Below are positions 1 to 64,000 of a stretch of 64,000 nt of DNA, piece by piece. Source of the stretch: Synechococcus sp. CBW1107. GTDB lineage: Bacteria > Cyanobacteriota > Cyanobacteriia > PCC-6307 > Cyanobiaceae. The stretch spans positions 2,604,001 to 2,668,000 of the forward strand of contig NZ_CP064908.1 of NCBI RefSeq assembly GCF_015841355.1, in the 5' to 3' direction. Made by a program: the position numbers and the translations under genes. The notes beneath the pieces are model-generated. The model did no database searches. It had not been told where the DNA came from and worked only from the letters and a program-made list of their open reading frames with translations. Each line of letters begins with the position of its first letter. Position 1 is the stretch's first letter.

Positions 1-557
1 TGCTGCTGGCGATTCTTCTGGCCCTGGATCCACGGCCTCACCAGCGGCTGGTGCTGGCGGCCACCCCGCTGTTCTGGCGTCCGTCGATGCAATCGCTGCT
101 GCGGGAGGCGCGCGAGGCCCTCGGCGGCTGGCTGGCGGGGATGACCATCTCGGCGGTGACGGTGTTTCTGCTCACCTGGGCCGGCCTGGCGCTGCTGAGG
201 GTGCCCCTGGCCCTGCTGAGCGGGCTGGTCTGCGGTCTGCTCACCTTCGTGCCCACGATCGGCCCGACGGTGGCCACGGCTCTGCCTCTGGCGGTGGCCC
301 TGCTGATCTCCCCGGCCAAGGTGGTCCAGGTGCTGGTGCTGCGCCTGATGCTGCAGAACGCGGAAGCGTTCGTGCTCACTCCGCTGCTGCTCAGCCGCAC
401 GGTCAACCTGCTGCCCACGGTGGCCCTGATGGCCCAGCTGAGCCTCGGTGCCCTGCTGGGGCTGCCGGGAGTGCTGCTGGCTCTGCCGCTGGTGGTGGTG
501 CTGCAGGTGGTCTTCCAGCGGGTGCTGGTGGAGCAGGTGATGGACCGCTGGACCTGA
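1..557 (+). CDS. AI-2E family transporter, C-terminal part (5' truncated by window edge)
   Basis: The reading frame is open from base 3 to the stop at 557, so the gene begins outside the window. About 184 residues are visible and they are strongly hydrophobic, with several membrane segments. The segments around GLLTFVPTIGPTVATALP and the Gly/Leu-rich end (LGALLGLPGVLLALPL) are typical of the C-terminal half of the AI-2E/YdiK/PerM permease family in the inner membrane. Substrates of the cyanobacterial members are not established. The gene converges on the secF run with only 0-1 nt between stops. Family call is firm; function is not. Confidence 0.85.
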   Translation, partial: LLAILLALDPRPHQRLVLAATPLFWRPSMQSLLREAREALGGWLAGMTISAVTVFLLTWAGLALLRVPLALLSGLVCGLLTFVPTIGPTVATALPLAVALLISPAKVVQVLVLRLMLQNAEAFVLTPLLLSRTVNLLPTVALMAQLSLGALLGLPGVLLALPLVVVLQVVFQRVLVEQVMDRWT

Positions 558-743
558 TCAGCGGTAGTGCCTGGTCAGGCTGGGGGTGAGCAGCAGCACG
601 GCCACGGCCAGGGGATGCTGCTGGATCGCCGTGAACAGGGACGACCAGGTGAAATGGTCGACCAGCAGCCGCAGTTCCGAACTGAGGTCGCCGAAGGCCA
701 GGAGAGCCAGCAGCACGGGGATGAGCGGCGGGAGGCGCCGCAT
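558..743 (-). CDS. small membrane protein downstream of secF
   Basis: A 61-residue protein beginning MRRLPPLIPVLLALL with two hydrophobic stretches, one at the N-terminus and one near the C-terminus (LAVAVLLLTPSL), consistent with one or two membrane helices. Its ATG shares its last base with the secF stop (TGATG arrangement), so it is probably translationally coupled to secF. I know no function. The association with the SecD/SecF translocation accessory genes is positional only. A TTG one codon upstream (746) is an alternative start. Confidence 0.65.
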   Translation of the reverse strand: MRRLPPLIPVLLALLAFGDLSSELRLLVDHFTWSSLFTAIQQHPLAVAVLLLTPSLTRHYR

Positions 744-1774
744 CAAGCCGCGCCGGCAGGGGCCGATCCGTCTTCTGGAGCTGATCCCACGAACCCCTTG
801 CCGCTGAGCAGGGGCAGCAGGGTGGGGGCCACGCCGATGCTGGACCAGCTGCCGACGCTGATCCCCGCGGTGAGCGCCACGGAGAACCAGAACAGGCTGC
901 TGCCACCGAAGAACAGAATCGCCAGCAGGGGCAGCAGGGTGGTGAGCGAGGTGTAGAGAGAGCGGGTCAGGGTGGCATCGACCGCCACATCCACCTGATC
1001 GCTGAAGGGGAAGGCACCCAGGCTTGTTTTCTGCTCACGGATCCGGTCGAAGACCACCACGGTGTCATTGACGGAGTACCCAGCCACGGTGATCAGAGCC
1101 ACGGCGAAGAGGGAATCCACTTCCACACCCAGCAGCAGTCCGAGCCAGGCGAACAGCCCTGTGGTGATCAGCACGTCGTGGGCCAGGCAGAGGATCGCCA
1201 GGAAGGCGAAAACCCTGTCGTAGCGGAGGGTGATGTAGAGGGCGATGGCCGCGAAGCTCACCAGCAGGGAGAGGAGGCTGCTGCGCAGCAGCTGATCGCC
1301 GAGGGTGGGGCCGATGGTGTCCACGGAGGTGCCGCCATCCTTGAACGGCCCCAGGCTGCCAGCCAGCTGGCTGATCACAGCGTTGCCCTGCTCGGCGCTG
1401 AGGCTGGGAAGTCGCAGCTCGATCGAGCGCCCCTGATCCAGCACCTGCACCGGTGCGCCGCGCAGGTCCGGGGCGGCCGCACCACCCTCTTCGGGCAGCT
1501 TCAGGTCGCCGAGTCGCTCCTCCACCTGGGGAACGGTGATCGCTGGGCAGTTGGGCGCGCAGGCCCTCTCCAGCTGGATGCGGGTGCCACCGGTGAAGTC
1601 GAGGCCGGGTTTGAGCGGGGCGCCGATGGCGGGGTTGAGCCAGCACAGGCCGATGCCGATCAGGCTGATCAGACAGGCCACAGCCGAGCCCCACCAGGCG
1701 ATGCGCCGGTGGCGGGTGATGCGGAAGTACTGGATCTTCGGCAATGCTGCCGGTCCCGATGGGGAAGTGGTCAT
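743..1774 (-). CDS. secF: protein translocase subunit SecF
   Basis: 343 residues, the usual size for SecF. It is the partner of SecD in the membrane complex that uses the proton gradient to help release preproteins on the trans side of the SecYEG channel. Visible hallmarks are an N-terminal membrane segment, a periplasmic or lumenal domain opening with GLDFTGGTRIQL, and the C-terminal six-helix RND-like core with the conserved GYSVNDTVVVFDRIRE motif around residue 230-245. It starts 7 nt after the secD stop on the same strand, so the two are co-transcribed. Confidence 0.97.
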   Translation of the reverse strand: MTTSPSGPAALPKIQYFRITRHRRIAWWGSAVACLISLIGIGLCWLNPAIGAPLKPGLDFTGGTRIQLERACAPNCPAITVPQVEERLGDLKLPEEGGAAAPDLRGAPVQVLDQGRSIELRLPSLSAEQGNAVISQLAGSLGPFKDGGTSVDTIGPTLGDQLLRSSLLSLLVSFAAIALYITLRYDRVFAFLAILCLAHDVLITTGLFAWLGLLLGVEVDSLFAVALITVAGYSVNDTVVVFDRIREQKTSLGAFPFSDQVDVAVDATLTRSLYTSLTTLLPLLAILFFGGSSLFWFSVALTAGISVGSWSSIGVAPTLLPLLSGKGFVGSAPEDGSAPAGAA

Positions 1775-1781
1775 GGGTTGC

Positions 1782-3296
1782 TCAGGCGGCTGGCGAGGTC
1801 AGCTGGCGGCTGGGCAGGAAGTAAGTGGTCCGGCGCAGGGTCGGGTAGCTCATCATCAGTCGCAGGAGCACGCGCGTGCAGGAGAGGGCGGTGAACAGGC
1901 TGAGCAGCAGACCGATGCCGAGGGTGACGGCAAAGCCTTTGACCAGGCCTGTTCCCAGGGCAAAAAGGGCGATGCAGCTGATCAGCCCGGTGACGTGACC
2001 ATCGAGGATCGAGCTGAAGGCCAGCGAGAAGCCACCGTCGATCGAGCGGATCAGGGTGTTGCCCGAGCGCAGCTCCTCCTTCACCCGCTCGAAAATCAGC
2101 ACATTGGCGTCCACCGCCATGCCGATCGAGAGGATGAAGCCGGCAATGCCCGGCAGGGTGAGGGTCACGGGGATCAGGGCGTAGGTGGCCAGGTTGAAGA
2201 GGGCGTAGAGGCTGAGGGCCACGACGGCCACGGCCCCGGGCAGCCGGTAGACCACCACCATGAAGACCGCGACCAGGGCCAGACCCGCGAGGGCAGCCAC
2301 CAGACTGGTGCGGATGTTCTCAGCCCCGAGCAGCGGGCCGACGGTGCGCACCTCAATGATCTTCACGGGCAGGGGCAGAGAGCCGCCCCGGAGTTGCACC
2401 TCCAGATCGCGGGCCTCTTCGGCCGTGAAATTGCCCGTGATGCTGGCGGCGCCTCCGGTGATTCCGGCCGCGGCGAACTCCTGGCTCACGGAGGCTTCGC
2501 TGATCGAGCGGCCATCGAGCACGATGCCCAGCAGCCGGTTGCTGCCCGCGATCGACTGGGTGAGCTTGGCGAAGGCCTCACCTCCCTGGCGGTTGAAGTT
2601 GAGGGTCACATCCCAGCCGGTGCCGGTCTGTTGCTGCTGGCGGCCCGCCGTGACCAGGTCCTTGCCGGTGAGGGCGGCCGGTTCGTAGAGCGCCACCACA
2701 CGTTTGTTCACTTCATCCAGCAGGGCTTCGATCTGCTCGGTTTCCCCAGCCCCCGGCGGCACCGACACCCCGAGCTCGCGCAGGGCCTTGGCCAGATCCT
2801 CGGCTGGGAAGCTCGGGGTCTGTGCAGGGGGTTGGCCTGGCGCCGCAGGCTGTGCTGGTTCCGCAGAGGTACGGCGCCGGCTGAGGTCAAGAACCGACTG
2901 GGCCTGGCGTTTGAGCCGCAGAAGCCCCTGCATCTCCCGCTCGGTACCGGGCTTCTGGGCGCGGAATTCCAGCAGGGCCGTGGTGCCGAACACCTTGGCG
3001 GCCCTGGTGGGGTCCTGTTCGCCCGGAAGCTGCAGCACCAGCTGGTCGTCACCGATGGTCTGCAGGGTGGATTCGGCCACGCCCAGTCCGTTGACGCGGC
3101 GGTCGAGCACCTCCTTGACAGCCTCGAGCTGCTCCCGCTGCACGGTCTTGATCGCACCGGCCGGAAGCACCTGCAGGGTGAGCTGACTTCCTCCACGCAG
3201 ATCGAGCCCGAGCTGAAGGGGGAAGCTGAACAGAACGGCTCCGGCGGCGATCGCCAGAGCCAGGATCAGGGCGAACAACCCCTGCTGGCGTGCCAT
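1782..3296 (-). CDS. secD: protein translocase subunit SecD
   Basis: 504 residues. N-terminal membrane segment followed by the GLDLRGGSQLTLQV motif, a large extracytoplasmic domain with a Pro/Ala/Gln-rich insert near residues 145-165, and the C-terminal RND-type membrane domain with GMAVDANVLIFERVKEEL, whose acidic residues are implicated in proton coupling. Located 1 nt after the pdhB stop and 7 nt before secF, in the order pdhB-secD-secF that I recall from marine Synechococcus. In a cyanobacterium the complex may act at both the plasma and thylakoid membranes. Confidence 0.97.
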   Translation of the reverse strand: MARQQGLFALILALAIAAGAVLFSFPLQLGLDLRGGSQLTLQVLPAGAIKTVQREQLEAVKEVLDRRVNGLGVAESTLQTIGDDQLVLQLPGEQDPTRAAKVFGTTALLEFRAQKPGTEREMQGLLRLKRQAQSVLDLSRRRTSAEPAQPAAPGQPPAQTPSFPAEDLAKALRELGVSVPPGAGETEQIEALLDEVNKRVVALYEPAALTGKDLVTAGRQQQQTGTGWDVTLNFNRQGGEAFAKLTQSIAGSNRLLGIVLDGRSISEASVSQEFAAAGITGGAASITGNFTAEEARDLEVQLRGGSLPLPVKIIEVRTVGPLLGAENIRTSLVAALAGLALVAVFMVVVYRLPGAVAVVALSLYALFNLATYALIPVTLTLPGIAGFILSIGMAVDANVLIFERVKEELRSGNTLIRSIDGGFSLAFSSILDGHVTGLISCIALFALGTGLVKGFAVTLGIGLLLSLFTALSCTRVLLRLMMSYPTLRRTTYFLPSRQLTSPAA

Positions 3297-3297
3297 C

Positions 3298-4281
3298 TCA
3301 GATCGTGCCTGCCTTGAGCTGCCTGGCGGCCTCGACGATCTGCCGGGGCTGGATGATCGTCAGATTCTCGAGGGCGCCGTTGTAGGGGGTGGGGATGTCC
3401 TGGCTGGAGAGGCGCAAGGGCCTGGCGTCGAGATCATCGAAGCAGTGTTCGGTGATCAGGGCCAGCAGTTCGGCGCCGATGCCACCGGTCTTCATGCATT
3501 CCTCGACCACCATCACCTTGTGGGTCTTGCGGATCGAACGGGTGATGGTCTCCAGGTCAAAGGGCTTGAGGCTGATCAGGTCAATCAGCTCCACACTCAC
3601 TCCATCGGCTTCGAGCTGCTCCACTGCCTTGAGGCAGTGGTAGCGCATGCGGGAGTAGGTGAGGATGGTGATGTCCTTGCCCTCGCGCACCACTTCAGCC
3701 TGATCCAGGGAACAGATGTAATCTCCCTCGGGAATCTCTTCGCTGAGGTTGTACAGCAATACGTGCTCGAAGAACAGCACGGGGTTGTTGTCTCGGATGG
3801 CGGCCTTCATCAGGCCCTTGGCATTGGTGGGAGTGCTCACGGCCACGATCTTGATGCCGGGCACGGCGTGGAAATAAGCCTCGAGGCGCTGGCTGTGCTC
3901 AGCTCCCAGCTGTCGCCCGACACCACCGGGACCACGCACCACCGTTGGAATGGTGTAATTGCCGCCGCTGGTGTAGCGCAGCATCCCCATGTTGTTGGAG
4001 ATCTGGTTGAAGGCCAGCAGCAGGAAGCCCATGTTCATCCCCTCCACGATCGGGCGCAGTCCCGTCATCGCGGCACCGACGGCCATCCCCGTGAAACTGT
4101 TCTCGGCGATCGGGGTGTCCAGCACCCGAAGTTCGCCGTACTTCTCGTAGAGATCCTTGGTGACTTTGTAGGAGCCGCCGTACTGGCCGACATCTTCCCC
4201 GAACACACACACGTGGGGGTCACGGGCCATCTCCTCGTCGATGGCGTCGCGCAGGGCGTTGAAGAGAAGTGTCTCGGCCAC
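3298..4281 (-). CDS. pdhB: pyruvate dehydrogenase E1 component, beta subunit
   Basis: 327 residues with a GTG start. With the alpha subunit it forms the thiamine-diphosphate E1 of pyruvate dehydrogenase, converting pyruvate toward acetyl-CoA for fatty acid synthesis. The N-terminus ([18 protein letters not shown]), the [14 protein letters not shown] segment, [19 protein letters not shown] and the C-terminal transketolase domain ([19 protein letters not shown]) are characteristic. No pdhA lies in the window, as is common when the PDH genes are scattered. It is the fifth gene of the minus-strand run from rsmA. Confidence 0.96.
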
Positions 4282-4328
4282 GGACGGTCTGCGAACCCGG
4301 CGACTGCCGGTGGAGCGGCCAACTTATC

Positions 4329-4424
4329 TCAGCCCCCAGCGGCGAAGGTGGCCAGCAGCAGCACCGAGAGCAGCATGCCCGGGGAGAGCAGCAGGGCCAG
4401 GAGGCCGAGATCGTGGGGAGTCAT
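4329..4424 (-). CDS. candidate 31-residue single-helix membrane protein
   Basis: Between the DUF3082 gene and pdhB there is an ATG-started 31-codon frame beginning MTPHDLGLLALLLSPGMLL and ending in AAGG, which is almost one continuous hydrophobic helix. It fills the otherwise empty gap and lies on the same strand as its neighbours. It does not match petG, petL, petN, psb30 or the other small photosynthetic subunits I know. No convincing Shine-Dalgarno sequence precedes it, although many picocyanobacterial genes lack one. Could be chance; conservation in relatives would decide. Confidence 0.38.
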   Translation of the reverse strand: MTPHDLGLLALLLSPGMLLSVLLLATFAAGG

Positions 4425-4448
4425 GGCTGAAACACGCGCCGACTCAGC

Positions 4449-4763
4449 CTAGGAAGCCTCGCTCTCACTGACCGGCAGCAGGCTGCGAATGAAGACAAGG
4501 AACAGCCCCAGTGCCACGAAGGCAAAGGTGAAGGTGGCCAGGAAGCTCATGCCCACCACCAGTGTCTTCATGGCCGTGCCGATGCTCTGGGCAAAGGCCT
4601 TGCTGTAGTGGGGCGGATGCAGGCTGTACCAACCCACCACCCGCTGGCTGAGTCCCAGACAGACCCAGGCCAGCAGTCCACTCGTGAGGGAGCCGGAGAG
4701 AAAACTGAGCGGACCCTTGCGCGGGGGGCTCGGTTGGGATTCGGTGGGCTCCGGTGTGCTCAT
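4449..4763 (-). CDS. DUF3082 family membrane protein
   Basis: 104 residues from the ATG that overlaps the ispE stop by 4 nt (ATGA). After a Pro/Ser-rich N-terminus ([20 protein letters not shown]) there are two hydrophobic segments ([19 protein letters not shown] and a long one near residues 65-95) separated by a conserved-looking HPPHYS region. This matches the cyanobacterial and plastid DUF3082 family of unknown function. The gene order ispE-DUF3082-pdhB suggests co-transcription, not necessarily a shared role. Confidence 0.75.
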
Positions 4764-5770
4764 GGGGCCTGGGCTGATTCGATGATCCTGGCCCCCCGGC
4801 TGCTGCAGCGGCAGCACCAGGCCTCGAAACCGCCCTCGGCCAGGGCCTCCCGCAGCTGCTCCCGGGCCGACTCGGCCTGCTGCAGGCCGGCGAAGAGGGC
4901 GAACAGGCTGGGCCCCGACCCGCTCATCGCCACCGCCAGCGGTTCGTTCGCCTGGCGCAGCAGCCTCAGCCCCGCTCGCACACTCTCCTGCTCCGGCTCC
5001 ACCACCACCTGCAGGTCGTTGCGCAGGGGCGGCAGGGGCCGATCCCCATGCAGCGCCGTCAGCAACGCCCCGTGGCGCAGGCTCTGACGCCGTTGCTCGA
5101 AGTCGCTCTCGCGTTCGAGATAGAAGTCGCCACGCAGCTCACGGCAGCGGCGATAGGCCCATGGGGTGGAGACACTGGCGGTCGGGTCCTTGATCAGCAG
5201 CACCGCCAGCTCCTCGGGGCCCCGGGGGCCCAGGACGAGCGGAGCCTCTTCAGGCAGCGGCACCGGCTCGAGGATCTCCCCGCGGCCGAAGCAGAGCTGG
5301 GTGCCGCCGGAGAGGGTGAAGGGCACATCCGACCCCAGCTCCGCCGCCAGCTGCTGCAGGCTGCCTTCGTCGAGCTGGAGACCCCAGAGCCGGTTGAGGC
5401 CCAGCAGGGCGGCCGCCCCGTCGCTGGAGCCGCCGGCCAGGCCGGCGCCGACGGGGATGCGTTTGTCCAGCTGGATCGTGGCTCCCAGCTCCGGCCTGCC
5501 GGCGTGCTGCCTGAGGCGCTCGGCGGCACGCACCACCAGGTTGCCGCCGTCGGTGGGCAGGGTGCTGCCTGGGCAATGCAGCACGATCGCCCCATCATCC
5601 CGGGGCTCGATCGCCAGGCGATCGGCCAGATCGAGGCTCTGCATCACCATCGCCAGCTCATGGAAGCCATCGCCCCGCAGTCCGAGCACCTCCAGATGGA
5701 GGTTGATCTTGGCCGGGGCCTCCACCAGCAGGGGGGCCGAGCGGGTGAGCGCTGGGACGGGGTCAGCCAT
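4760..5770 (-). CDS. ispE: 4-diphosphocytidyl-2-C-methyl-D-erythritol kinase
   Basis: 336 residues. GHMP-family kinase that phosphorylates CDP-ME in the MEP pathway, supplying isoprenoids for carotenoids, the phytyl chain and quinones. The substrate motif [13 protein letters not shown] is at about residues 19-30, and the glycine-rich ATP loop [15 protein letters not shown] at about 106-120. The ATG at 5770 is chosen because it overlaps the rsmA end by 8 nt; an upstream extension would run further into rsmA. The C-terminal [10 protein letters not shown] segment is also typical. dxs, the first enzyme of the same pathway, lies at 37557. Confidence 0.95.
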
Positions 5771-6623
5771 GGGCGGTTTGCTCGGGGATGGGTGGGCTCG
5801 ACACACGCGGGCTCTGAGGTGTGGGGCACAACTGTCGGGTCAGCTCCACCCAGCGCTGGGGTGAGAGATCCTGGGGCCGCTGCCTGAGGGACACCCCTGC
5901 CCGCTGAGCCCGTTCGCTCAGCTCCTCCTCGGGCCAGAGCCCGGCCAGCGAGTTGCGCAGCATCTTGCGGCGGGACGCGAAGCACCGCTTGAGCAGGCCC
6001 TCGAGCCGCCCGGCCAGCTGCGGCTCCAGCCTCTCCGATGGCGGCAGGGGATCGAGCACGATCACCTCCGACATCACCTTCGGTGGCGGCTGGAAGCAGC
6101 GGGGAGGAACGGCGCAGACCGAGCGGCAGTGCGCCAGCAGTTGCAGGCGCACGCTCAGGGCGCTGAAGGCGCTGCTTCCGGCCACCGCCCGGATGCGCTC
6201 GCCCACCTCCTGCTGCACGAGCAGCACCAGGCGCTGGTAGGGGCTGGCCAGGGGACGGTCGAGCCGGCCGACCAGCCGCTCCAGCAGTGGGCCGGTGATG
6301 TTGTACGGGATGTTCGCGACCACCTTGTCAGCCGGAGGCAGATCCAGGCGCAACACGTCACCCTCCAGCAGCTGGAAGCGTTCATCGCCGGCGAACTGCC
6401 GGCGCAGGCCGGCCACCAGGTCGCGGTCCAGTTCGATGGCATGCAGTTCCGCCAGCCCTGTGGCCAGGAGCCGTTCCGTGAGCGCTCCACGGCCCGGGCC
6501 CACTTCCAGCACCCGCTCCCCCGGCTGCAGCTCCGCCGCCGCCACGATCCGCTCCAGCACGCCGGCATCGGTGAGCCAGTGCTGGCCGAAGCGCTTGCGG
6601 GTGTGGTGGCCCCCGAAGGACAT
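5763..6623 (-). CDS. rsmA: 16S rRNA (adenine1518-N6/adenine1519-N6)-dimethyltransferase
   Basis: 286 residues (KsgA). It dimethylates two adjacent adenines near the 3' end of 16S rRNA during 30S maturation. The start [17 protein letters not shown] contains the family N-terminal KRFGQ(H/N)FL-type signature. The SAM-binding loop [13 protein letters not shown] sits at about residues 38-50 and the catalytic NIPY motif at 104-107. It is the first gene of the minus-strand run that continues through ispE. The region just upstream also carries the divergent secreted-protein gene. Confidence 0.96.
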
Positions 6624-6708
6624 GGGTGTGACTGGGCGGGCCTTCCAGATTGCCCGGCCGGGCGGCCGATCCCTGGCTATCCCTGGCTCACCCACCTCTC
6701 AGGCCGCC

Positions 6709-7116
6709 ATGGGCCCCATTCGCCTCCGTCCATCGACCCCCGTCGCGTCGATCGGATCATTCCGCTCCCCAGGGCCTTCTCCGGTGCACTGGGCGCCGTG
6801 GAGGGCCCTCTGTGCGGCCGCTGCTCTGCCCTGCCTGATCTGGGTGGCTCCGGCCCACTGCGGCAGCGTCAGCGCCGACTCCGTCTGGAGCAGGGACGAT
6901 GCGCTCCAGCGCGCCAGGCAACTGGTGCCGCGGGGGGCGATCCCCGGCCGGCACCGCTGCCAGGAGCTGACGGTGGGCATGGGCAACTACCGCTACCGCT
7001 GCAGCGTGGAGTTCAGCCAGCCGCCGGCCGGGCAGCAGGCGGATCAGCAGACAGCTCCACAACCGCAGCCGATGTCACCACTGCAGGGGCCAGCGGAGGC
7101 TCAGCCCTCCCCCTGA
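6709..7116 (+). CDS. secreted hypothetical protein
   Basis: 135 residues from the ATG, or about 110 from a GTG at 6784 that would place a classical signal peptide (VHWAPWRALCAAAALPCLIW... ending near PAHCGS) right at the N-terminus. I consider the later start more natural. The mature part contains the segment SRDDALQRARQLVP and a Cys-containing CQELTVGMGNYRYRC, followed by a Pro/Gln-rich tail. Its 3' end overlaps the convergent YraN gene by 16 nt. Function unknown; probably periplasmic or lumenal. Confidence 0.65.
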   Translation: MGPIRLRPSTPVASIGSFRSPGPSPVHWAPWRALCAAAALPCLIWVAPAHCGSVSADSVWSRDDALQRARQLVPRGAIPGRHRCQELTVGMGNYRYRCSVEFSQPPAGQQADQQTAPQPQPMSPLQGPAEAQPSP

Positions 7117-7511
7117 GCCGCCGCAAGTGTCTCCAGCGGCAGCCAGCGCACGGCACCGGCCGTCGGTGGCAGGGGCACCAGGGCACAGACCACCTCCAGG
7201 GTGTGCTGAGCCTGCTCGGGATGCTCCGCCAGCCAGCAGCTCACCGCCCTGGCCAGCCGCCGGCGTTTGCTCGTTCCGAGGGCGGCCACGCCCCAGCCAT
7301 CGACGCCGCAGCGTCGGCGCCCCTTCACCTCCACCACCAGCAGCCGGCCTGGCTTGGTCACCACCAGGTCCAGCTCACCCCAGCGGCAACTCCAGCGGCT
7401 GGAGAGGCGCCGCCAGCCCCGCTGGCGCAACAGGCGCCAGGCGCGCTGCTCGGCCCAGGCCCCGGGCAGTGCGCTGCGGCTTCGGGCGCGTTGCGTTCTG
7501 CTCTGGGTCAA
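7101..7511 (-). CDS. YraN family (UPF0102) nuclease-like protein
   Basis: 136 residues. The family has a restriction-endonuclease-like fold. The PD-(D/E)XK-type residues are visible: E46 and D48 in WGELDLVV, then E61 and K63 in VVEVKGRR. The N-terminal GAWAEQRAWRLLRQRGW helix is also characteristic. Family members are linked to DNA transactions, but no precise role is established. The gene is divergent from the pentapeptide gene and convergent with the secreted protein. Confidence 0.85.
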   Translation of the reverse strand: MTQSRTQRARSRSALPGAWAEQRAWRLLRQRGWRRLSSRWSCRWGELDLVVTKPGRLLVVEVKGRRRCGVDGWGVAALGTSKRRRLARAVSCWLAEHPEQAQHTLEVVCALVPLPPTAGAVRWLPLETLAAAQGEG

Positions 7512-7562
7512 CGGGCTGGTCTCGGGCTTTTCCTAGGGTTCCCGTGGTGTCCCTTTCCTGCC

Positions 7563-8069
7563 ATGGCTGCCCCGCTGCGTTCACTGGTCCAGGGCCTGGT
7601 GGCCTGGCTGGGCTGTGGCCTGCTGGCGCTGCTGCTGTTGCTGCCTGCCGCTCCGGCCCCTGCCGCGATGGACTACGCCAAACAGGTGCTGATCGGCGCT
7701 GATTTCCATGACGCTGATCTGCGCGGAGTCACGTTCAATCTCACCAATCTGCGCGACGCCAATCTCTCCGGCGCCGACATGCGCAACGCCAGCCTGTTCG
7801 GCGCCAAGCTCCAGGACGCCGACATGCACGGCGTCGATCTGCGCGAGGCCACCCTGGATTCGGCGGTGCTGGAGGGCACCGATCTGCGCGACGCCGTGCT
7901 GGAAGATGCCTTCGCGTTCAACACCAAGTTCGTGAACGTGGCGATCGAGGGGGCTGATTTCACCAATGTGCCCCTGCGCGGGGATGTGCTCACCTCCCTG
8001 TGCGCCATGGCCAGCGGCACCAATCCCGTCACGGGACGTGTCACCCGCGACACCCTCGGCTGTCCCTGA
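7563..8069 (+). CDS. pentapeptide-repeat protein with signal sequence
   Basis: 168 residues. An N-terminal hydrophobic signal of about 35 residues ends near APAPAAMD and suggests export to the thylakoid lumen or periplasm. Residues 45-140 are a run of pentapeptide repeats of the A(D/N)LXX type (GADFHDADLRGVTFNLTNL and onward), which fold as a right-handed quadrilateral beta helix. A C-terminal segment has two Cys (LCAMASG..., LGCP) that could form a disulfide. Similar lumenal pentapeptide proteins occur in cyanobacteria and chloroplasts with unknown function. Confidence 0.88.
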   Translation: MAAPLRSLVQGLVAWLGCGLLALLLLLPAAPAPAAMDYAKQVLIGADFHDADLRGVTFNLTNLRDANLSGADMRNASLFGAKLQDADMHGVDLREATLDSAVLEGTDLRDAVLEDAFAFNTKFVNVAIEGADFTNVPLRGDVLTSLCAMASGTNPVTGRVTRDTLGCP

Positions 8070-8088
8070 CCCCAATTCCCCCGCTGCC

Positions 8089-8508
8089 ATGAGCTTCGAC
8101 GCCCACAGCCTCGAGCGCCTTCGCCAGCTCGGCCGTCAGCTGCCCCAGCCCCTGCCGGTGCCGCCCGCCAGCGCCAAGCCCAGGGCCAGCGAGCAACGCC
8201 ACCAGGTCGAGCTGGAGTCCGACCCTGAGCAGCTCTTTCGCGAATTGATGCAGGTGAGCCCCGACGGCAGCGTTCCGCCTCATCTGATGGAGCGTCTGCG
8301 CGGCCTGGAGGCCAGCCGCTCGGCCCAGCAGGCCGGCGAGCGGCGCGCTCCGGCTGGTCCATCCGCTACGCCAGCAACCCAGACCAGCCGCCGCCGGGGT
8401 CCTGGGCGCAGCACCGCTCCCCGGGCCGATCCCCGCCTGGCGGTGGAGCACCCCGATCTCTACACCGCCTTCCACTCCTTGCTTCTCGAGGACGAGGACG
8501 ACGTTTGA
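8089..8508 (+). CDS. conserved hypothetical protein
   Basis: 139 residues starting MSFDAHSLERLRQLGRQLP, 19 nt after the pentapeptide gene, so probably in the same transcript. The middle part is acidic and helical (SDPEQLFRELMQVSPDGSVP), then a basic, low-complexity stretch rich in Arg, Pro and Ala, and an acidic end (LLLEDEDDV). No signal peptide or membrane segment. I do not recognise a functional domain. The composition fits a picocyanobacterial hypothetical rather than noise, since the codon bias is strong and the frame is clean. Confidence 0.7.
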   Translation: MSFDAHSLERLRQLGRQLPQPLPVPPASAKPRASEQRHQVELESDPEQLFRELMQVSPDGSVPPHLMERLRGLEASRSAQQAGERRAPAGPSATPATQTSRRRGPGRSTAPRADPRLAVEHPDLYTAFHSLLLEDEDDV

Positions 8509-8556
8509 GCGGCTGCGGAGCACCCCCTGTCGCTTCGGGTCAGGGGACAGTCTGAG

Positions 8557-9540
8557 ATGCCGATCATCGAGGCCCGCGGGCTCGGCAAGTGCTTCCGGGT
8601 GGCCGACAAGTCACCCGGCCTGGCTGGAACCCTGCGCCACTTCTTCGCTCGCCGCTTCAAGGACATTCCTGCGGTGCGGGATGTCAGCTTCAGCATCGAG
8701 CCCGGCGAGGTGGTGGGCTTCCTGGGGGGCAATGGAGCCGGCAAGACCACCACACTCAAGATGCTCACCGGCCTGATCGAGCCCAGTGCCGGTGAGGTGC
8801 GGGTGGCTGGCTTCAGGCCCTTCCGCCGCCAGACGGCCTTCCTGCGGACGATCACCCTGGTGATGGGGCAGAAGCAGCAGTTGATCTGGGACCTCCCCCC
8901 GCTCGATTCCCTGCGGGTCAATGCGGCGGTCTACGGCATCAGCGACGCCGAAGCCCGCCGTCGCATCGATGAACTGGCCGAGATGCTGGAGCTGGGGGAG
9001 GAGTTGCGCCGGCCTGTGCGCAAGCTCTCGCTCGGCCAGCGCATGAAGGCCGAGCTGCTGGCGGCGCTGCTGCATCGTCCCTCCGTCCTCTTTCTCGACG
9101 AACCCACACTCGGGCTGGATGTGAATGCCCAGGCGCGGGTGCGTGAGTTCCTCGCCGATTACAACCTCCGCACCGGCGCCACCGTCCTGCTCACCAGCCA
9201 TTACATGGGCGACATCACCGCCCTCTGCCGGCGGGTGCTGCTGATCGACCAGGGCCATCTCTTCTATGACGGCAGCCTGCAGGAGCTGACCCAGCAGCTC
9301 GCCCCATACCGGGAGGTCTGCTGTGATCTGGGGGCGGTCTACCCGCCGGAGGCGTTCGCTGGTTTCGGCGAAATCGAATCCCTCGCAGGTCACCGGCTGC
9401 GGCTGCTGGTGTCACGGGATCGGCTCACGGCCACCATCTCGCGGCTGCTGTCCACCTTTCCCGTGCTCGATCTGGAGGTGAACGATCCGCCGGTGGAGGA
9501 GATCATCGGCCGCCTCTTCCGTGAGGGGGTGGTGGGATGA
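8557..9540 (+). CDS. ABC transporter ATP-binding protein (COG4586 type)
   Basis: 327 residues. Walker A GGNGAGKT is at residues 57-64, the signature region is LSLGQRMKAELLAALL and Walker B is VLFLDEPTLGLD, followed by the H-loop SHYMGD. The insertion before the Walker A region and the C-terminal extension fit the uncharacterised COG4586 ATPases that work with COG4587 and COG3694 permeases. The stop overlaps the ATG of the next gene (ATGA), giving a translationally coupled three-gene exporter. Substrate unknown. Confidence 0.93.
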   Translation: MPIIEARGLGKCFRVADKSPGLAGTLRHFFARRFKDIPAVRDVSFSIEPGEVVGFLGGNGAGKTTTLKMLTGLIEPSAGEVRVAGFRPFRRQTAFLRTITLVMGQKQQLIWDLPPLDSLRVNAAVYGISDAEARRRIDELAEMLELGEELRRPVRKLSLGQRMKAELLAALLHRPSVLFLDEPTLGLDVNAQARVREFLADYNLRTGATVLLTSHYMGDITALCRRVLLIDQGHLFYDGSLQELTQQLAPYREVCCDLGAVYPPEAFAGFGEIESLAGHRLRLLVSRDRLTATISRLLSTFPVLDLEVNDPPVEEIIGRLFREGVVG

Positions 9541-10325
9541 AACGGACGCTCCGGCTGGCACGGGTGCTGCTCTCGGTCCAGTACGCCTACATGCTCGAGT
9601 ACCGCGCCGAGATCGCGCTCTGGGCCCTCTCCGGCCTCCTGCCCCTGATCATGCTGGCCCTCTGGAGCGGCGCCGGGGCGGCCGCAGATCTCAGCCTCAG
9701 TCCGGCGGCGCTGAACCGCTACTTCCTGGCGGCCTTCGTCGTGCGTCAGTTCACGGTGGTCTGGGTGATCCATGTGTTCGAGGAGGACTCCCTGCAGGGG
9801 CGTCTCTCCCCCTACCTGCTGCAACCTCTGCACCCGTTCTGGCGCTACCTGGCCGCCCACATCGCCGAGCAGGCCACGCGGGTGTCCTTCGTCCTGGCGA
9901 TCGTGCTGGCGGTCTGGCTGCTGGGGGCTGGGGCCAGCGGCTGGCCACCGCCCTCCACGTGGCTGCTGGGCCTGCTGGTGACCCACCTGGCCTTTCTGCT
10001 GCGGTTCCTGCTGCAGTCGGTCATCACCATGGCCTGCTTCTGGAGCGAGCGGGCGGCGGCCCTGGATCGCCTGCTGCTGATCCCTTACCTGTTCCTCTCG
10101 GGACTGGTGGCGCCGCTGGAGGCCTTTCCCCCCGGCCTGCGCCGCCTGGCGCAGGTCACCCCCTTCCCATCGATGGTCGACTTCCCGGCCAGGCTCCTCT
10201 CCGGCGGCGAGGTGAACCTGGCCGGGGGGCTGGTGACGATGGCCGCCTGGATGGCCCTGCTCTTGCCCCTCTATCTGCTGCTCTGGCGCGCCGGACTGCG
10301 CCGCTACGCGGCGATGGGGGCCTGA
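9537..10325 (+). CDS. ABC-2 family permease (COG4587-like)
   Basis: 262 residues with about six membrane segments. The N-terminal MKRTLRLARVLLSVQYAYMLEYRAEIALWALSG-like opening (a short amphipathic stretch followed by the first helix) is typical of the ABC-2/DUF990 permeases. The motif GRLSPYLLQPLHPFWRYLAAH in the first cytoplasmic loop is the probable coupling region to the ATPase. It overlaps both neighbours by 1-4 nt. It is likely half of a heterodimeric membrane domain with the next gene. Confidence 0.9.
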   Translation: MKRTLRLARVLLSVQYAYMLEYRAEIALWALSGLLPLIMLALWSGAGAAADLSLSPAALNRYFLAAFVVRQFTVVWVIHVFEEDSLQGRLSPYLLQPLHPFWRYLAAHIAEQATRVSFVLAIVLAVWLLGAGASGWPPPSTWLLGLLVTHLAFLLRFLLQSVITMACFWSERAAALDRLLLIPYLFLSGLVAPLEAFPPGLRRLAQVTPFPSMVDFPARLLSGGEVNLAGGLVTMAAWMALLLPLYLLLWRAGLRRYAAMGA

Positions 10326-11113
10326 TGGGGCGCTATGCACGCACCCTGAGGGAGTTCTGGGTCTCGGCGCTGGCGATGGAACTGGAGTATCCGGCCAACG
10401 CGTTGATCGAGCTGCTCTCGGTGCTCGGCAACCTGGCCGGCAGCGTGGTGGTGCTGGCGCTGTTCTATGGCCGTGGCCATGGCCTCGGGGGCTGGAGCTG
10501 GGATGAGGCCCTGGTGGTGCTGGGGGTCTACACCCTGCTCGATGGCTTCAGCAGCACCCTGCTCCAGCCCAACCTGGGGGCGATCGTGAATCATGTGCGC
10601 ACCGGCAGCCTCGATTTCGTGCTGCTGAAGCCGATCGACAGTCAGTTCTGGCTCTCGGCCCGAAGCTTCTCCCCCTGGGGCCTGCCAGGTCTGCTGGCGG
10701 GGCTGGGGCTGATCGTGCTGGCAGCGGGACGGGCGGGGGCCACCCCATCGCTGCTCACTCTGCTGGGCACCGCTCTGCTGCTCCTGTGCAGCGCCCTGAT
10801 CCTCTACAGCCTCTGGTTCGCGCTGGCGGCCACCAGCATCTGGTTCGTGAAGGTGTGGAATGCCACGGAGGTGCTGCGCAGCACGTTGGTGGCAGGCCGC
10901 TTTCCCGTCAGTGCCTATCCCCCTGCTCTGCGCACGCTGTTCACCCTGGTGCTGCCGGTGGCCTTCCTCACCACCGTGCCGGCGGAAGCGATCCTGGGCC
11001 GAGCCACCCTTCCCTGGGTGCTGGCCAGCCTGGGGATGGCTGTAGTGGCCCTTGGCCTCAGCCGTGGCCTGTGGCGCCATGCCCTGCGCTACTACACCTC
11101 GGCGTCCAGTTGA
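10325..11113 (+). CDS. ABC-2 family permease (COG3694-like)
   Basis: 262 residues, the same length as the preceding permease, with about six membrane helices. The N-terminus MGRYARTLREFWVSALAMELEYPA and the loop GSLDFVLLKPIDSQFWLSAR parallel the first permease and suggest ancient duplication. The start ATG overlaps the upstream stop (TGATG). The C-terminus ends RHALRYYTSASS, again like the partner. With the ATPase this forms a predicted efflux-type ABC system; no substrate can be inferred from the sequence. Confidence 0.9.
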   Translation: MGRYARTLREFWVSALAMELEYPANALIELLSVLGNLAGSVVVLALFYGRGHGLGGWSWDEALVVLGVYTLLDGFSSTLLQPNLGAIVNHVRTGSLDFVLLKPIDSQFWLSARSFSPWGLPGLLAGLGLIVLAAGRAGATPSLLTLLGTALLLLCSALILYSLWFALAATSIWFVKVWNATEVLRSTLVAGRFPVSAYPPALRTLFTLVLPVAFLTTVPAEAILGRATLPWVLASLGMAVVALGLSRGLWRHALRYYTSASS

Positions 11114-11193
11114 CCGAGAAGGCGATGACGCGGGGATCAGAATGAGTCTCCGGCCGTGGTTCGGCCTCCCCCCGCCTCGGCACCTCGACACAC

Positions 11194-11922
11194 GTGGCAC
11201 AGCAGCGAGACGGTTGGTCCCACGGTCACTGGATGCGCCATCAGGAGCAGCACCGCACGTCCCGGGTGGGCTGGCTGCGGGCTGCGGTGCTCGGGGCCAA
11301 TGACGGCATTGTCTCCACCGCCAGCCTGCTGGTGGGGGTGGCGGCGGCCGAGGCCGACCATGCCGCGATCATGCTGGCCGGAGCGGCCGGACTGGTGGCC
11401 GGAGCGATGTCGATGGCGGCCGGTGAATACGTGTCGGTGAGTTCCCAGGCCGACACCGAGCAGGCCGACCTGGCCAGGGAGCGTCAGGAGCTCGCCGATG
11501 ACGCGGCTGCGGAGCTGGCCGAGCTCACCGGCATCTACGTGCATCGGGGCCTGGAGCCCGCCCTGGCCCATGAGGTGGCGCTGCAGCTCACCCGTCACGA
11601 TGCCCTCGGAGCCCATGCCCGCGATGAACTGGGCATCACCGACTCCCTCGCCGCCCGGCCCGTCCAGGCCGCTCTGACTTCGGCAGCGATGTTCTCGATC
11701 GGGGCGGCGCTGCCCCTGGGCACGGCCGCTTTCCTGCCCGCCTCCAGAATCGGGGTGGTGGTCTCGCTCACCTCGCTGCTGTTCCTGGGGCTGCTGGGCG
11801 GGGTCTCTGCCAGGGCCGGTGGCGCCAGACTGAGCACCGCCATCCTTCGGGTCACCATCTGGGGGGCTCTGGCGATGGGAGCCACGGCCCTGATCGGCTT
11901 CCTGCTGGGGGTCTCCCCCTGA
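11194..11922 (+). CDS. VIT1/CCC1 family transporter
   Basis: 242 residues from a GTG; an ATG at 11233 is an alternative. The family moves Fe2+ or Mn2+ across membranes, in plants into vacuoles. Diagnostic segments are LRAAVLGANDGIVSTASLLVGVA in the first helix and GAMSMAAGEYVSVSSQADTE, followed by a cytoplasmic acidic/helical domain (LADDAAAELAEL) and three further helices. It probably sits in the plasma membrane. It is about 80 nt after the ABC exporter on the same strand but has no overlap with it. Confidence 0.92.
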   Translation: MAQQRDGWSHGHWMRHQEQHRTSRVGWLRAAVLGANDGIVSTASLLVGVAAAEADHAAIMLAGAAGLVAGAMSMAAGEYVSVSSQADTEQADLARERQELADDAAAELAELTGIYVHRGLEPALAHEVALQLTRHDALGAHARDELGITDSLAARPVQAALTSAAMFSIGAALPLGTAAFLPASRIGVVVSLTSLLFLGLLGGVSARAGGARLSTAILRVTIWGALAMGATALIGFLLGVSP

Positions 11923-11984
11923 GCGGCTCAGATCGGTGCGGACACCGATATCGTCCTGCCTGCGACCAGCCTCCGGATCCTTCC

Positions 11985-13023
11985 ATGCCCGCTTCCCACC
12001 GTCGCTGGTCTCTGCTCGCTCTGGTGGGTCTGACTCTGCTGGTGATCGGCTCTGCAGCGGCCTTCGGACCGCGGCAGCGGGGCCCTCTCCTGGCGGTGGT
12101 GGAGGCACCGTCTCCGCCCGCATCAGAGCCTGAGCCTCCCCCGCCTCCGGTCACGGTTCTGCTCCCTTCGGAGCCGGGTCTGCCCCTGGCGGCCGATGGT
12201 CGCCACTATCCGGTCGTGCCCAGCGATCCCCAGGCCGTAGCCGAGCTGCTGGTGTCACTCGAGGAGGCACTGCGTTCGCCCGCCACCTCGGGGGAGTCGT
12301 TGCCGGCTCTGGGCCACCAGCACCAGGTGATCCTGCGGGTGCTGGCGGTTCGTGAGAGCCAGGCCCAGGAGGTGCGCCGCCGGCTTCCCCCCCGTTGGCA
12401 AGGGGTGCTGGACCATCACCTGGCGGCACGCCGTGCCTTCCTCTCCATGCGCCGCCACGATCCTCCAGGCCGGCAGTGCCACCCTGCCGGCCTGGAGGAT
12501 CGTGGCGCCTGAGCCGGCGGAGAACCTGCTGCGGTACTACCGCAGCGCTGAGGCGGCCACCGGCATCGACTGGGAAGTGCTGGCCGCCGTCAACCTGGTG
12601 GAAACGGGCATGGGCCGCATCGATGGGGTTTCGGTGGCCGACGCCCGCGGGCCGATGCAGTTCCTGCCCACCACCTGGGCCCAGCCTGGTGTCGGCAAGG
12701 GGGATATCCGCGATCCCCACGACGCCATCCACGCCGCCGCCCGCTATCTGGTGCGCCGCGGCGGGTTGAAGGACATTCGCAAGGGGCTCTGGGGGTACAA
12801 CAACAGCGACTACTACGGCAAGGCCGTGCTCCACTACGCCGCCCTGCTGCGCGAGGATCCCGCCGCTTACACGGGTCTCTACCACTGGGAAATCCACTTC
12901 GCCTCCACTGCCGGTGACCTCTGGCTGCCCGTGGGTTATGCCCAGAACAGACCCATACCGGTGGCCGTCTACCTCCAGCGGTTCCCCGCCAGCGCACCGC
13001 CGGCTGCCAACCGTGATGGCTGA
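11985..13023 (+). pseudogene. lytic murein transglycosylase, frameshifted (two-frame gene)
   Basis: An N-terminal frame (11985-12512) encodes a signal/anchor, a Pro-rich linker and the helical region HQHQVILRVLAVRESQAQEVRR. The conserved catalytic part lies in the +1 frame and is open to 13023: PAWRIVAPEP, LLRYYRSAEAATGIDWEVLA, then NLVETGMGRI with the likely catalytic Glu, GPMQFLPTTWA and AARYLVRRGG. The family normally carries both parts in one polypeptide. The frames cross between about 12450 and 12490, exactly at a perfect 24-bp inverted repeat. Either the gene is inactivated, or the sequence there is an assembly error, or a shift is programmed. I favour mutation or artefact. Confidence 0.8.
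12453..12507. repeat. perfect 24-bp inverted repeat with 7-nt loop
   Basis: Left arm 12453-12476 and right arm 12484-12507 are exact reverse complements of each other, separated by TGCCACC. The right arm encodes the conserved LPAWRIVA segment of the transglycosylase in the correct catalytic frame; the left arm encodes nothing family-like. The repeat coincides with the frameshift. There is no T-tract, so it is not a rho-independent terminator. It looks like the product of a hairpin-templated copying event. Confidence 0.93.
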
Positions 13024-13118
13024 GGCGGCCATGGCGCGATCGGGTGAAGGAGCTTGTCGACCTGGTTCCCCAACGCGGCTTCTGGATCAGGCTGGGTTCC
13101 AGGAGCACGGGAAGCCCT

Positions 13119-13295
13119 ATGGCCATGACGGTGAAGTCCCTGGTGCCGGGCGAGGCCGAGTCCGTGGCGGTGTCGTTCAGCAGCCTCATGGCGCTGGTTG
13201 TCTGCTTCCTGGTGCTGGCCCTCGGGGTGGGTCAGATCAGTGCGGTGATGCCGAGCCTCACGGGAGCCTCCGCGGACGAGGCCGGCCGGCCTTGA
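13119..13295 (+). CDS. small single-helix membrane protein, hypothetical
   Basis: 58 residues from the ATG in MAMTVKSLVPGEAESVAVS, with one hydrophobic segment LMALVVCFLVLALGVGQ and a short polar tail. A GTG at 13044 would give 83 residues, but the extra N-terminus looks non-coding. It lies between the broken transglycosylase and the next gene on the same strand. I recognise no family, and the assignment rests on frame openness and composition only. Confidence 0.45.
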   Translation: MAMTVKSLVPGEAESVAVSFSSLMALVVCFLVLALGVGQISAVMPSLTGASADEAGRP

Positions 13296-13341
13296 CCAGT
13301 CGCTCCGGTTGGATCGGCCACCTCGGTGAGGGGCCGGTCTG

Positions 13342-13623
13342 ATGAAGGCTCGTTTGCTGCTCGGTCCCGTGCACGTCTGCCCGCAGGTGCGCGAATGGCT
13401 GGATCTCGAGACGCTGCAGCGCCTGGTGTCCCGCCACCGCCGCGGCGACTGGGGTGAGGTCGATGCCCGTGATGCCAGGGCCAACACCCTGGCTGCTTAC
13501 CACCAGTGCGGCCGCCTGCGCAGTGTCTACAACCTGGGCCAGGGGCTGTGCATCTGGGTGATCACCGACCACCTCGGCACCGACAGCCTGCAGACCACCG
13601 TGCTCATCCCCGCCGATGAGTGA
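13342..13623 (+). CDS. small conserved hypothetical protein
   Basis: 93 residues. The pattern LVSRHRRGDWGEVDARDARANTLA, then GRLRSVYNL and CIWVITDHLG...TTVLIPADE resembles a widespread family of about 90-residue proteins sometimes labelled plasmid-related, with a conserved GDWG and a C-terminal WVIT(E/D) strand. Function unknown. The stop overlaps the start of the following kinase gene by 8 nt, so it is the first member of an overlapping three-gene set. Confidence 0.72.
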   Translation: MKARLLLGPVHVCPQVREWLDLETLQRLVSRHRRGDWGEVDARDARANTLAAYHQCGRLRSVYNLGQGLCIWVITDHLGTDSLQTTVLIPADE

Positions 13624-14749
13624 TCCGGTGCCTCCCATCGTCGACGCCAGCGGGGCACTTACGGCGATTGCCGAGCGCTTCGACCTCGGTGGCCCGGTCA
13701 GGGGCATCGAACCCCTGGGCCAGGGCAACGTCAACGACACCTACCTGGTGCGGCTGGGGGAGCCGGCCCGGCCCGCCGCCGTGCTGCAACGGGTGAACAC
13801 CGGGGTGTTCTCAAGCCCAGAACTGGTGATGGCCAACCTGGTGGCCTTCAGCGATCATGTGGCCAGACGGCTGCTCGAACCTCCCAGGGAACTGGAGGGG
13901 CGCCGCTGGGTGGTGCCACGGGTGTTCCAGGCCCGCGCCGATGGCCGGCCCTGGGTGTGGGAAGGCTCCAGCTTCTGGCGTGCTCTGGGCTACGTGGAGC
14001 GGGCTCAATCCCTGGAGCGGATCGGTCACAGCGGCCATGCCCGTGAAGTCGGCTTCGGACTGGGCATGTTTCACCGGCTGATCAGTGATCTGCCCGCGGA
14101 CCACCTGGCCGACACCCTGGAGGGATTCCACATCACCCCCAGCTATCTGCGTCAATTCGACCAGGTGATCGCCCAGCTCGGAACCTCCCCCGACCCAGAG
14201 CTCAGCGACTGTCTGACCTTCGTGGAGCAGCGTCGCTCTCTGGTGCCGGTGCTCGAGCAGGCCAAGGCGGCAGGGATCCTGCGTGAGCGCCCGATCCACG
14301 GCGATCCGAAGATCAACAACGTCATGCTTGATCTGGAGGGAGACCAGGCCGTCGCCCTCGTTGATCTCGACACCGTCAAACCCGGCCTGGTGCACTACGA
14401 CATCGGCGACTGCCTGAGATCGGCCTGCAATCCCCTGGGAGAGGACATTGCCGACTGGAGAGCGGTGCACTTCGATGTGAGTCTCTGTGAAGCGTTGCTC
14501 GGGGGATACGGCAGCGTGGCCAGCTCCTTCCTCACTCCCGCCGACTACGACCACATCGCTGTGGCGATTCGCCTGATCAGCTTCGAGCTGGGGTTGCGCT
14601 TCCTCACGGATCATCTCGCCGGGGATCTCTACTTCAAGACCCGCTACAGAGGTCACAATCTGCTGCGGGCACGGGTTCAGTTCCGGCTCACCGAGAGCAT
14701 CGAGGAGCAGGAGGCGGCCATTGAGGCCGTTGTGGCGGCGATCCGATGA
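13616..14749 (+). CDS. APH-fold kinase, sugar-kinase (NahK/homoserine-kinase) like
   Basis: 377 residues. Phosphotransferase fold with Brenner's motif IHGDPKINN (H228, D230, N235) and the metal-binding LVDLDTV (D250, D252). The N-terminal nucleotide loop is LGQGNVNDTYLV. The HGDPKxxN...DxDT pattern and the overall length resemble the N-acetylhexosamine 1-kinase branch rather than antibiotic kinases, so I infer a small sugar or amino-sugar substrate. It overlaps the gene before by 8 nt and the DOMON-like gene after by 4 nt, implying joint expression. Confidence 0.85.
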   Translation: MSDPVPPIVDASGALTAIAERFDLGGPVRGIEPLGQGNVNDTYLVRLGEPARPAAVLQRVNTGVFSSPELVMANLVAFSDHVARRLLEPPRELEGRRWVVPRVFQARADGRPWVWEGSSFWRALGYVERAQSLERIGHSGHAREVGFGLGMFHRLISDLPADHLADTLEGFHITPSYLRQFDQVIAQLGTSPDPELSDCLTFVEQRRSLVPVLEQAKAAGILRERPIHGDPKINNVMLDLEGDQAVALVDLDTVKPGLVHYDIGDCLRSACNPLGEDIADWRAVHFDVSLCEALLGGYGSVASSFLTPADYDHIAVAIRLISFELGLRFLTDHLAGDLYFKTRYRGHNLLRARVQFRLTESIEEQEAAIEAVVAAIR

Positions 14750-15354
14750 TGGCCTCCGGACCTGAGGACCCTGAGATCGCCTGGCAGTCGTTCGTCCTGC
14801 AACCGTTCCAATCCGGAGATCTGCCGCCAGGCCCAAGGCCAGCCGGTTCCGCTTCCCCGGGCACCGGCCTGGAGCTGAGCGGGCGGATCCGCTGCCGGGG
14901 TGGGGCCCTGGAGTTGTGTCTGCGCATTGGCGGCGATCTGAAGTCGGTGGCGCTGCCTGAGTCCTCAACCCGGCCCGAGCGCCGCGATGACCTCTGGCGC
15001 AGCACCTGTTTCGAGCTGTTTCTGGCAGCGGAGGGGCAGCCGGAGTACCGGGAAGTGAACCTGTCACCGGCCGGCCACTGGAACGTCTACCGCTTCTGCG
15101 GTTACCGCCATGGGATGGAGACCGAGCCCTCCCTGCGGGCGTTGCCCTTCGCGATCAGGTCAGGCCCCGGGGTCGTGGAGCTGGAGCTGGCCTGGCCGCT
15201 GCCGGATGACCTTCGCTCCTCCCCTTCTGCCCTGGTGGCTGGGGTCTGTGCGGTGATCGAGCAACAGCAGGGACAGCTCAGTTACTGGGCCGTGATCCAC
15301 CCGGGCAAGGAAGCCGACTTTCACAGGCGTGACGGCCTGGTGCTGCGCCTCTGA
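14746..15354 (+). CDS. DOMON-like domain protein
   Basis: 202 residues with no signal peptide. The beta-rich pattern ALELCLRIGGDL, RRDDLWRSTCFELFLA, YREVNLSPAGHWNVYRFCGYRHGME and a C-terminal LSYWAVIHPGKEADFHRRDG is that of the cyanobacterial DOMON-like family. DOMON folds bind sugars or haem in other proteins. Coupled by a 4-nt overlap to an APH-fold kinase, it may help handle a carbohydrate, but that is inference. Followed by the longest gene-free stretch in the window. Confidence 0.8.
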   Translation: MMASGPEDPEIAWQSFVLQPFQSGDLPPGPRPAGSASPGTGLELSGRIRCRGGALELCLRIGGDLKSVALPESSTRPERRDDLWRSTCFELFLAAEGQPEYREVNLSPAGHWNVYRFCGYRHGMETEPSLRALPFAIRSGPGVVELELAWPLPDDLRSSPSALVAGVCAVIEQQQGQLSYWAVIHPGKEADFHRRDGLVLRL

Positions 15355-15615
15355 GTTGCCTGATCGGCTCAGCGGAGGATTTGTGGGATGGAAGAGCCCA
15401 GAGTGAACCACCACCCCAGGCTCCTGCCCTAAGGCATCGTCATCGTGACATGCCGATCCATAAACATCTTCTCACAGGAGGCGAACAGCGAACTCTGGAC
15501 TGACTCATCCATCTGGAGTGACCGACTGAAGTGACTCATCCATGTGAAATCAGGATCAATCCGGATTCAGGACCTGACTGGATGTCAGCAACCGGATCAG
15601 ACGTTCAGCAGACGT
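15355..15615. other. gene-free stretch with short direct repeats
   Basis: 261 nt between the convergent DOMON-like and Nif11 genes, the longest gap in the window. I see no open frame of note. It contains two copies of TGACTCATCCAT at 15501-15512 and 15532-15543 (31-nt period), and a perfect tandem pair of the 11-mer CAGACGTTCAG at 15598-15619 that runs into the Nif11 stop codon. No hairpin with a T-tract was seen. Meaning unknown. Confidence 0.7.
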
Positions 15616-15831
15616 TCAGCTGTATTCGCCGGGCATGTCCTGCTTGGTGATGGTCACCCTGCCGATGCGCTTGCCCGAGGCCCGCAGCAGTTCGTCTCCG
15701 GAGACATCGAAGCCCAGGGAGGTGGCGAGTCTGGCCACGTCATCAGCAGTGGAGGAACCCAGCACCTGCCGCCTGAGCTCCTCGTCGTCCTGGACCCTGG
15801 CGAGGAAGGCCCTGAGTTGCTCCTGGGACAT
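15616..15831 (-). CDS. Nif11-type small protein
   Basis: 71 residues from the ATG at 15831. The start MSQEQLRAFLARVQDDEELRR and the later DDVARLATSLGFDVSGDEL match the Nif11 (nitrogen-fixation-like leader) domain, which also serves as leader for RiPP precursors such as prochlorosins. Here the C-terminus (LLRASGKRIGRVTITKQ...) has no Gly-Gly cleavage site and no Cys/Ser/Thr-rich core, so a stand-alone regulatory or unknown role is as likely as a precursor peptide. It lies 54 nt downstream of the PKHD hydroxylase gene on the same strand. Confidence 0.85.
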   Translation of the reverse strand: MSQEQLRAFLARVQDDEELRRQVLGSSTADDVARLATSLGFDVSGDELLRASGKRIGRVTITKQDMPGEYS

Positions 15832-15885
15832 GACGGCGGGCCGAGCGCGATGGTGTTCCAGCATGGCGCCCCCAGGGGACCGGAC

Positions 15886-16551
15886 TCACTCTCCCCACTG
15901 ACGCAGCAGGTTCGTGTAGCTGCGGCTGATCAGATCGAAGATCTCGTCCTTGCCGTCACGCTGGAAGATCGCCCGACGGGCCGTGTCCAGCTCGAACAGC
16001 AGCTCCCGCTGGTCCGCCCGGCGCACCCGGCTCTGGATCCAGCCCACCGCCGCCAGGCGCACCCCATCACGCACCGGCTCCACCCGGTGCAACTGGGTGC
16101 TGGGGTACACCAGGGCATGACCTGCCGGGCAGCGCAGGGCTTCCTCCCCCGTCGGGCTCTCCAGCACCAGCTCGCCGCCGCTGTAGGTCTCCGGATCACT
16201 CAGAAACAGGGTGAAGGAGAGGTCGGAGCGGCCGCCGGTCATGAAGGCATTGTCGACATGGCTTCCGTAGCCTTCGCCCACGCTGCTGCGGCTGAACAGC
16301 ACGCCGTGAATGGCCACAGGCAGCGCGGCGGCCTGCATCAGGGGATGGGCCAGCAGAGTGGCCTGCACCTGGCTGGCCAGCTGGGCGTGCAGCGGGCTGC
16401 GCCGGTCCAGCTGGTGGTTGCGCTTGACGGAGCGGGCATGCCAGCCCGCCGTGTCAGCTCCCGGCAGCCAGCTGGTGTCCTCACGGCTCAGGGCCCTGCT
16501 CCAGTCCTCCACCTGGTGGGCCTGGAGCAGGGGTTCGAGGACGAAGCGCAT
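15886..16551 (-). CDS. PKHD-type Fe(II)/2-oxoglutarate hydroxylase (PiuC/YbiX family)
   Basis: 221 residues from the ATG at 16551. A double-stranded beta-helix dioxygenase with the iron ligands H98 and D100 (GSHVDNAFM) and H155 (QLHRVEPV), and R165 (DGVRLAAVGW) for 2-oxoglutarate. The N-terminus GWHARSVKRNHQL and C-terminal helical region match PiuC-type proteins, often associated with iron uptake in proteobacteria and common in picocyanobacteria. Its substrate is unknown. It is upstream of and probably co-transcribed with the Nif11-type gene. Confidence 0.92.
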   Translation of the reverse strand: MRFVLEPLLQAHQVEDWSRALSREDTSWLPGADTAGWHARSVKRNHQLDRRSPLHAQLASQVQATLLAHPLMQAAALPVAIHGVLFSRSSVGEGYGSHVDNAFMTGGRSDLSFTLFLSDPETYSGGELVLESPTGEEALRCPAGHALVYPSTQLHRVEPVRDGVRLAAVGWIQSRVRRADQRELLFELDTARRAIFQRDGKDEIFDLISRSYTNLLRQWGE

Positions 16552-16574
16552 GGTGGATGGTGAACAATGGCCGG

Positions 16575-16805
16575 ATGGCTTCGACACGGCCCATGGACCG
16601 CTCCAGCATCGCTCTGTTCCTGGCCACGGCTGGCCTGGCCGCGGGTGTGGCCGGTTGCAGTCATGGCCAGACCCCCAGAACCAGCGCCCCGCTGATGGAG
16701 AAGCCGGCGATGAGCAGCCCCGGCGCCGAGTCCTCCAGCAAGGAAAAGCCGGGCAGCCATGACGGCATGAAGCCCCATGAAGGTGGGGAAGGGGGTGAGG
16801 GCTGA
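16575..16805 (+). CDS. small putative lipoprotein
   Basis: 76 residues from the ATG at 16575; 16593 is an alternative. A short basic N-terminus, a hydrophobic stretch ALFLATAGLAAGVAGC and a lipobox-like AGC predict lipid attachment at Cys. The mature part is short, hydrophilic and low in complexity (Ser, Glu, Gly, His, Pro). It is divergent from the hydroxylase gene with only 23 nt between starts, which leaves little room for two promoters and lowers confidence. Confidence 0.55.
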   Translation: MASTRPMDRSSIALFLATAGLAAGVAGCSHGQTPRTSAPLMEKPAMSSPGAESSSKEKPGSHDGMKPHEGGEGGEG

Positions 16806-16822
16806 CGTCGCGGTCCTCCCGT

Positions 16823-17992
16823 TCAGCCCGTCTGGGAGCTCTTGTTCCCGAGCAGCGCCCGGATCTGGTCTTCTCCCACGTCGTTGCGGATCTGCACCTC
16901 GCCGATGGCGGTGGGCAGCACGAAGCGCACGGTGCCGCTCCTCACTTTTTTGTCGCTCAGGAGGGTGAGCAGCACCGTCTCAGGATCAAGGGGTGGCAGA
17001 TGCAATGGCAGGCCGGCCTTGGCGATCAGGGCGCACTGCCGCTGCTGCTCGGCCGGACTCCAGAGACCCATGGCCACGGCCAGGTCACCGGCTGCCACCA
17101 TCCCCAGCGCCACCGCCTCTCCATGGAGGTACGTGCCGTAGCCGCAGAGGGTCTCCACGACGTGGCCGAGGGTGTGGCCGTAGTTGAGGATGGCGCGCAG
17201 GCCTCCTTCCCGTTCATCGGCCGCCACCACGCGGGCCTTGGCCGCCGCGGAGCGCTCCAGCAGCCGTTGCAGCAGGCTGTCGCCCACTGCCTCCAGACTG
17301 GAGAGGTCGCCGGCGGCCTCCAGGTCGTTGAACAGCTGGGGATCACCGATCACCCCGTACTTGATCACCTCGGCCATCCCCGCGCGGAATTCCCGCGGCG
17401 GCAGTGTGGCCAGGGTGCTCGGATCGATCAGCACCAGCCTGGGCTGGTGGAAAGCCCCGATCAGATTCTTTCCGCCGGGATGGTTCACCCCGGTTTTGCC
17501 GCCGATGGAGGCATCCACCATCGCCAGCAGGGTGGTGGGCACCTGCACCACCGAGATCCCGCGCAACCAGGTGGCGGCGGCGAACCCGGCCATGTCCCCC
17601 ACCACTCCGCCGCCGAGGGCCACGATCAGTGAACTCCGCTCCAGATGCCGGGCCTGGGCCGCGTCATGGATCAGGGCCACGCTGGCTGGCGTTTTCTGAT
17701 CTTCCCCGGCGTCCAGCACCAGCAGGCTGGGTTCCAGCTCCGCAGCGCTGAGGCTCTCGAGGGCCCTCTGGCCGTAGAAGCCGTCCACCACCGGGTTGGT
17801 CACCACCAGCACCTTGGTGGCGGCCGCCACTCCCCTGGAGCGGATCAGCGGACCGAGCCGGGCGAGGCTGCCCTCACCGATCAGCACGGGGTAAGGCTGA
17901 CTGCTGAGGGCCACCTCGATCGTATGGACGGGAAGGTCCACGCCGGAGGGGCCGGCGGTCCCGGTGGGCTCGACCGAAAGCGCGGGGATCAT
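16823..17992 (-). CDS. aroB: 3-dehydroquinate synthase
   Basis: 389 residues from ATG 17992; an in-frame start at 18016 is also possible. Converts DAHP to 3-dehydroquinate in the shikimate pathway, using NAD and a divalent metal. Seen are the NAD-binding LDAGEDQKT, the [19 protein letters not shown] segment, [16 protein letters not shown], and metal-binding residues around E in [10 protein letters not shown] and H in [12 protein letters not shown] and HGEAVALGM. Located 34 nt downstream of recQ on the same strand, so possibly co-transcribed. Confidence 0.96.
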
Positions 17993-18026
17993 CGCTGGGA
18001 CCGGCGTGACGAACACATGGGCCAGG

Positions 18027-19907
18027 CTAGGCCTGGGCTTCCCAGCCCTGGATCACCGCCAGCACCGCCGCGCCATAACGCTCCAGCTTGGCCGCACCGA
18101 TGCCGCTCACCTGTCCCAGCTCCACCAGACGGGCCGGTCGCCTGGCCGCCAGCTCCAGCAGGGTGCGGTCGTGGAAGACCACATAGGGGGGCACCCCCTG
18201 GTCACGGGCCTGTCCCCGGCGCCAGTCCCTGAGAGCGCTGACCAGGCCCGTGTCGGCCTCCGCATCAGCCCCGGTCGCCACCGTCAGCTCCGCCGCCGGC
18301 CGGCCGCTGCGGCTCCGTTCCGCGGCCCGCCTGCGGTCCTGGCGTGTCGGGGTGGCGGGCAGCTCCAGGGTCATCTCCCCCCGCAGCAGGGCCCGGACCC
18401 GGGCCTCCTGCCCCCAGCGCAGACCGCCGCGGCCATCGGGCACCGGCTCCAGCCATCCCTGGCCGGTGAGCTGCCGCAGCAGGGTCCGCCACTGGTCGCG
18501 GTCCAGCTCCTTGCCGATGCCGTAGACACTCAGGCTCTGGTGGCCCAGGGACCGCACCCGGGCGGTGTCGGCACCCAGCAGCACGTCGGTGAGGTGGGCA
18601 GCCCCGAAGCGCTGGCCCGTGCGGAACACGGCCGAGAGGGCCTTCTGGGCCGCCACGGTCCGGTCTTCCAGGACCTGGGGCTCGAGACAGCGGTCGCAGT
18701 TCCCGCAAGGCTCAGCCAATGTTTCGCCCAGATGGGCGAGCAGCACCTGGCGACGGCAGCCCGGTGCCTCGGTGAAGCCCACCAGCGCGTCGAGCTTGCC
18801 GTGCTCGATCCGCTTCTGGGCGGCCTCGGCCTCGGAGTCCTCGATGAAGCGCCGCAGCTGGGGCACATCCCCCGGCCCATGCACCATCCAGGCGGTGGCC
18901 GGAAGTCCGTCGCGTCCCGCTCGGCCGGTTTCCTGGTAGTAGGCCTCCAGGCTCTTGGGCAGATCCAGATGGGCGACGAAGCGCACATCCGGTTTGTCGA
19001 TGCCCATTCCGAAGGCGATCGTGGCCACCACCACCACGCCGGCGTCGTTGCGGAAGCGACTGAGGGCACGGGAGCGCTCTCCGGCGTCCATCCCGGCGTG
19101 ATAGCCCACAGCCTCGTGGCCGGCGGACTGCAGCAGGGCGGTGAAGCTGTCCACGCGGCTGCGTGAGCGGGCGTAGACGATGCCGGCTTCACCCCGGAAC
19201 CCCTCCAGGAAGGCCAGCAGCTGCTCCCTGGCCTCCTGCTTGGGCCGCAGCAGGTAGCGGATGTTGGGACGATCGAAGCTGGCCAGGAACACCCGCCCCT
19301 GCTCGAGGGCCAGGCGCTCGATGATCTCGCCACGGGTGCGTGGATCGGCTGTGGCCGTGAGGGCCAGCCTTGGCACCTGCGGGACGCGCTGGGCGAGGGC
19401 CTCCAGCTGCAGGTAATCGGGGCGGAAGTCGTGGCCCCACTGGGAGACGCAGTGGGCCTCATCAATGGCGAACAGGGCCAGGGGTCTGTCCTGCAGTCGC
19501 TCGAGCAGATCTCCGCCCAGCAGCCGCTCCGGTGAGACGTAGAGCAGATCCAGTTCACCCCTCTGGAGGGTGCGCCAGAGGGTGCCGGTGGCTTCGCTCG
19601 TGAGACCCGAGTGCAGCGCCGCCGCCCTCACCCCGGCCTGGCGCAGGGCCAGCACCTGATCGTCCATCAGAGCGATCAGGGGCGAGACCACCACCGTCAG
19701 GCCCTCACGGCAGAGAGCGGGCACCTGATAGCAGAGCGATTTGCCGCCACCGGTGGGCATCAGCACCAGACCGGAGCCGCCGGCGATCACATGCCGCACG
19801 ATCGCCTCCTGCGGACCACGGAAGTCGTCGTAGCCGAACACCTCCCGCAGCACCAGCAGCGGATCGCTGCCCTCGAAGCGGCTCGGCATGACCGTGGACT
19901 TCGTCAT
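18027..19907 (-). CDS. recQ: ATP-dependent DNA helicase RecQ
   Basis: 626 residues from ATG 19907; 19889 (MPSRFEGSD) is an alternative. 3'-5' SF2 helicase acting in recombination and fork repair. Motif I is [13 protein letters not shown], the DEAH box is in [19 protein letters not shown], and motif VI is [10 protein letters not shown]. The zinc-binding Cys cluster ([12 protein letters not shown]...CGNCDRC) and RQC region follow. A C-terminal HRDC domain is present ([20 protein letters not shown] ... [11 protein letters not shown]). The open frame continues far upstream, but that part is antisense to the ABC permease gene. Confidence 0.95.
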
Positions 19908-19928
19908 GGTGCGTCCCACAATGGCCCC

Positions 19929-20852
19929 ATGGATGGTTCCCCCGCTGCCTCGCCGTCGTCCTCCCGCCGTGGCGCCAGGGTGGGCCGCAGCGCCACGGCC
20001 TGGGGCTTTCTGGCTCCGGCGCTGCTGCTGTTGAGTGTTTCGGTGCTGATCCCGGCCGCGATGGCCCTGGTGATCAGCTTCACCGCCACCGGGCTCGACG
20101 TGAGCGAACCCTTGCGCTTTGTCGGCCTGGCCAACATCCGGCGGCTCCTGGCCGATCCGGTGTTCCTGCAGGTGCTGGGCACCACCGTCCTCTATCTGAT
20201 CGGAGTGGTGCCGCCGATCGTCCTGGGATCCCTCACCCTGGCCGTCCTGGTGAACCGCCAGCTGCCCGGCATTCACCTCTTCCGTGCCGCCTTCTACACC
20301 CCGGTGCTGGTCTCGATCGTGGTGGCGGCCATCGCCTTCCGTTGGCTGTATGCCGAAAACGGTCTGATCAACGGTTGGCTGACCGCCTGGCTGGGGGAGG
20401 CGTTCACGCCGATCGGCTTTCTCACCACCCCCTGGCTGGCGCTGCCGGCCGTGATGCTCGTGACCCTCTGGAAGGGCCTGGGCTACTACATGGTCATCTT
20501 TCTCTCGGGTCTCCAGGGCATCTCGCCGGAGCTCTACGAAGCCGCCGCCCTCGATGGCAGCGAGGGCTGGCGGCGCCATCTCGACATCACCCTGCCGTTG
20601 CTTCGTCCCTACATCACCCTGGTGGGGGTGATCTCCGCGATCGCCGCCACCAAGGTGTTCGAGGAGGTGTATCTGATGACCCAGGGGGGACCGGCCGATT
20701 CCACCCGCACCCTCGTCTATTACGTCTACGACCAGGCGTTCTCCGAGCTGGACATCAGCTACGCCTGCACGGTGGGTCTGGCCCTCTTCCTGATCGTGCT
20801 GATCTTCAGCCTGCTGCGTTTCCTGGCGGTGGGAGAGAAGGGCTTCAGCTGA
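19929..20852 (+). CDS. sugar ABC transporter permease (UgpA/MalF-like)
   Basis: 307 residues with six predicted membrane helices. The cytoplasmic EAA loop ELYEAAALDGSEGWRRHLDITLPLL is the coupling site for the ATPase. The family imports sugars or compatible solutes such as glucosylglycerol, and picocyanobacteria carry related permeases (ggt-type). No binding protein, second permease or ATPase is next to it here, so its partners must lie elsewhere. It is divergent from recQ with 21 nt between the chosen starts. Confidence 0.9.
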   Translation: MDGSPAASPSSSRRGARVGRSATAWGFLAPALLLLSVSVLIPAAMALVISFTATGLDVSEPLRFVGLANIRRLLADPVFLQVLGTTVLYLIGVVPPIVLGSLTLAVLVNRQLPGIHLFRAAFYTPVLVSIVVAAIAFRWLYAENGLINGWLTAWLGEAFTPIGFLTTPWLALPAVMLVTLWKGLGYYMVIFLSGLQGISPELYEAAALDGSEGWRRHLDITLPLLRPYITLVGVISAIAATKVFEEVYLMTQGGPADSTRTLVYYVYDQAFSELDISYACTVGLALFLIVLIFSLLRFLAVGEKGFS

Positions 20853-20949
20853 GGGAGCCCAGGCTGAGGAGGCCAGCCTGATGGTCAAGGGAATGGCAAG
20901 CTTCTGAATTGGCGCGCGCCCTGGTGTCGCGTGGTCCGTGAGGTCAGGG

Positions 20950-22200
20950 ATGGGCAGCAGCATCGGCGTGGTGGGGGGCGGCCAACTGGCCTGGATGCTG
21001 GCGGCGGCGGCCCGGGAGCAGGGCATTGAACTGCACGTGCAGACCCCGGAGCTCACCGATCCCGCCGCACGGCTGGCCACCAGCGTGGTGCGGGCGCCGC
21101 TGGGCGATCTGGCGGCCTCCCGCCGTCTGGCCGAGAGGGCTTCGGCGATCAGTTTCGAGAACGAATGGCTCGACCTTGAGGCCCTCGCCCCGCTGGAGCA
21201 GGAGGGGGTGGTCTTCATTCCCCGGCTGCAGTCCCTGGCGGATCTGGTCTGCAAGCGCCGACAGCGCCAGTTGCTGGAGCGGTTGCACCTGCCCTCGCCG
21301 CGCTGGTTCCCGCTGGAGCAACTGCTGACTCCCCCGCCTGTGCTTGAGCCGGAGGATCCGCCGGTGGACGGAGCCGAGGACCGCGCCGCTGAAGCGGCTG
21401 AGCCAGAGACGCCTCAGCCACCCCAGCTCCCGCCGGGGTTCGACTTTCCGTTGATGGCCAAGGCTGTGCGGGGGGGCTACGACGGACGCGGCACCCGGGT
21501 GATCCGCAGCCAGGCGGAACTGGAGGCCCTGATCGAGACTGAGGATCCAGGCCTGTGGCTGCTGGAGGAGTTCGTGGCCTTCGAGCAGGAGCTGGCGCTG
21601 GTGGCCTGTCGCGATCACCTCGGGGCGGTTCAGTGCTACCCCCTGGTGGAGACGCACCAGCATGATCAGGTCTGCGAGTGGGTGCTCGCGCCCGCTGCCG
21701 CCAGCCAGGCGGTGGAGGCCCGCGCCCGCAACGTGGCGGCTTCGCTGCTGGCTGCGCTGGATTACGTGGGCGTGCTCTCGATTGAATTCTTCTACGGACG
21801 CTCGGGCCTCCTGGTCAATGAGCTCGCCCCGCGCACTCACAACTCCGGCCATTACACGATCGAAGCGTGTCGCACCAGCCAGTTCGCCCAGCAGGTGCGC
21901 ATCGTCGCCGGAGAGCCCCTCGGAGACACCTCCATGCAGCTCAGCGGCGCGTTGATGGTGAACCTGCTGGGTTTCGAGACCTCCACGGCGGCCTACGCCA
22001 GGCAGCGCCAGGCCCTGGAGTCCCTGGCCGGCGCTCACCTGCACTGGTACGGCAAACGTCTGGCCCTGCCCGGACGCAAGCTGGGTCACATCACCCTGGA
22101 GCTCAAGGCCTCAGCTGCGGCCGAGCGGGCCAGGGAGGCAGCCCTGCGTCTGGCTGAAGTCCGGGCGATCTGGCCGCTGCCACCCGCTCGTACCCCTTAG
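20950..22200 (+). CDS. purK: 5-(carboxyamino)imidazole ribonucleotide synthase
   Basis: 416 residues. ATP-grasp enzyme that converts AIR plus bicarbonate to N5-CAIR in purine synthesis. The start at ATG 20950 puts IGVVGGGQLAWMLAAAAREQGI at the N-terminus. Further signatures are FPLMAKAVRGGYDGRGTRV, ELALVACRD, and NELAPRTHNSGHYTIEAC. A roughly 40-residue acidic insert (VLEPEDPPVDGAEDRAAEAA...) around residues 135-160 is longer than in most homologues. The 6S RNA gene follows immediately, as reported for other cyanobacteria. Confidence 0.96.
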   Translation: MGSSIGVVGGGQLAWMLAAAAREQGIELHVQTPELTDPAARLATSVVRAPLGDLAASRRLAERASAISFENEWLDLEALAPLEQEGVVFIPRLQSLADLVCKRRQRQLLERLHLPSPRWFPLEQLLTPPPVLEPEDPPVDGAEDRAAEAAEPETPQPPQLPPGFDFPLMAKAVRGGYDGRGTRVIRSQAELEALIETEDPGLWLLEEFVAFEQELALVACRDHLGAVQCYPLVETHQHDQVCEWVLAPAAASQAVEARARNVAASLLAALDYVGVLSIEFFYGRSGLLVNELAPRTHNSGHYTIEACRTSQFAQQVRIVAGEPLGDTSMQLSGALMVNLLGFETSTAAYARQRQALESLAGAHLHWYGKRLALPGRKLGHITLELKASAAAERAREAALRLAEVRAIWPLPPARTP

Positions 22201-22390
22201 AGTTTCTGCGGACTGCTGTGTTGGTGACTGCCTTTCACAGTTTCTGATCTGACTCCCTCTTCGACGTGGGTGGTCTGTCGTGACGGTGACGTACACCGGC
22301 CTCGTTGCCGGAAACCGAGCCCCACTTTGACCGCTCCTCTGGTACTACCAGGTCGAACACTGGGGCAAGACGGCACGGCGGTTCACCCTT
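22201..22390 (+). ncRNA. ssrS: 6S RNA (RNA polymerase regulator)
   Basis: The location directly after purK is the known place of 6S RNA in cyanobacteria. The sequence folds as expected: a closing stem pairs 22210-22220 with 22374-22384 over 11 positions, counting G-U pairs, and a GTGGG/CCCAC helix lies further in. The apical part has the hairpins CGGTG-CACCG and CCGGC-GCCGG. A small CTGGT-ACCAG hairpin sits on the 3' side of the central bubble. 6S RNA mimics an open promoter and binds sigma70-type RNA polymerase. The ends are approximate. The region has no protein frame. Confidence 0.8.
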
Positions 22391-22391
22391 T

Positions 22392-22673
22392 TCAATCCTT
22401 GAGACAGAGCAGCTCCAGGCGTTTCTGGAGCTGCTCCCGGGGCCAGGTGGTCAGCACGAACACCTCCTGGGCCGTGCTGCCCCGCCGGGCCAGCAGCTTG
22501 TATCCCCCGTTGATCGGAACCGACACCCGCAGACGCAGGCGTGGGCTGTGTCCCTTGACACGGCTGATCACGGCCGGGGTGATCGTCTCGATGCCTTCGT
22601 CCCGGGCCAGGGCTTTGAGCACGGGAATCAGACCTTCCACGTAGGTGCTGTGGGTGATCACCACCCGGCCCAT
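22392..22673 (-). CDS. DUF2103 family protein
   Basis: 93 residues starting MGRVVITHSTYVEGLIPVLKAL. The segments GIETITPAVISRVKGHSPRLRLRVSVP and NGGYKLLARRGSTAQEVFVLT are the conserved core of DUF2103, found mainly in cyanobacteria and annotated in some databases as possibly metal binding. No membrane segment. A longer frame extends upstream to 22787 but lacks family similarity. It converges on the 6S RNA gene. Confidence 0.82.
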   Translation of the reverse strand: MGRVVITHSTYVEGLIPVLKALARDEGIETITPAVISRVKGHSPRLRLRVSVPINGGYKLLARRGSTAQEVFVLTTWPREQLQKRLELLCLKD

Positions 22674-22742
22674 GGGTATTTCTCTCAGGTGACCAAACCT
22701 AGGCAGGACCGCTAGGACGATGAAGCCCTTCGCCGATCCGCG

Positions 22743-22973
22743 GTGGTTTTGACACGCGCGTCGCTCAGTCTCGAGCTCAGCCGCCACCTCGGCGAAGCCG
22801 TTGAAGTGCTCACCCTGGTTGAGCCCTTGCGGCGCCAGGTGCGCGGCCTGGAGGTCTGCTCCGGACGGGTGTTCAGCTACGTGCTCGACCGGGGCGCCCT
22901 CACGCTGCAGGTGCGCAACCTGCTTGTGTTCAGCGTCTGCCCTCAGGACGATGCCCTGATGGGACTGGCCTGA
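22743..22973 (+). CDS. small hypothetical protein
   Basis: 76 residues from a GTG, start MVLTRASLSLELSRHLGEAVEVL and end VCPQDDALMGLA, with two Cys. It contains alternating hydrophobic stretches suggestive of a small beta-rich fold and no signal peptide. Divergent from the DUF2103 gene, 69 nt apart. I recognise no family, so it stands on coding appearance and on filling an otherwise empty interval. Confidence 0.55.
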   Translation: MVLTRASLSLELSRHLGEAVEVLTLVEPLRRQVRGLEVCSGRVFSYVLDRGALTLQVRNLLVFSVCPQDDALMGLA

Positions 22974-23019
22974 GTCCCGGAGTCGATCCGCGTCGGTGTC
23001 CCGGCCGCCCCTGCGGGGA

Positions 23020-23310
23020 TCACTCCCGCTCGAGAGGTGCCATCGTCAGCCCTTCCTGGCTGAGTTGCTGGTGGTACAGCTCAGCCTGCTCCTGGGGCCC
23101 GCTCCAGACCACGGCGGAACCCTCGGAGTCGATCTGATGGGCCAGCTCCCAGGCCCGGTCGGGTCCCATGCCCGGCAGGTAACGCACCAGGCAGTTCACC
23201 ACGTGCTGGAAGGTGTTGACATCATCGTCGAGCACGACGACCCGGAGATGGGGATAGTGCTGGCGTTGCCGGATCCCCGCCGGGATCGTCTGAACTCCCG
23301 GTGCTGCCAT
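23020..23310 (-). CDS. clpS: ATP-dependent Clp protease adaptor ClpS
   Basis: 96 residues. ClpS delivers N-degron substrates to ClpC/ClpA-ClpP. The core YPHLRVVVLDDDVNTFQHVVNCL contains the DDxxNTF substrate-pocket motif, followed by the helix with the HQIDSEGSAVVW segment, where adaptors conserve a V(H/D)xxG pattern. Cyanobacteria usually carry ClpS1 and ClpS2; I cannot tell which this is. clpP itself lies at 27370, not adjacent. Confidence 0.93.
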   Translation of the reverse strand: MAAPGVQTIPAGIRQRQHYPHLRVVVLDDDVNTFQHVVNCLVRYLPGMGPDRAWELAHQIDSEGSAVVWSGPQEQAELYHQQLSQEGLTMAPLERE

Positions 23311-23377
23311 CGTTGGACTGCGTCTGGGACAGCCCCATCCTAGGTAAAGTCTGAATCACTGTTGCTTGGGCGATCCC

Positions 23378-23479
23378 ATGCTCATCACCCTTGGCTGGGC
23401 TTCCCTGGCTGCGTTGTTCAGCTTTTCGATCGCCATGGTGGTCTGGGGCCGCAACGGCGACGGCACGATCAATTTCTGA
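23378..23479 (+). CDS. petN: cytochrome b6f complex subunit VIII (PetN)
   Basis: 33 residues. A single membrane helix with the family sequence [20 protein letters not shown] followed by RNGDGTINF, which closely follows PetN of marine Synechococcus. PetN is an essential small subunit at the periphery of the cytochrome b6f dimer in the thylakoid membrane. Too short for many gene finders. Divergent from clpS; the 67-nt spacer must hold its promoter. Confidence 0.95.
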
Positions 23480-23506
23480 TCGCCCCAGGGCCCACTCCAC
23501 ACCCGG

Positions 23507-23680
23507 ATGCCTGACTTTCCCCTCTCCAGCACCAATGCCCTGGCACTGACCGCCTCGGTGTTGCTGGTCTTCGTCACGGGAGGGGTGATCTACCTCTCTG
23601 CGGTCGAGTGGCGTGACCGTCGCCGGGCCAGGAGACCTGCCCGCTCGCCTTCGGGTCGTCTGTCTTCCGGGCGACGGTGA
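23507..23680 (+). CDS. small membrane protein between petN and cofH
   Basis: 57 residues starting MPDFPLSSTNALALTASVLL, with one membrane helix (ALTASVLLVFVTGGVIYL) and a strongly basic C-terminal tail rich in Arg, Pro and Ser. It starts 27 nt after petN, and its stop overlaps the GTG start of cofH (GTGA). The topology suggests a thylakoid or plasma membrane protein with a cytoplasmic basic tail. Function unknown; a role near cytochrome b6f is guesswork from position. Confidence 0.65.
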   Translation: MPDFPLSSTNALALTASVLLVFVTGGVIYLSAVEWRDRRRARRPARSPSGRLSSGRR

Positions 23681-25035
23681 CTTCAGTACGGCCAGAACCC
23701 CTGGCCCCGTGGTCCTGGAGCGAGTCTGCCGACGTCCTGATCCCTCCACCGGACGTGGCTGCTCACCAACCTTGGCGAGAGACCTCACTCGCAGATCTGC
23801 TGCAGGCGTTGGCATCCTCCAGCCCGCCGGCAGCTTGTTCGGGGTGTTTTTCTTCAGCCGATGGTCGCCTGGAGCCGGGTCTGGCCCTGGCGTTCTGTCT
23901 GGCCACGGATCTGACCGGAGATCCAGCCCCAGCACACGCCCCAGCATCACCCGGTCCCAGACCAGAGCCCTGGGCGGAGGACGCCATGGCCGCCTCCCTC
24001 GAGCCGTTGCGCCTGGCCGCTGACGAGAGGCGCCGGCAGCTGGCCGGCGACACGGTCACCTACGTGGTCAACCGCAATCTCAATGTCAGCAACCACTGCG
24101 TCAAGCACTGCGGCTTCTGTGCCTTTCGCCGCGACGCCGGCAGCGCAGGGGCGTACTGGCTCGATCTCGACACCCTGCAGGAGCGGGCGGCAGAGGCCCA
24201 GGCACTGGGGGCCAGTGAACTCTGCCTGCAGGGCGGGCTCAATCCGGAGGCCCGGCTTGAGGGGAGCTCTCTGCGCTATCACACCAGGCTGCTGGAGGCC
24301 CTCGGGCAGGCCGCCCCGGGACTTCACCTGCATGCCTTCTCACCCCAGGAGCTGCTGTTCATCGCCGAGCAGGACCAGCTGCCGCTGGACACCGTGCTGG
24401 AGGAGCTGGAGGCCGCCGGACTGGGTTCGATTCCCGGCACCGCCGCCGAGGTGCTGAGTGAGACGGTGCGCCGGCAGCTGTGCCCCGAGAAGCTCTCCGC
24501 CCGGGCCTGGTGCGCCGTTGTGCTCCAGGCCCATCGCCGCGGGCTGGCCACCACCGCCACCCTGATGGCCGGTCATCTCGAGACCAGCGCCGATCGGGTC
24601 GCCCATCTGCTCACCCTGGTGGAGCTGCAGCGACGGGCCTGGGATCGGCACCAGCCCGGGTTCAGCGAATTCGTGCTCCTGCCCTACGTCGGTGAGGCGG
24701 CTCCGGCCCCCCTGCGCCATCGGGTTGGACGCGACCAGCCCGATCGCACCGAGATGCTGGTGCTCACCGCTCAGTCCAGGCTGTTGCTGGGCTCCTGGTT
24801 CAGGAATCACCAGCCCAGCTGGGTGAAACTGGGCCTGGATGGCGCCTGTGAAGCTCTGCGCTGGGGATGCAACGACCTGGGTGGCACGCTCATGGAAGAG
24901 CACATCACCAGCATGGCCGGAGCCCGCGGAGGCACGGCCCAGTCGCCGGAACGACTGGAGGCTGCCGCCCGCTGCCTGGACCGCCCGGTGCGGCGACGCA
25001 CCACGCTGTACGCCATGACCTGCCCCCCACCATGA
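23677..25035 (+). CDS. cofH: FO synthase subunit 2 (CofH), radical SAM
   Basis: 452 residues from a GTG. CofH joins the tyrosine-derived fragment to 5-amino-6-ribitylaminouracil on the way to the 5-deazaflavin FO, the chromophore of F420 and of some cyanobacterial photolyases. The radical-SAM Cys triad CxxxCxxC is C141, C145 and C148 in NHCVKHCGFC. Other family marks are LQGGLNPE, HAFSPQE and IPGTAAEVL. The first ~100 residues are a variable Pro/Ala-rich extension. cofG is not in the window. Confidence 0.93.
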   Translation: MTSVRPEPLAPWSWSESADVLIPPPDVAAHQPWRETSLADLLQALASSSPPAACSGCFSSADGRLEPGLALAFCLATDLTGDPAPAHAPASPGPRPEPWAEDAMAASLEPLRLAADERRRQLAGDTVTYVVNRNLNVSNHCVKHCGFCAFRRDAGSAGAYWLDLDTLQERAAEAQALGASELCLQGGLNPEARLEGSSLRYHTRLLEALGQAAPGLHLHAFSPQELLFIAEQDQLPLDTVLEELEAAGLGSIPGTAAEVLSETVRRQLCPEKLSARAWCAVVLQAHRRGLATTATLMAGHLETSADRVAHLLTLVELQRRAWDRHQPGFSEFVLLPYVGEAAPAPLRHRVGRDQPDRTEMLVLTAQSRLLLGSWFRNHQPSWVKLGLDGACEALRWGCNDLGGTLMEEHITSMAGARGGTAQSPERLEAAARCLDRPVRRRTTLYAMTCPPP

Positions 25036-26489
25036 CCCTCTCCCTGCCGCACTGGAAGGGTCTGCCGCCTGCACCCCGTCTGGGGCCCCTGCCGATCACG
25101 ACAGCGCTGATCGCCCTGCTCGTGCTGGCTCCCGCCAGCCAGCTCCGCCGCTTTCCCCGCTCCAACGCCGAAGGGCTGGAGCGGGTGGTGGGCGTGGCCA
25201 CCCTGGTCCAGAGCTTCCAGTCGGATGAGGCCCGGCCGGTGCCGCTGCTCTGGCAGGAGCGTCTGGGCGCCGAGCCGGCTGCCCGGCTCTGGGCCCGTCA
25301 GCGCGGCAGCTGGTGGCAGTTCTGGGGTCGGGAAGGGTCGGCGCACCTGGTGGTGCCGGCCAGATTGTTCGGCCCCCAGGCCGGTGCCGTCCTGCCCGGC
25401 CGGGCCGTGCGGGTGGACGACCTGGTGGTGATCGCTCCCGATCCCCTCTCTCAGCAGACACTCCAGCAGCAACTGCGTCGCACCACCCGGCCGCCCCGGG
25501 GGCTGGAGCAACGCTGCGTCAACCTGTTGCGCAGCCGCCAGGCGGTGGTCTGGACCAAGCTCGCTCTGGCGCAGATCTCCGGTGATCTCGCTCCGTTGCT
25601 GCAGCGCTTCCAGCAGGGCTGCCTCACGGTGAACGCCGAGGCGGACGGTCTCAGCTGGCAGGGGGAGGCCAGCGCCAAGCCCGATCCAGCGGCTCCAGCA
25701 CAACCGCTGCCGCCGCAGCCGGCCCCCAGCCGGGATCCCCTTCCCGCTGATCTGCTCCTGGAGGTGGCCGGGGCCCGTCTGGATCAGCTCCTCGACGCCC
25801 TGCTCAGCAATGCTGTCATCCGTCAGCCGCTGATGGACCGCTATGGCCTCGACCAGGCCGCCCTGGAGCGTCTGCAGGGGACTCCGTTCCTTCTGCGCCT
25901 CAGACCCCAGCCCAAGGGTCCATTCCTGGCGTCGCTGGAGTTGCAGCTGGCGGTGGGTCAGGACCGCTCCGGCTGGACCCGCTGGTTGTCGGCCCTGAGC
26001 CAGGCCCTGGAGAGCCAGGGTCTGAGCGACCAGCGCTCCCCCACCAGTCCCGGACCGGCAGCGGCGGCCAATGCCGTGCAGGCCAGGTTGCCCAGCAGCC
26101 TCTGGCTGCGCGAGGACGGCACCCCCCTGGGGGGCTGGCGCTGGGTGGTGCCGGCCGCCGGTGGAGCCCCTGAGCTGTTGTTCGTACTCGGCGCCGCTCT
26201 GCCCAGCGCTGAACGATTTCCGACGGCCAGGCCCCCGGCGGGGGGTGGACTCAGTCTGCGCGCCAGGCCGGAAGCTCTCGCGGCCCTTGGGCTTCTGCCT
26301 CCTGATCTGCCGGCCGTGGCACGGCGCTCCACCCAGCTGGAACTTCGCTCGGTTCCTGTGGCCACCCCCAGGACACGGGCCACCTCTGGAGGCGATGCGG
26401 GGTTGTCGTGGTTGTGGGGTTCACTGACGCTGAAGACTCCCCAGACTGAGGAGCCTGGATCCGGCAGAACTGCTGGGGCCGGGCGCTGA
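25032..26489 (+). CDS. large conserved cyanobacterial hypothetical, N-terminal anchor
   Basis: 485 residues, ATG overlapping the cofH stop by 4 nt. A hydrophobic N-terminal segment (ITTALIALLVLAPASQL) acts as signal or anchor. The remainder is soluble, with a Pro/Ala-rich linker at about residues 210-240 and repeated helical/beta segments such as LLLEVAGARLDQLLDALL and LLRLRPQPKGPFLASLELQL. The pattern recalls DUF3352-type extracytoplasmic proteins, but I am not certain of that assignment. Probably periplasmic or lumenal. Confidence 0.7.
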   Translation: MTLSLPHWKGLPPAPRLGPLPITTALIALLVLAPASQLRRFPRSNAEGLERVVGVATLVQSFQSDEARPVPLLWQERLGAEPAARLWARQRGSWWQFWGREGSAHLVVPARLFGPQAGAVLPGRAVRVDDLVVIAPDPLSQQTLQQQLRRTTRPPRGLEQRCVNLLRSRQAVVWTKLALAQISGDLAPLLQRFQQGCLTVNAEADGLSWQGEASAKPDPAAPAQPLPPQPAPSRDPLPADLLLEVAGARLDQLLDALLSNAVIRQPLMDRYGLDQAALERLQGTPFLLRLRPQPKGPFLASLELQLAVGQDRSGWTRWLSALSQALESQGLSDQRSPTSPGPAAAANAVQARLPSSLWLREDGTPLGGWRWVVPAAGGAPELLFVLGAALPSAERFPTARPPAGGGLSLRARPEALAALGLLPPDLPAVARRSTQLELRSVPVATPRTRATSGGDAGLSWLWGSLTLKTPQTEEPGSGRTAGAGR

Positions 26490-26506
26490 GCTGGATCCTG
26501 AGCCGG

Positions 26507-27268
26507 TCAGCCCCCCTGGGAGGCGGCCGGAGGGTTGGCTTCGGGAACCACGGAGGGTTCGGTCTGGACTGAGTCGCTGGCGGCAGCGGAGACCTTGGTC
26601 TGCTGGGTCTGACGTTCGCGCCGGCGACGTTCAGCGGCCAGGGTCTCCTCCATCAGCTCGACGGCCTGGGCCATCTTCTCGAGGGTGCTGGCATAAAGGG
26701 TCAGATCCTTGTCGACACGCTCTTTCAGCAGACCCATGGAGTCGCTGATCTCATGGGCGGCTTCCCGGAGGGCCTGGGGATCCACGGCATCGGCACCGCG
26801 GGCCTGCTGCAGCAGGCTTAGCAGCCCAACAGCGAACAGGCGCGAGTAGTGAAAGTCGGGCCTGTCGATTCCGGCAAGCACCCCGGCGATCGGCTCAGGC
26901 GCACCCTTGCCCCGCTGGGCCAGCCACTGCTTCACCTCCTCCAGGCTGTGCTCCCCGACGGCCTGCACGGCGGCGTCGCGCTTCGCCCGAATCTCCTGGG
27001 CATCGAAGCCCGAGGAGGCGCAGAGGGCGGCGAACAGGGGTTCTCTCTGCTCCGGCGGCCGGTAGCCCTTGGAAAACCCGTCAAAGACCTGGGTGAGGCC
27101 CACCGCGAACAGGCTGTCGCTGCGGAACCCGCTCTGCCGGCTGAGCAGATGCAACTCGACGAGCAGTTCATCGACCATGCGCCGGTACAGGGGTCCGATC
27201 ACATAGGGAAAGGCTGCGTGGAAGACACGCTTGCTGTCAGCAACGGTGAGGCAGGCGCTCACACTCAT
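26507..27268 (-). CDS. thf1: thylakoid formation protein Thf1/Psb29
   Basis: 253 residues. Psb29 associates with photosystem II assembly and repair, and THF1 interacts with and stabilises the FtsH protease complex. The N-terminus SACLTVADSKRVFHAAFPYVIGPLYRRMVDELLVELHLLS and the central GYRPPEQREPLFAALCASSGFD regions are typical. The C-terminal third is a charged coiled-coil-like helix (LEKMAQAVELMEETLAAERRRRER) ending in a low-complexity tail. Divergent from clpP; an FtsH2-type gene lies nearby at 28416. Confidence 0.95.
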   Translation of the reverse strand: MSVSACLTVADSKRVFHAAFPYVIGPLYRRMVDELLVELHLLSRQSGFRSDSLFAVGLTQVFDGFSKGYRPPEQREPLFAALCASSGFDAQEIRAKRDAAVQAVGEHSLEEVKQWLAQRGKGAPEPIAGVLAGIDRPDFHYSRLFAVGLLSLLQQARGADAVDPQALREAAHEISDSMGLLKERVDKDLTLYASTLEKMAQAVELMEETLAAERRRRERQTQQTKVSAAASDSVQTEPSVVPEANPPAASQGG

Positions 27269-27369
27269 CCGCTCGAATGCCTGGACCTTAGCGCTGCACC
27301 CCCCCGTGGCGATCGGGCGCTGGGCTCACTGTCGTCGGTAGGATCGACCGAGTTGCTTTGCCGTTGCCG

Positions 27370-27960
27370 ATGATCCCGATCGTGATTGAGGATTCGGGCC
27401 GGGGTGAGCGCGCCTTTGATATCTACTCCAGGCTCCTGCGCGAGAGGATCATCTTTCTGGGCGAGCCAGTGACGGCAGAATCCGCCAATCGGGTGGTGGC
27501 GCAGCTTCTGTTTCTGGAGGCGGAAGATCCTGAGAAAGATATCTTTCTCTACATCAACTCCCCCGGCGGATCCGTCTACGACGGACTCGGCATCTTCGAC
27601 ACGATGCAGCACATCAAGCCCGACGTCCAGACGGTCTGTGTGGGCCTGGCCGCGAGCATGGGTGCCTTCCTGCTCACGGCTGGAGCCAAGGGCAAGCGCA
27701 GCAGCCTCCACCACTCACGCATCATGATTCACCAGCCCCTGGGCGGGGCCCGCGGGCAAGCCAGCGACATCCGCATTCAGGCGGACGAAATTCTCTACCT
27801 CAAGGACAAACTGAACCGGGAGCTCTCCGATCGCACCGGCCAACCTCTCGATCGCATCCAGCTCGACACTGACCGGGACTTCTTCATGTCACCGGCCGAG
27901 GCGGTGAGCTACGGGCTGATCGACAAAGTGATCGAAAAGCGTCCTGTCCGGCCGGTCTAG
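27370..27960 (+). CDS. clpP: ATP-dependent Clp protease proteolytic subunit
   Basis: 196 residues from ATG 27370 (an upstream TTG at 27358 is in frame). Serine protease with nucleophile S96 in [11 protein letters not shown]121 in IMIHQP and D170 near TDRDFFMS, which is the intact triad, so this is an active ClpP and not a ClpR. The N-terminus [20 protein letters not shown] is the usual one. Several ClpP paralogues exist in cyanobacteria and I do not assign the paralogue number. Divergent from thf1 with about 100 nt between. Confidence 0.96.
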
Positions 27961-28066
27961 CTGAATTCAGGGGCGAGGTGGAGGGCCCAGCCGTCATGGC
28001 TGGACCTGCTCGCAAAACAGGCCGAACAGTGAATCGACCGGGATTGATGGTCAGGGCTGGTGATCT

Positions 28067-28282
28067 TCAGTCCTGGCCGGTGATCTCCAGACCATTCTTG
28101 CTGCCCTTGAGTTCCTTCCAGAGCATGCGGATCTCGTCGTACGCCTGTTCCTGGTTGAGCTTGCCGTTGCTCTGAAGACCGACGATCAGGCCGACGCGGT
28201 CGGCGAAGCGTTCGAGATTCTGATGAAAGGCCAGCCGCTGTGGACTCCAGTCATCGCCGTGGTAGGCGCTGAAGGACTCCAT
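28067..28282 (-). CDS. DUF7219-type cyanobacterial protein
   Basis: 71 residues from ATG 28282. The pattern FSAYHGDDWSPQRLAFHQNL, then FADRVGLIVGLQSNGKLNQEQAYDEI and MLWKELKGSKN, is a conserved all-helical small protein seen across cyanobacteria (DUF7219 in current naming, from memory). No membrane segment, no Cys. Function unknown. It sits alone between the convergent clpP gene and ftsH, at least 100 nt from each. Confidence 0.78.
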   Translation of the reverse strand: MESFSAYHGDDWSPQRLAFHQNLERFADRVGLIVGLQSNGKLNQEQAYDEIRMLWKELKGSKNGLEITGQD

Positions 28283-28415
28283 CGGAGAGCGGGTGCTGCT
28301 CAAGACCTGAACGCATTTTGATGCAGGCTAAACACTCAACCGTGGCTGGCGGGAGAAGGTTCGGTTAAGGACCCTCACCCGCCCATAGACCCTACGACGG
28401 GAACCCAATTCAGGG

Positions 28416-30341
<1,926 letters not shown>

Positions 30342-30463
30342 GGCTGAGGGGAATTTTTAACAAGTGTAAAGCGCACGACCCGCAGCCGGGGGCCTCCGGC
30401 CGCAGCGCCAGCGTTTTCAGCTTGTCATGGCTGCCCCGAGTGGTGCTCTCCGGTGACAGAGCT

Positions 30464-30733
30464 TCAGCGGATCGTCAGCCAGGCCGGGTCGTCTCTGCCC
30501 TCGACGCTGTCGAGATCGGGGGGTTCGATCAGGAGCTCGGCACTGGGCAGGGTTTCGAGAAGTTCCGGTCCCCCAAGGCCGTGGGTCCAGATTTCCAGTT
30601 CCGCGCCCTTGGGAGCCTGGAAACTGAGGAGCTCGAAGGGGAAAATGACCCGCTCCAGGTAGAACTCACCGGGCCCGGAGGAGCGCAGGATCACCATGCG
30701 GTCGCTGGAGTTGCGATAGCCGCAGGAGAGCAT
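30464..30733 (-). CDS. DUF1830 protein
   Basis: 89 residues from ATG 30733. Core MLSCGYRNSSDRMVILRSSG, then EFYLERVIFPFELLSFQAPKG and ELEIWTHG, which is the DUF1830 pattern of small beta-rich proteins in cyanobacteria. No membrane segment and no known function. Stands alone on the minus strand between the MacB-like permease gene and ftsH. A longer non-ATG start two codons upstream exists. Confidence 0.85.
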   Translation of the reverse strand: MLSCGYRNSSDRMVILRSSGPGEFYLERVIFPFELLSFQAPKGAELEIWTHGLGGPELLETLPSAELLIEPPDLDSVEGRDDPAWLTIR

Positions 30734-30884
30734 GGCCAAGGGAGGAGTCTCGTCGGGGTTCCACCATCAAGCCACCATCGACCGTGGGCTTTGGTCACGG
30801 TCAGCACCAATCAGCTTTCTTAAGGTTTTTTTGATATTAAGGAGGGTGTCCGCCCGCCGGCCCCAGCACGCCTGGACCCTGGCC

Positions 30885-32114
30885 TCAGAGGCTGCGCAGG
30901 GCCACGATCGGATCCAGCCGTGAGGCCCGACGGGCCGGCACCACGCCGAAGAACAGGCCGATCGATCCTGACAGGGCCACGGTGAAAAGCACACTGCCGC
31001 TGTCGATCGCGGCAGGCAAGGGGGTGAAGCGGCTCACCGCCGCCACCGTGCCAAGCCCCACCGCGCTGCCGATCAGGCCGCCGAGGCTGGCCAGCACCAG
31101 GGATTCCACCAGGAACTGCAGCAGCACGTCGCCGCTGCGGGCCCCCACGGCCTTGCGCAGGCCGATCTCCTGGGTGCGCTCGCTCACCGACACCAGCATG
31201 ATGTTCATGATGCCGATGCCGCCCACCAGCAGCGAGACGCCCCCGATCGCACCCAGCATCAAGGTCAGACCTCCGGTGATCGTGCCGACGATCGAAAGCG
31301 CGTCCTGCTGGGAGCGCACGGCGAAATCATCCTCTCTGAGGATGCGGTGGCGCTGGCGCAGGAGGTTGGTGATCTGAAATTTGGCGGCGCTGGTGCTGGC
31401 CTCGTCGCGGGCTTCCGCGCTGATGAAGGTGAGCACCACCCCGTAGGTGGGGTCACGCCCGCTCAGCTTGCTGACCATCGTCGAGAGGGGGATGTAGGCG
31501 GCTTCGTCCTGATTGGTGCCAAAGGCGGCGCCCTTGGCGGCCATCACGCCGATCACCTCGAAGGTCTGATCACGGATGCGCAGCGTCTGGCCGATGGCGG
31601 AGCCCGCAGGGAGCAGCTTCTGCTTGAGATCCGGGCCGATCACGGCCACGTTGCGGGCCCCTTTGATGTCGTCGTCGCTGAAGAATCGCCCCTGGGCGAT
31701 CTCGAAACGCCGCACCGGAAGGAAGTCGGGCGTGATGCCGGACACCGAGGCGTTGGAGCTGTTCCCGCCTGACTGCACCACCGCGTTGATCGTGATCTGG
31801 GGGGCGACCCGGCGCACACTCGGCACCTGCTCGGCGATCGCCTCGGCGTCCTCCAGCACCAGGGTGCGCGGATTTTCGATTCCCTGGCGGCGTGTGTCGT
31901 TGTTGCCCGGCACGACGAAGAGCACATTGGCCCCGAGGGTGTTGAGCTGGCCCTCCGCCAGGTTCTGGGCCCCTTTGCCCACTCCCACCAGGGTGATCAC
32001 CGAGGCATTGCCGATCACGATCCCCAGCATGGTCAGCAGGCTGCGCAGCCGGTTGGCCCTGAGGGTGTTGAGAGCCATCCCGACGGTTTCCGCCAGGGGC
32101 AGTTTCGAGGCCAT
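30885..32114 (-). CDS. MacB-like ABC transporter permease
   Basis: 409 residues. One N-terminal membrane helix (LRSLLTMLGIVIGNASVITLVGVG), a large extracytoplasmic MacB periplasmic core domain of about 220 residues, then three C-terminal helices including GGIGIMNIMLVSVSERTQEIGLRKAVGA, the FtsX-type signature. MacB-type exporters usually need a separate ATPase and often a membrane-fusion protein; neither is adjacent here. Located 60 nt downstream of pyk on the same strand. Confidence 0.93.
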   Translation of the reverse strand: MASKLPLAETVGMALNTLRANRLRSLLTMLGIVIGNASVITLVGVGKGAQNLAEGQLNTLGANVLFVVPGNNDTRRQGIENPRTLVLEDAEAIAEQVPSVRRVAPQITINAVVQSGGNSSNASVSGITPDFLPVRRFEIAQGRFFSDDDIKGARNVAVIGPDLKQKLLPAGSAIGQTLRIRDQTFEVIGVMAAKGAAFGTNQDEAAYIPLSTMVSKLSGRDPTYGVVLTFISAEARDEASTSAAKFQITNLLRQRHRILREDDFAVRSQQDALSIVGTITGGLTLMLGAIGGVSLLVGGIGIMNIMLVSVSERTQEIGLRKAVGARSGDVLLQFLVESLVLASLGGLIGSAVGLGTVAAVSRFTPLPAAIDSGSVLFTVALSGSIGLFFGVVPARRASRLDPIVALRSL

Positions 32115-32174
32115 GGCCGCCTGCAGCGTTCAGAGCCGCATCATGGCCAGCGGCGGCTGCCCCTGGCGCGGGCC

Positions 32175-33962
32175 TCAGAGGATGGTTTCGCTGCGGTCGG
32201 CCTGAGTGTGGTTGCGGGCGCCGCGGTGCACCACGCCCTCACGCACTTCCAGGGTCACGAATTCCCCCAGGCGCAGGTCGGCGGTGGCGTTGGCCACCCC
32301 CACGATCACCGGCACCCCCAGCCGCTGGGCAATCACCGCGGCATGGCTGTCGCAGCCGGCCTCTTCGGCGATCACGCCCTTGGCCTTGCGGATGGCATCG
32401 AGGTAGGCGGCGCTGGTTTCGCGCACCACCAGGATCTCGCCGCTCTCCAGCCGTGCCGCCTCCTCGGCGGTGATGGCCACGCGCACCCGTCCGCTGACCG
32501 AACCATTGCCGATGCCAAGGCCCCGTCCCAGGACGGCGGAGACAATGCCCACCTTGACCAGATCGGTGGAGCCGCTCACTCCCGAGAGGGTGCCGGCGGT
32601 CTGGACCACCAGATCACCCTCCTTGAGCAGTCCCCGTTCCTGGGCGACACCCATGGCCAGGGTGAAGGTGCTGGTGGTCGACTCCTGATGGCCGATCAGC
32701 AGGGGGTTCACCCCCCAGACCAGCTGCAACTGGCGGGCCACCCTCACCTCGCTGGTGATCGCCAGGATCGTGGTGGAGGGGCGGAACTTGCTGACATTGC
32801 GTGCCGTGGCCCCGCTCTTGGTGAGCGGCAGGATGGCGGCAGCCTGAAGCTGCCGGGCGATGGTGCTCACCGCCTGGCTGATGGCGTTGGGGATGGTGGA
32901 GGCCATGTGGCTGTCCACGACCCTGCGGGGGTAGTCGCGCTCGATCCGGCGGGCGATGCGAGCCATCGTTTCCACCGCCTCCACCGGGTAATCGCCCACG
33001 GCGGTCTCGTTGGAGAGCATCACCGCGTCGGTGCCATCGAGAATGGCGTTGGCCACGTCGCTGACCTCGGCCCTGGTGGGACGCGGGCAGCTGGCCATGC
33101 TGTCGAGCATCTGGGTGGCCGTGATGATCGGGATGCCCAGGGTGTTGGCCTTGCGGATCAGTTCCTTCTGCAGCAGCGGCACCTCTTCGGCCGGCATCTC
33201 CACCCCCAGGTCCCCCCTGGCCACCATCACCCCGTCACAGAGGGGCAGGATCGCGTCGATCTGATCGATCGCCTCGAACTTCTCGATCTTGGCGATCACG
33301 GGGGTGCTGTACCCCTGAGCGCTGATCAGCTCACGGATCTCCTGCATGTCGGAGGGGTTGCGCACGAAGCTCAGCGCCACCCAGTCGACTTCCTGCTGGA
33401 GGCCGAAGCTGAGGTCCTCCCTGTCCTTGGTGGTGAGCGCACGGATCGACAGCTGCACATCGGGGAAGTTCACCCCCTTGTTGTTGGAGAGCACCCCACC
33501 CACCACAACGGTGCAGTGCAGAGTCCGCTCGGGGATGTCCACCGATTTGACCACCATCTCGACGCGGCCGTCGTCGAGGAGAATGCGGCTGCCGGCGGTC
33601 ACCTCATCGGCCAGGCGGTCGTAGGTGATCGTGGCGATCGACTGGTTGCAGCTCACCGGCCGGGAGGTGAGGGCGAAGGGGTCGCCGTTGGCCAGGGTGA
33701 TGGGACCGCCCTCGAAGCGGCCGAGACGGATCTTGGGACCCTGGAGATCCTGAAGGATGCCCACATGGATCCCCAGCTCATGGGCCACCTGACGGATCGT
33801 GGCGATCCGGGCGGCATGTTCGGAGTGGTCCCCGTGGGAGAAATTGAGACGGAACGTGGTGGCCCCAGCCTGGATCAGGTCCCGCAGTCGCTGGGGGGAC
33901 TCCGTGGCTGGACCGATCGTTGCCACGATCTTGGTGCGACGCGACAGATCGGGCTGGGCCAT
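32175..33962 (-). CDS. pyk: pyruvate kinase
   Basis: 595 residues, longer than the ~470 of the E. coli enzyme because of an added C-terminal PEP-utiliser mobile domain (about residues 490-590, with EAGCDSHAAVIAQRLGVPVIVG), as in Bacillus and most cyanobacterial isozymes. The catalytic TIM barrel starts TKIVATIGPATESPQRL, and the K of VIAKIEKFEAIDQID and MVARGDLGVEMP are conserved. Catalyses PEP plus ADP to pyruvate plus ATP. Divergent from the MazG-like gene. Confidence 0.97.
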   Translation of the reverse strand: MAQPDLSRRTKIVATIGPATESPQRLRDLIQAGATTFRLNFSHGDHSEHAARIATIRQVAHELGIHVGILQDLQGPKIRLGRFEGGPITLANGDPFALTSRPVSCNQSIATITYDRLADEVTAGSRILLDDGRVEMVVKSVDIPERTLHCTVVVGGVLSNNKGVNFPDVQLSIRALTTKDREDLSFGLQQEVDWVALSFVRNPSDMQEIRELISAQGYSTPVIAKIEKFEAIDQIDAILPLCDGVMVARGDLGVEMPAEEVPLLQKELIRKANTLGIPIITATQMLDSMASCPRPTRAEVSDVANAILDGTDAVMLSNETAVGDYPVEAVETMARIARRIERDYPRRVVDSHMASTIPNAISQAVSTIARQLQAAAILPLTKSGATARNVSKFRPSTTILAITSEVRVARQLQLVWGVNPLLIGHQESTTSTFTLAMGVAQERGLLKEGDLVVQTAGTLSGVSGSTDLVKVGIVSAVLGRGLGIGNGSVSGRVRVAITAEEAARLESGEILVVRETSAAYLDAIRKAKGVIAEEAGCDSHAAVIAQRLGVPVIVGVANATADLRLGEFVTLEVREGVVHRGARNHTQADRSETIL

Positions 33963-34036
33963 CGGGAAGGCCGAAGGTTCAGGCGGAAACTACCATCCGG
34001 TCCCGCCCTTCCCCTGCCGCCGATGGTGCTGAACCC

Positions 34037-34366
34037 ATGGATCTGAACGACTACCAGCTCCAGGCCCGCACCACGGCCCGCTACCCGGACGTGGGTGCCA
34101 ATCCCATCTATCCCACCCTCGGACTCTGCGGTGAGGCCGGTGAGGTGGCCGACAAGGTCAAGAAAGTGCTGCGCGACCGTGGCGGGGTGTTCGAGCCCCA
34201 GGTGGTGGAGGATCTGGCCCTCGAACTCGGCGACGTTCTCTGGTACGTCTCGCAGCTGGCCAGCGAGCTGGGGCTTGGGCTCGACGACGTCGCCCAGGCC
34301 AATCTGGCCAAACTGGAGGGACGGGCCCGGCGCCGGACGCTCGGCGGCAGCGGCGATCACCGCTGA
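34037..34366 (+). CDS. MazG-like nucleotide pyrophosphohydrolase
   Basis: 109 residues. The all-alpha NTP-PPase fold with EAGEVADKVKKVLRDRGG (the ExxE pair that starts the metal site) and LALELGDVLWYVSQLASELGLGL (the ExxD pair) is clear. Single-domain members clean modified or surplus nucleotides such as dCTP/dUTP or aberrant NTPs, but substrate cannot be read from the sequence. The start at MDLNDYQLQARTTARYPD is the one consistent with the family N-terminus. Confidence 0.88.
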   Translation: MDLNDYQLQARTTARYPDVGANPIYPTLGLCGEAGEVADKVKKVLRDRGGVFEPQVVEDLALELGDVLWYVSQLASELGLGLDDVAQANLAKLEGRARRRTLGGSGDHR

Positions 34367-34425
34367 AAGCCCCGCCAGGGTCACCCCGAGCAAGCCAGTG
34401 CCGGAGCTAGTCAGAGCCACCCCCG

Positions 34426-34950
34426 ATGTCCTTGAGCCCCAGGTCAGCCATACCCCAGTCCGGACCGTCCTGGAGGTGTCTTCCCAGGGTGCTGGCCCTG
34501 CTGCTGGCCTTGCTGCTGCTGGTGGCTCCCGCTGCGCCCGCCTGGGCTCTGGATCTGGCCGTGACGGACATCAGCCTGGAGCCCTGTCCGGTGGATGATC
34601 CCGGCTCCCAGCCGGAGCTGAAGCGCCCGAGCGGGGCCAGTTGCTATGCCCTGCGCGGAACGGTGACCAATCCCCGCTCCCAGCCGGTGATCGACACCGA
34701 TCTGTTCGCCGTGATCAGTGATCGCAGCGGTGAACCGGTGCTGCATAACCGCACCCGGGTGGGCTCGATCGGGGACGTGCCCCCGGGGGAGTCGAGCTTC
34801 GCCCTGCGGCTAGCGGTGCCGGCCGGTACCCCAGGGCCGCTGCAGGTCAGCCATGCCAAGGCCAGAGGCTTCAACGCCCCGGTGCGGGTGCGGGCCGGGG
34901 CCGACGACGAGCTCCTGCCGCTGGAGCAGGCCCTGCTCGACCCCCTCTGA
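34426..34950 (+). CDS. secreted hypothetical protein
   Basis: 174 residues. N-terminal signal peptide with hydrophobic core LALLLALLLLVAPAAPAWA and cleavage near AWALD. The mature region begins LAVTDISLEPCPVDDP, contains two Cys (EPCPVD and GASCYALRG) that could pair, and has a beta-sandwich-like pattern (YALRGTVTNPRSQPVIDTDLF). Exported to periplasm or lumen. No family recognised. Lies 59 nt after the MazG-like gene on the same strand. Confidence 0.7.
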   Translation: MSLSPRSAIPQSGPSWRCLPRVLALLLALLLLVAPAAPAWALDLAVTDISLEPCPVDDPGSQPELKRPSGASCYALRGTVTNPRSQPVIDTDLFAVISDRSGEPVLHNRTRVGSIGDVPPGESSFALRLAVPAGTPGPLQVSHAKARGFNAPVRVRAGADDELLPLEQALLDPL

Positions 34951-34969
34951 CCGGCTTCAGCTCAGCCCC

Positions 34970-35260
34970 TCAGTAGCCGAACCCCCCCATCAGGGATCCG
35001 CTGAGGTTGCCCAGCAGCCCCTGAACCAGGCTCAGGGAGATGAAGGCAATGATCGCCGAAAGGTCCAGGCCACCCAGGGGGGGGATGAGGCCGCGAAAGG
35101 CGTTGAGGTAGGGATCGGTGATGGAGCTCACCGTGCTCAGCACCGGGTTGCTCCAGTCGAGGTTGGGGAACCAGCTCAGCAGCACCCTCACCAGCAGCAC
35201 CAGGCTGTAGATGCTGAGGGTCTGTGCCAGCACAGCCAGGATCTGGCTCAGGATCATCAT
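34970..35260 (-). CDS. YggT/YlmG (Ycf19) family membrane protein
   Basis: 96 residues from ATG 35260. Two membrane regions with the family signature SIYSLVLLVRVLLSWFPN, then DPYLNAFRGLIPPLGGLDLSAIIAF. YlmG proteins affect cell or nucleoid division in cyanobacteria and plastids. It lies downstream of scpB on the same strand with 30 nt between, an arrangement consistent with the chromosome-segregation theme, although that link is inference. Confidence 0.92.
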   Translation of the reverse strand: MMILSQILAVLAQTLSIYSLVLLVRVLLSWFPNLDWSNPVLSTVSSITDPYLNAFRGLIPPLGGLDLSAIIAFISLSLVQGLLGNLSGSLMGGFGY

Positions 35261-35290
35261 GGGCAAAGCCTGAAGCAACTCGATCCGACT

Positions 35291-35833
35291 CTATGCAGCT
35301 GTGTTGCCCTTCGCTTGCCCGGCCGGCGAGGGGGACGCTTCGGGCACCTGGGTGACGGCGAAGGTCCGGTGGAACTTGTCGCTGAGGCTGATCCAGTACG
35401 AACGGCCATCGCTCTGGCGCCGCCGCTCGATGAAGTCCTGGGCCAGCAGTTCCTTGATGTGGTCGTAGGCGCCCGATCCACGCAGCTCCACCAGGTCCGA
35501 CTGCAGGATCCGGCGCTTGAGGGCCACGGTGGCCAGGGTTCGCAGGGTGGCGGTGGAGAGGTCCACCGGCAGCAGCGTCTGCACCAGATCGGCGTGGCTT
35601 TCACGCAGCTGCAGACTGAAGCGCTGGCCGTCCTGGCGGATTTCCAGGGCCGTGTCCCGGTGGGCGTAGTCGGCCATCAGGGTGATCAGCGCCAGCTCGA
35701 CCGCGTCGCGCTCGATCGGCTCACTCAGGCCGACGGAGGCGATCTCGGCCAGCTCGGCGAGGCTGAGGGGCCGGCCCTTGAGGTACAGAATCGCCTCGAG
35801 CCTGGCCGGCAGGGATAGGGAAGCGCTGGACAT
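35291..35833 (-). CDS. scpB: segregation and condensation protein B
   Basis: 180 residues. ScpB is a winged-helix (kite) subunit of the SMC-ScpAB condensin. The N-terminal SLPARLEAILYLKGRPLSLAELAEI, the second wing with LSTATLRTLATVALKRRILQSDLVELRGSGAYDHIKELL and GRSYWISLSDKFHRTF are typical. The C-terminal tail after residue 165 is variable. scpA is not present in the window. Sits between ilvA and ylmG on the minus strand. Confidence 0.95.
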   Translation of the reverse strand: MSSASLSLPARLEAILYLKGRPLSLAELAEIASVGLSEPIERDAVELALITLMADYAHRDTALEIRQDGQRFSLQLRESHADLVQTLLPVDLSTATLRTLATVALKRRILQSDLVELRGSGAYDHIKELLAQDFIERRRQSDGRSYWISLSDKFHRTFAVTQVPEASPSPAGQAKGNTAA

Positions 35834-35887
35834 GCTCTCAGCCGGCCCATCGTCGGGCGCAGAGTACCGCAGCTGATCAGGGCAGGC

Positions 35888-37450
35888 TCAGGCCAGCGCC
35901 GGCACAGGCTGGCTGGCCGGGCCGAGGAACAGCCGGTACGCCGGGTTCTGGGTCTCGTCCCAGTGGCGGTAACCCAGGCCTGAGAGAAAGAGCTCCCAGG
36001 CGCCGGAATCCTGCTCCTCCACCTGCACCCCCACCACGATGCGACCCACGTCGGCCCCCTGGTTGCGGTAGTGGAAGATGCTGATCGACCAGTTGGGGTG
36101 CAGGGCGTTGACAAAGGCCATCAGCGCGCCCGGCCGCTCGGGAAACTCGAAGCGGTAGAGCAGCTCCCGCGGCGGCTCGGCTCCGGCGTGGCAGGCCGCT
36201 TCGGGCAGGCGCCCACCCACCATGTGGCGCAGGTGCAGCTTGGCCAGTTCATTGCTGCTGAGGTCGAGGCACGGGAAGCCGCCGGCGCCCAGCTGGCTGA
36301 TCAGGGCCTCCGTGTCGCGATGCCCGTCGATCTGCACTCCCAGGAAAATGTGCGCCAGGCGGTGATCCGCCATCCGGTAGCTGAATTCGGTCAGGCTGCG
36401 GGAGCCCAGCAGCTCGCAGAGCTGGCGCAGGCTGCCCGGACGTTCGGGGATCTCCACCGCCAGCATCGCTTCACGCTCCTCCCCCAGCTCGGCCCGCTCG
36501 GCCACGAAGCGCAGGCGATCGAAATTCATGTTGGCGCCGCAGGCCACGGCCACCAGGGTTCGCTGTTTCAGACCTCGTCGCTGCACGTCGGCCTTCATGC
36601 CGGCCACCGCCAGAGCACCGGCCGGCTCGAGGATCGAACGGGTGTCCTCGAAGACGTCCTTGATCGCCGCGCAGATCTCATCGGTGTCCACCGTGACCAT
36701 GGCATCCACATAGCGCTGGGCCAGGGCAAAGGTGTGCACCCCCACCTGGCGCACGGCCACCCCATCGGCGAACAGACCCACCTGCTCGAGGCTCACCCGC
36801 CGGCCCGCCGCCAGGGAGCGTGTCATGGCATCGGCATCCACCGGTTCGACACCGATCACCTCCACCTGGGGCCAGACGTTCTTGATGAAGGCGGCGATGC
36901 CGGCGATCAGCCCACCGCCGCCCACCGCCACATAGATGGCATCGGGGGGAGCCGAGCACTGGCGGAGGATTTCGAGGCCCACGGTCCCCTGGCCGGCGAT
37001 CACTTCCGGATCGTCGAAGGGATGGATGAAGGTGAGGCCCCGCTCCTCCTCCAGCACCCTGGCCTGCTGGCATGCCTCGTCGTAGGTGTCACCGTGCAGG
37101 ATCACTTCGGCACCGCGGGCGGCCACGGCCCCCACCTTCATCGCGGGTGTGGTGAGCGGCATGACGATCACCGCGTGGCAGCCCAGCCTCTCGGCCGCCA
37201 GGGCCACGCCCTGGGCGTGGTTGCCGGCGCTGGCGGCGATCACCCCACGCTCCAGTTCCGCCGGCGTCAGCTGGGCCATGCGGTTGTAGGCCCCGCGCAG
37301 CTTGAAGGAAAACACGGGCTGGAGGTCCTCGCGCTTGAGCAGCACCGTGTTGCCGAGCCGCCGCGACAGGTTGGGAGCCTCATCCAGTGGCGACTCGATC
37401 GCCACGTCGTAGACCCGCGCGCGCAGGATGCGCTGCAGTGTGTCGTCCAT
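35888..37450 (-). CDS. ilvA: threonine ammonia-lyase (biosynthetic)
   Basis: 520 residues. PLP enzyme that converts threonine to 2-oxobutanoate, the first step to isoleucine. The PLP lysine is in FSFKLRGAYN near the N-terminus, the phosphate-binding glycine loop is VAVGGGGLIAGIAAF, and two C-terminal ACT-like regulatory domains (starting around EREAMLAVEIPERPGSLRQL and RELLYRFEFPERPGALMAF) fit feedback control by isoleucine. Separated from scpB by about 54 nt and divergent from dxs. Confidence 0.96.
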   Translation of the reverse strand: MDDTLQRILRARVYDVAIESPLDEAPNLSRRLGNTVLLKREDLQPVFSFKLRGAYNRMAQLTPAELERGVIAASAGNHAQGVALAAERLGCHAVIVMPLTTPAMKVGAVAARGAEVILHGDTYDEACQQARVLEEERGLTFIHPFDDPEVIAGQGTVGLEILRQCSAPPDAIYVAVGGGGLIAGIAAFIKNVWPQVEVIGVEPVDADAMTRSLAAGRRVSLEQVGLFADGVAVRQVGVHTFALAQRYVDAMVTVDTDEICAAIKDVFEDTRSILEPAGALAVAGMKADVQRRGLKQRTLVAVACGANMNFDRLRFVAERAELGEEREAMLAVEIPERPGSLRQLCELLGSRSLTEFSYRMADHRLAHIFLGVQIDGHRDTEALISQLGAGGFPCLDLSSNELAKLHLRHMVGGRLPEAACHAGAEPPRELLYRFEFPERPGALMAFVNALHPNWSISIFHYRNQGADVGRIVVGVQVEEQDSGAWELFLSGLGYRHWDETQNPAYRLFLGPASQPVPALA

Positions 37451-37556
37451 GCCTCCAGTGTGCCGGGCAGGAGAGCGGGCGGCTTCCGAAAGGTGACCGT
37501 TGCCCCCATTCCTCCGAAGGCAGGTCCTAGATTGAATTCTCAGATCTGATCAGGGT

Positions 37557-39470
37557 ATGCATCTCAGCGAGCTGAGCCATCCCAACCAGTTGCATGGCCT
37601 CAGCATCGGCGAGCTTGAAGCCATAGCTCGTCAGATCCGTGAGAAGCATCTGGAGGTGGTGTCCACCAGCGGAGGTCATCTCGGCCCTGGATTGGGCGTG
37701 GTTGAACTCACCCTGGCCCTCTACCAGACTCTCGACCTGGAAACGGACCGGGTGGTCTGGGACGTGGGCCACCAGGCCTATCCCCACAAACTGGTCACGG
37801 GCCGCTACCACCAGTTCCACACCCTGCGCCAGCAGGGCGGGGTGGCCGGATATCTCAAGAGGAGTGAGTGCCGCTTCGATCACTTCGGCGCAGGTCATGC
37901 CTCCACCAGCATTTCGGCGGCCCTGGGCATGGCCCTGGCCCGCGACCGCCGCGGCGAGGACTACAAGTGCGTGGCCGTGATCGGTGATGGCGCCCTCACC
38001 GGAGGCATGGCGCTCGAAGCCATCAACCACGCCGGGCACCTTCCCAAGACCCCGCTGCTGGTGGTGCTGAACGACAACGACATGTCGATCTCGCCGCCGG
38101 TTGGAGCCCTCTCCACCTACCTCAACCGCATGCGGCTGAGTCCGCCGCTGCAGTTCCTCTCCGGCAGCGCCGAGGAGGCCTTCAAGCATCTGCCCTTCAT
38201 GCACGGGGAACTGCCGCCCGAGCTGGAGCGGCTCAAGGAGAGCATGCGCCGCCTGGCGGTGCCCAAGGTGGGCGCCGTGTTCGAAGAGCTGGGCTTCACC
38301 TACATGGGGCCCATCGACGGCCACGACATCGCCGAGATGGTGCGGACGTTCACGGCCGCCCATCGCTGCGAGGGCCCCGTGCTGGTGCATGTGGCCACCA
38401 CCAAGGGCAAGGGTTACCCCTATGCCGAGGCCGATCAGGTGGCCTACCACGCCCAGTCGGCCTTCGACCTCAAGACCGGCAAGGCCTTTCCCTCCAGCAA
38501 ACCGAAGCCTCCCAGCTACAGCAAGGTCTTCGGACAGACCCTGGTGCGCATCTGCGAGCAGGACCCCACCGTGGTGGGCATCACGGCGGCCATGGCCACC
38601 GGCACCGGCCTCGATCTGCTGGAAAAGGCACTGCCCAACCAGTACTTCGATGTGGGCATCGCCGAGCAGCATGCCGTCACGATGGCGGCGGGCATGGCCA
38701 CGGCGGGCCTCAAGCCGGTGGTGGCGATCTACAGCACCTTCCTGCAGCGTGCCTTCGACCAGCTCATTCACGACGTGGGCATCCAGAAGCTGCCGGTGAC
38801 CTTCGTGCTCGACAGGGCCGGGATCGTGGGAGCCGATGGACCCACCCACCAGGGCCAGTACGACATCAGCTACCTGCGCGCTGTGCCGAATTTCACGGTG
38901 ATGGCGCCCAAGGATGAGGCGGAGCTCCAGCGGATGCTGGTCACCTCGATCGGCCACGACGGTCCCTGCGCCATCCGTTTCCCCCGCGGCGAAGGCGAGG
39001 GTGTGCCCCTGATGGAGGAGGGCTGGGAGCCTCTGGAGATCGGCCAAGGCGAGCAGCTGGCCGATGGAGATGATCTGCTGATCGTGGCTTACGGCGCCAT
39101 GGTGGCGCCGGCCATGGCCACGGCCGGCCTGCTTCAGGAGCAGGGCATCAGGGCGGCGGTCGTGAATGCCCGCTTCCTGCGTCCCCTCGATGAAAGCCTG
39201 ATCCTGCCCCTGGCCCGCCGCATCGGCCGCGTGGTGACGATGGAGGAGGGCGCTCTGCCCGGTGGCTTCGGGGCCGCCGTGGTGGAAAGCCTCAACGACC
39301 ACGAGGTGATGGTGCCCGTGTTCCGTATCGGCATCCCCGATCAGCTGGTGGACCACGCCAGCCCCGAGCAGAGCAAGAAGGCTCTCGGGCTGACACCACC
39401 CCAGATGGCCGATCGCATCCTGCAGCGCTTTGCCCTGCTGGGAATCCAGCGGCAGCCGGTGGCCGTCTGA
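37557..39470 (+). CDS. dxs: 1-deoxy-D-xylulose-5-phosphate synthase
   Basis: 637 residues. Thiamine-diphosphate enzyme making DXP from pyruvate and glyceraldehyde-3-phosphate, the entry to the MEP isoprenoid pathway. The N-terminal [20 protein letters not shown], the ThDP site [17 protein letters not shown] with the DN of LNDNDMSI, the [15 protein letters not shown] and [11 protein letters not shown] segments are typical. Divergent from ilvA with about 106 nt between. ispE at 4760 belongs to the same pathway. Confidence 0.97.
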
Positions 39471-39516
39471 GCTTGGCAGAGGTCCGAGTCTGGGGCTCGG
39501 AATCGGAAGCTCAGCA

Positions 39517-39545
39517 CAACAGGCGGGTGTGCGGCCCGCCTGTTG
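39517..39545. terminator. hairpin after dxs (11-bp perfect stem)
   Basis: Arms CAACAGGCGGG (39517-39527) and CCCGCCTGTTG (39535-39545) pair perfectly around a 7-nt loop, 47 nt after the dxs stop. There is no clear T-tract, so it may be a rho-independent-like or processing hairpin. A second hairpin follows at 39588. Confidence 0.6.
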
Positions 39546-39587
39546 TCGTTGGTCTGATGGTTGTTGATCGGGTCGCGGGTGCTGGTG

Positions 39588-39618
39588 GGCTCGGGCCTTT
39601 GACGTTCAGGCCCGAGCC
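39588..39618. terminator. hairpin between dxs and psaK (11-bp stem)
   Basis: GGCTCGGGCCT (39588-39598) pairs perfectly with AGGCCCGAGCC (39608-39618) around a 9-nt loop, ending 12 nt beyond the psaK stop on the minus strand. Probably the 3' end structure of the psaK transcript. No T-run is present. Confidence 0.6.
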
Positions 39619-39630
39619 TCGGCCCTGGAT

Positions 39631-39888
39631 TCAGAGGACGCCGCGGGAGGCCAGACCCTGGATGGCGCCGATGCCGAAGATGTGACCCAGGCTGGTGGTG
39701 GCCAGCAGGGAGGCATGGCTGAGGCCACCGAAGAACTGGGCGTTGGGAAGCTGGGCACCTTCGGAGGGGTACTTGATGGTGGCCTTGCCGATGCCAATGG
39801 CGATCACGTTGCACACGATCATCACCAACGCCACCTTCGGCGACCAGGTCAGCGAGGCGGGCGCCATGGCGAGAAGAGGAGCGATCAT
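39631..39888 (-). CDS. psaK: photosystem I reaction centre subunit PsaK
   Basis: 85 residues with two membrane helices (WSPKVALVMIVCNVIAIGIG and the C-terminal HASLLATTSLGHIFGIGAI). The intervening KATIKYPSEGAQLPNAQFFGGLSHASLLA loop is the PsaK signature. It is a peripheral PSI subunit at the trimer edge, involved in antenna coupling. Convergent with dxs and upstream of the DUF3593 gene. Confidence 0.96.
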   Translation of the reverse strand: MIAPLLAMAPASLTWSPKVALVMIVCNVIAIGIGKATIKYPSEGAQLPNAQFFGGLSHASLLATTSLGHIFGIGAIQGLASRGVL

Positions 39889-39957
39889 GGTGGATCAAAA
39901 ACTGACGCCCCATCCTGCGGGGGAACCGCGGGCTGTTCGCCGGCGCTTAAGACTTGT

Positions 39958-40359
39958 TCACTGCTCCGGTCCGTCGTCCAGGGTCATGGCATCGCTGTCA
40001 GCCTCCGGAGCCGATGGCTCACGGCCGCCACGGCTGAAGCCCCAGAGCACCAGCAGGTTGGCCAGCGTCAGGAAGGACTCCGCCCCCCCATGCAGGGCGT
40101 CCACATCGGCCAGCTTCCGGCCATAACGCTGCTCCGCCACCACTGAGGCGGCGATGGTGACCGCCACGAACACCAGGGTGAACTGGAAGCCGCGCAGGGC
40201 CAGGGGCGGGAAACGCCTGCTGGCCGAGGCCCAGCGCAGGAAGGCCAGATAGGGCAGCAGCGAGAGCACGAACAGGGGTCCGGGATCAACAGCCGCGAGG
40301 GAAGCCAGCCAGCCTCCGGACGGTGAGGCGGCGGCGATGGGCCCCAGGAGGGCAATCAC
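39958..40359 (-). CDS. DUF3593 membrane protein
   Basis: 133 residues from a GTG at 40359, whose GTGA overlaps the stop of the DUF2499 gene. Three hydrophobic regions (LFVLSLLPYLAFLRWA, GFQFTLVFVAVTIAASVVA, ESFLTLANLLVLWGFS) and the conserved ADVDALHGGAESFL segment match the DUF3593 family of cyanobacteria and plastids. Function unknown. The tight coupling to DUF2499 is conserved in my recollection, which suggests a two-subunit membrane complex. Confidence 0.82.
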   Translation of the reverse strand: MIALLGPIAAASPSGGWLASLAAVDPGPLFVLSLLPYLAFLRWASASRRFPPLALRGFQFTLVFVAVTIAASVVAEQRYGRKLADVDALHGGAESFLTLANLLVLWGFSRGGREPSAPEADSDAMTLDDGPEQ

Positions 40360-40655
40360 GAGCGGCTCCTTTCGGGCAGCAGCGTCCACGCGGCTGCCGC
40401 CAGGGCCACATTTCCGAGCAGGGTGGTGCCGGCCTGGAACACCACCAGACCCTGAAGCTCCTCTGGATTGTCGAACAGGTGCCAGGTGCAGGCCGCCATG
40501 GCGCTGACCAGGGCCGGAAGCATGGCCAGGGCGATCCAGCGCCATTCGGTTTCGCCACGGCGCTCACCCCAGTGGATCACGGCTGCCATGGCCAGGATCC
40601 ACTCCAGGACCGAGGCCACATGGATCCACCAGGTGGGCAGTGAAAGGGCATGCAT
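40356..40655 (-). CDS. DUF2499 membrane protein
   Basis: 99 residues from ATG 40655, beginning MHALSLPTWWIHVASVLEW. Three membrane segments and motifs LPTWWIHVASVLEWILAM and ACTWHLFDNPEELQGLV are typical of DUF2499, found in cyanobacteria and chloroplasts. It is translationally coupled to DUF3593 and lies between hli and psaK. Photosynthetic membrane localisation is plausible but inferred. Confidence 0.85.
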   Translation of the reverse strand: MHALSLPTWWIHVASVLEWILAMAAVIHWGERRGETEWRWIALAMLPALVSAMAACTWHLFDNPEELQGLVVFQAGTTLLGNVALAAAAWTLLPERSRS

Positions 40656-40758
40656 GGCGCCCGGCACCCACGTGAACCAGCAATGTACGGAACCCAGGGC
40701 TCAGGTGGAGAGTGGGAGAGGCCTTGTTCCTCAGGGGTGCTGGACCTGGTCAGCCATG

Positions 40759-40790
40759 AAAAAACCCCGTCCGGACTGGCGGACGGGGTT
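40759..40790 (-). terminator. rho-independent terminator of the hli gene
   Basis: The arms AACCCCGTCCG (40763-40773) and CGGACGGGGTT (40780-40790) form a strong stem around a 6-nt loop. On the minus strand the hairpin is followed by a run of Ts (As at 40759-40764 on the plus strand). It lies 24 nt after the hli stop. Confidence 0.88.
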
Positions 40791-40813
40791 GCGGGGATGC
40801 TGATCGTCGCAGG

Positions 40814-40957
40814 TCAGCCGAGGCCGATCTGGCCGAGGATGCCCTGGCCGGTGAGCAGTTCGGTGGCCAGGCCGATCACGAAGCCGAGCATGGCCAGACG
40901 GCCATTCCAGGTTTCAGCGAAGGAGACGAAGCCGAAGCGGGAATCGGAGCTGGACAT
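40814..40957 (-). CDS. hli: high-light-inducible protein (Hlip/SCP)
   Basis: 47 residues starting MSSSDSRFGFVSFAETWNGRLAMLGFVIGLATELLTG, with the single chlorophyll-binding helix motif ExWNGRLAMLGF. Hlips bind chlorophyll and carotenoid, help PSII assembly and dissipate energy under high light. Ends in GQGILGQIGLG, as usual for the short Hli type. It has its own strong terminator downstream. Confidence 0.95.
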   Translation of the reverse strand: MSSSDSRFGFVSFAETWNGRLAMLGFVIGLATELLTGQGILGQIGLG

Positions 40958-41098
40958 TGCATGTGAAGCAGTGTTGCGAGAATTGTAACAGGAGGTAACC
41001 CGTCTTGTCATGGTCCTGGAGGCGGTCCCGGGTTCCCATGGCCCCTGGTGCATCGTCCCTGCTCCCGTAGCCTCCGTGCAGATCGAATCGGGTGTGCG

Positions 41099-42157
41099 GT
41101 GGCGCCAGCGCGGAAGGGGGTTCGACCGCTGCTCTGCGGCTACTACGGCGAGCACAACCTTGGCGACGACGCCCTGCTCGCCGCCCTTCTGGCCCAGCTG
41201 CCCGAGGGCTGCGATCCCCTCGTCACCGCCTTCGACCAGGGGGAGGTGCAGCAACGCCTGGGAGTGTGCACCTGTGCACGGCGGGATTTCGCGGCGGTTC
41301 GCCGGGCTCTCGATCGCTGTGATGCGCTTGTGCTCGGGGGCGGCAGTCTGCTCCAGGACGCCACCAGCTTCCGCAGTCTTCTCTATTACGCCGCGCTGAT
41401 CATCTCGGCACGGCTGCAGGGCAAGCCCGTGCTGCTCTGGGGCCAGGGACTGGGGCCCCTGCGCCGGCGCCGCAGCCGCCTGCTGGTGCGCCGGCTCCTG
41501 ACCCTGGTGCAGGACAGCAGCTGGCGTGATCCGGGCTCGGCAGCGCTGGCCGCTGCCTGGGGACGACCTGGCCAGCTCGGCAGTGACCCGGTCTGGTCAT
41601 TGGCCACACGGCTCTGGCATGGGCATGGAGGTCCACTGGTGCTCTGCTGGCGTCCCACCCCGCTGCTGGAGGGCGAGCGCTGGAGGCCCCTGCTGGAGGC
41701 CCTCGATGCCGTGGCGGCCGCTGCGGATCGGGAGGTGATCTGGCTGCCGTTTCACCGGGACCAGGACCGAGGATTGCTCCTGGAACTGGATCGCCAGGGG
41801 CTGGTCCCCCGGCGGCTGGCCCTGCGCAGCCGCGAGCAGCTGGTGGCCACTCCCGAGGCGGCGATGGAGATCTTCAGCGGCGCCAGCCTGGTGCTCTCGA
41901 TGCGGTTGCACGGACTGATCGTGGCGGCCCTGGCGGGTGCCCCCCTGGTGGCCCTCAGCTACGACCCGAAGGTGCGAGCCGCCGCCCAGGCGCTGGACTG
42001 CCCCTGCCTTGATCTGGAGCATCTCCAGGACGCCCGCGCCCTGCAGCAGGAGTGGCTTGAGCAGTTGGAGAAGCCCCCCCAGCCGCAGGTGGTGGAGGTG
42101 CTGCGAGAGGACAGCCGCGTGCATCGTGAGCTGCTGAGGCGCTGGCTCGGTCGCTGA
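41099..42157 (+). CDS. csaB: polysaccharide pyruvyl transferase (CsaB family)
   Basis: 352 residues from GTG 41099 (an in-frame GTG at 41048 gives 369). CsaB adds a pyruvate ketal to secondary cell-wall or capsular polysaccharide, which anchors SLH-domain proteins. Seen are CGYYGEHNLGDDALLAALL at the N-terminus, CDALVLGGGSLLQDATSFRSL, and the C-terminal LVLSMRLHGLIVAALAGAP(L) motif of glycosyltransferase-B-like fold. Picocyanobacterial outer surfaces carry SLH-domain porins, which suits this role. Confidence 0.9.
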   Translation: MAPARKGVRPLLCGYYGEHNLGDDALLAALLAQLPEGCDPLVTAFDQGEVQQRLGVCTCARRDFAAVRRALDRCDALVLGGGSLLQDATSFRSLLYYAALIISARLQGKPVLLWGQGLGPLRRRRSRLLVRRLLTLVQDSSWRDPGSAALAAAWGRPGQLGSDPVWSLATRLWHGHGGPLVLCWRPTPLLEGERWRPLLEALDAVAAAADREVIWLPFHRDQDRGLLLELDRQGLVPRRLALRSREQLVATPEAAMEIFSGASLVLSMRLHGLIVAALAGAPLVALSYDPKVRAAAQALDCPCLDLEHLQDARALQQEWLEQLEKPPQPQVVEVLREDSRVHRELLRRWLGR

Positions 42158-42164
42158 GCGAGGC

Positions 42165-42998
42165 TCAGTTCACACCCGCCGTCGTCGCGGCAGTGGTTCC
42201 TGGGGCTGCCATGGCCACGGGAATGCGAGGCACGGGGAAGCCGTTCGCCCCGAGCACGTCCACAATCATGCGGTTGGTGTCGAAATAGACCTGCCAGTAA
42301 TGGGCGGTGTGGGTGTAGGGCCGCACGGCCAGCTTCGGTCCGCGCTCGGTGAATTCCAGCACCTCCACATCGCCGGCCATGCCCTCGAACTGATTGGGAA
42401 CCTTGGCCAGACCTGCCTTGAGCAGGGTGATCGCCTTGCCCACATCGGCGCTGTTGTCGAGCTGGGCCACCAGTTCCACCCGGCGGTACTCGTGCACGGA
42501 ATAGTTCTGGATGGTGTCGCCGAACAGCTTGCCGTTGGGCACGATGTTGCGCACGTTGTCGGGGGCCAGCAGGGAGGTCACGAACATGCCGATCTCCTCC
42601 ACGGTTCCGGTGACACCTGCGGCTGTGATGAAATCACCCACGCTGAACGGCCGGAACACCTGAAGGAACACCCCGGCGGCGAAGTTGCCGAGCATGCCGC
42701 TCCAGGCTGCCCCGATCGCCACGCCGGCGCCGGCCAAAAGGGCGGCGAAACTCGCCGTCTCGATGCCGAAGAACCCGAGAATGGCCACCACCAGGATCAC
42801 CCTCAGCACAGCGGCGAGGATGTTCAGCAGGTAGGAGATCACCGTGGCGTCAAGGGTGCTGCGGCGCAGGCCACCCCTGATCAGCTTTAGGGCGAACTGG
42901 ATCAACCAGCCACCGACGATCCAGAGGGCGACGGCCCCCACCAACTTGAACAGGAAGGGAACGATCGTGGAGGCGATCAGATCAGCGATGACCGGCAC
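42165..42998 (-). CDS. MscS-type mechanosensitive channel
   Basis: 277 residues from a GTG, the compact single-pore form. Three N-terminal helices are followed by the pore-lining TM3 motif with small residues (ASFAALLAGAGVAIGAAWSGMLGNFAAGVFL) and the beta domain ITAAGVTGTVEEIGMFVTSL. The later IVPNGKLFGDTIQNYS segment is the classic MscS beta-barrel signature. It relieves osmotic down-shock. Convergent with the CsaB gene. Confidence 0.95.
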   Translation of the reverse strand: MPVIADLIASTIVPFLFKLVGAVALWIVGGWLIQFALKLIRGGLRRSTLDATVISYLLNILAAVLRVILVVAILGFFGIETASFAALLAGAGVAIGAAWSGMLGNFAAGVFLQVFRPFSVGDFITAAGVTGTVEEIGMFVTSLLAPDNVRNIVPNGKLFGDTIQNYSVHEYRRVELVAQLDNSADVGKAITLLKAGLAKVPNQFEGMAGDVEVLEFTERGPKLAVRPYTHTAHYWQVYFDTNRMIVDVLGANGFPVPRIPVAMAAPGTTAATTAGVN

Positions 42999-43083
42999 GG
43001 AACTCAGAAACAGGCCTGCTCACCATCGGCGCTGATCGGACCGACGTCAACAACGCTGTCGGCAAGCACAAACCTGCCGCGGC

Positions 43084-43662
43084 TCAGGCCTGCAGACGGT
43101 TGAGCTCCTCGAGCACCTCGTGGCTGTGACCCAGGGGGCGCACCGCCACCCAGCGGGCCCGCAGCACCCCGTCAGGGTCGATCAGAAAGGTGTGCCGCTG
43201 GGAGAACGGTGCCAGCCAGGATCCATAGCGCTGACTCACGGTCCCGCCGGGATCGGAGAGCAGGGGAAAGACCAGTCCTTCGCTGTCGCAGAAGGAGGCG
43301 TGCTCGGCGACATCATCAGCGCTGATGCCCACCACCTCGGCACCGAGTTGATGAAACTGCTGGAGGTTCCGCTGAAATCCACTGGCCTCCAGGGTGCAGC
43401 CGCTGGTGAAGTCCTTGGGATAGAAGTAAAGCGCCAGCCAACGGCCCTCGAAGTCGTGAAGCCCCAGAGTGCCGGAGTCATCCAGGCCGGGGCCGAATCC
43501 AGGCAACAGAAAATCCGGCGCGGGCTGGTCGAGCGCAGGCAGGGTTCCTCCGAGGGCGTCAGCCTTTCCGGGCCGGCCCAGGAGGGGAGCTATAACTGCG
43601 GGAACCACCAGAGCGGCGGCGACGTGAACGAGCGCTCCCTCGAGGAGTTGGCGGCGATTCAC
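43084..43662 (-). CDS. thioredoxin-dependent peroxiredoxin, PrxQ/BCP type, exported
   Basis: 192 residues from a GTG. The N-terminal MNRRQLLEGALVHVAAALVV stretch with an Arg pair resembles a Tat-type signal, so export to lumen or periplasm is likely. The peroxidatic Cys is C89 in DFTSGCTLEASGF, and C125 is a second Cys (HASFCDSEG), while the usual resolving Cys five residues after the first is replaced by Ser. Reduces hydroperoxides. Located between mscS and rpmB. Confidence 0.9.
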   Translation of the reverse strand: MNRRQLLEGALVHVAAALVVPAVIAPLLGRPGKADALGGTLPALDQPAPDFLLPGFGPGLDDSGTLGLHDFEGRWLALYFYPKDFTSGCTLEASGFQRNLQQFHQLGAEVVGISADDVAEHASFCDSEGLVFPLLSDPGGTVSQRYGSWLAPFSQRHTFLIDPDGVLRARWVAVRPLGHSHEVLEELNRLQA

Positions 43663-43685
43663 AACGACGGAGCTCTGAGGGATTT

Positions 43686-43922
43686 TCAGAGTTTGGCCAG
43701 GTTGACGCCCAGTTCGCGAGCGTAGGCATCGAGGCCCTTTTTCTGGATGGTGCGCAGGGTGCGGGTGGCGACCCGCAGCTTCACCCAGCGGTTGCCTTCA
43801 GCCCACCAGAGGCGGCGTTCCTGGAGGTTCACCTGCTGGAGTTTCTTGGTGCGCACGTGGGAATGGCTGACAGCCATGCCGTTGTTGGCGCGCTTGCCGG
43901 TGAGCTGACAAACCCGGGACAT
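43686..43922 (-). CDS. rpmB: 50S ribosomal protein L28
   Basis: 78 residues from ATG 43922: [27 protein letters not shown], followed by [28 protein letters not shown]. These are the standard L28 sequences. The Cys at position 5 is the remnant of a zinc site. Starts 119 nt after the metallophosphoesterase stop and has a gap of 23 nt before the PrxQ gene. Confidence 0.97.
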
Positions 43923-44040
43923 GGAAGCAACCGATACGCAGGGAACGGGCAGCCACCAGAGGGCTGGATGGTGCCAAGAGGACATCTTAACAAAGGGCTG
44001 GCCGTTTCTCAGCTGATTCAGGTTGGGGGATCGTCAGCGG

Positions 44041-44946
44041 TCAGGGCTTGATCAGCTGGCCAGCGGGGTTGATCGTCGCCCGATCGATGGCCTTCCCGTT
44101 GGAATCCCAGGCTTGAATCAACAGCCGGTCCCTGCTGGCTGTGAGCTCGGCGAAGCTGTGGACGCTGATGGCGCGGGCGCTGCTGGGGCCAGGGGTGACA
44201 GCGCGCAGGTAGGCGCCGCCACCGCCCACCACCAGATAGGTGGTGCCGTTGATCGGCTTGCTGCGCTCGTAGTTGTGCTCGTGGCCGTTGATGTAGAGCT
44301 GCACCCCGAACTGTCGAAACACGGGGGCCAGTCGATTCCTGGCGACGACGTCGTCGCCGTAGTGCCCGGAGGACTGGATCGGATGATGAGCCACCACCAC
44401 CTTCCAGGGGGCCTTGCTGGCGGCAAGGGCCCGTTTCAGCCAGGGAAGCTGGCGTCCCCAGTCGGCGTTGACGTTGGAGTCGAGCATGAAGAACTCCACC
44501 GGCCCCCTGGCCAGGGTGTACCAGCGTCCCTTCATCCCGAAGGGGCGATAGGCGATCTGGGGATCGCCATTGGCCGTGCGGATGTCGTGGTTGCCCAGCA
44601 CGGCATGGAAGGGCACGCCGGCTTCCAGGAGGGCTTTGTAGGGGATTGTGAACTTGTCGTTCACCTGGCTGATGTCGCCCTTGGGATAGATGTTGTCGCC
44701 GCCGAGCACCACCAGATCCACCGGTCGGGCGCGATGGACGGCCGCCATGGCCCTGCCGACCGCCCTCTGGGCCTCGTTGCCGCCGCCGGTGTCGGCCACG
44801 GCCAGCCAGTGCAGGCGACCGCCTTCAGCCCCGGCGGGCCCTGAGGCCTCGGAGAAGGTCGGCTGCTCCAGCAGCACGGCTCCCGCCAGAGCGGCGCCGA
44901 ACAGAACCCCCATCATCCGGCGTCGGCTGACACGCCTGGAATCCAT
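44041..44946 (-). CDS. exported metallophosphoesterase (acid phosphatase-like)
   Basis: 301 residues. Signal with a twin-arginine-like SRRRMMGVLFGAALAGAVLL. Calcineurin-like motifs VADTGGG, LGGDNIYPKGDIS, LGNHDIR, VVAHHPIQSSGHYGDD and INGHEHNYERSKP give the full di-metal site (D, D, N, H, H). The family hydrolyses phosphomonoesters or diesters and resembles purple acid phosphatases. In a phosphate-limited picocyanobacterium a phosphate-scavenging role is plausible. pst genes lie 5 kb away. Confidence 0.92.
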   Translation of the reverse strand: MDSRRVSRRRMMGVLFGAALAGAVLLEQPTFSEASGPAGAEGGRLHWLAVADTGGGNEAQRAVGRAMAAVHRARPVDLVVLGGDNIYPKGDISQVNDKFTIPYKALLEAGVPFHAVLGNHDIRTANGDPQIAYRPFGMKGRWYTLARGPVEFFMLDSNVNADWGRQLPWLKRALAASKAPWKVVVAHHPIQSSGHYGDDVVARNRLAPVFRQFGVQLYINGHEHNYERSKPINGTTYLVVGGGGAYLRAVTPGPSSARAISVHSFAELTASRDRLLIQAWDSNGKAIDRATINPAGQLIKP

Positions 44947-45060
44947 GGGCGGGGATGGGGTGACGGTGACTCACGCTACCCGTCAGACCCGACCCGTGAC
45001 CTCTCAGCCCGGGTCTGCTCGGATGGTCGGCAAGTGGCTGGCTGAGGCGGCCCCAGCGGC

Positions 45061-46956
45061 TCAGAGGCCCCTCTCCATCAGCCGTCCCATCAGATCAGCG
45101 CTGCGCTGCTGGAACCCGGCCAGCTGGTTGGGCTCGAGGCCCCCCACCGCCAGGCGTGCCAGTTCATAGATGTGGCAACTGAGCTCCTGGGCCAGCTGCT
45201 GGCTGGGGGAGCTGGTGCCCGCACCCGTGAGCACAGCGCCACTGGAGAGTTTCTGCAGGCCTTCCACCAGGGGGTGACGGCGGTTGACCACCAGCACATG
45301 GTGGTCGGGCAGTCCGGGCAGGCGCTGCTCCATCAGGGCGCCGATGTCGTTGAGGCGGCGCATCTGCTCCGGCAGCAGAATCAGGGCCGCCGGGGTGTTC
45401 TCCCCCTTGAGCGCCTGGACCTGGATGGTCACCTTCTCGTTGCCCAGAGCACCCCGGAACAGCTCGCGCAACTTCTCGGAACTGTCGGTTCCGTCTGCAT
45501 CGCTCAGGCTGCTCTCCTGCTCCTGGATGCTGGCGTCGAGTTCGGCGTCCACCCGCTGGAATTTCAGCTCGTCGTGGCGGTCCTCCAGCCAGGGGATGAA
45601 CTGGGCATCGATCAGGGTGTCGGCCAGGAGCACCTCCTTCCCCTGCCCCCGCCAGAGGGCCAGCGGCCCGGCCTGGGCGGCTTCATCGGTGCAGTACAGG
45701 ACGCGCTGCTGCTCATCGCTGCCCTGGAGGCGGCTGCGGTAGCCGGAGAGCGTGGTGTAGGCCTTGTCACCAATGGCGATCGGGTCGGACTCCGCCGCCG
45801 CAGCGGTGGTGCCGAACAGGATGAGCTCGGCTACCTGATCGGCGAACTTCTCGTCTTCCATCGCGCCGATCTTGATGAAAGGGGCGATCCCCTCCCAGAT
45901 CTCGGCATACCGGGCTGGCTCATCGCGGTGCAGCTCCTTGAGCCGGTCCCCCACCTTCTTGGCCACGAAGCCGCCGATCGAGCGCACCCGGCGATCCGTC
46001 TGCAGAGCGCTGCGGCTCACGTTGAGCGGGATGTCGGGAGAATCGATCACGCCCCTCAGGGGCAGCAGGTAGCGGGGAACCACCTCCTTGATCGAGTCGG
46101 AAACGAAGACCTGGTTGCAGTAGAGGCGGATCTCGCCCTTCTCCCAGTCGGACCGGCCGGTGATCCTGGGGAAGTAGAGGATGCCCTGAAGGGTGTAAGG
46201 GTAATCGGTGTTGAGGTGCACCCAGAGCAACGGGTCGCCCTGGAAGGGATAGAGATAGCGGTAGAGGGCGATGTAATCGTCGTCGCTGAGATCCCGCGGG
46301 CTCTTGCGCCAGGGCGCCTCCCGCTTGTTCACCGTTTCCCCCTCCAGCTGCACCTGCACCGGCAGGAAGTCGCAGTAGGTGGTGATCAGCGAGCGGATGC
46401 GGGCCGGTTCGATGTATTCCAGCTCCTCCTCCTGCAGGTGCAGGATCACATCGGTGCCTGGCTCGGAGCGTTCTCCAGATTCCAGGCTGAAGTTGGGGGA
46501 GCCGTCGCAGCTCCAGCGCACAGGCTGGGCTCCGGGAGTCGCGCTGAGGCTGATCAGCTCCACCCGGGCCGCCACCATGAAGCTGGAGTAGAAGCCGAGG
46601 CCGAAATGGCCGATGATGGCGTCGTCTTCACGCTTGTACTTCTCGAGGAAGTCCTCGGCGCTGGAGAAGGCCACCTGGTTGATGTAGCGCTTCACTTCAT
46701 CGGCGGTCATGCCGATGCCGTTATCACTGATGGTGAGAGTTTTGGCCTCACGGTCGATCTTGATGCCCACCAGCCCTTCCGGACCTTCGCTGCAGTCGCC
46801 AGCCATGGCCGCCATGCGGCGCTTGCTGATGGCATCCACCCCGTTGCTGACCAGCTCCCTGAGAAACACCTCATGGCCGGAATAGACAGCCTTTTTGATG
46901 ATCGGGAAGATGTTTTCGGTGTGGATCTGAATCTGACCCTGTTCCAGCACCGTCAT
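45061..46956 (-). CDS. htpG: molecular chaperone HtpG (Hsp90)
   Basis: 631 residues. The N-terminal ATPase domain has IFPIIKKAVYSGHEVFLRELVSNGVDAISK with the catalytic Glu in FLRELVSN, SDNGIGMTADEV and IGHFGLGFYSSFMVA, and the middle and C-terminal domains follow to VGGLEPNQLAGF. It is of the cyanobacterial type: the characteristic NELI(S)N-like motif reads LVSNGVDAI. HtpG protects phycobilisome linkers and other proteins under heat and oxidative stress. Confidence 0.97.
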   Translation of the reverse strand: MTVLEQGQIQIHTENIFPIIKKAVYSGHEVFLRELVSNGVDAISKRRMAAMAGDCSEGPEGLVGIKIDREAKTLTISDNGIGMTADEVKRYINQVAFSSAEDFLEKYKREDDAIIGHFGLGFYSSFMVAARVELISLSATPGAQPVRWSCDGSPNFSLESGERSEPGTDVILHLQEEELEYIEPARIRSLITTYCDFLPVQVQLEGETVNKREAPWRKSPRDLSDDDYIALYRYLYPFQGDPLLWVHLNTDYPYTLQGILYFPRITGRSDWEKGEIRLYCNQVFVSDSIKEVVPRYLLPLRGVIDSPDIPLNVSRSALQTDRRVRSIGGFVAKKVGDRLKELHRDEPARYAEIWEGIAPFIKIGAMEDEKFADQVAELILFGTTAAAAESDPIAIGDKAYTTLSGYRSRLQGSDEQQRVLYCTDEAAQAGPLALWRGQGKEVLLADTLIDAQFIPWLEDRHDELKFQRVDAELDASIQEQESSLSDADGTDSSEKLRELFRGALGNEKVTIQVQALKGENTPAALILLPEQMRRLNDIGALMEQRLPGLPDHHVLVVNRRHPLVEGLQKLSSGAVLTGAGTSSPSQQLAQELSCHIYELARLAVGGLEPNQLAGFQQRSADLMGRLMERGL

Positions 46957-47089
46957 GATTCCGTCAGCTTGTAAGGACTTGCGCTTGACCCTAGGCTCAG
47001 CCGTTAACCGGGCTCAAGCCGCGGCGGGGAGGGGTGACCGAACCTCACGGGCCCTGCTCTGACGTTTTGGTCTGCTGGCAAGCCGACCG

Positions 47090-47314
47090 CTACGCGCTGC
47101 GCTGCAGATCGGCTCGCTCCTCAGGCAGGATCGCGCCGCTCACCGGGCAGACCTGCAGGCAGATGCCGCAGTCGATGCAGGTGTCGAAATTGATCCAATA
47201 AAAGGATGTGCCCTTGGCGTTGGCTCCCTGGCCGGGGTGGATGCAGGCCACGGGGCAGGCATCGACGCAATCGGCCACTCCCTCACAGATGTCAGTGACG
47301 ATGCTGTGGGCCAT
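47090..47314 (-). CDS. [4Fe-4S]/[3Fe-4S]-type bacterial ferredoxin
   Basis: 74 residues. Two Cys clusters: C10, C16, C20 and C24 in the first half (ICEGVADCVDACPVACIHPG) and CIDCGICLQVCP (C46, C49, C52, C56) in the second. The spacing C10-x5-C16-x3-C20 is like seven-iron ferredoxins, so one cluster could be [3Fe-4S] and the other [4Fe-4S]. Soluble electron carrier; partner enzyme not identifiable. Lies 84 nt after hisZ and 133 nt from htpG. Confidence 0.92.
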   Translation of the reverse strand: MAHSIVTDICEGVADCVDACPVACIHPGQGANAKGTSFYWINFDTCIDCGICLQVCPVSGAILPEERADLQRSA

Positions 47315-47397
47315 GGCTGCGGAGTCCTGCGATACCTGATCCTAGAAATCCACCCCCTCTGGCTGAGGCGCCTGATGGCGGTGGGCCGGGCCTGGGT

Positions 47398-48573
47398 TCA
47401 GGGGAGCCACTCCAGGGCTGAGCAGCCCCGGCGCTGGGCAGCCGCTTCAGCCTCAGTCCGGCTGGGACAGGGGTCGGGGAGCAGTTCGGCACTCTGGCCC
47501 TGGCCGTGCAGGCGGGAGAGGACCTCCAGGGCGGCGGCCAGGCTGGAGCACGGGCCGTGGGCCACCAGCACCGGCCGGCCGGCCGGGTCGCGGGCACCGG
47601 GTCTGAGCAGCAGGTCGCGGATGTTCTCGATCGAGAAACCGAATCCCACACCGGCAGCCTCAGCGATCTCGGCTCCGAAACGGCCCACCAGGGCGTCGTA
47701 ACGGCCGCCGCTGGCGATCTCCACCGGCGCCTCGGCTCCCAGGCAGACCAGCTTGAGCACGATCCCGTCGTAGAGGTCGAAGTGAGGCTGGAAACTGGGA
47801 TCCAGCTGCAGGCCGATGCCCAGGCGGTCAGCCGTGGGGGCCACGATCTCGAGGGATCCCGCCAGCTCATCGAGCAGAGAGCACTCCCCGAGATGACGGC
47901 GCAGCTGGCTGAGCACAGCCGCCGGTTCCCCGCGCAGACGCATCAGCTCCTGGAGCCGGTCGATCTGGACCTGGGGCAGGGGCAGGCGGGCGATCGCCAG
48001 GGGATCGAAACCGGAAAGAGCCTGGCGCGCGCTGGAGCGATGGGCGGAGGGCAGCTCATCGAGCAGGGCGGAGAGCACGCCGTGGTGGCCCACCAGCAGC
48101 CTGGGCTGATGGCTCGCCTGCAGACCCAGGGTCTCGCTGCAGGCCAGCAGCAGGGCCATGAGTTCGGCGTCCGCCGCTGCGGAGCTCACCCCCAGCAGCT
48201 CCACGCCGCTCTGGAGCCGCTCGCTCAGGCGCTGGCCTCCGCTGTCCCCGGTGAAGGTGCGGAAGGTGCTGCCCTCCGCCCACAGCCGCAGTGGACGGGG
48301 GCGATCCGCCAGGCGGGTGCAGGCGGCCCGGGCGATCGAGGCAGTCAGCTCGGGCCGCAGTCCCAGCGGTTCCTCTGCGGTGAGGCGCGCCACCTCCCGC
48401 TCGGCGATGCCGCCGCCGGCCTCAAGGGTGTCAAGCCGCTCCACCATCGGCGGCGCCACCTCCTGGTAGCCCCACAGCCGGTAGACCTCCGCCAGCCGCT
48501 GGCAGAGCTGGCGGTTGCGGTCCACCTGGCGGGGGTGCAGATCCCTGGCGCCGGCGGCGGGTTGCAGGGCCAT
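47398..48573 (-). CDS. hisZ: ATP phosphoribosyltransferase regulatory subunit
   Basis: 391 residues. A class-II aminoacyl-tRNA synthetase paralogue, related to HisRS, that forms the octameric complex with short HisG and carries the histidine feedback site. The opening RQLCQRLAEVYRLWGYQEVAPPMVERLDTLEAGGG and the motif-2-like LRPELTASIARAACTRL support HisZ. The C-terminal half is shorter than in true HisRS and has no anticodon-binding domain. No hisG lies in the window. Confidence 0.93.
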   Translation of the reverse strand: MALQPAAGARDLHPRQVDRNRQLCQRLAEVYRLWGYQEVAPPMVERLDTLEAGGGIAEREVARLTAEEPLGLRPELTASIARAACTRLADRPRPLRLWAEGSTFRTFTGDSGGQRLSERLQSGVELLGVSSAAADAELMALLLACSETLGLQASHQPRLLVGHHGVLSALLDELPSAHRSSARQALSGFDPLAIARLPLPQVQIDRLQELMRLRGEPAAVLSQLRRHLGECSLLDELAGSLEIVAPTADRLGIGLQLDPSFQPHFDLYDGIVLKLVCLGAEAPVEIASGGRYDALVGRFGAEIAEAAGVGFGFSIENIRDLLLRPGARDPAGRPVLVAHGPCSSLAAALEVLSRLHGQGQSAELLPDPCPSRTEAEAAAQRRGCSALEWLP

Positions 48574-48627
48574 GGGGGCGGAGGGGCTGGAGGACGGGAG
48601 ACGCTGGATCCTATGGAGCGGTTGGAG

Positions 48628-49512
48628 CTAGAGGTCGAGCTCCGGAGCCCCGAACAGGTGGCCGGGCAGTGGGCGGCAGTGAGCGAGGCCCTCGATCAGG
48701 GCCGCCTGCAGACCTGGTGTGCAGGCGATCAGCCGTCCCTCGGCCAGGGTGGCCGGACTGCCGTCGTAGCGACTGACCACACCGCCTGCCTGCTCCACGA
48801 GCGCCACCCCCGCGGCCAGATCCCAGGGGGAGAGGCCCCGCTCCCAGTAGCCATCCAGCCGGCCTGCGGCCACGAAGGCCAGATCCACCGCCGCCGCCCC
48901 GCCGCGCCGCACGCCGCGGCTGCGATGGGTGAACCAGCAGAACTCGGTGTAGTTGGTGTCGGGCTGGGTCTGGCGGTCGTAGGCGAAGCCCGTGACCAGC
49001 AGCGAAGCGGCAAGGTCGTTGCAGCCACTCACCCGCAGCGGACGGTCGTTGCACCAGGCCCCCAGGCCAGGGGCCGCCCAGTAGAGCTCCTCGAGCGCCG
49101 GCACGCTGATGGCCCCCAGCAACGGTGCACCCTTCCAGGTGAGGCCGATCGAGGTGGCGAAGAAGGGATAGCTGTGGGCGTAGTTGGTGGTGCCATCGAG
49201 GGGATCCACGCACCATTCCAGCTGCGAGCCGGTGCTGCGGCGTCCGCTTTCCTCCGCCAGCACGCCCAGCTCCGGTGTGCGGGCTTCGAGCACGGTCAGC
49301 ACCGCCTGTTCCGCCGCCAGATCGGCCTCGGTGACCAGATCTCCGGAGCGGCCCTTTTCGCGGATCGACTCGAGCTGGCCGAAGTGGTGCGTCAGCACCT
49401 TCGCGCCGGCGGCGGCGGCGTCCCGGGCCACGTCCACCAGCCGTTCAACCTCGGAGGGCGTCAGGGCTGAATCCAGCAGTGCCTGTCCGGAGAGGCTTGG
49501 CACGGGCTCCAT
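48628..49512 (-). CDS. inositol monophosphatase family protein
   Basis: 294 residues from ATG 49512. The metal-binding signatures are E87/E88 (LAEESG), DPLDGTTNYAHS (D103, D106) and WDLAAGVALVEQAGG near the C-terminus. Mg-dependent phosphatase of the IMPase/SuhB/histidinol-phosphatase superfamily; the exact substrate cannot be set from sequence. Its ATG shares bases with the ferredoxin stop (TGATG), giving a coupled pair, and hisZ follows on the same strand, so a histidinol-phosphate phosphatase role is worth considering. Confidence 0.9.
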   Translation of the reverse strand: MEPVPSLSGQALLDSALTPSEVERLVDVARDAAAAGAKVLTHHFGQLESIREKGRSGDLVTEADLAAEQAVLTVLEARTPELGVLAEESGRRSTGSQLEWCVDPLDGTTNYAHSYPFFATSIGLTWKGAPLLGAISVPALEELYWAAPGLGAWCNDRPLRVSGCNDLAASLLVTGFAYDRQTQPDTNYTEFCWFTHRSRGVRRGGAAAVDLAFVAAGRLDGYWERGLSPWDLAAGVALVEQAGGVVSRYDGSPATLAEGRLIACTPGLQAALIEGLAHCRPLPGHLFGAPELDL

Positions 49513-49880
49513 CACTCGTCCTCCAGGGGCAGGCCTGGCGTCACCCGACCCCGGCCGAAATAGCGCCCGAACTGAAGCTCATAGACCTCGTCCTCGTCCT
49601 GGGTCTCCACCTCCAGGGGGCCAGTGGCCCGGGCCACGCAGAGCAGGCCGTACCCCCGCCGCCGCAGATCCTGGGAGAGGCCCAGGGCCTCCTGCTGATC
49701 GATCTCACCGGAGATGACGCGCACGGCACAGGTGGTGCAGCAGCCGTTGCGGCAGCTGAAGGGCAGTGGCTGCCCCTGGGCCTCGAAACTGCGCAGGATG
49801 TACTCCCCTTCGGGGACCTCCAATCGGATCAGCCGTTGTTCCTGCCGCCAGTGCACCGTGATCGGGAAGCGTCGTGTCAT
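49512..49880 (-). CDS. plant-type [2Fe-2S] ferredoxin
   Basis: 122 residues. Cluster ligands C43, C48, C51 and C81: SCRNGCCTTC and LLCVARATG. Longer than photosynthetic PetF by about 20 residues at the C-terminus (YFGRGRVTPGLPLEDE), and the tail is atypical. Probably an alternative electron carrier rather than the main photosynthetic ferredoxin. Overlaps the IMPase-family gene by 1 nt. Confidence 0.93.
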   Translation of the reverse strand: MTRRFPITVHWRQEQRLIRLEVPEGEYILRSFEAQGQPLPFSCRNGCCTTCAVRVISGEIDQQEALGLSQDLRRRGYGLLCVARATGPLEVETQDEDEVYELQFGRYFGRGRVTPGLPLEDE

Positions 49881-49941
49881 CGGATGGAATTGGAGCCTCT
49901 GGGCTGACTGCTACATTGCCATCTGCCCCATGACAGCCGCT

Positions 49942-50028
49942 GGAGAGGTGGCCGAGTGGTCGAAGGCGCAGCACTGGAAATGCTGTATAGGGGCAACTCT
50001 ATCGAGGGTTCGAATCCCTCCCTCTCCG
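49942..50028 (+). tRNA. tRNA-Ser (anticodon GGA)
   Basis: An 87-nt tRNA with acceptor stem GGAGAGG/CCTCTCC, discriminator G at 50028, an anticodon loop CTGGAAA placing GGA at 49976-49978, a long variable arm (TATAGGGGCAACTCTA) as expected for serine, and the T-loop GGTTCGAATCC. No encoded CCA follows. A rho-independent terminator begins 14 nt downstream. Confidence 0.97.
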
Positions 50029-50041
50029 CTTCCAACCATCG

Positions 50042-50067
50042 AGCCGGCTCCTGCAGCCGGCTTTTTT
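50042..50067 (+). terminator. rho-independent terminator after tRNA-Ser
   Basis: The palindromic octamer AGCCGGCT at 50042-50049 pairs with its copy at 50055-50062 around CCTGC, immediately followed by TTTTT at 50063-50067. Confidence 0.92.
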
Positions 50068-50243
50068 ATGCGCGGTAGGTTCTGATTCGCCTGTGATCGA
50101 CAGCGATTGCTGAGTGGCGCCGTAGAGCTGGACCGGTGGCAGGACCAGACCACCGGCCTGCAGGTCGGAGTGCGACATCCTCCAGTCACGCTGAGGATTC
50201 CCTGGTTCCAGGCCGTTGGCCCGACTGAGTGCCCAGTGGGGCG

Positions 50244-51062
50244 TCAGCCGAAGCGACCGGTGACGTAATCCTGGGTGGCCTGCTGCACCGGGGCGTTGAA
50301 GATTCGCTCGGTATCGTTGAACTCCACCAGATAACCCACCTTGCCGCTGCCACCTTCCACGGCTTCGGCGTTGAAGAATGCTGTGTAGTCCGACACCCGC
50401 ACGGCCTGCTGCATGTTGTGGGTGACGATCACGATGGTGAAGCTCTTCTTGAGCTCATGCATCATCTCCTCGATCTTGAGCGTGGAGATCGGGTCAAGTG
50501 CCGAGCAGGGTTCATCCATCAGGATCACTTCCGGCTCAACGGCAATGGCGCGGGCGATGCAGAGCCGCTGCTGCTGGCCGCCGGAGAGGGCATTGCCACT
50601 CTCCTTCAGCTTGTCTTTGGTTTCATCCCAGATGGCGGCCTTGCGCAGGGAGCGCTCCACCAGTTCATCCATGTCTCCCTTGTAGCCGTTGATCCTGGCC
50701 CCGAAGGCGATGTTCTCGTAGATGCTCTTGGGGAAGGGGTTGGGTTTCTGGAACACCATGCCGATGCGACGCCGCACTTCCACCGGATCCACCTCCCGGG
50801 CATACATGTCCTGACCGTCGAAGACCACGCGACCACGCAGGCTGCAGCCCTCGATCAGATCGTTCATGCGGTTGAGGGACCGCAGGACGGTTGATTTGCC
50901 GCAGCCGGAGGGGCCGATGAAGGCCGTCACCCGATTGCGGGGGATGTCCATGTAGACATCGCGCACGGCTTCGAAGCTGCCGTAGCTGATGGTGACGTTC
51001 TCCAGGCTGAGGCAGCTCGGCAAGGTGGAGCTGGTGCTGGGTGCATTCAGGGTGCTGGTCAT
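50244..51062 (-). CDS. pstB: phosphate ABC transporter ATP-binding protein
   Basis: 272 residues from ATG 51062. Walker [10 protein letters not shown] is at residues 50-58, the signature [14 protein letters not shown] follows, and Walker B is [16 protein letters not shown]. These are typical of PstB in the high-affinity phosphate importer PstSCAB. The frame extends upstream to 51155, but the extra N-terminus is not family-like. Last gene of the pstC-pstA-pstB run; pstS is not in the window. Confidence 0.97.
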
Positions 51063-51105
51063 GGCTGGGTGAGGAGCAGTGGTGGTGTAATCCGGACGAT
51101 GGGAG

Positions 51106-51999
51106 CTAGCTGGAGGCGAACCGACGAATCCAGCGGGCAAGCAGATTGGCGCCAAGAATGAGGATCACGAGTACAAACGACGCGGCCCAGGCCAGAGAGT
51201 TCTGCGCTTCGTAGGGCATGATCGCGAAGTTGAAGATCAACACCGACATCGAGGCGATCGGGTTGAACAGACCCTCGGGCCAGAAGGGTGAGAACAGGGC
51301 GGTGAAGATCAGGGGCGCCGTTTCACCGGCAGCCCGGGCGATGGCCAGCACAACCCCTGTGGCGATCGGAGTGAACGCGCTGGGCAGAGTGATGCGTGTG
51401 ATCGTCACGAACTTCGAGGCACCGACACCGATCGCTCCCCAGCTCAGTTCCTGGGGCACCAGCTTCAGGCCTTCATCGGTGGTTTTGATCACCGTCGGCA
51501 GCATCAGCACAGCCAGGGCGATGCCACCGGCAGCGGCGGAATACGACTGGCCGAAGAACAGCCGGGTAGCCACGATCGCGCTGTACACGAACACGCCGCA
51601 GATGATCGAGGGCACTCCGGCGAGGATGTCGTTGCCGACGCGGATGAACTGGGCGAACCAACCATTGCTGGCGTATTCCGCCAGGTAGACGCCTCCGCCC
51701 ACACCCACGGGAATGGCAATCAGGGAAGCCACCAGGGTGACCACGAAGGTGCCGATGATGGCGTTGGCGATGCCGCCACCGTCCAGGCCCGGGGCCGGAG
51801 GAAGCTGGGTGAAGAGACTGACGCTGATCAGCTTGCCCCCCTGGATGAGCACGTAGACCAGCACCAGCACGAGAGGGAGAACCGCGATCAGGCTGAACAG
51901 CCCGGCGATGAAGGTGAAGAGCCTGTCGGTGCGGTTGCGCCTCAGCCCCGGATTGAAGTGAAGCGAGCGTGCTGCACGGGCTGGTGTGGCCAGAGTCAT
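51106..51999 (-). CDS. pstA: phosphate ABC transporter permease PstA
   Basis: 297 residues with about six membrane helices. The EAA-like loop [31 protein letters not shown] and the [17 protein letters not shown] segment are typical of PstA. Heterodimer partner of PstC. The stop lies 43 nt before the pstB start, and the start 10 nt after the pstC stop. Confidence 0.96.
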
Positions 52000-52009
52000 G
52001 GTGGGTTGC

Positions 52010-52972
52010 TCAGTTGTAACTCAGGCTGAACTTGCGAACGATCCATTGGGCAAGGATGTTCACGGCAAAGGTGAGCAGCATCAGAATGAGGGCTGCATAA
52101 AGAAGGGCCGAAACCTGTATGCCATCGGCCTCGCCGAACTGATTGGCCAGCATGGCGGAGATGGTGTTTCCGGGAGCCAGCAGCGACCAGCTGAAGTTCA
52201 TCGAGTTGCCGATGATCATGGTCACGGCCATGGTTTCTCCCATGGCACGGCCCAGCGCCAGCATCACGCCGCCGATGATCGAGGAGATGGCTGCCGGCAG
52301 GATCACATTGAAGATGGCGATCCAGCGGGTGCTGCCCACCCCGTAGGCCCCCTGGCGCAGCTCCTGAGGCACCTGATTGAGGGCATCCCGGGAAATGGCG
52401 GTGATGATCGGCAGGATCATCACCACCAGAATCAGCACTGCTGGAGCCATACCGGGACCCTTGGGGGCCGTTGAGAACAGGGGAAACCAGCCGAGGCTCC
52501 TGTACAGGAAATTGAGGAATGGCCTGAGCAGGGGCTCCATCACGAAGATGGCCCAGAGACCCAGGACCACCGAGGGGATCGCCGCCAGCAGTTCCACCAT
52601 CACGCCGATCAGCTCGCGCCAGGTGCGTGGAATCAGATTTTCGGTGATGAAGATGGCGGTTCCGACTCCCAGCGGCACGGCAATGACCAGCGCCAGCAGA
52701 GACGAAACAATGGTGCCGTAGATCGCCGTGAAGGCTCCGTACTGGCTGTTGACCGGATCCCAGCCCGAGGTGATCAGAAAGGACAGGCCGAAGGTGCCCA
52801 TCGCCTCCCTGGCCCCGCTGAACACCGTCAGGAAGATGCCGAGCAGCACCACGGCCACGAGGGAGGCCAGCACAATCGTGAGCAGCTTGAATCCGCCATC
52901 GATCGTGCGTTCGGCCCAGGGGCGGTTGCGCAGGGTGAACTGATCCTGGCCCGATTCAGATCGGATCACCAT
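52010..52972 (-). CDS. pstC: phosphate ABC transporter permease PstC
   Basis: 320 residues from ATG 52972. About six membrane helices; the coupling loop LNQVPQELRQGAYGVGSTRWIAIFNVILPAA is the EAA motif, and ELLAAIPSVVLGLWAIFVM is conserved in PstC. An upstream in-frame start at 53053 would lengthen it by 27 residues but gives a less typical N-terminus. The divergent intergenic region toward dnaK (185 nt) must contain its promoter. Confidence 0.95.
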   Translation of the reverse strand: MVIRSESGQDQFTLRNRPWAERTIDGGFKLLTIVLASLVAVVLLGIFLTVFSGAREAMGTFGLSFLITSGWDPVNSQYGAFTAIYGTIVSSLLALVIAVPLGVGTAIFITENLIPRTWRELIGVMVELLAAIPSVVLGLWAIFVMEPLLRPFLNFLYRSLGWFPLFSTAPKGPGMAPAVLILVVMILPIITAISRDALNQVPQELRQGAYGVGSTRWIAIFNVILPAAISSIIGGVMLALGRAMGETMAVTMIIGNSMNFSWSLLAPGNTISAMLANQFGEADGIQVSALLYAALILMLLTFAVNILAQWIVRKFSLSYN

Positions 52973-53157
52973 GGAGCTACGGACGAGAAGACGAGTAGCC
53001 CGTGCAGGCTGCCCACTGTAAGAACCTAGATTGTGAACCAGGCTCGCGACCACTAAGAACGCCTTAACACCGTCACAGATCGAGCGGTCCAGGAGGCAGC
53101 CACGCCTGCGGCTTCTGGCCGGGAAGCCGGTAGTTTGGGGCTTCGCTTTGGGGATGC
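52973..53157. promoter_or_regulatory. divergent intergenic region between pstC and dnaK
   Basis: 185 nt with both neighbouring genes reading outward, so it must hold at least one promoter for each. On the minus strand a segment around 53055-53075 has two TTA(A/G)-containing blocks about 11 nt apart, weakly like a cyanobacterial Pho box, but the match is poor. No clear sigma70 pair could be set by eye. Confidence 0.5.
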
Positions 53158-55371
53158 ATGGGCCGGATCGTTGGCATTGACCTGGGCACCACCAATTCGG
53201 TGGTGGCGGTGCTGGAGGGCGGTCGGCCCCAGGTGATCGCCAATGCCGAAGGAGGCCGTACCACCCCGTCGGTGGTGGGCTTCAGCCGTGATCAGGAGTT
53301 GCTGGTGGGCCAGCTCGCCCGCCGCCAGCTGGTGCTCAATCCCCGCAACACCTTCGCCAATCTCAAGCGTTTCGTCGGCCGCAGCTGGGACGAACTGGAC
53401 GACGCCAGCCTGGCCGTGCCCTACACGGTTCGGGCCAATGACCAGGGCAACGTCCGCATCGTCTGCCCTGCCACCGAACGGGAATATGCCCCCGAGGAGC
53501 TGCTCGCCAGCATTCTGCGCAAACTCGTCGACGACGCCGCCACCTATCTGGGCGAGGCTGTGGAAGCGGCGGTGATCACCGTGCCCGCTTATTTCAATGA
53601 TGCTCAGCGTCAGGCCACCCGTGACGCCGGCCGCCTGGCGGGGCTCACGGTGGAGCGGATCCTGAATGAACCCACGGCCGCCGCCCTGGCCTACGGCTTT
53701 GATCGCAGTGCGGTCAAGCGGGTGCTGGTGTTCGACCTGGGCGGCGGCACCTTCGATGTGTCGGTGCTGCGGATCGCCAATGGCGTCTTCGACGTGAAGG
53801 CCACCAGCGGCGACACCCAGCTGGGGGGCAATGACTGGGACCTGCGGATCGTCGACTGGCTGGCGGAAGCCTTCGAGGCCCGCCATCAGATCGATCTGCG
53901 CCGGGATCGTCAGGCTCTGCAACGGCTGAGCGAGGCGGCTGAAAAGGCCAAGCAGGAGCTCTCCGGCGTGACCACCACCCCGATTTCGCTGCCGTTCATC
54001 GCCACGGGCCCCGAGGGCCCCCTGCACATCGAGACCAGCCTGGAGCGGCGCACCTTCGAGTCCCTCTGCCCCGATCTGCTCGATCGCCTGATGCGTCCCG
54101 TGCAGCGGGCCCTGCGCGATTCCGGTCTCACGGCCGAGGACATCGATGACGTGGTGCTGGTTGGCGGCAGCACCCGCATGCCGATGGTGCAGGAGATGGT
54201 GCGCACCCTGATTCCACGGGAACCCTGCCAGTCGGTCAATCCCGATGAGGTGGTGGCCATCGGTGCGGCGGTGCAGGCCGGAATCCTCACCGGCGATCTG
54301 CGTGATCTGATGCTCAACGACGTCACGCCCCTCTCCCTGGGTCTGGAGACGATCGGTGGGGTGATGAAGGTGCTGATCCCCCGCAACACGCCCATCCCCG
54401 TCCGCCGCTCGGATGTGTTCAGTACCTCCGAGGCGAATCAGTCGGCGGTGGAGATCCACGTGCTTCAGGGTGAGCGCCAGATGGCCGCTGACAACAAGTC
54501 ACTGGGTCGTTTCCGCCTCTCCGGAATTCCACCCGCGCCGCGCGGGGTTCCCCAGGTACAGGTCTCGCTCGACATCGACGCCAACGGCCTGCTGCAGGTG
54601 TCCGCCACCGACCGCACCACCGGTCGTCAGCAGAGCGTCAGCATTCAGGGTGGATCCAACCTGAGTGAACAGGAGATTCAGGCGTTGCTGGAGGAGGCCC
54701 AGCGCAAGTCCGCCGAAGACCGGCGCAAGCGGGTGGCTGTGGACCGGCTCAACCGGGCCCAGACCCTGGTGGCCCAGGCGGAGCGCCGTCTGAGGGATGC
54801 CGCCCTCGAGCTCGGTCCTTACGGTGCGGAGAGGCAGCAGCGCTCCGTGGAGATGGCCCTGCGCGAGGTCCAGGTCCTGCTCGACGATTCCGACCCGGCT
54901 GAGCTCGATCTGTCAGTCAGTCAGTTGCAGGAGGCCCTCTACGGTCTCAATCGCCGTCTGATCAGCGAACGCAAGACCGAATCCGGCCCGCTGCAGGGGC
55001 TCAAGAACACCCTCGGCTCGATCAAGGACGACCTCTTCTCCGACGAGGACGACTGGGATGAGTGGGACCGTTCTCGCCCCGGCCCCTCGGAGCGCTGGGG
55101 AGGGGATCCCTGGGCGCCCCCCTCCCGGTATGGCGGCTATCAGGAGGAGGGTTACTCCTCCTATGAAACCCCACGGCTCGAGCGCTCCAGGCTCGAACCT
55201 CCTCTCCGGGAGCCTCCTTTCCGGGAGCCTCCTTTCCGGGAGCCCTCAGGACCTGATCGCTACGAACCGGCGGCCGGTCGGGCCCCCTCACCCTCCCGTC
55301 GCCGTGGAGGTGACTGGCCCTCCGAGGGGCGCGCTCGCCCCAGGGCCGACGATCCCTGGGCAGAGGACTGA
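53158..55371 (+). CDS. dnaK: Hsp70 chaperone, DnaK3-type
   Basis: 737 residues, longer than canonical DnaK (~635). The ATPase domain starts GRIVGIDLGTTNSVVAVLEGG, with VFDLGGGTFDVSVL and VVLVGGSTRMPMVQ; the substrate domain follows. After about residue 600 there is a ~130-residue low-complexity tail rich in Arg, Pro, Glu, Ser and Tyr, including three near-identical (L/F)REPP units. The long tail and the adjacent dnaJ identify the cyanobacterial DnaK3 type, which is essential and membrane/thylakoid associated in other species. Confidence 0.94.
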   Translation: MGRIVGIDLGTTNSVVAVLEGGRPQVIANAEGGRTTPSVVGFSRDQELLVGQLARRQLVLNPRNTFANLKRFVGRSWDELDDASLAVPYTVRANDQGNVRIVCPATEREYAPEELLASILRKLVDDAATYLGEAVEAAVITVPAYFNDAQRQATRDAGRLAGLTVERILNEPTAAALAYGFDRSAVKRVLVFDLGGGTFDVSVLRIANGVFDVKATSGDTQLGGNDWDLRIVDWLAEAFEARHQIDLRRDRQALQRLSEAAEKAKQELSGVTTTPISLPFIATGPEGPLHIETSLERRTFESLCPDLLDRLMRPVQRALRDSGLTAEDIDDVVLVGGSTRMPMVQEMVRTLIPREPCQSVNPDEVVAIGAAVQAGILTGDLRDLMLNDVTPLSLGLETIGGVMKVLIPRNTPIPVRRSDVFSTSEANQSAVEIHVLQGERQMAADNKSLGRFRLSGIPPAPRGVPQVQVSLDIDANGLLQVSATDRTTGRQQSVSIQGGSNLSEQEIQALLEEAQRKSAEDRRKRVAVDRLNRAQTLVAQAERRLRDAALELGPYGAERQQRSVEMALREVQVLLDDSDPAELDLSVSQLQEALYGLNRRLISERKTESGPLQGLKNTLGSIKDDLFSDEDDWDEWDRSRPGPSERWGGDPWAPPSRYGGYQEEGYSSYETPRLERSRLEPPLREPPFREPPFREPSGPDRYEPAAGRAPSPSRRRGGDWPSEGRARPRADDPWAED
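55197..55244 (+). repeat. 15-bp tandem repeat in the dnaK tail
   Basis: Near-perfect copies of the 15-mer CCTCCTTTCCGGGAG, the first one slightly diverged and short, encode (L/F)REPP units in the C-terminal tail of DnaK3. In-frame length change by slippage would alter only the tail length. Confidence 0.8.
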
Positions 55372-55376
55372 AGACC

Positions 55377-56318
55377 GTGAACCGGAGTCCCACCCCCGCG
55401 GTCGGCGAGGACCACTGGGCGGTTCTCGGGCTGAGCCCGGGGGCCGACGCCGCGGCACTCAAGCGCGGCTTTCGCGCCCAGGCGCGCCGGTGGCACCCGG
55501 ACCTCAACGGCAATGATCCGGTGGCCGAGGAGCGCTTCAAGCGGGTCAACGAGGCCTATGCCGTGCTCTCGGATCCACGCCGTCGCCAGGCCTGGGAAAC
55601 CGGGCGGGATCCCGGATCGCTGAGGCCCGAGCGCGACGATCCCTTCGCCAGGGGTTTCCCCGAATTCGACGACTATCTCGACGCCCTGTTCGGTCGACAG
55701 TCCCGTTCGGATGAACCCGGGGAGACTGAGCCCGATCTCGAGCAGGAGCGGCCCCAACCCTCCGGACCTCGGGAGGATCCAGGGGTGGAGGTGACCCACG
55801 CCCCGCCTCCACCACCGCCGGTGCAGGCCGCCAGCGACCTGGAGACGGTGGTGGATCTGAGCCCCGAGCAGGCCCTCGCCGGCACCCGCCTGGAGCTTGA
55901 GCTTCCCGGTGGCCTGGCGGTGGAGCTCTGGACACCGCCCCTGGCCGGAGATGGCTGGCGCCTGCGCCTGGCAGGGGTCGCCCCGGGCGGAGCCGACCAT
56001 TTCCTGCAGCTGCGGGTACGCCGTCCCGATGGTCTGCGCATCGACGGACTGCGGGTGCTCTACGACCTGGAGCTGTCCCCAGCCGAAGCGGCCCTGGGCT
56101 GCAAGGTGGTGGTGCCCACCCTCGAGGGGCGGGTGCAGCTCACGGTGCCGCCCTGCTCCTCCAGTGGCCGGCTGCTGCGGCTGCGGCGTCTCGGCCTCAG
56201 CCAGGGGGAGCAGCGGGGCGATCAGCTGGTGGAACTGCGCATCGTGCTGCCCGAGCAGCTCAGCGATGCCGAAGTGGCGCTCTACAGACGCCTGGAGGAA
56301 TTGTCCCGCGATCGCTGA
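55377..56318 (+). CDS. J-domain protein, DnaJ3-type partner of DnaK3
   Basis: 313 residues from a GTG, 5 nt after the dnaK stop. The J domain is at about residues 12-70, with the HPD tripeptide at 40-42 (RRWHPDLNGND). There is no CxxCxGxG zinc finger, so it is a type-II (CbpA-like) J protein. After an acidic/Pro linker, a C-terminal substrate-binding beta domain begins near DLSPEQALAGTRLELELPG. It stimulates the ATPase of the adjacent DnaK. Confidence 0.93.
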   Translation: MNRSPTPAVGEDHWAVLGLSPGADAAALKRGFRAQARRWHPDLNGNDPVAEERFKRVNEAYAVLSDPRRRQAWETGRDPGSLRPERDDPFARGFPEFDDYLDALFGRQSRSDEPGETEPDLEQERPQPSGPREDPGVEVTHAPPPPPPVQAASDLETVVDLSPEQALAGTRLELELPGGLAVELWTPPLAGDGWRLRLAGVAPGGADHFLQLRVRRPDGLRIDGLRVLYDLELSPAEAALGCKVVVPTLEGRVQLTVPPCSSSGRLLRLRRLGLSQGEQRGDQLVELRIVLPEQLSDAEVALYRRLEELSRDR

Positions 56319-56378
56319 GAGGCTCCCGGTCCGGGCGACAATCAATGGGACACTGAGCGGCTGGGATTGGTTCGGTTC

Positions 56379-56795
56379 ATGCCCGTCCATGTGCTGCTGT
56401 TCGAAGCCGGCACCGACAACGAAGGCATTCACTCCCTGGAGCTGAATGGCCGCACCGTCGTGCTGCTGTTCGAGGAACGGGACGATGCCGAGCGCTACGC
56501 GGGTCTGCTCGAGGCCCAGGATTTCCCCGTCCCCAGCGTCGAGGCGATCGAGCGGGAGGAGATGGAGCTGTTCTGCGGCCAGGCGGGTTACGAGGCCCGC
56601 TTCGTGCCGTCCGGCTTCCTGCCCAGCTCCCCCGAGGAGCGGCTGCTGATTGCCCCGCCGGAGCGGAACATGGATCTGACCCACTGGAAGGATGAGCTCG
56701 CCCGCTCCGCGGCTCCCCTCGACAGTGGCGATGAGAGCAGTCCCGAACGTGCCGAACTCGAAGCCTTCCGACGCCGTCTGGAGGGCCTGCTGTGA
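56379..56795 (+). CDS. DUF3110 protein
   Basis: 138 residues from ATG 56379 (an upstream TTG at 56367 is in frame). Starts MPVHVLLFEAGTDNEGIHSLEL, has VLLFEERDDAERYAGLLEAQDFP and ends in a charged helix. This is the DUF3110 pattern of cyanobacteria and plants. Its stop overlaps the murQ start by 4 nt, so it belongs to the dnaK-dnaJ-DUF3110-murQ run. Function unknown. Confidence 0.85.
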   Translation: MPVHVLLFEAGTDNEGIHSLELNGRTVVLLFEERDDAERYAGLLEAQDFPVPSVEAIEREEMELFCGQAGYEARFVPSGFLPSSPEERLLIAPPERNMDLTHWKDELARSAAPLDSGDESSPERAELEAFRRRLEGLL

Positions 56796-57748
56796 GGCCC
56801 TCGGAACCGGGCGCTGCCCCGGCTGGATCCGCCGCCCCCGACCGGGGTCATCTGCTCACCGAGCAGGCCAACCCCGCCAGCGCCAGCCTCGATCAGCTCA
56901 GCTCCAGCGAACTGGTGGATCTGTTCTGCCGGGAAGATGAGAAGGCTCTGCTGGCGACGGAGGCGGCGGCCCCAGCCCTGGCTGAGGCCGTCGAGGCCAT
57001 CAGCGATTGCCTGCGCTCCGGTGGCCGCTTGTTCTACCTCGGTGCCGGTACGTCCGGACGCCTTGGCGTCCTCGATGCCGCTGAGTGTCCCCCCACCTTC
57101 TGCACCCCCCCCGAGCTGGTTCAGGGGGTGCTGGCCGGAGGCGCGCCCGCACTGCTGCGCAGTTCCGAAGGACTCGAGGATCTGCGCGAAGCCGGCCGCC
57201 ATGATCTGATCGAGCGGGGTTTCTCATCCGCCGACGCCTTGGTGGGCATCGCCGCCGGTGGCACCACCCCCTACGTGCTCGGCGGCCTCGAGCATGCCCG
57301 TTCCCTGGGTGCCCTGGCGATCGCCATGGCCTGCGTCCCGACCGAGCAGGCACCGATGCCCTGCGCCATCGACATCCGGCTGGTCACCGGGGCGGAGCTG
57401 CTCACCGGCTCCACGCGCCTCAAGGCGGGCACGGCCACCAAGATGGCCCTGAACATCATCTCCACCGGCGTGATGGTGCGGCTGGGCAAGGTGTACGGCA
57501 ACCGCATGGTGGATGTGGCTGTCACCAACAGCAAGCTGGAAGACCGCGCCCTGCGCATCCTCAGGGACCTGGCCGGCGTGGAGCGGGAGCGGGGCTATGA
57601 GCTGCTCGCCGCCGCCGGCGGCTCGGTCAAGCGGGCCCTGCTGATGGCCGCCGCCGGGTTGAGTGCCGAGCAGGCCGATCAGGCCCTGAGCGCTCACGAT
57701 GGCCAGGTGCGACAGGCCCTGGAGCAGCTCGGGGCTCAGCTGGCCTGA
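56792..57748 (+). CDS. murQ: N-acetylmuramic acid 6-phosphate etherase
   Basis: 318 residues from a GTG overlapping DUF3110. SIS-fold lyase that splits D-lactate from MurNAc-6-phosphate in cell-wall recycling. Signatures LFYLGAGTSGRLGVLDAAECPPTF, GIAAGGTTPYVLGGLEHARSLGA and RLKAGTATKMALNIISTGVMVRLGKVYGN are all present. The matching kinase (AnmK) or other recycling genes are not nearby. The stop overlaps the convergent mtnP gene by 13 nt. Confidence 0.95.
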   Translation: MRPSEPGAAPAGSAAPDRGHLLTEQANPASASLDQLSSSELVDLFCREDEKALLATEAAAPALAEAVEAISDCLRSGGRLFYLGAGTSGRLGVLDAAECPPTFCTPPELVQGVLAGGAPALLRSSEGLEDLREAGRHDLIERGFSSADALVGIAAGGTTPYVLGGLEHARSLGALAIAMACVPTEQAPMPCAIDIRLVTGAELLTGSTRLKAGTATKMALNIISTGVMVRLGKVYGNRMVDVAVTNSKLEDRALRILRDLAGVERERGYELLAAAGGSVKRALLMAAAGLSAEQADQALSAHDGQVRQALEQLGAQLA

Positions 57749-58683
57749 ACGGCTGAGGCTGTCTCGAAGGGCCCCCAGTAGGGGGAGGTGAAGAGATCGA
57801 GCTTGCGGCGGGTGTCAGCCGGCACCTGCTCCTTCGGGGTCATCAGGGCATCCCGCAGGGCGCTGTGGGAGCTGCTGAGCGGCCTCTGCGCATCGATCCG
57901 CTCCGCCGCCACCATCACGATCTGCTGCGCCAGGGCCGCGTTGGCGTGCAGGTTCTCGATCACCAGATCCACGGTCACCGAGGCGTGATCCCCGTGCCAG
58001 CAGTCGTAGTCGGTGACCATGGCCAGGGTGGCGTAGGCCATCTCGGCCTCCCGGGCCAGACGGGCCTCGCTGTGGTTGGTCATGCCGATCACCGAGCAGC
58101 CCCAGCTGCGGTAGAGGTTCGATTCGGCGCGGGTCGAGAAGGCAGGACCCTCCATGCAGAGATAGGTGCCGTGGCGGTGCAGCTGGCGTCCCGCCGGCAT
58201 CAGGCTTTCAGCCACGTCCGCCAGAAGTCGGCTGAGGCTCGGGCAGAACGGATCGGCGATGCCCACATGCGCGACGGCGCCGCCGCCGAAGAAGCTCACG
58301 GGTCTGGCGTGGGTGCGGTCGATGAACTGATCCGGCACCACCATGTCGAGGGGCCGCAGCGGATCCTGCAGCGATCCCACGGCCGAGCAGGAGAGGATCC
58401 AGCGCACGCCCAGCGAGCGCAGGGCCCAGAGGTTGGCCCGGTACGGCACTTCCGTGGGCAGGTGGTTGTGGTGGCGGCCATGGCGAGCGAGAAACACCAC
58501 GTCCAGTCCGCCGATCCTTCCCAGGCGCAGGCTGTCTGACGGAGGCCCGTAGGGGGTGTCCACCGTGAGTTCACGGACGTCCTCGAGGCCTTCGATGGCA
58601 TAGAGCCCGCTGCCACCGAGGACCCCCAGACGTGCACGGCTGAGGTCGAGGCCCTGGCTCGTGGCAGCGGCGTTGGGGCTCAT
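57736..58683 (-). CDS. mtnP: S-methyl-5'-thioadenosine phosphorylase
   Basis: 315 residues. Cleaves MTA to adenine and methylthioribose-1-phosphate in methionine salvage. Features are RLGVLGGSGLYAIEGLEDV, the phosphate site FLARHGRHHNHLP, SCSAVGSLQDPLRPLDMVVPDQFIDRT, and GMTNHSEARLAREAEMAYATLAMVTDYDCWH, whose Ser/Thr-containing nucleoside pocket favours MTA over inosine substrates. Divergent from the cyclophilin gene. Confidence 0.95.
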   Translation of the reverse strand: MSPNAAATSQGLDLSRARLGVLGGSGLYAIEGLEDVRELTVDTPYGPPSDSLRLGRIGGLDVVFLARHGRHHNHLPTEVPYRANLWALRSLGVRWILSCSAVGSLQDPLRPLDMVVPDQFIDRTHARPVSFFGGGAVAHVGIADPFCPSLSRLLADVAESLMPAGRQLHRHGTYLCMEGPAFSTRAESNLYRSWGCSVIGMTNHSEARLAREAEMAYATLAMVTDYDCWHGDHASVTVDLVIENLHANAALAQQIVMVAAERIDAQRPLSSSHSALRDALMTPKEQVPADTRRKLDLFTSPYWGPFETASAVQAS

Positions 58684-58772
58684 GGGCTTGACCGACTGTG
58701 GGGAAAGCCCCGTTCAGGACCGGGGTCTGTTCTACCCGAGAATCGATACAGTCCGCTTTTGATCCGAACCCC

Positions 58773-59213
58773 ATGACCAAAGCTTTGATGGAGACCGAGG
58801 CCGGCACGGTGGAACTCGAGTTGTTCGATACCGATGCCCCGGGCAGCGTCGCGAACTTCGTCAAGCTGGCTGAATCGGGCTTCTACGACGGCCTGGCCTT
58901 CCATCGCGTCATCGATGGCTTCATGGCCCAGGGCGGCTGCCCCAACACCCGCGCCGGCGCCAGTGGCATGCCCGGCACCGGTGGCCCCGGATACATGATT
59001 CCCTGTGAGATCAACAGCCGCAAGCACCAGGCCGGCACCCTCTCGATGGCCCATGCCGGCAAGAACACCGGCGGCAGCCAGTTCTTTCTCTGCCATGACG
59101 CCCAGCCTCACCTCGATGGGGTCCACACCGTGTTCGGTCAGGCCAGCAACGTGGATGTGGTCCTGGCGATCCGCAAGGGCACCCGCATCACGAAGGTGAC
59201 GATCCTGCCCTGA
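58773..59213 (+). CDS. peptidyl-prolyl cis-trans isomerase, cyclophilin type
   Basis: 146 residues from ATG 58773, no signal, so cytoplasmic. [15 protein letters not shown] holds the active-site Arg and Phe, [17 protein letters not shown] the rest of the pocket. Accelerates proline isomerisation during folding; PpiB-like. The segment ITKVTILP ends the protein as usual. Convergent with ribBA. Confidence 0.95.
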
Positions 59214-59236
59214 GGGGGCCTGTCCCGGCCCAGGCT

Positions 59237-59266
59237 GCGCTGGGTCTGAATGTTCAGACCCAGCGC
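59237..59266. terminator. 14-bp inverted repeat straddling the ribBA stop codon
   Basis: GCGCTGGGTCTGAA (59237-59250) and TTCAGACCCAGCGC (59253-59266) are perfect reverse complements with two bases between. The right arm includes the ribBA stop codon and its last codons, and the left arm lies 23 nt after the cyclophilin stop. A likely bidirectional 3' end structure for the two convergent genes; no T-tract. Confidence 0.75.
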
Positions 59267-60942
59267 ACGAAGGCCCCGGGAGTCGTCGCCAGCCGGGGGC
59301 TCGCCTGAGTGAGCTCCTGCAGCGGTCGGCACTCGGGCTCCAGGGTTGCGCTGGGGTGGGCGCTGCGCTGAGCGTCGGGACTCAGCAGCAGGCTCACGGC
59401 CCTGGTGCCGGACCAACCGGCCATCAGGGTCAGGGCTGAGAGCAGATCAGCCTCGGTCAGGCGCTGGTCTCCTCCGGGCGGCTGGGCGAGCAACAGCGCC
59501 AGCTGCGGTTGACCCAGCAGAGCCAGCAGGCGGGGATGTTCCTCCCGCAGCAGCTCCAGCCCCCGCTGGCTGGCCCACTGCCGCAGCTGGGGCCAGTGCT
59601 CGGCTTCCGCCAGCTCCGGCGCCACGGTCGTGGCGGTCCAGGAGATCACCGCCGTGGGCCCGCCCGCCCCCGTGTGCTCCCTGACCGGGCCGGAGTGCAT
59701 CAGATGGCCGAGCTTGGTCTGTTTGGTGAGCAGGTAGGCGGCGTTGTGCTGGCCCGGATCCATCACCAGCGGCACCCGGTCTTCCACCCGCAGCCCGTAG
59801 CCGCCGAGGCCGGCGATCTTGCGCGGGTTGTTGGTGATCAGGCGCAGGTGATGAACCCCCAGATCACTGAGAATCTGCGCCCCGACGCCGTAGTTGCGCA
59901 GGTCGGCGGGAAAGCCGAGGCGCTCATTGGCTTCGACGGTGTCCAGGCCGCCATCCTGAAGGCTGTAGGCCCTGAGCTTGTTGATCAGGCCGATGCCACG
60001 ACCCTCCTGGCGCAGATAGACCACCACGCCTTCGCCGGCGGCTTCGATCATGCGCAGGGCCGCCTCCAGCTGGGGCCGGCAATCACAGCGCAGGGAGCCG
60101 AAAGCATCGCCGGTGAGGCATTCCGAATGCACCCGCACCAGCACCGGTGCGCTGGCCAGCTCGGGGTGCCCCTTGACGATCGCCACATGCTCACTGTCGT
60201 CGAGCTCATTGCGGTACCCGATCGCCCGGAACTGCCCGAAGGCACTCGGCATCTCGGCTTCGGCCTGGCGGCGCACGAAGCGTTCCGTTTCGAGCCGGTA
60301 GCTGATCAGGTCGGCGATGTTGATCAGCCGCAGGCCATGGCGCCGGGCGTAGCTCACCAGCTGGGGCAGGCGGGCCATTGAACCATCGGGATTCTGGATC
60401 TCGCAGATCACTCCAGCCGGATACAGGCCGGAGAGTCGGGCGAGATCGACGGCCGCCTCGGTGTGCCCGGCCCGCTTGAGCACTCCTCCCTGGCGTGCCC
60501 GCAGGGGGAAGATGTGCCCCGGCCGACGCAGGTCCGACGGGCGGCTGGCCGGATGGATCGCCACCTGAATCGTGCGGGCCCGGTCGTCGGCGCTGATGCC
60601 CGTGCTCACGCCGTTTTCGGGCCCTGCATCGACGCTGACCGTGAAGGCGGTCTGGTTGCTGTCCGTGTTGCGGTCGACCATCAGGGGCAGCTCGAGCGCG
60701 TCGAGCCGCTCCCCTTCCATGGCCAGGCAGATCAGGCCACGGGCTTCGGTGGCCATGAAGTTGATCTGCTCGGGCGTGGCGAACTGGGCCGCGCAGATCA
60801 GATCCCCTTCGTTTTCGCGATTTTCGTCATCGACGACGACGATCATCTCGCCGTTACGGATGCCGGCGAGGGCATCGGCGATCGAATCGAAAAGGATCGG
60901 GTCATGGCCCGGATCAGCCAGAGGGGGGGCGTCAGAGGCCAA
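59254..60942 (-). CDS. ribBA: bifunctional 3,4-DHBP synthase / GTP cyclohydrolase II
   Basis: 562 residues from a TTG start ([15 protein letters not shown]). The N-terminal RibB domain has [20 protein letters not shown] and [22 protein letters not shown], then the RibA domain with the zinc Cys set in [16 protein letters not shown] and [19 protein letters not shown] ~140-residue C-terminal extension after [12 protein letters not shown] has no motif I can name; similarly long forms occur in cyanobacteria. Two committed steps of riboflavin synthesis, from ribulose-5-phosphate and GTP. Confidence 0.95.
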
Positions 60943-61069
60943 GGCCGGGGGAGCGGAATGCTCGGAGCGAACAGTCAGAACAGCTGGACCAGGTATCAGG
61001 CATTCTCTATCAGTTGCGGTCTCAACGTGAGCGGGGGCCCGGTACGATCAGCGCCCCAGATCCTCCGGC

Positions 61070-62146
61070 ATGGTCAGCCCCACAGCAGCCCGGCGCGTCG
61101 CGGTGATCGGCGCCAGCGGCTATGGCGGCCTTCAGACTCTGCGCCTGCTCCAGGACCACCCCGAATTCGTGGTCAGTTATCTGGGGGGCGAGCGCAGTGC
61201 CGGTCAGGCCTGGAGCGAACTGGTCCCCTTCCTGCCCCTCGAGGGCAATCCGGTGGTGCGGGTCCCCGATCCCGATGCGATCGCCGCCGAGGCCGATTTC
61301 GCCGTGCTCAGCCTGCCCAGTGGGCTGGCCTCCCAGCTGGTGCCAGCCCTGCTGGAGCGGGAGGTGAAAGTGGTGGATCTCTCCGCCGACTACCGCTACC
61401 GCTCCCTGGCTCAGTGGAAGGAGGTGTACTCCGGCGAGGCCGAACGGTTCGAGCGTCAGGATGACGCTCTCTGCGCCGAGGCGGTCTACGGCCTGGTGGA
61501 GTGGGACGAGACGCGCATCAGTGCGGCCCGCCTGGTGGCGGCCCCTGGCTGCTTCCCCACGGCCAGTCTGCTGCCGCTGCTGCCCTTTCTCAAGCAGGGA
61601 CTGATCGATCGCAGCGGCATCATCATCGATGCCAAGACCGGCACCTCCGGCGGTGGCCGCGCCGCCAAGGAGACTCTGCTCCTGGCGGAAGCGGCCGAGG
61701 CCGTGGCTCCCTATGGAGTGGTGGGGCACCGCCACACCAGCGAGATCGAGCAGACCGCCAGCCAGGTGGCCGGCCAGCCGATCCAGCTGCAGTTCACACC
61801 GCATCTGATGCCGATGGTGCGGGGTCTGCTGGCCACGGTCTATGGGCGGCTGCGGGATCCGGGACTGACCGCCGAGGACTGCACCACCGTGCTGCAGGCC
61901 GCCTATCGCCACAGTCCCTGTGTGGAGGTGCTCCCTGTGGGCACCTACCCCTCCACCAAATGGACCCGCCAGACCAACCGGGCCCTGCTCTCGGTGCAGG
62001 TCGACAGTCGCACCGGCCAGCTGATCCTGATGAGCGCCGTCGACAATCTGATCAAGGGCCAGGCGGGGCAGGGGGTTCAGTGCCTCAACCTGATGGCCGG
62101 CCTGCCGGCGCCGATGGGTCTGCCGCTGCTGCCGTTCTATCCCTGA
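61070..62146 (+). CDS. argC: N-acetyl-gamma-glutamyl-phosphate reductase
   Basis: 358 residues. NADPH-dependent reduction of N-acetylglutamyl phosphate in arginine synthesis. The Rossmann start is RRVAVIGASGYGGLQTLRLL and the catalytic Cys is C161 in VAAPGCFPTASLLPLLPFL; the HTPHLMP-like segment reads LQFTPHLMPMVRGLLATVY. Divergent from ribBA with 127 nt between, and overlapping the purN end by 62 nt. Confidence 0.96.
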   Translation: MVSPTAARRVAVIGASGYGGLQTLRLLQDHPEFVVSYLGGERSAGQAWSELVPFLPLEGNPVVRVPDPDAIAAEADFAVLSLPSGLASQLVPALLEREVKVVDLSADYRYRSLAQWKEVYSGEAERFERQDDALCAEAVYGLVEWDETRISAARLVAAPGCFPTASLLPLLPFLKQGLIDRSGIIIDAKTGTSGGGRAAKETLLLAEAAEAVAPYGVVGHRHTSEIEQTASQVAGQPIQLQFTPHLMPMVRGLLATVYGRLRDPGLTAEDCTTVLQAAYRHSPCVEVLPVGTYPSTKWTRQTNRALLSVQVDSRTGQLILMSAVDNLIKGQAGQGVQCLNLMAGLPAPMGLPLLPFYP

Positions 62147-62792
62147 GCCTGGCGGCGGCGAGGGCCACCGCCAGGGGCAGCAGGCGGTGCTCCTGCTGGT
62201 GAATCCTGGCCGCCAGGCTGTCGCGATCGTCGCCGGGGAACACCGGAACGGCAGCCTGGGCCAGGATCGGACCTCCGTCGAGGTCCTCGGTCACCAGGTG
62301 GGCGGTGCAGCCGCTGAGGGTGACTCCGGCCGCAAGGGCCTGCCCCACGGCATCGAGCCCGCGGAAGCTGGGCAGCAACGATGGGTGGATGTTGATCAGG
62401 CGCGAGGGGAAGGCGCCGATCAGACGCGGGGTGACGATCCGCATCCAGCCGGCCATCACCACCAGATCCACGCCGGTGGTCGCAAAGGTTTCGATCAGGG
62501 CGCCATCCAGCTCCTCACGGCTTCGGTGCCGGCGGTGATCCACCAGGGCGCAGGGAATCCCCAGCCGATGGGCCCGTTCCTGGGCGCCGCAGCCGGGATT
62601 GTTCACCACCAGCTGGAGCACACGCCCCCTCAGGGGGCCTTCGCGGCAGGCCGTCACCAGCGCTTCGAAATTGGACCCCTCTCCGGAGGCCATCACCCCA
62701 AGCCGCAGATCGCCGGCCTGTGGGGGCCAGGGCTGTGCCAACGGCCACTGGACACAACCGGGCGGATCGCTAGGGTCTGGCGAAGCGGGCAT
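62085..62792 (-). CDS. purN: phosphoribosylglycinamide formyltransferase
   Basis: 235 residues from ATG 62792; an ATG at 62816 would overlap ycf35. Transfers formyl from 10-formyl-THF to GAR in purine synthesis. The core starts LGVMASGEGSNFEALVTACR, the formyl-binding/catalytic region is DLVVMAGWMRIVTPRLI with NIHPSLLPSFRGLDAV, then VTEDLDGGPILAQAAVPV. The last ~25 residues overlap the argC 3' end and could be a late stop. Confidence 0.93.
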   Translation of the reverse strand: MPASPDPSDPPGCVQWPLAQPWPPQAGDLRLGVMASGEGSNFEALVTACREGPLRGRVLQLVVNNPGCGAQERAHRLGIPCALVDHRRHRSREELDGALIETFATTGVDLVVMAGWMRIVTPRLIGAFPSRLINIHPSLLPSFRGLDAVGQALAAGVTLSGCTAHLVTEDLDGGPILAQAAVPVFPGDDRDSLAARIHQQEHRLLPLAVALAAARLRDRTAAAADPSAPAGRPSG

Positions 62793-62799
62793 TGGCGTC

Positions 62800-63144
62800 T
62801 TGTCCCATCTCTCCATCCTGCCAACGGTGATCCGCGATCTGGACCTGCTGGCAGCATCCCTGGCCGACCTCGGCTGTGACCCGATCCGAGCCGGCGTGCT
62901 TGAAGGCTTTGCCGGGGAGCGCACAGCGGTGGATCTGAGGGTCCGTCTGGCCGGGGAGCAGTGGATCGGTTGGCACCGGCAGCCCGACGGCAGCCTGGCT
63001 CTGCTGGGTGATCTGCAGCGTCTGAGCCGCTCCCGTTCTCTGCAGACTTTCCTCGGCCGCCTCACCCGGCGCTATGCCGCCAGGCTCGCCCTGAAGGACG
63101 CTGCCCTCGTACTGCCGATGGCCTCGATCGAACTGGTGTCCTGA
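62800..63144 (+). CDS. ycf35: Ycf35/DUF1257 family protein
   Basis: 114 residues from a TTG at 62800, giving MSHLSILPTVIRDLDLLAASL, parallel to the MSHFS..I(R/K)(D/N)L start of Ycf35. The core FAGERTAVDLRVRLAGEQWIGW and DLQRLSRSRSLQTFLGRLTRRYA continues the match. Ycf35 is conserved in cyanobacteria and red-algal plastids with no firm function. The start is 8 nt from that of divergent purN. The C-terminus is shorter than in some homologues. Confidence 0.78.
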   Translation: MSHLSILPTVIRDLDLLAASLADLGCDPIRAGVLEGFAGERTAVDLRVRLAGEQWIGWHRQPDGSLALLGDLQRLSRSRSLQTFLGRLTRRYAARLALKDAALVLPMASIELVS

Positions 63145-63151
63145 AGCCTGG

Positions 63152-64000
63152 GTGGTTGACCTTTTCCTGGACCTGAGCGAGCCTCATCGCCACCTGGTCC
63201 ATGTCAGCCTCCGCTGCACGCCGGCCACTCCGGTGCTGCGGTTGCGTCTGCCGTCCTGGACACCGGGGTCCTACCTGATTCGCGACTACGTCCGTCACCT
63301 GGAAGCCCTGGAGATTCTCCAGGGAACGGAACGCCTGCAGCCGAGCCGAACGGATCCCGCCGGCTGGAGACTGGATCTGTGCTCTCAGGAGCCGCTGGAG
63401 ATCCACTACGACGTGCTGGCCGCCGACCTGACCGTGCGCACCTGCCACCTCGACGGCGATCATGGGTTTCTGGCCCTTGCGGCCCTGGCACTGCAGGTCG
63501 AAGGGGAACGCTGGAGGCCCCACCGCCTGAGTCTGCGCCTGCCGGCGGGCTGGCGGGCTTTCGTTCCCTTGCCGCTTCAGGCCGACGGCACCTGGCTGGC
63601 GGCCGACTTCGATCAGCTGGTGGATACCCCGGTGGAAGCGGGTCCCCACCGCGAGCACCACTTCAGCGTGGCGGATGTGCCCCATCGCTGGGTCTGCTGG
63701 GACGCCACCATGCCCGCCAGGGCCGCTGAGTCGGATGCGGCTGTTCCGGACAGCCTGCTCAGAGACCACCCCACGCTGCTGAAGGACGTGGCGGCGGTGT
63801 GTGAGGCCTGCTGCCGGTTGATGGGCGAGTCCGCCCCGGCCGCTCCCGAGTACCTGTTCGTGCTGCATCTGCTCGATCAGGGCTACGGCGGTCTCGAGCA
63901 CGACAGCTCCACGGTGCTGCAGTTCGGTCGCGAGGCGCTGCGCAAGCCCGAGGGGTATCGCCAGCTGCTCCAGCTGGTGGCCCACGAGTATCTCCACCAG
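63152..64000 (+). CDS. M61 family metallopeptidase (glycyl aminopeptidase), 3' truncated
   Basis: 283 codons are visible from a GTG start and the frame is open at the window end. The N-terminal beta domain begins VDLFLDLSEPHRHLVHVSL, with the LRLPSWTPGSYLIRDYVRHLEAL motif. The catalytic domain has LDQGYGGLEHDSS (the GGLEH motif near 63885) and the zinc site begun at VAHEYLHQ at the edge. M61 enzymes cleave Gly/Ala-initiated peptides; location here is cytoplasmic by absence of a signal. Starts 8 nt after ycf35. Confidence 0.92.
   Translation, partial: MVDLFLDLSEPHRHLVHVSLRCTPATPVLRLRLPSWTPGSYLIRDYVRHLEALEILQGTERLQPSRTDPAGWRLDLCSQEPLEIHYDVLAADLTVRTCHLDGDHGFLALAALALQVEGERWRPHRLSLRLPAGWRAFVPLPLQADGTWLAADFDQLVDTPVEAGPHREHHFSVADVPHRWVCWDATMPARAAESDAAVPDSLLRDHPTLLKDVAAVCEACCRLMGESAPAAPEYLFVLHLLDQGYGGLEHDSSTVLQFGREALRKPEGYRQLLQLVAHEYLHQ

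Follow-up and report, generated by a model that had tools for sequence, protein, structure and literature searches.

The mechanism of quasipalindrome or template-switch mutation was worked out in Escherichia coli, phage and yeast, and inverted repeats in proteobacteria have reportedly been the subject of an earlier study. As described in PMC7202029, the polymerase takes the nascent strand as its template, and an imperfect repeat becomes a perfect one. The locus presented here resembles the cases of that account (the Ripley model, the E. coli thyA hotspot and the lacZ QP reporters; PMC7202029) in its one-step perfection, its copying from arm to arm and its change of frame. It differs from the E. 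coli cases described there in being natural and free of reporter selection, with a 24-bp product and a 15-nt tract, in a cyanobacterium. In yeast coding genes, too, template switching has been described between the arms of inverted repeats (PMC8604942), and the homogenization of the arms is likewise seen there by comparing relatives; the changes reported there are amino-acid replacements, whereas the frame is broken here and kept in the other cases in this genome. Arm homogenization is further described for RNA genes (PMC8794818). Bacterial coding sequence is stated to have an excess of close inverted repeats, for which others proposed template switching as a cause, and Synechocystis and Thermosynechococcus are named as palindrome-avoiding cyanobacteria (PMC4060949). 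The excess of short inverted repeats in prokaryotes attributed to Ladoukakis and Eyre-Walker 2008 (via PMC4060949) shares with our case the coding sequence and the proposed template switching. However, that evidence, as cited there, is statistical and concerns repeats of 6-9 bp, while single long events are polarized against relatives here. A literature search combining inverted repeat, template switch and cyanobacteria returned no title on such events.

The window, the whole 64,000-nt stretch of Synechococcus sp. CBW1107 that was analyzed, contains a perfect 24-bp inverted repeat at the point where a lytic transglycosylase gene changes its reading frame. The features of the locus are as follows.

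11985-12512, + strand: upstream part of the split gene, 175 aa, with its stop TGA at 12510-12512 (ORF reading, comparison with relatives)
12453-12476, + strand: left arm of the perfect inverted repeat, which holds the derived copy (pairing; alignment to eight congeners)
12457-12471, + strand: minimal overwritten tract, 15 nt vs 8 nt in WH 5701 and the congener consensus, net +7 (alignment)
12472-12476, + strand: GGCAG, ancestral inner stem, pairing with CTGCC at 12484-12488 (same in L012 and L016-L019, 5 of 8 congeners)
12477-12483, + strand: 7-nt loop, ancestral (identical in 5 of 8 congeners, L012-L015 and L017; a single-base difference in L016, L018 and L019)
12484-12507, + strand: right arm, ancestral coding sequence (LPAWRIVA), template of the copy (alignment)
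12496, + strand: A common to WH 5701 alone, C in the other seven congeners, with its complement T at 12464 (alignment)
12514-13023, + strand: downstream part with the SLT (lytic transglycosylase) domain, in another frame and separated from the N-terminal part (Pfam)

All 24 bases of the two arms pair around the 7-nt loop, so the exact reverse complementarity claimed by an earlier sequence-only reading holds, coordinates included. When 64 kb were simulated 20 times under an order-2 Markov model, perfect hairpins (loop 3-20) reached 13 bp at most; the 24-bp hairpin is far beyond chance. It is also the longest perfect one (loop 3-30) in 464 kb of its own genome, where the runner-up has 20 bp, and samples of four congeners totaling 1.58 Mb reach 20 bp at most. 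As single-stranded DNA, positions 12440-12520 fold with -36.9 kcal/mol (z -7.55), and as RNA with -59.7 kcal/mol (z -6.91); none of 200 shuffles was equally stable in either case. No second copy of the stretch was found across the own genome, beyond the palindrome matching itself.

In a genus search, 9 of 9 genomes, the own one included, proved to have the SLT part. In the eight others it is 91-96% identical, within an open frame of 344-475 codons vs 230 here. The best 80 of 207 relatives were kept from a contig scan; the eight other genus members (L012-L019, L012 being WH 5701) appear in both lists at matching coordinates and were counted once, and one relative (L036), whose contig begins inside the site, was left out. 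The sequence-only reading had pointed to the closest Cyanobium genomes, which comes near; by title, one of the eight genus members in the scan is a Cyanobium sp., and the other seven are Synechococcus sp. In all of the 79 informative relatives (best 80 of 207), the frame is open through the site and further into the upstream part, and perfect hairpins (loop 3-20) around the site have a maximum length of 4-7 bp. The homologue predicted by that reading, with one intact frame and an imperfect palindrome, is found in WH 5701, the nearest relative, which carries a short imperfect palindrome, GGCAG/CTGCC, around the same 7-nt loop. This ancestral imperfect repeat, a 5-bp stem with a 7-nt loop, is present in WH 5701 and four more of the eight congeners. 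The same perfect repeat in many relatives, named as the observation that would speak against a mutation, was seen in 0 of the 79.

The alignment also gives the polarity of the change. With WH 5701 and the congener consensus as reference, 15 nt in the left arm, all of them reverse complement of the right arm, stand in place of 8 nt; besides the right arm and the loop, the outer CGCC and the inner GGCAG of the left arm are ancestral. The right arm equals that of WH 5701 at 23 of 24 bases, differing at the last, and thus one arm has been kept and the other overwritten. The A at 12496, found among the nine genus genomes only here and in WH 5701, is mirrored by T at 12464. Since the left arm carries the complement of this A, the right arm of this lineage was the source and the left arm the recipient of the copy; the A itself is presumably common to both lineages by descent. 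WH 5701 is without the hairpin, and the event therefore postdates the split from its lineage.

Allowing one template switch lowers the cost of aligning the site to WH 5701 from 12 to 3 mismatches, with 0 in the copied 18 nt, and for all eight congeners the alignment costs less with the switch (down from 12-17.5 to 3-7). The clustered changes are all explained by reverse-complement copying. None of 150 places chosen at random in this region came up to the gain of 9 at the site (maximum 4.5), these controls being drawn from the window and compared with WH 5701 only. It should be mentioned that a gain of 1 or more is seen at 110 of the 150 and one of 3 or more at 11, because the cost model charges nothing for a switch. 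The chance of one specific 15-mer at the window composition is 2e-9. With the right arm and loop ancestral, the left arm holding the new part and the hairpin shared by none of the 79 informative relatives (best 80 of 207), the template-switch origin suggested by the sequence-only reading is supported, and the locus very probably records a single quasipalindrome mutation on the branch of this strain, after the split from the WH 5701 lineage.

The ancestor, the polarity and the perfect product match the published quasipalindrome mechanism as described in PMC7202029. We propose that a nascent strand, having just passed the right arm and the loop, would pair its 3′ end (CTGCC, minus strand) with its own GGCAG, use its own right arm as template over about 15-24 nt, and rejoin the true template at the outer CGCC. 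The GGCAG at 12472-12476 is the probable switch point. Alternatively, an inter-strand switch entering at the outer CGCC could give the identical product. By either route, the old 8-nt tract would become 15 nt, with a perfect 24-bp hairpin, a net +7 nt and the SLT domain out of frame. The GC skew, sampled at 20 points for the strand of the event, was noisy and showed no clear origin.

The frame change between 11985-12512 and 12514-13023 coincides with the inverted repeat. The upstream part has an N-terminus that looks signal-like by eye, a linker, and a final stretch of about 19 residues that do not resemble the relatives, until TGA at 12510-12512 ends this frame two bases past the right arm. 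Both of the claims made for the arms hold: the left arm reads as nothing family-like and forces the frame change, and the right arm encodes a conserved piece of the enzyme in the catalytic frame, reading LPAWRIVA in the SLT frame. At this site, the congeners have GSATLPAWRIVA (6 of 8) or GSPTLPAWRIVA (2 of 8), and PAWRI is kept in most wider relatives among the best 80 of 207. The downstream part belongs to the SLT family by scores above the model cut-offs, for SLT_2 (PF13406, 1.6e-7, 31.2 bits, cut-off 24.3) and SLT (PF01464, 5.2e-6, 26.5 bits, cut-off 21.3); Pfam gave no match for the upstream part, 11985-12512. Unlike in the 79 of 79 informative relatives (best 80 of 207), the SLT domain is not in frame with the upstream part here. 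The net gain of 7 nt in the left arm accounts for the frameshift, and since it puts the SLT domain out of frame, the gene, as judged from its reading frames, is probably inactive. The split gene has one copy in the own genome. PF01464 also matches at two other places of this genome, where the open frames have 721 and 155 codons, so the split of this gene need not deprive the cell of all lytic transglycosylase activity.

Little can be seen of decay in the split gene. Compared with WH 5701, its SLT part has a dN/dS of 0.05, and the last 70 codons of its upstream part one of 0.22. Lineage-specific amino-acid changes, counted where resolved (7 in the gene and 20 in the neighbors being left out), number 14 here vs 6 in WH 5701, compared to 25 vs 16 in four neighboring genes, which is no clear excess (Fisher p 0.58). 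The SLT part alone has 5 changes here vs 0 in WH 5701 (p 0.15). Faster decay of the broken gene was considered, and the difference is not significant. The lack of a clear excess fits a recent event, and equally an assembly error. At about 0.13 neutral changes per site since the WH 5701 split, a rate assumed as half of dS 0.255-0.285, all 24 sites of the left arm would have escaped change with a chance of 0.044; by this weak dating, the identity of the arms only hints at an event younger than that split.

A 400-kb sample of the own genome contains nine perfect hairpins of at least 13 bp (loop 3-30), six of which were looked up in the genus. The one at L112:17640-17685, a 20-bp hairpin, was set aside as lying in an IS-like multicopy element with 27 matches in the own genome, palindromic self-matches counted in. 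The other five of the six are listed below.

L105:13955-14000, 19 bp
L115:8912-8964, 18 bp
L102:2271-2319, 16 bp
L116:5418-5456, 15 bp
L117:17260-17292, 15 bp

These five were absent from all eight congeners, where the perfect hairpins at the corresponding places have at most 9 bp. Four of them lie within long open ORFs and the one in L102 at an ORF end, the ORFs having been chosen by base composition; the length differences from the nearest congener are 0, +3 or -9 nt. By eye, one arm is far more divergent from the congeners, namely the right arm in L105, L115 and L116 and the left arm in L102. In L115, L116 and L102, two or three bases of the other arm are different as well. Each arm of the L117 hairpin has a single base that differs from WH 5701, and plain substitutions could account for it. 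The switch gain is 8 for L105, clearly beyond the 150 controls (maximum 4.5), and 12 for L102, which is also beyond them but flattered by a length change that is free in the switch model. The gain of 5 for L115 is barely above the control maximum, and those for L116 (4) and L117 (1) are not above it. On these alignments, several of the five hairpins have the appearance of an arm copied from its partner.

Perfect hairpins of at least 14 bp number 8 in the own genome (400 kb) and 5, 5, 5 and 4 in four congeners (400, 380, 400 and 400 kb); an order-3 Markov null expects 0-1.3 per sample, and all five genomes exceed it. A mutator lineage was considered and set aside, as 8 vs 5, 5, 5 and 4 shows no clear lineage effect. 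Pooled over 2.04 Mb there are 45 hairpins of at least 13 bp, a count that includes the 24-bp hairpin, the L112 one and a nested pair and leaves terminators unsorted. An orthologous stretch of another sampled genome is available for 21 of them, and 15 of these, the 24-bp hairpin included, are genome-specific while 6 are not. Similar events that keep the reading frame open seem to recur in the genus.

Two further hairpins are noted. At 59236-59267 of the window, a 14-bp perfect hairpin with a loop of 4 stands between two convergent ORFs, 58698-59213 (+) and 59254-60942 (-), and runs into the end of the second; the orthologous stretches of four congeners have 3-6 bp at most, and the hairpin may be a terminator or another arm copy. 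At L184:17886-17951 of another genome (G001), 20-bp and 18-bp hairpins are nested, with an arm directly repeated and no orthologue in the sample.

The main rival to a mutation in the cell is a template switch in the tube, i.e. a sequencing, amplification or assembly artefact that leaves the gene of the cell intact. The hairpin is known from a single assembly of one strain, its arms have zero mismatches, and the SLT part is without clear excess decay, all of which would suit this explanation. However, the genome is one contig of 3.2 Mb with 99.99% completeness, and the genes from about 9.5 to 15.4 kb show three more gaps relative to WH 5701, of 6, 6 and 12 nt, with no other frame-breaking gap found there. 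The remaining gaps in this interval are one of 75 nt at 11120, between ORFs, and one of 76 nt at the alignment start; starting at 15488, gaps of 1, 3, 29, 1, 1 and 44 nt follow, the last at the alignment end. Moreover, the five other hairpins that are unique to this genome within the genus occur in open ORFs, as selection in living cells would leave them. We consider an artefact less likely than a mutation, and unlikely overall.

A conserved device, either programmed frameshifting or an RNA hairpin controlling the enzyme, might be suspected from a very stable RNA hairpin just ahead of a stop codon. Such a device is very improbable, as 0 of the 79 informative relatives (best 80 of 207) have the hairpin and all 79 have a single frame; a conserved programmed frameshift site was rejected on this absence. 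Even less credible is the insertion of a small palindromic mobile or repeat element. The palindromic shape would be expected of one, and an IS-like family with a 20-bp hairpin does exist in this genome (L112), but the stretch is single-copy, the left arm is only partly new, and the right arm and the loop both consist of ancestral coding sequence, so that the alignment to the congeners refutes it. A quasipalindrome mutation in the cell is thus the reading we retain.

Taken as such, the 24-bp event is a very clear case of an already known mutation type, a natural instance in which the ancestor, the template, the direction and the consequence are all readable. It illustrates that one event can break a gene and yet resemble several substitutions plus an insertion. 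A broader proposal is about as likely to be right as wrong: arm-copying switches would be a major ongoing source of multi-base change in the coding genes of the genus, with perhaps dozens of recent ones per genome by extrapolation from the sample, filtered by selection to those that keep the frame, and the 24-bp event would be a rare frame-breaker caught before loss or decay. Judging from the hairpin census, a comparison of relatives could yield the rate at which such events happen in wild picocyanobacteria, and it is their recurrence in the genus that is worth following.
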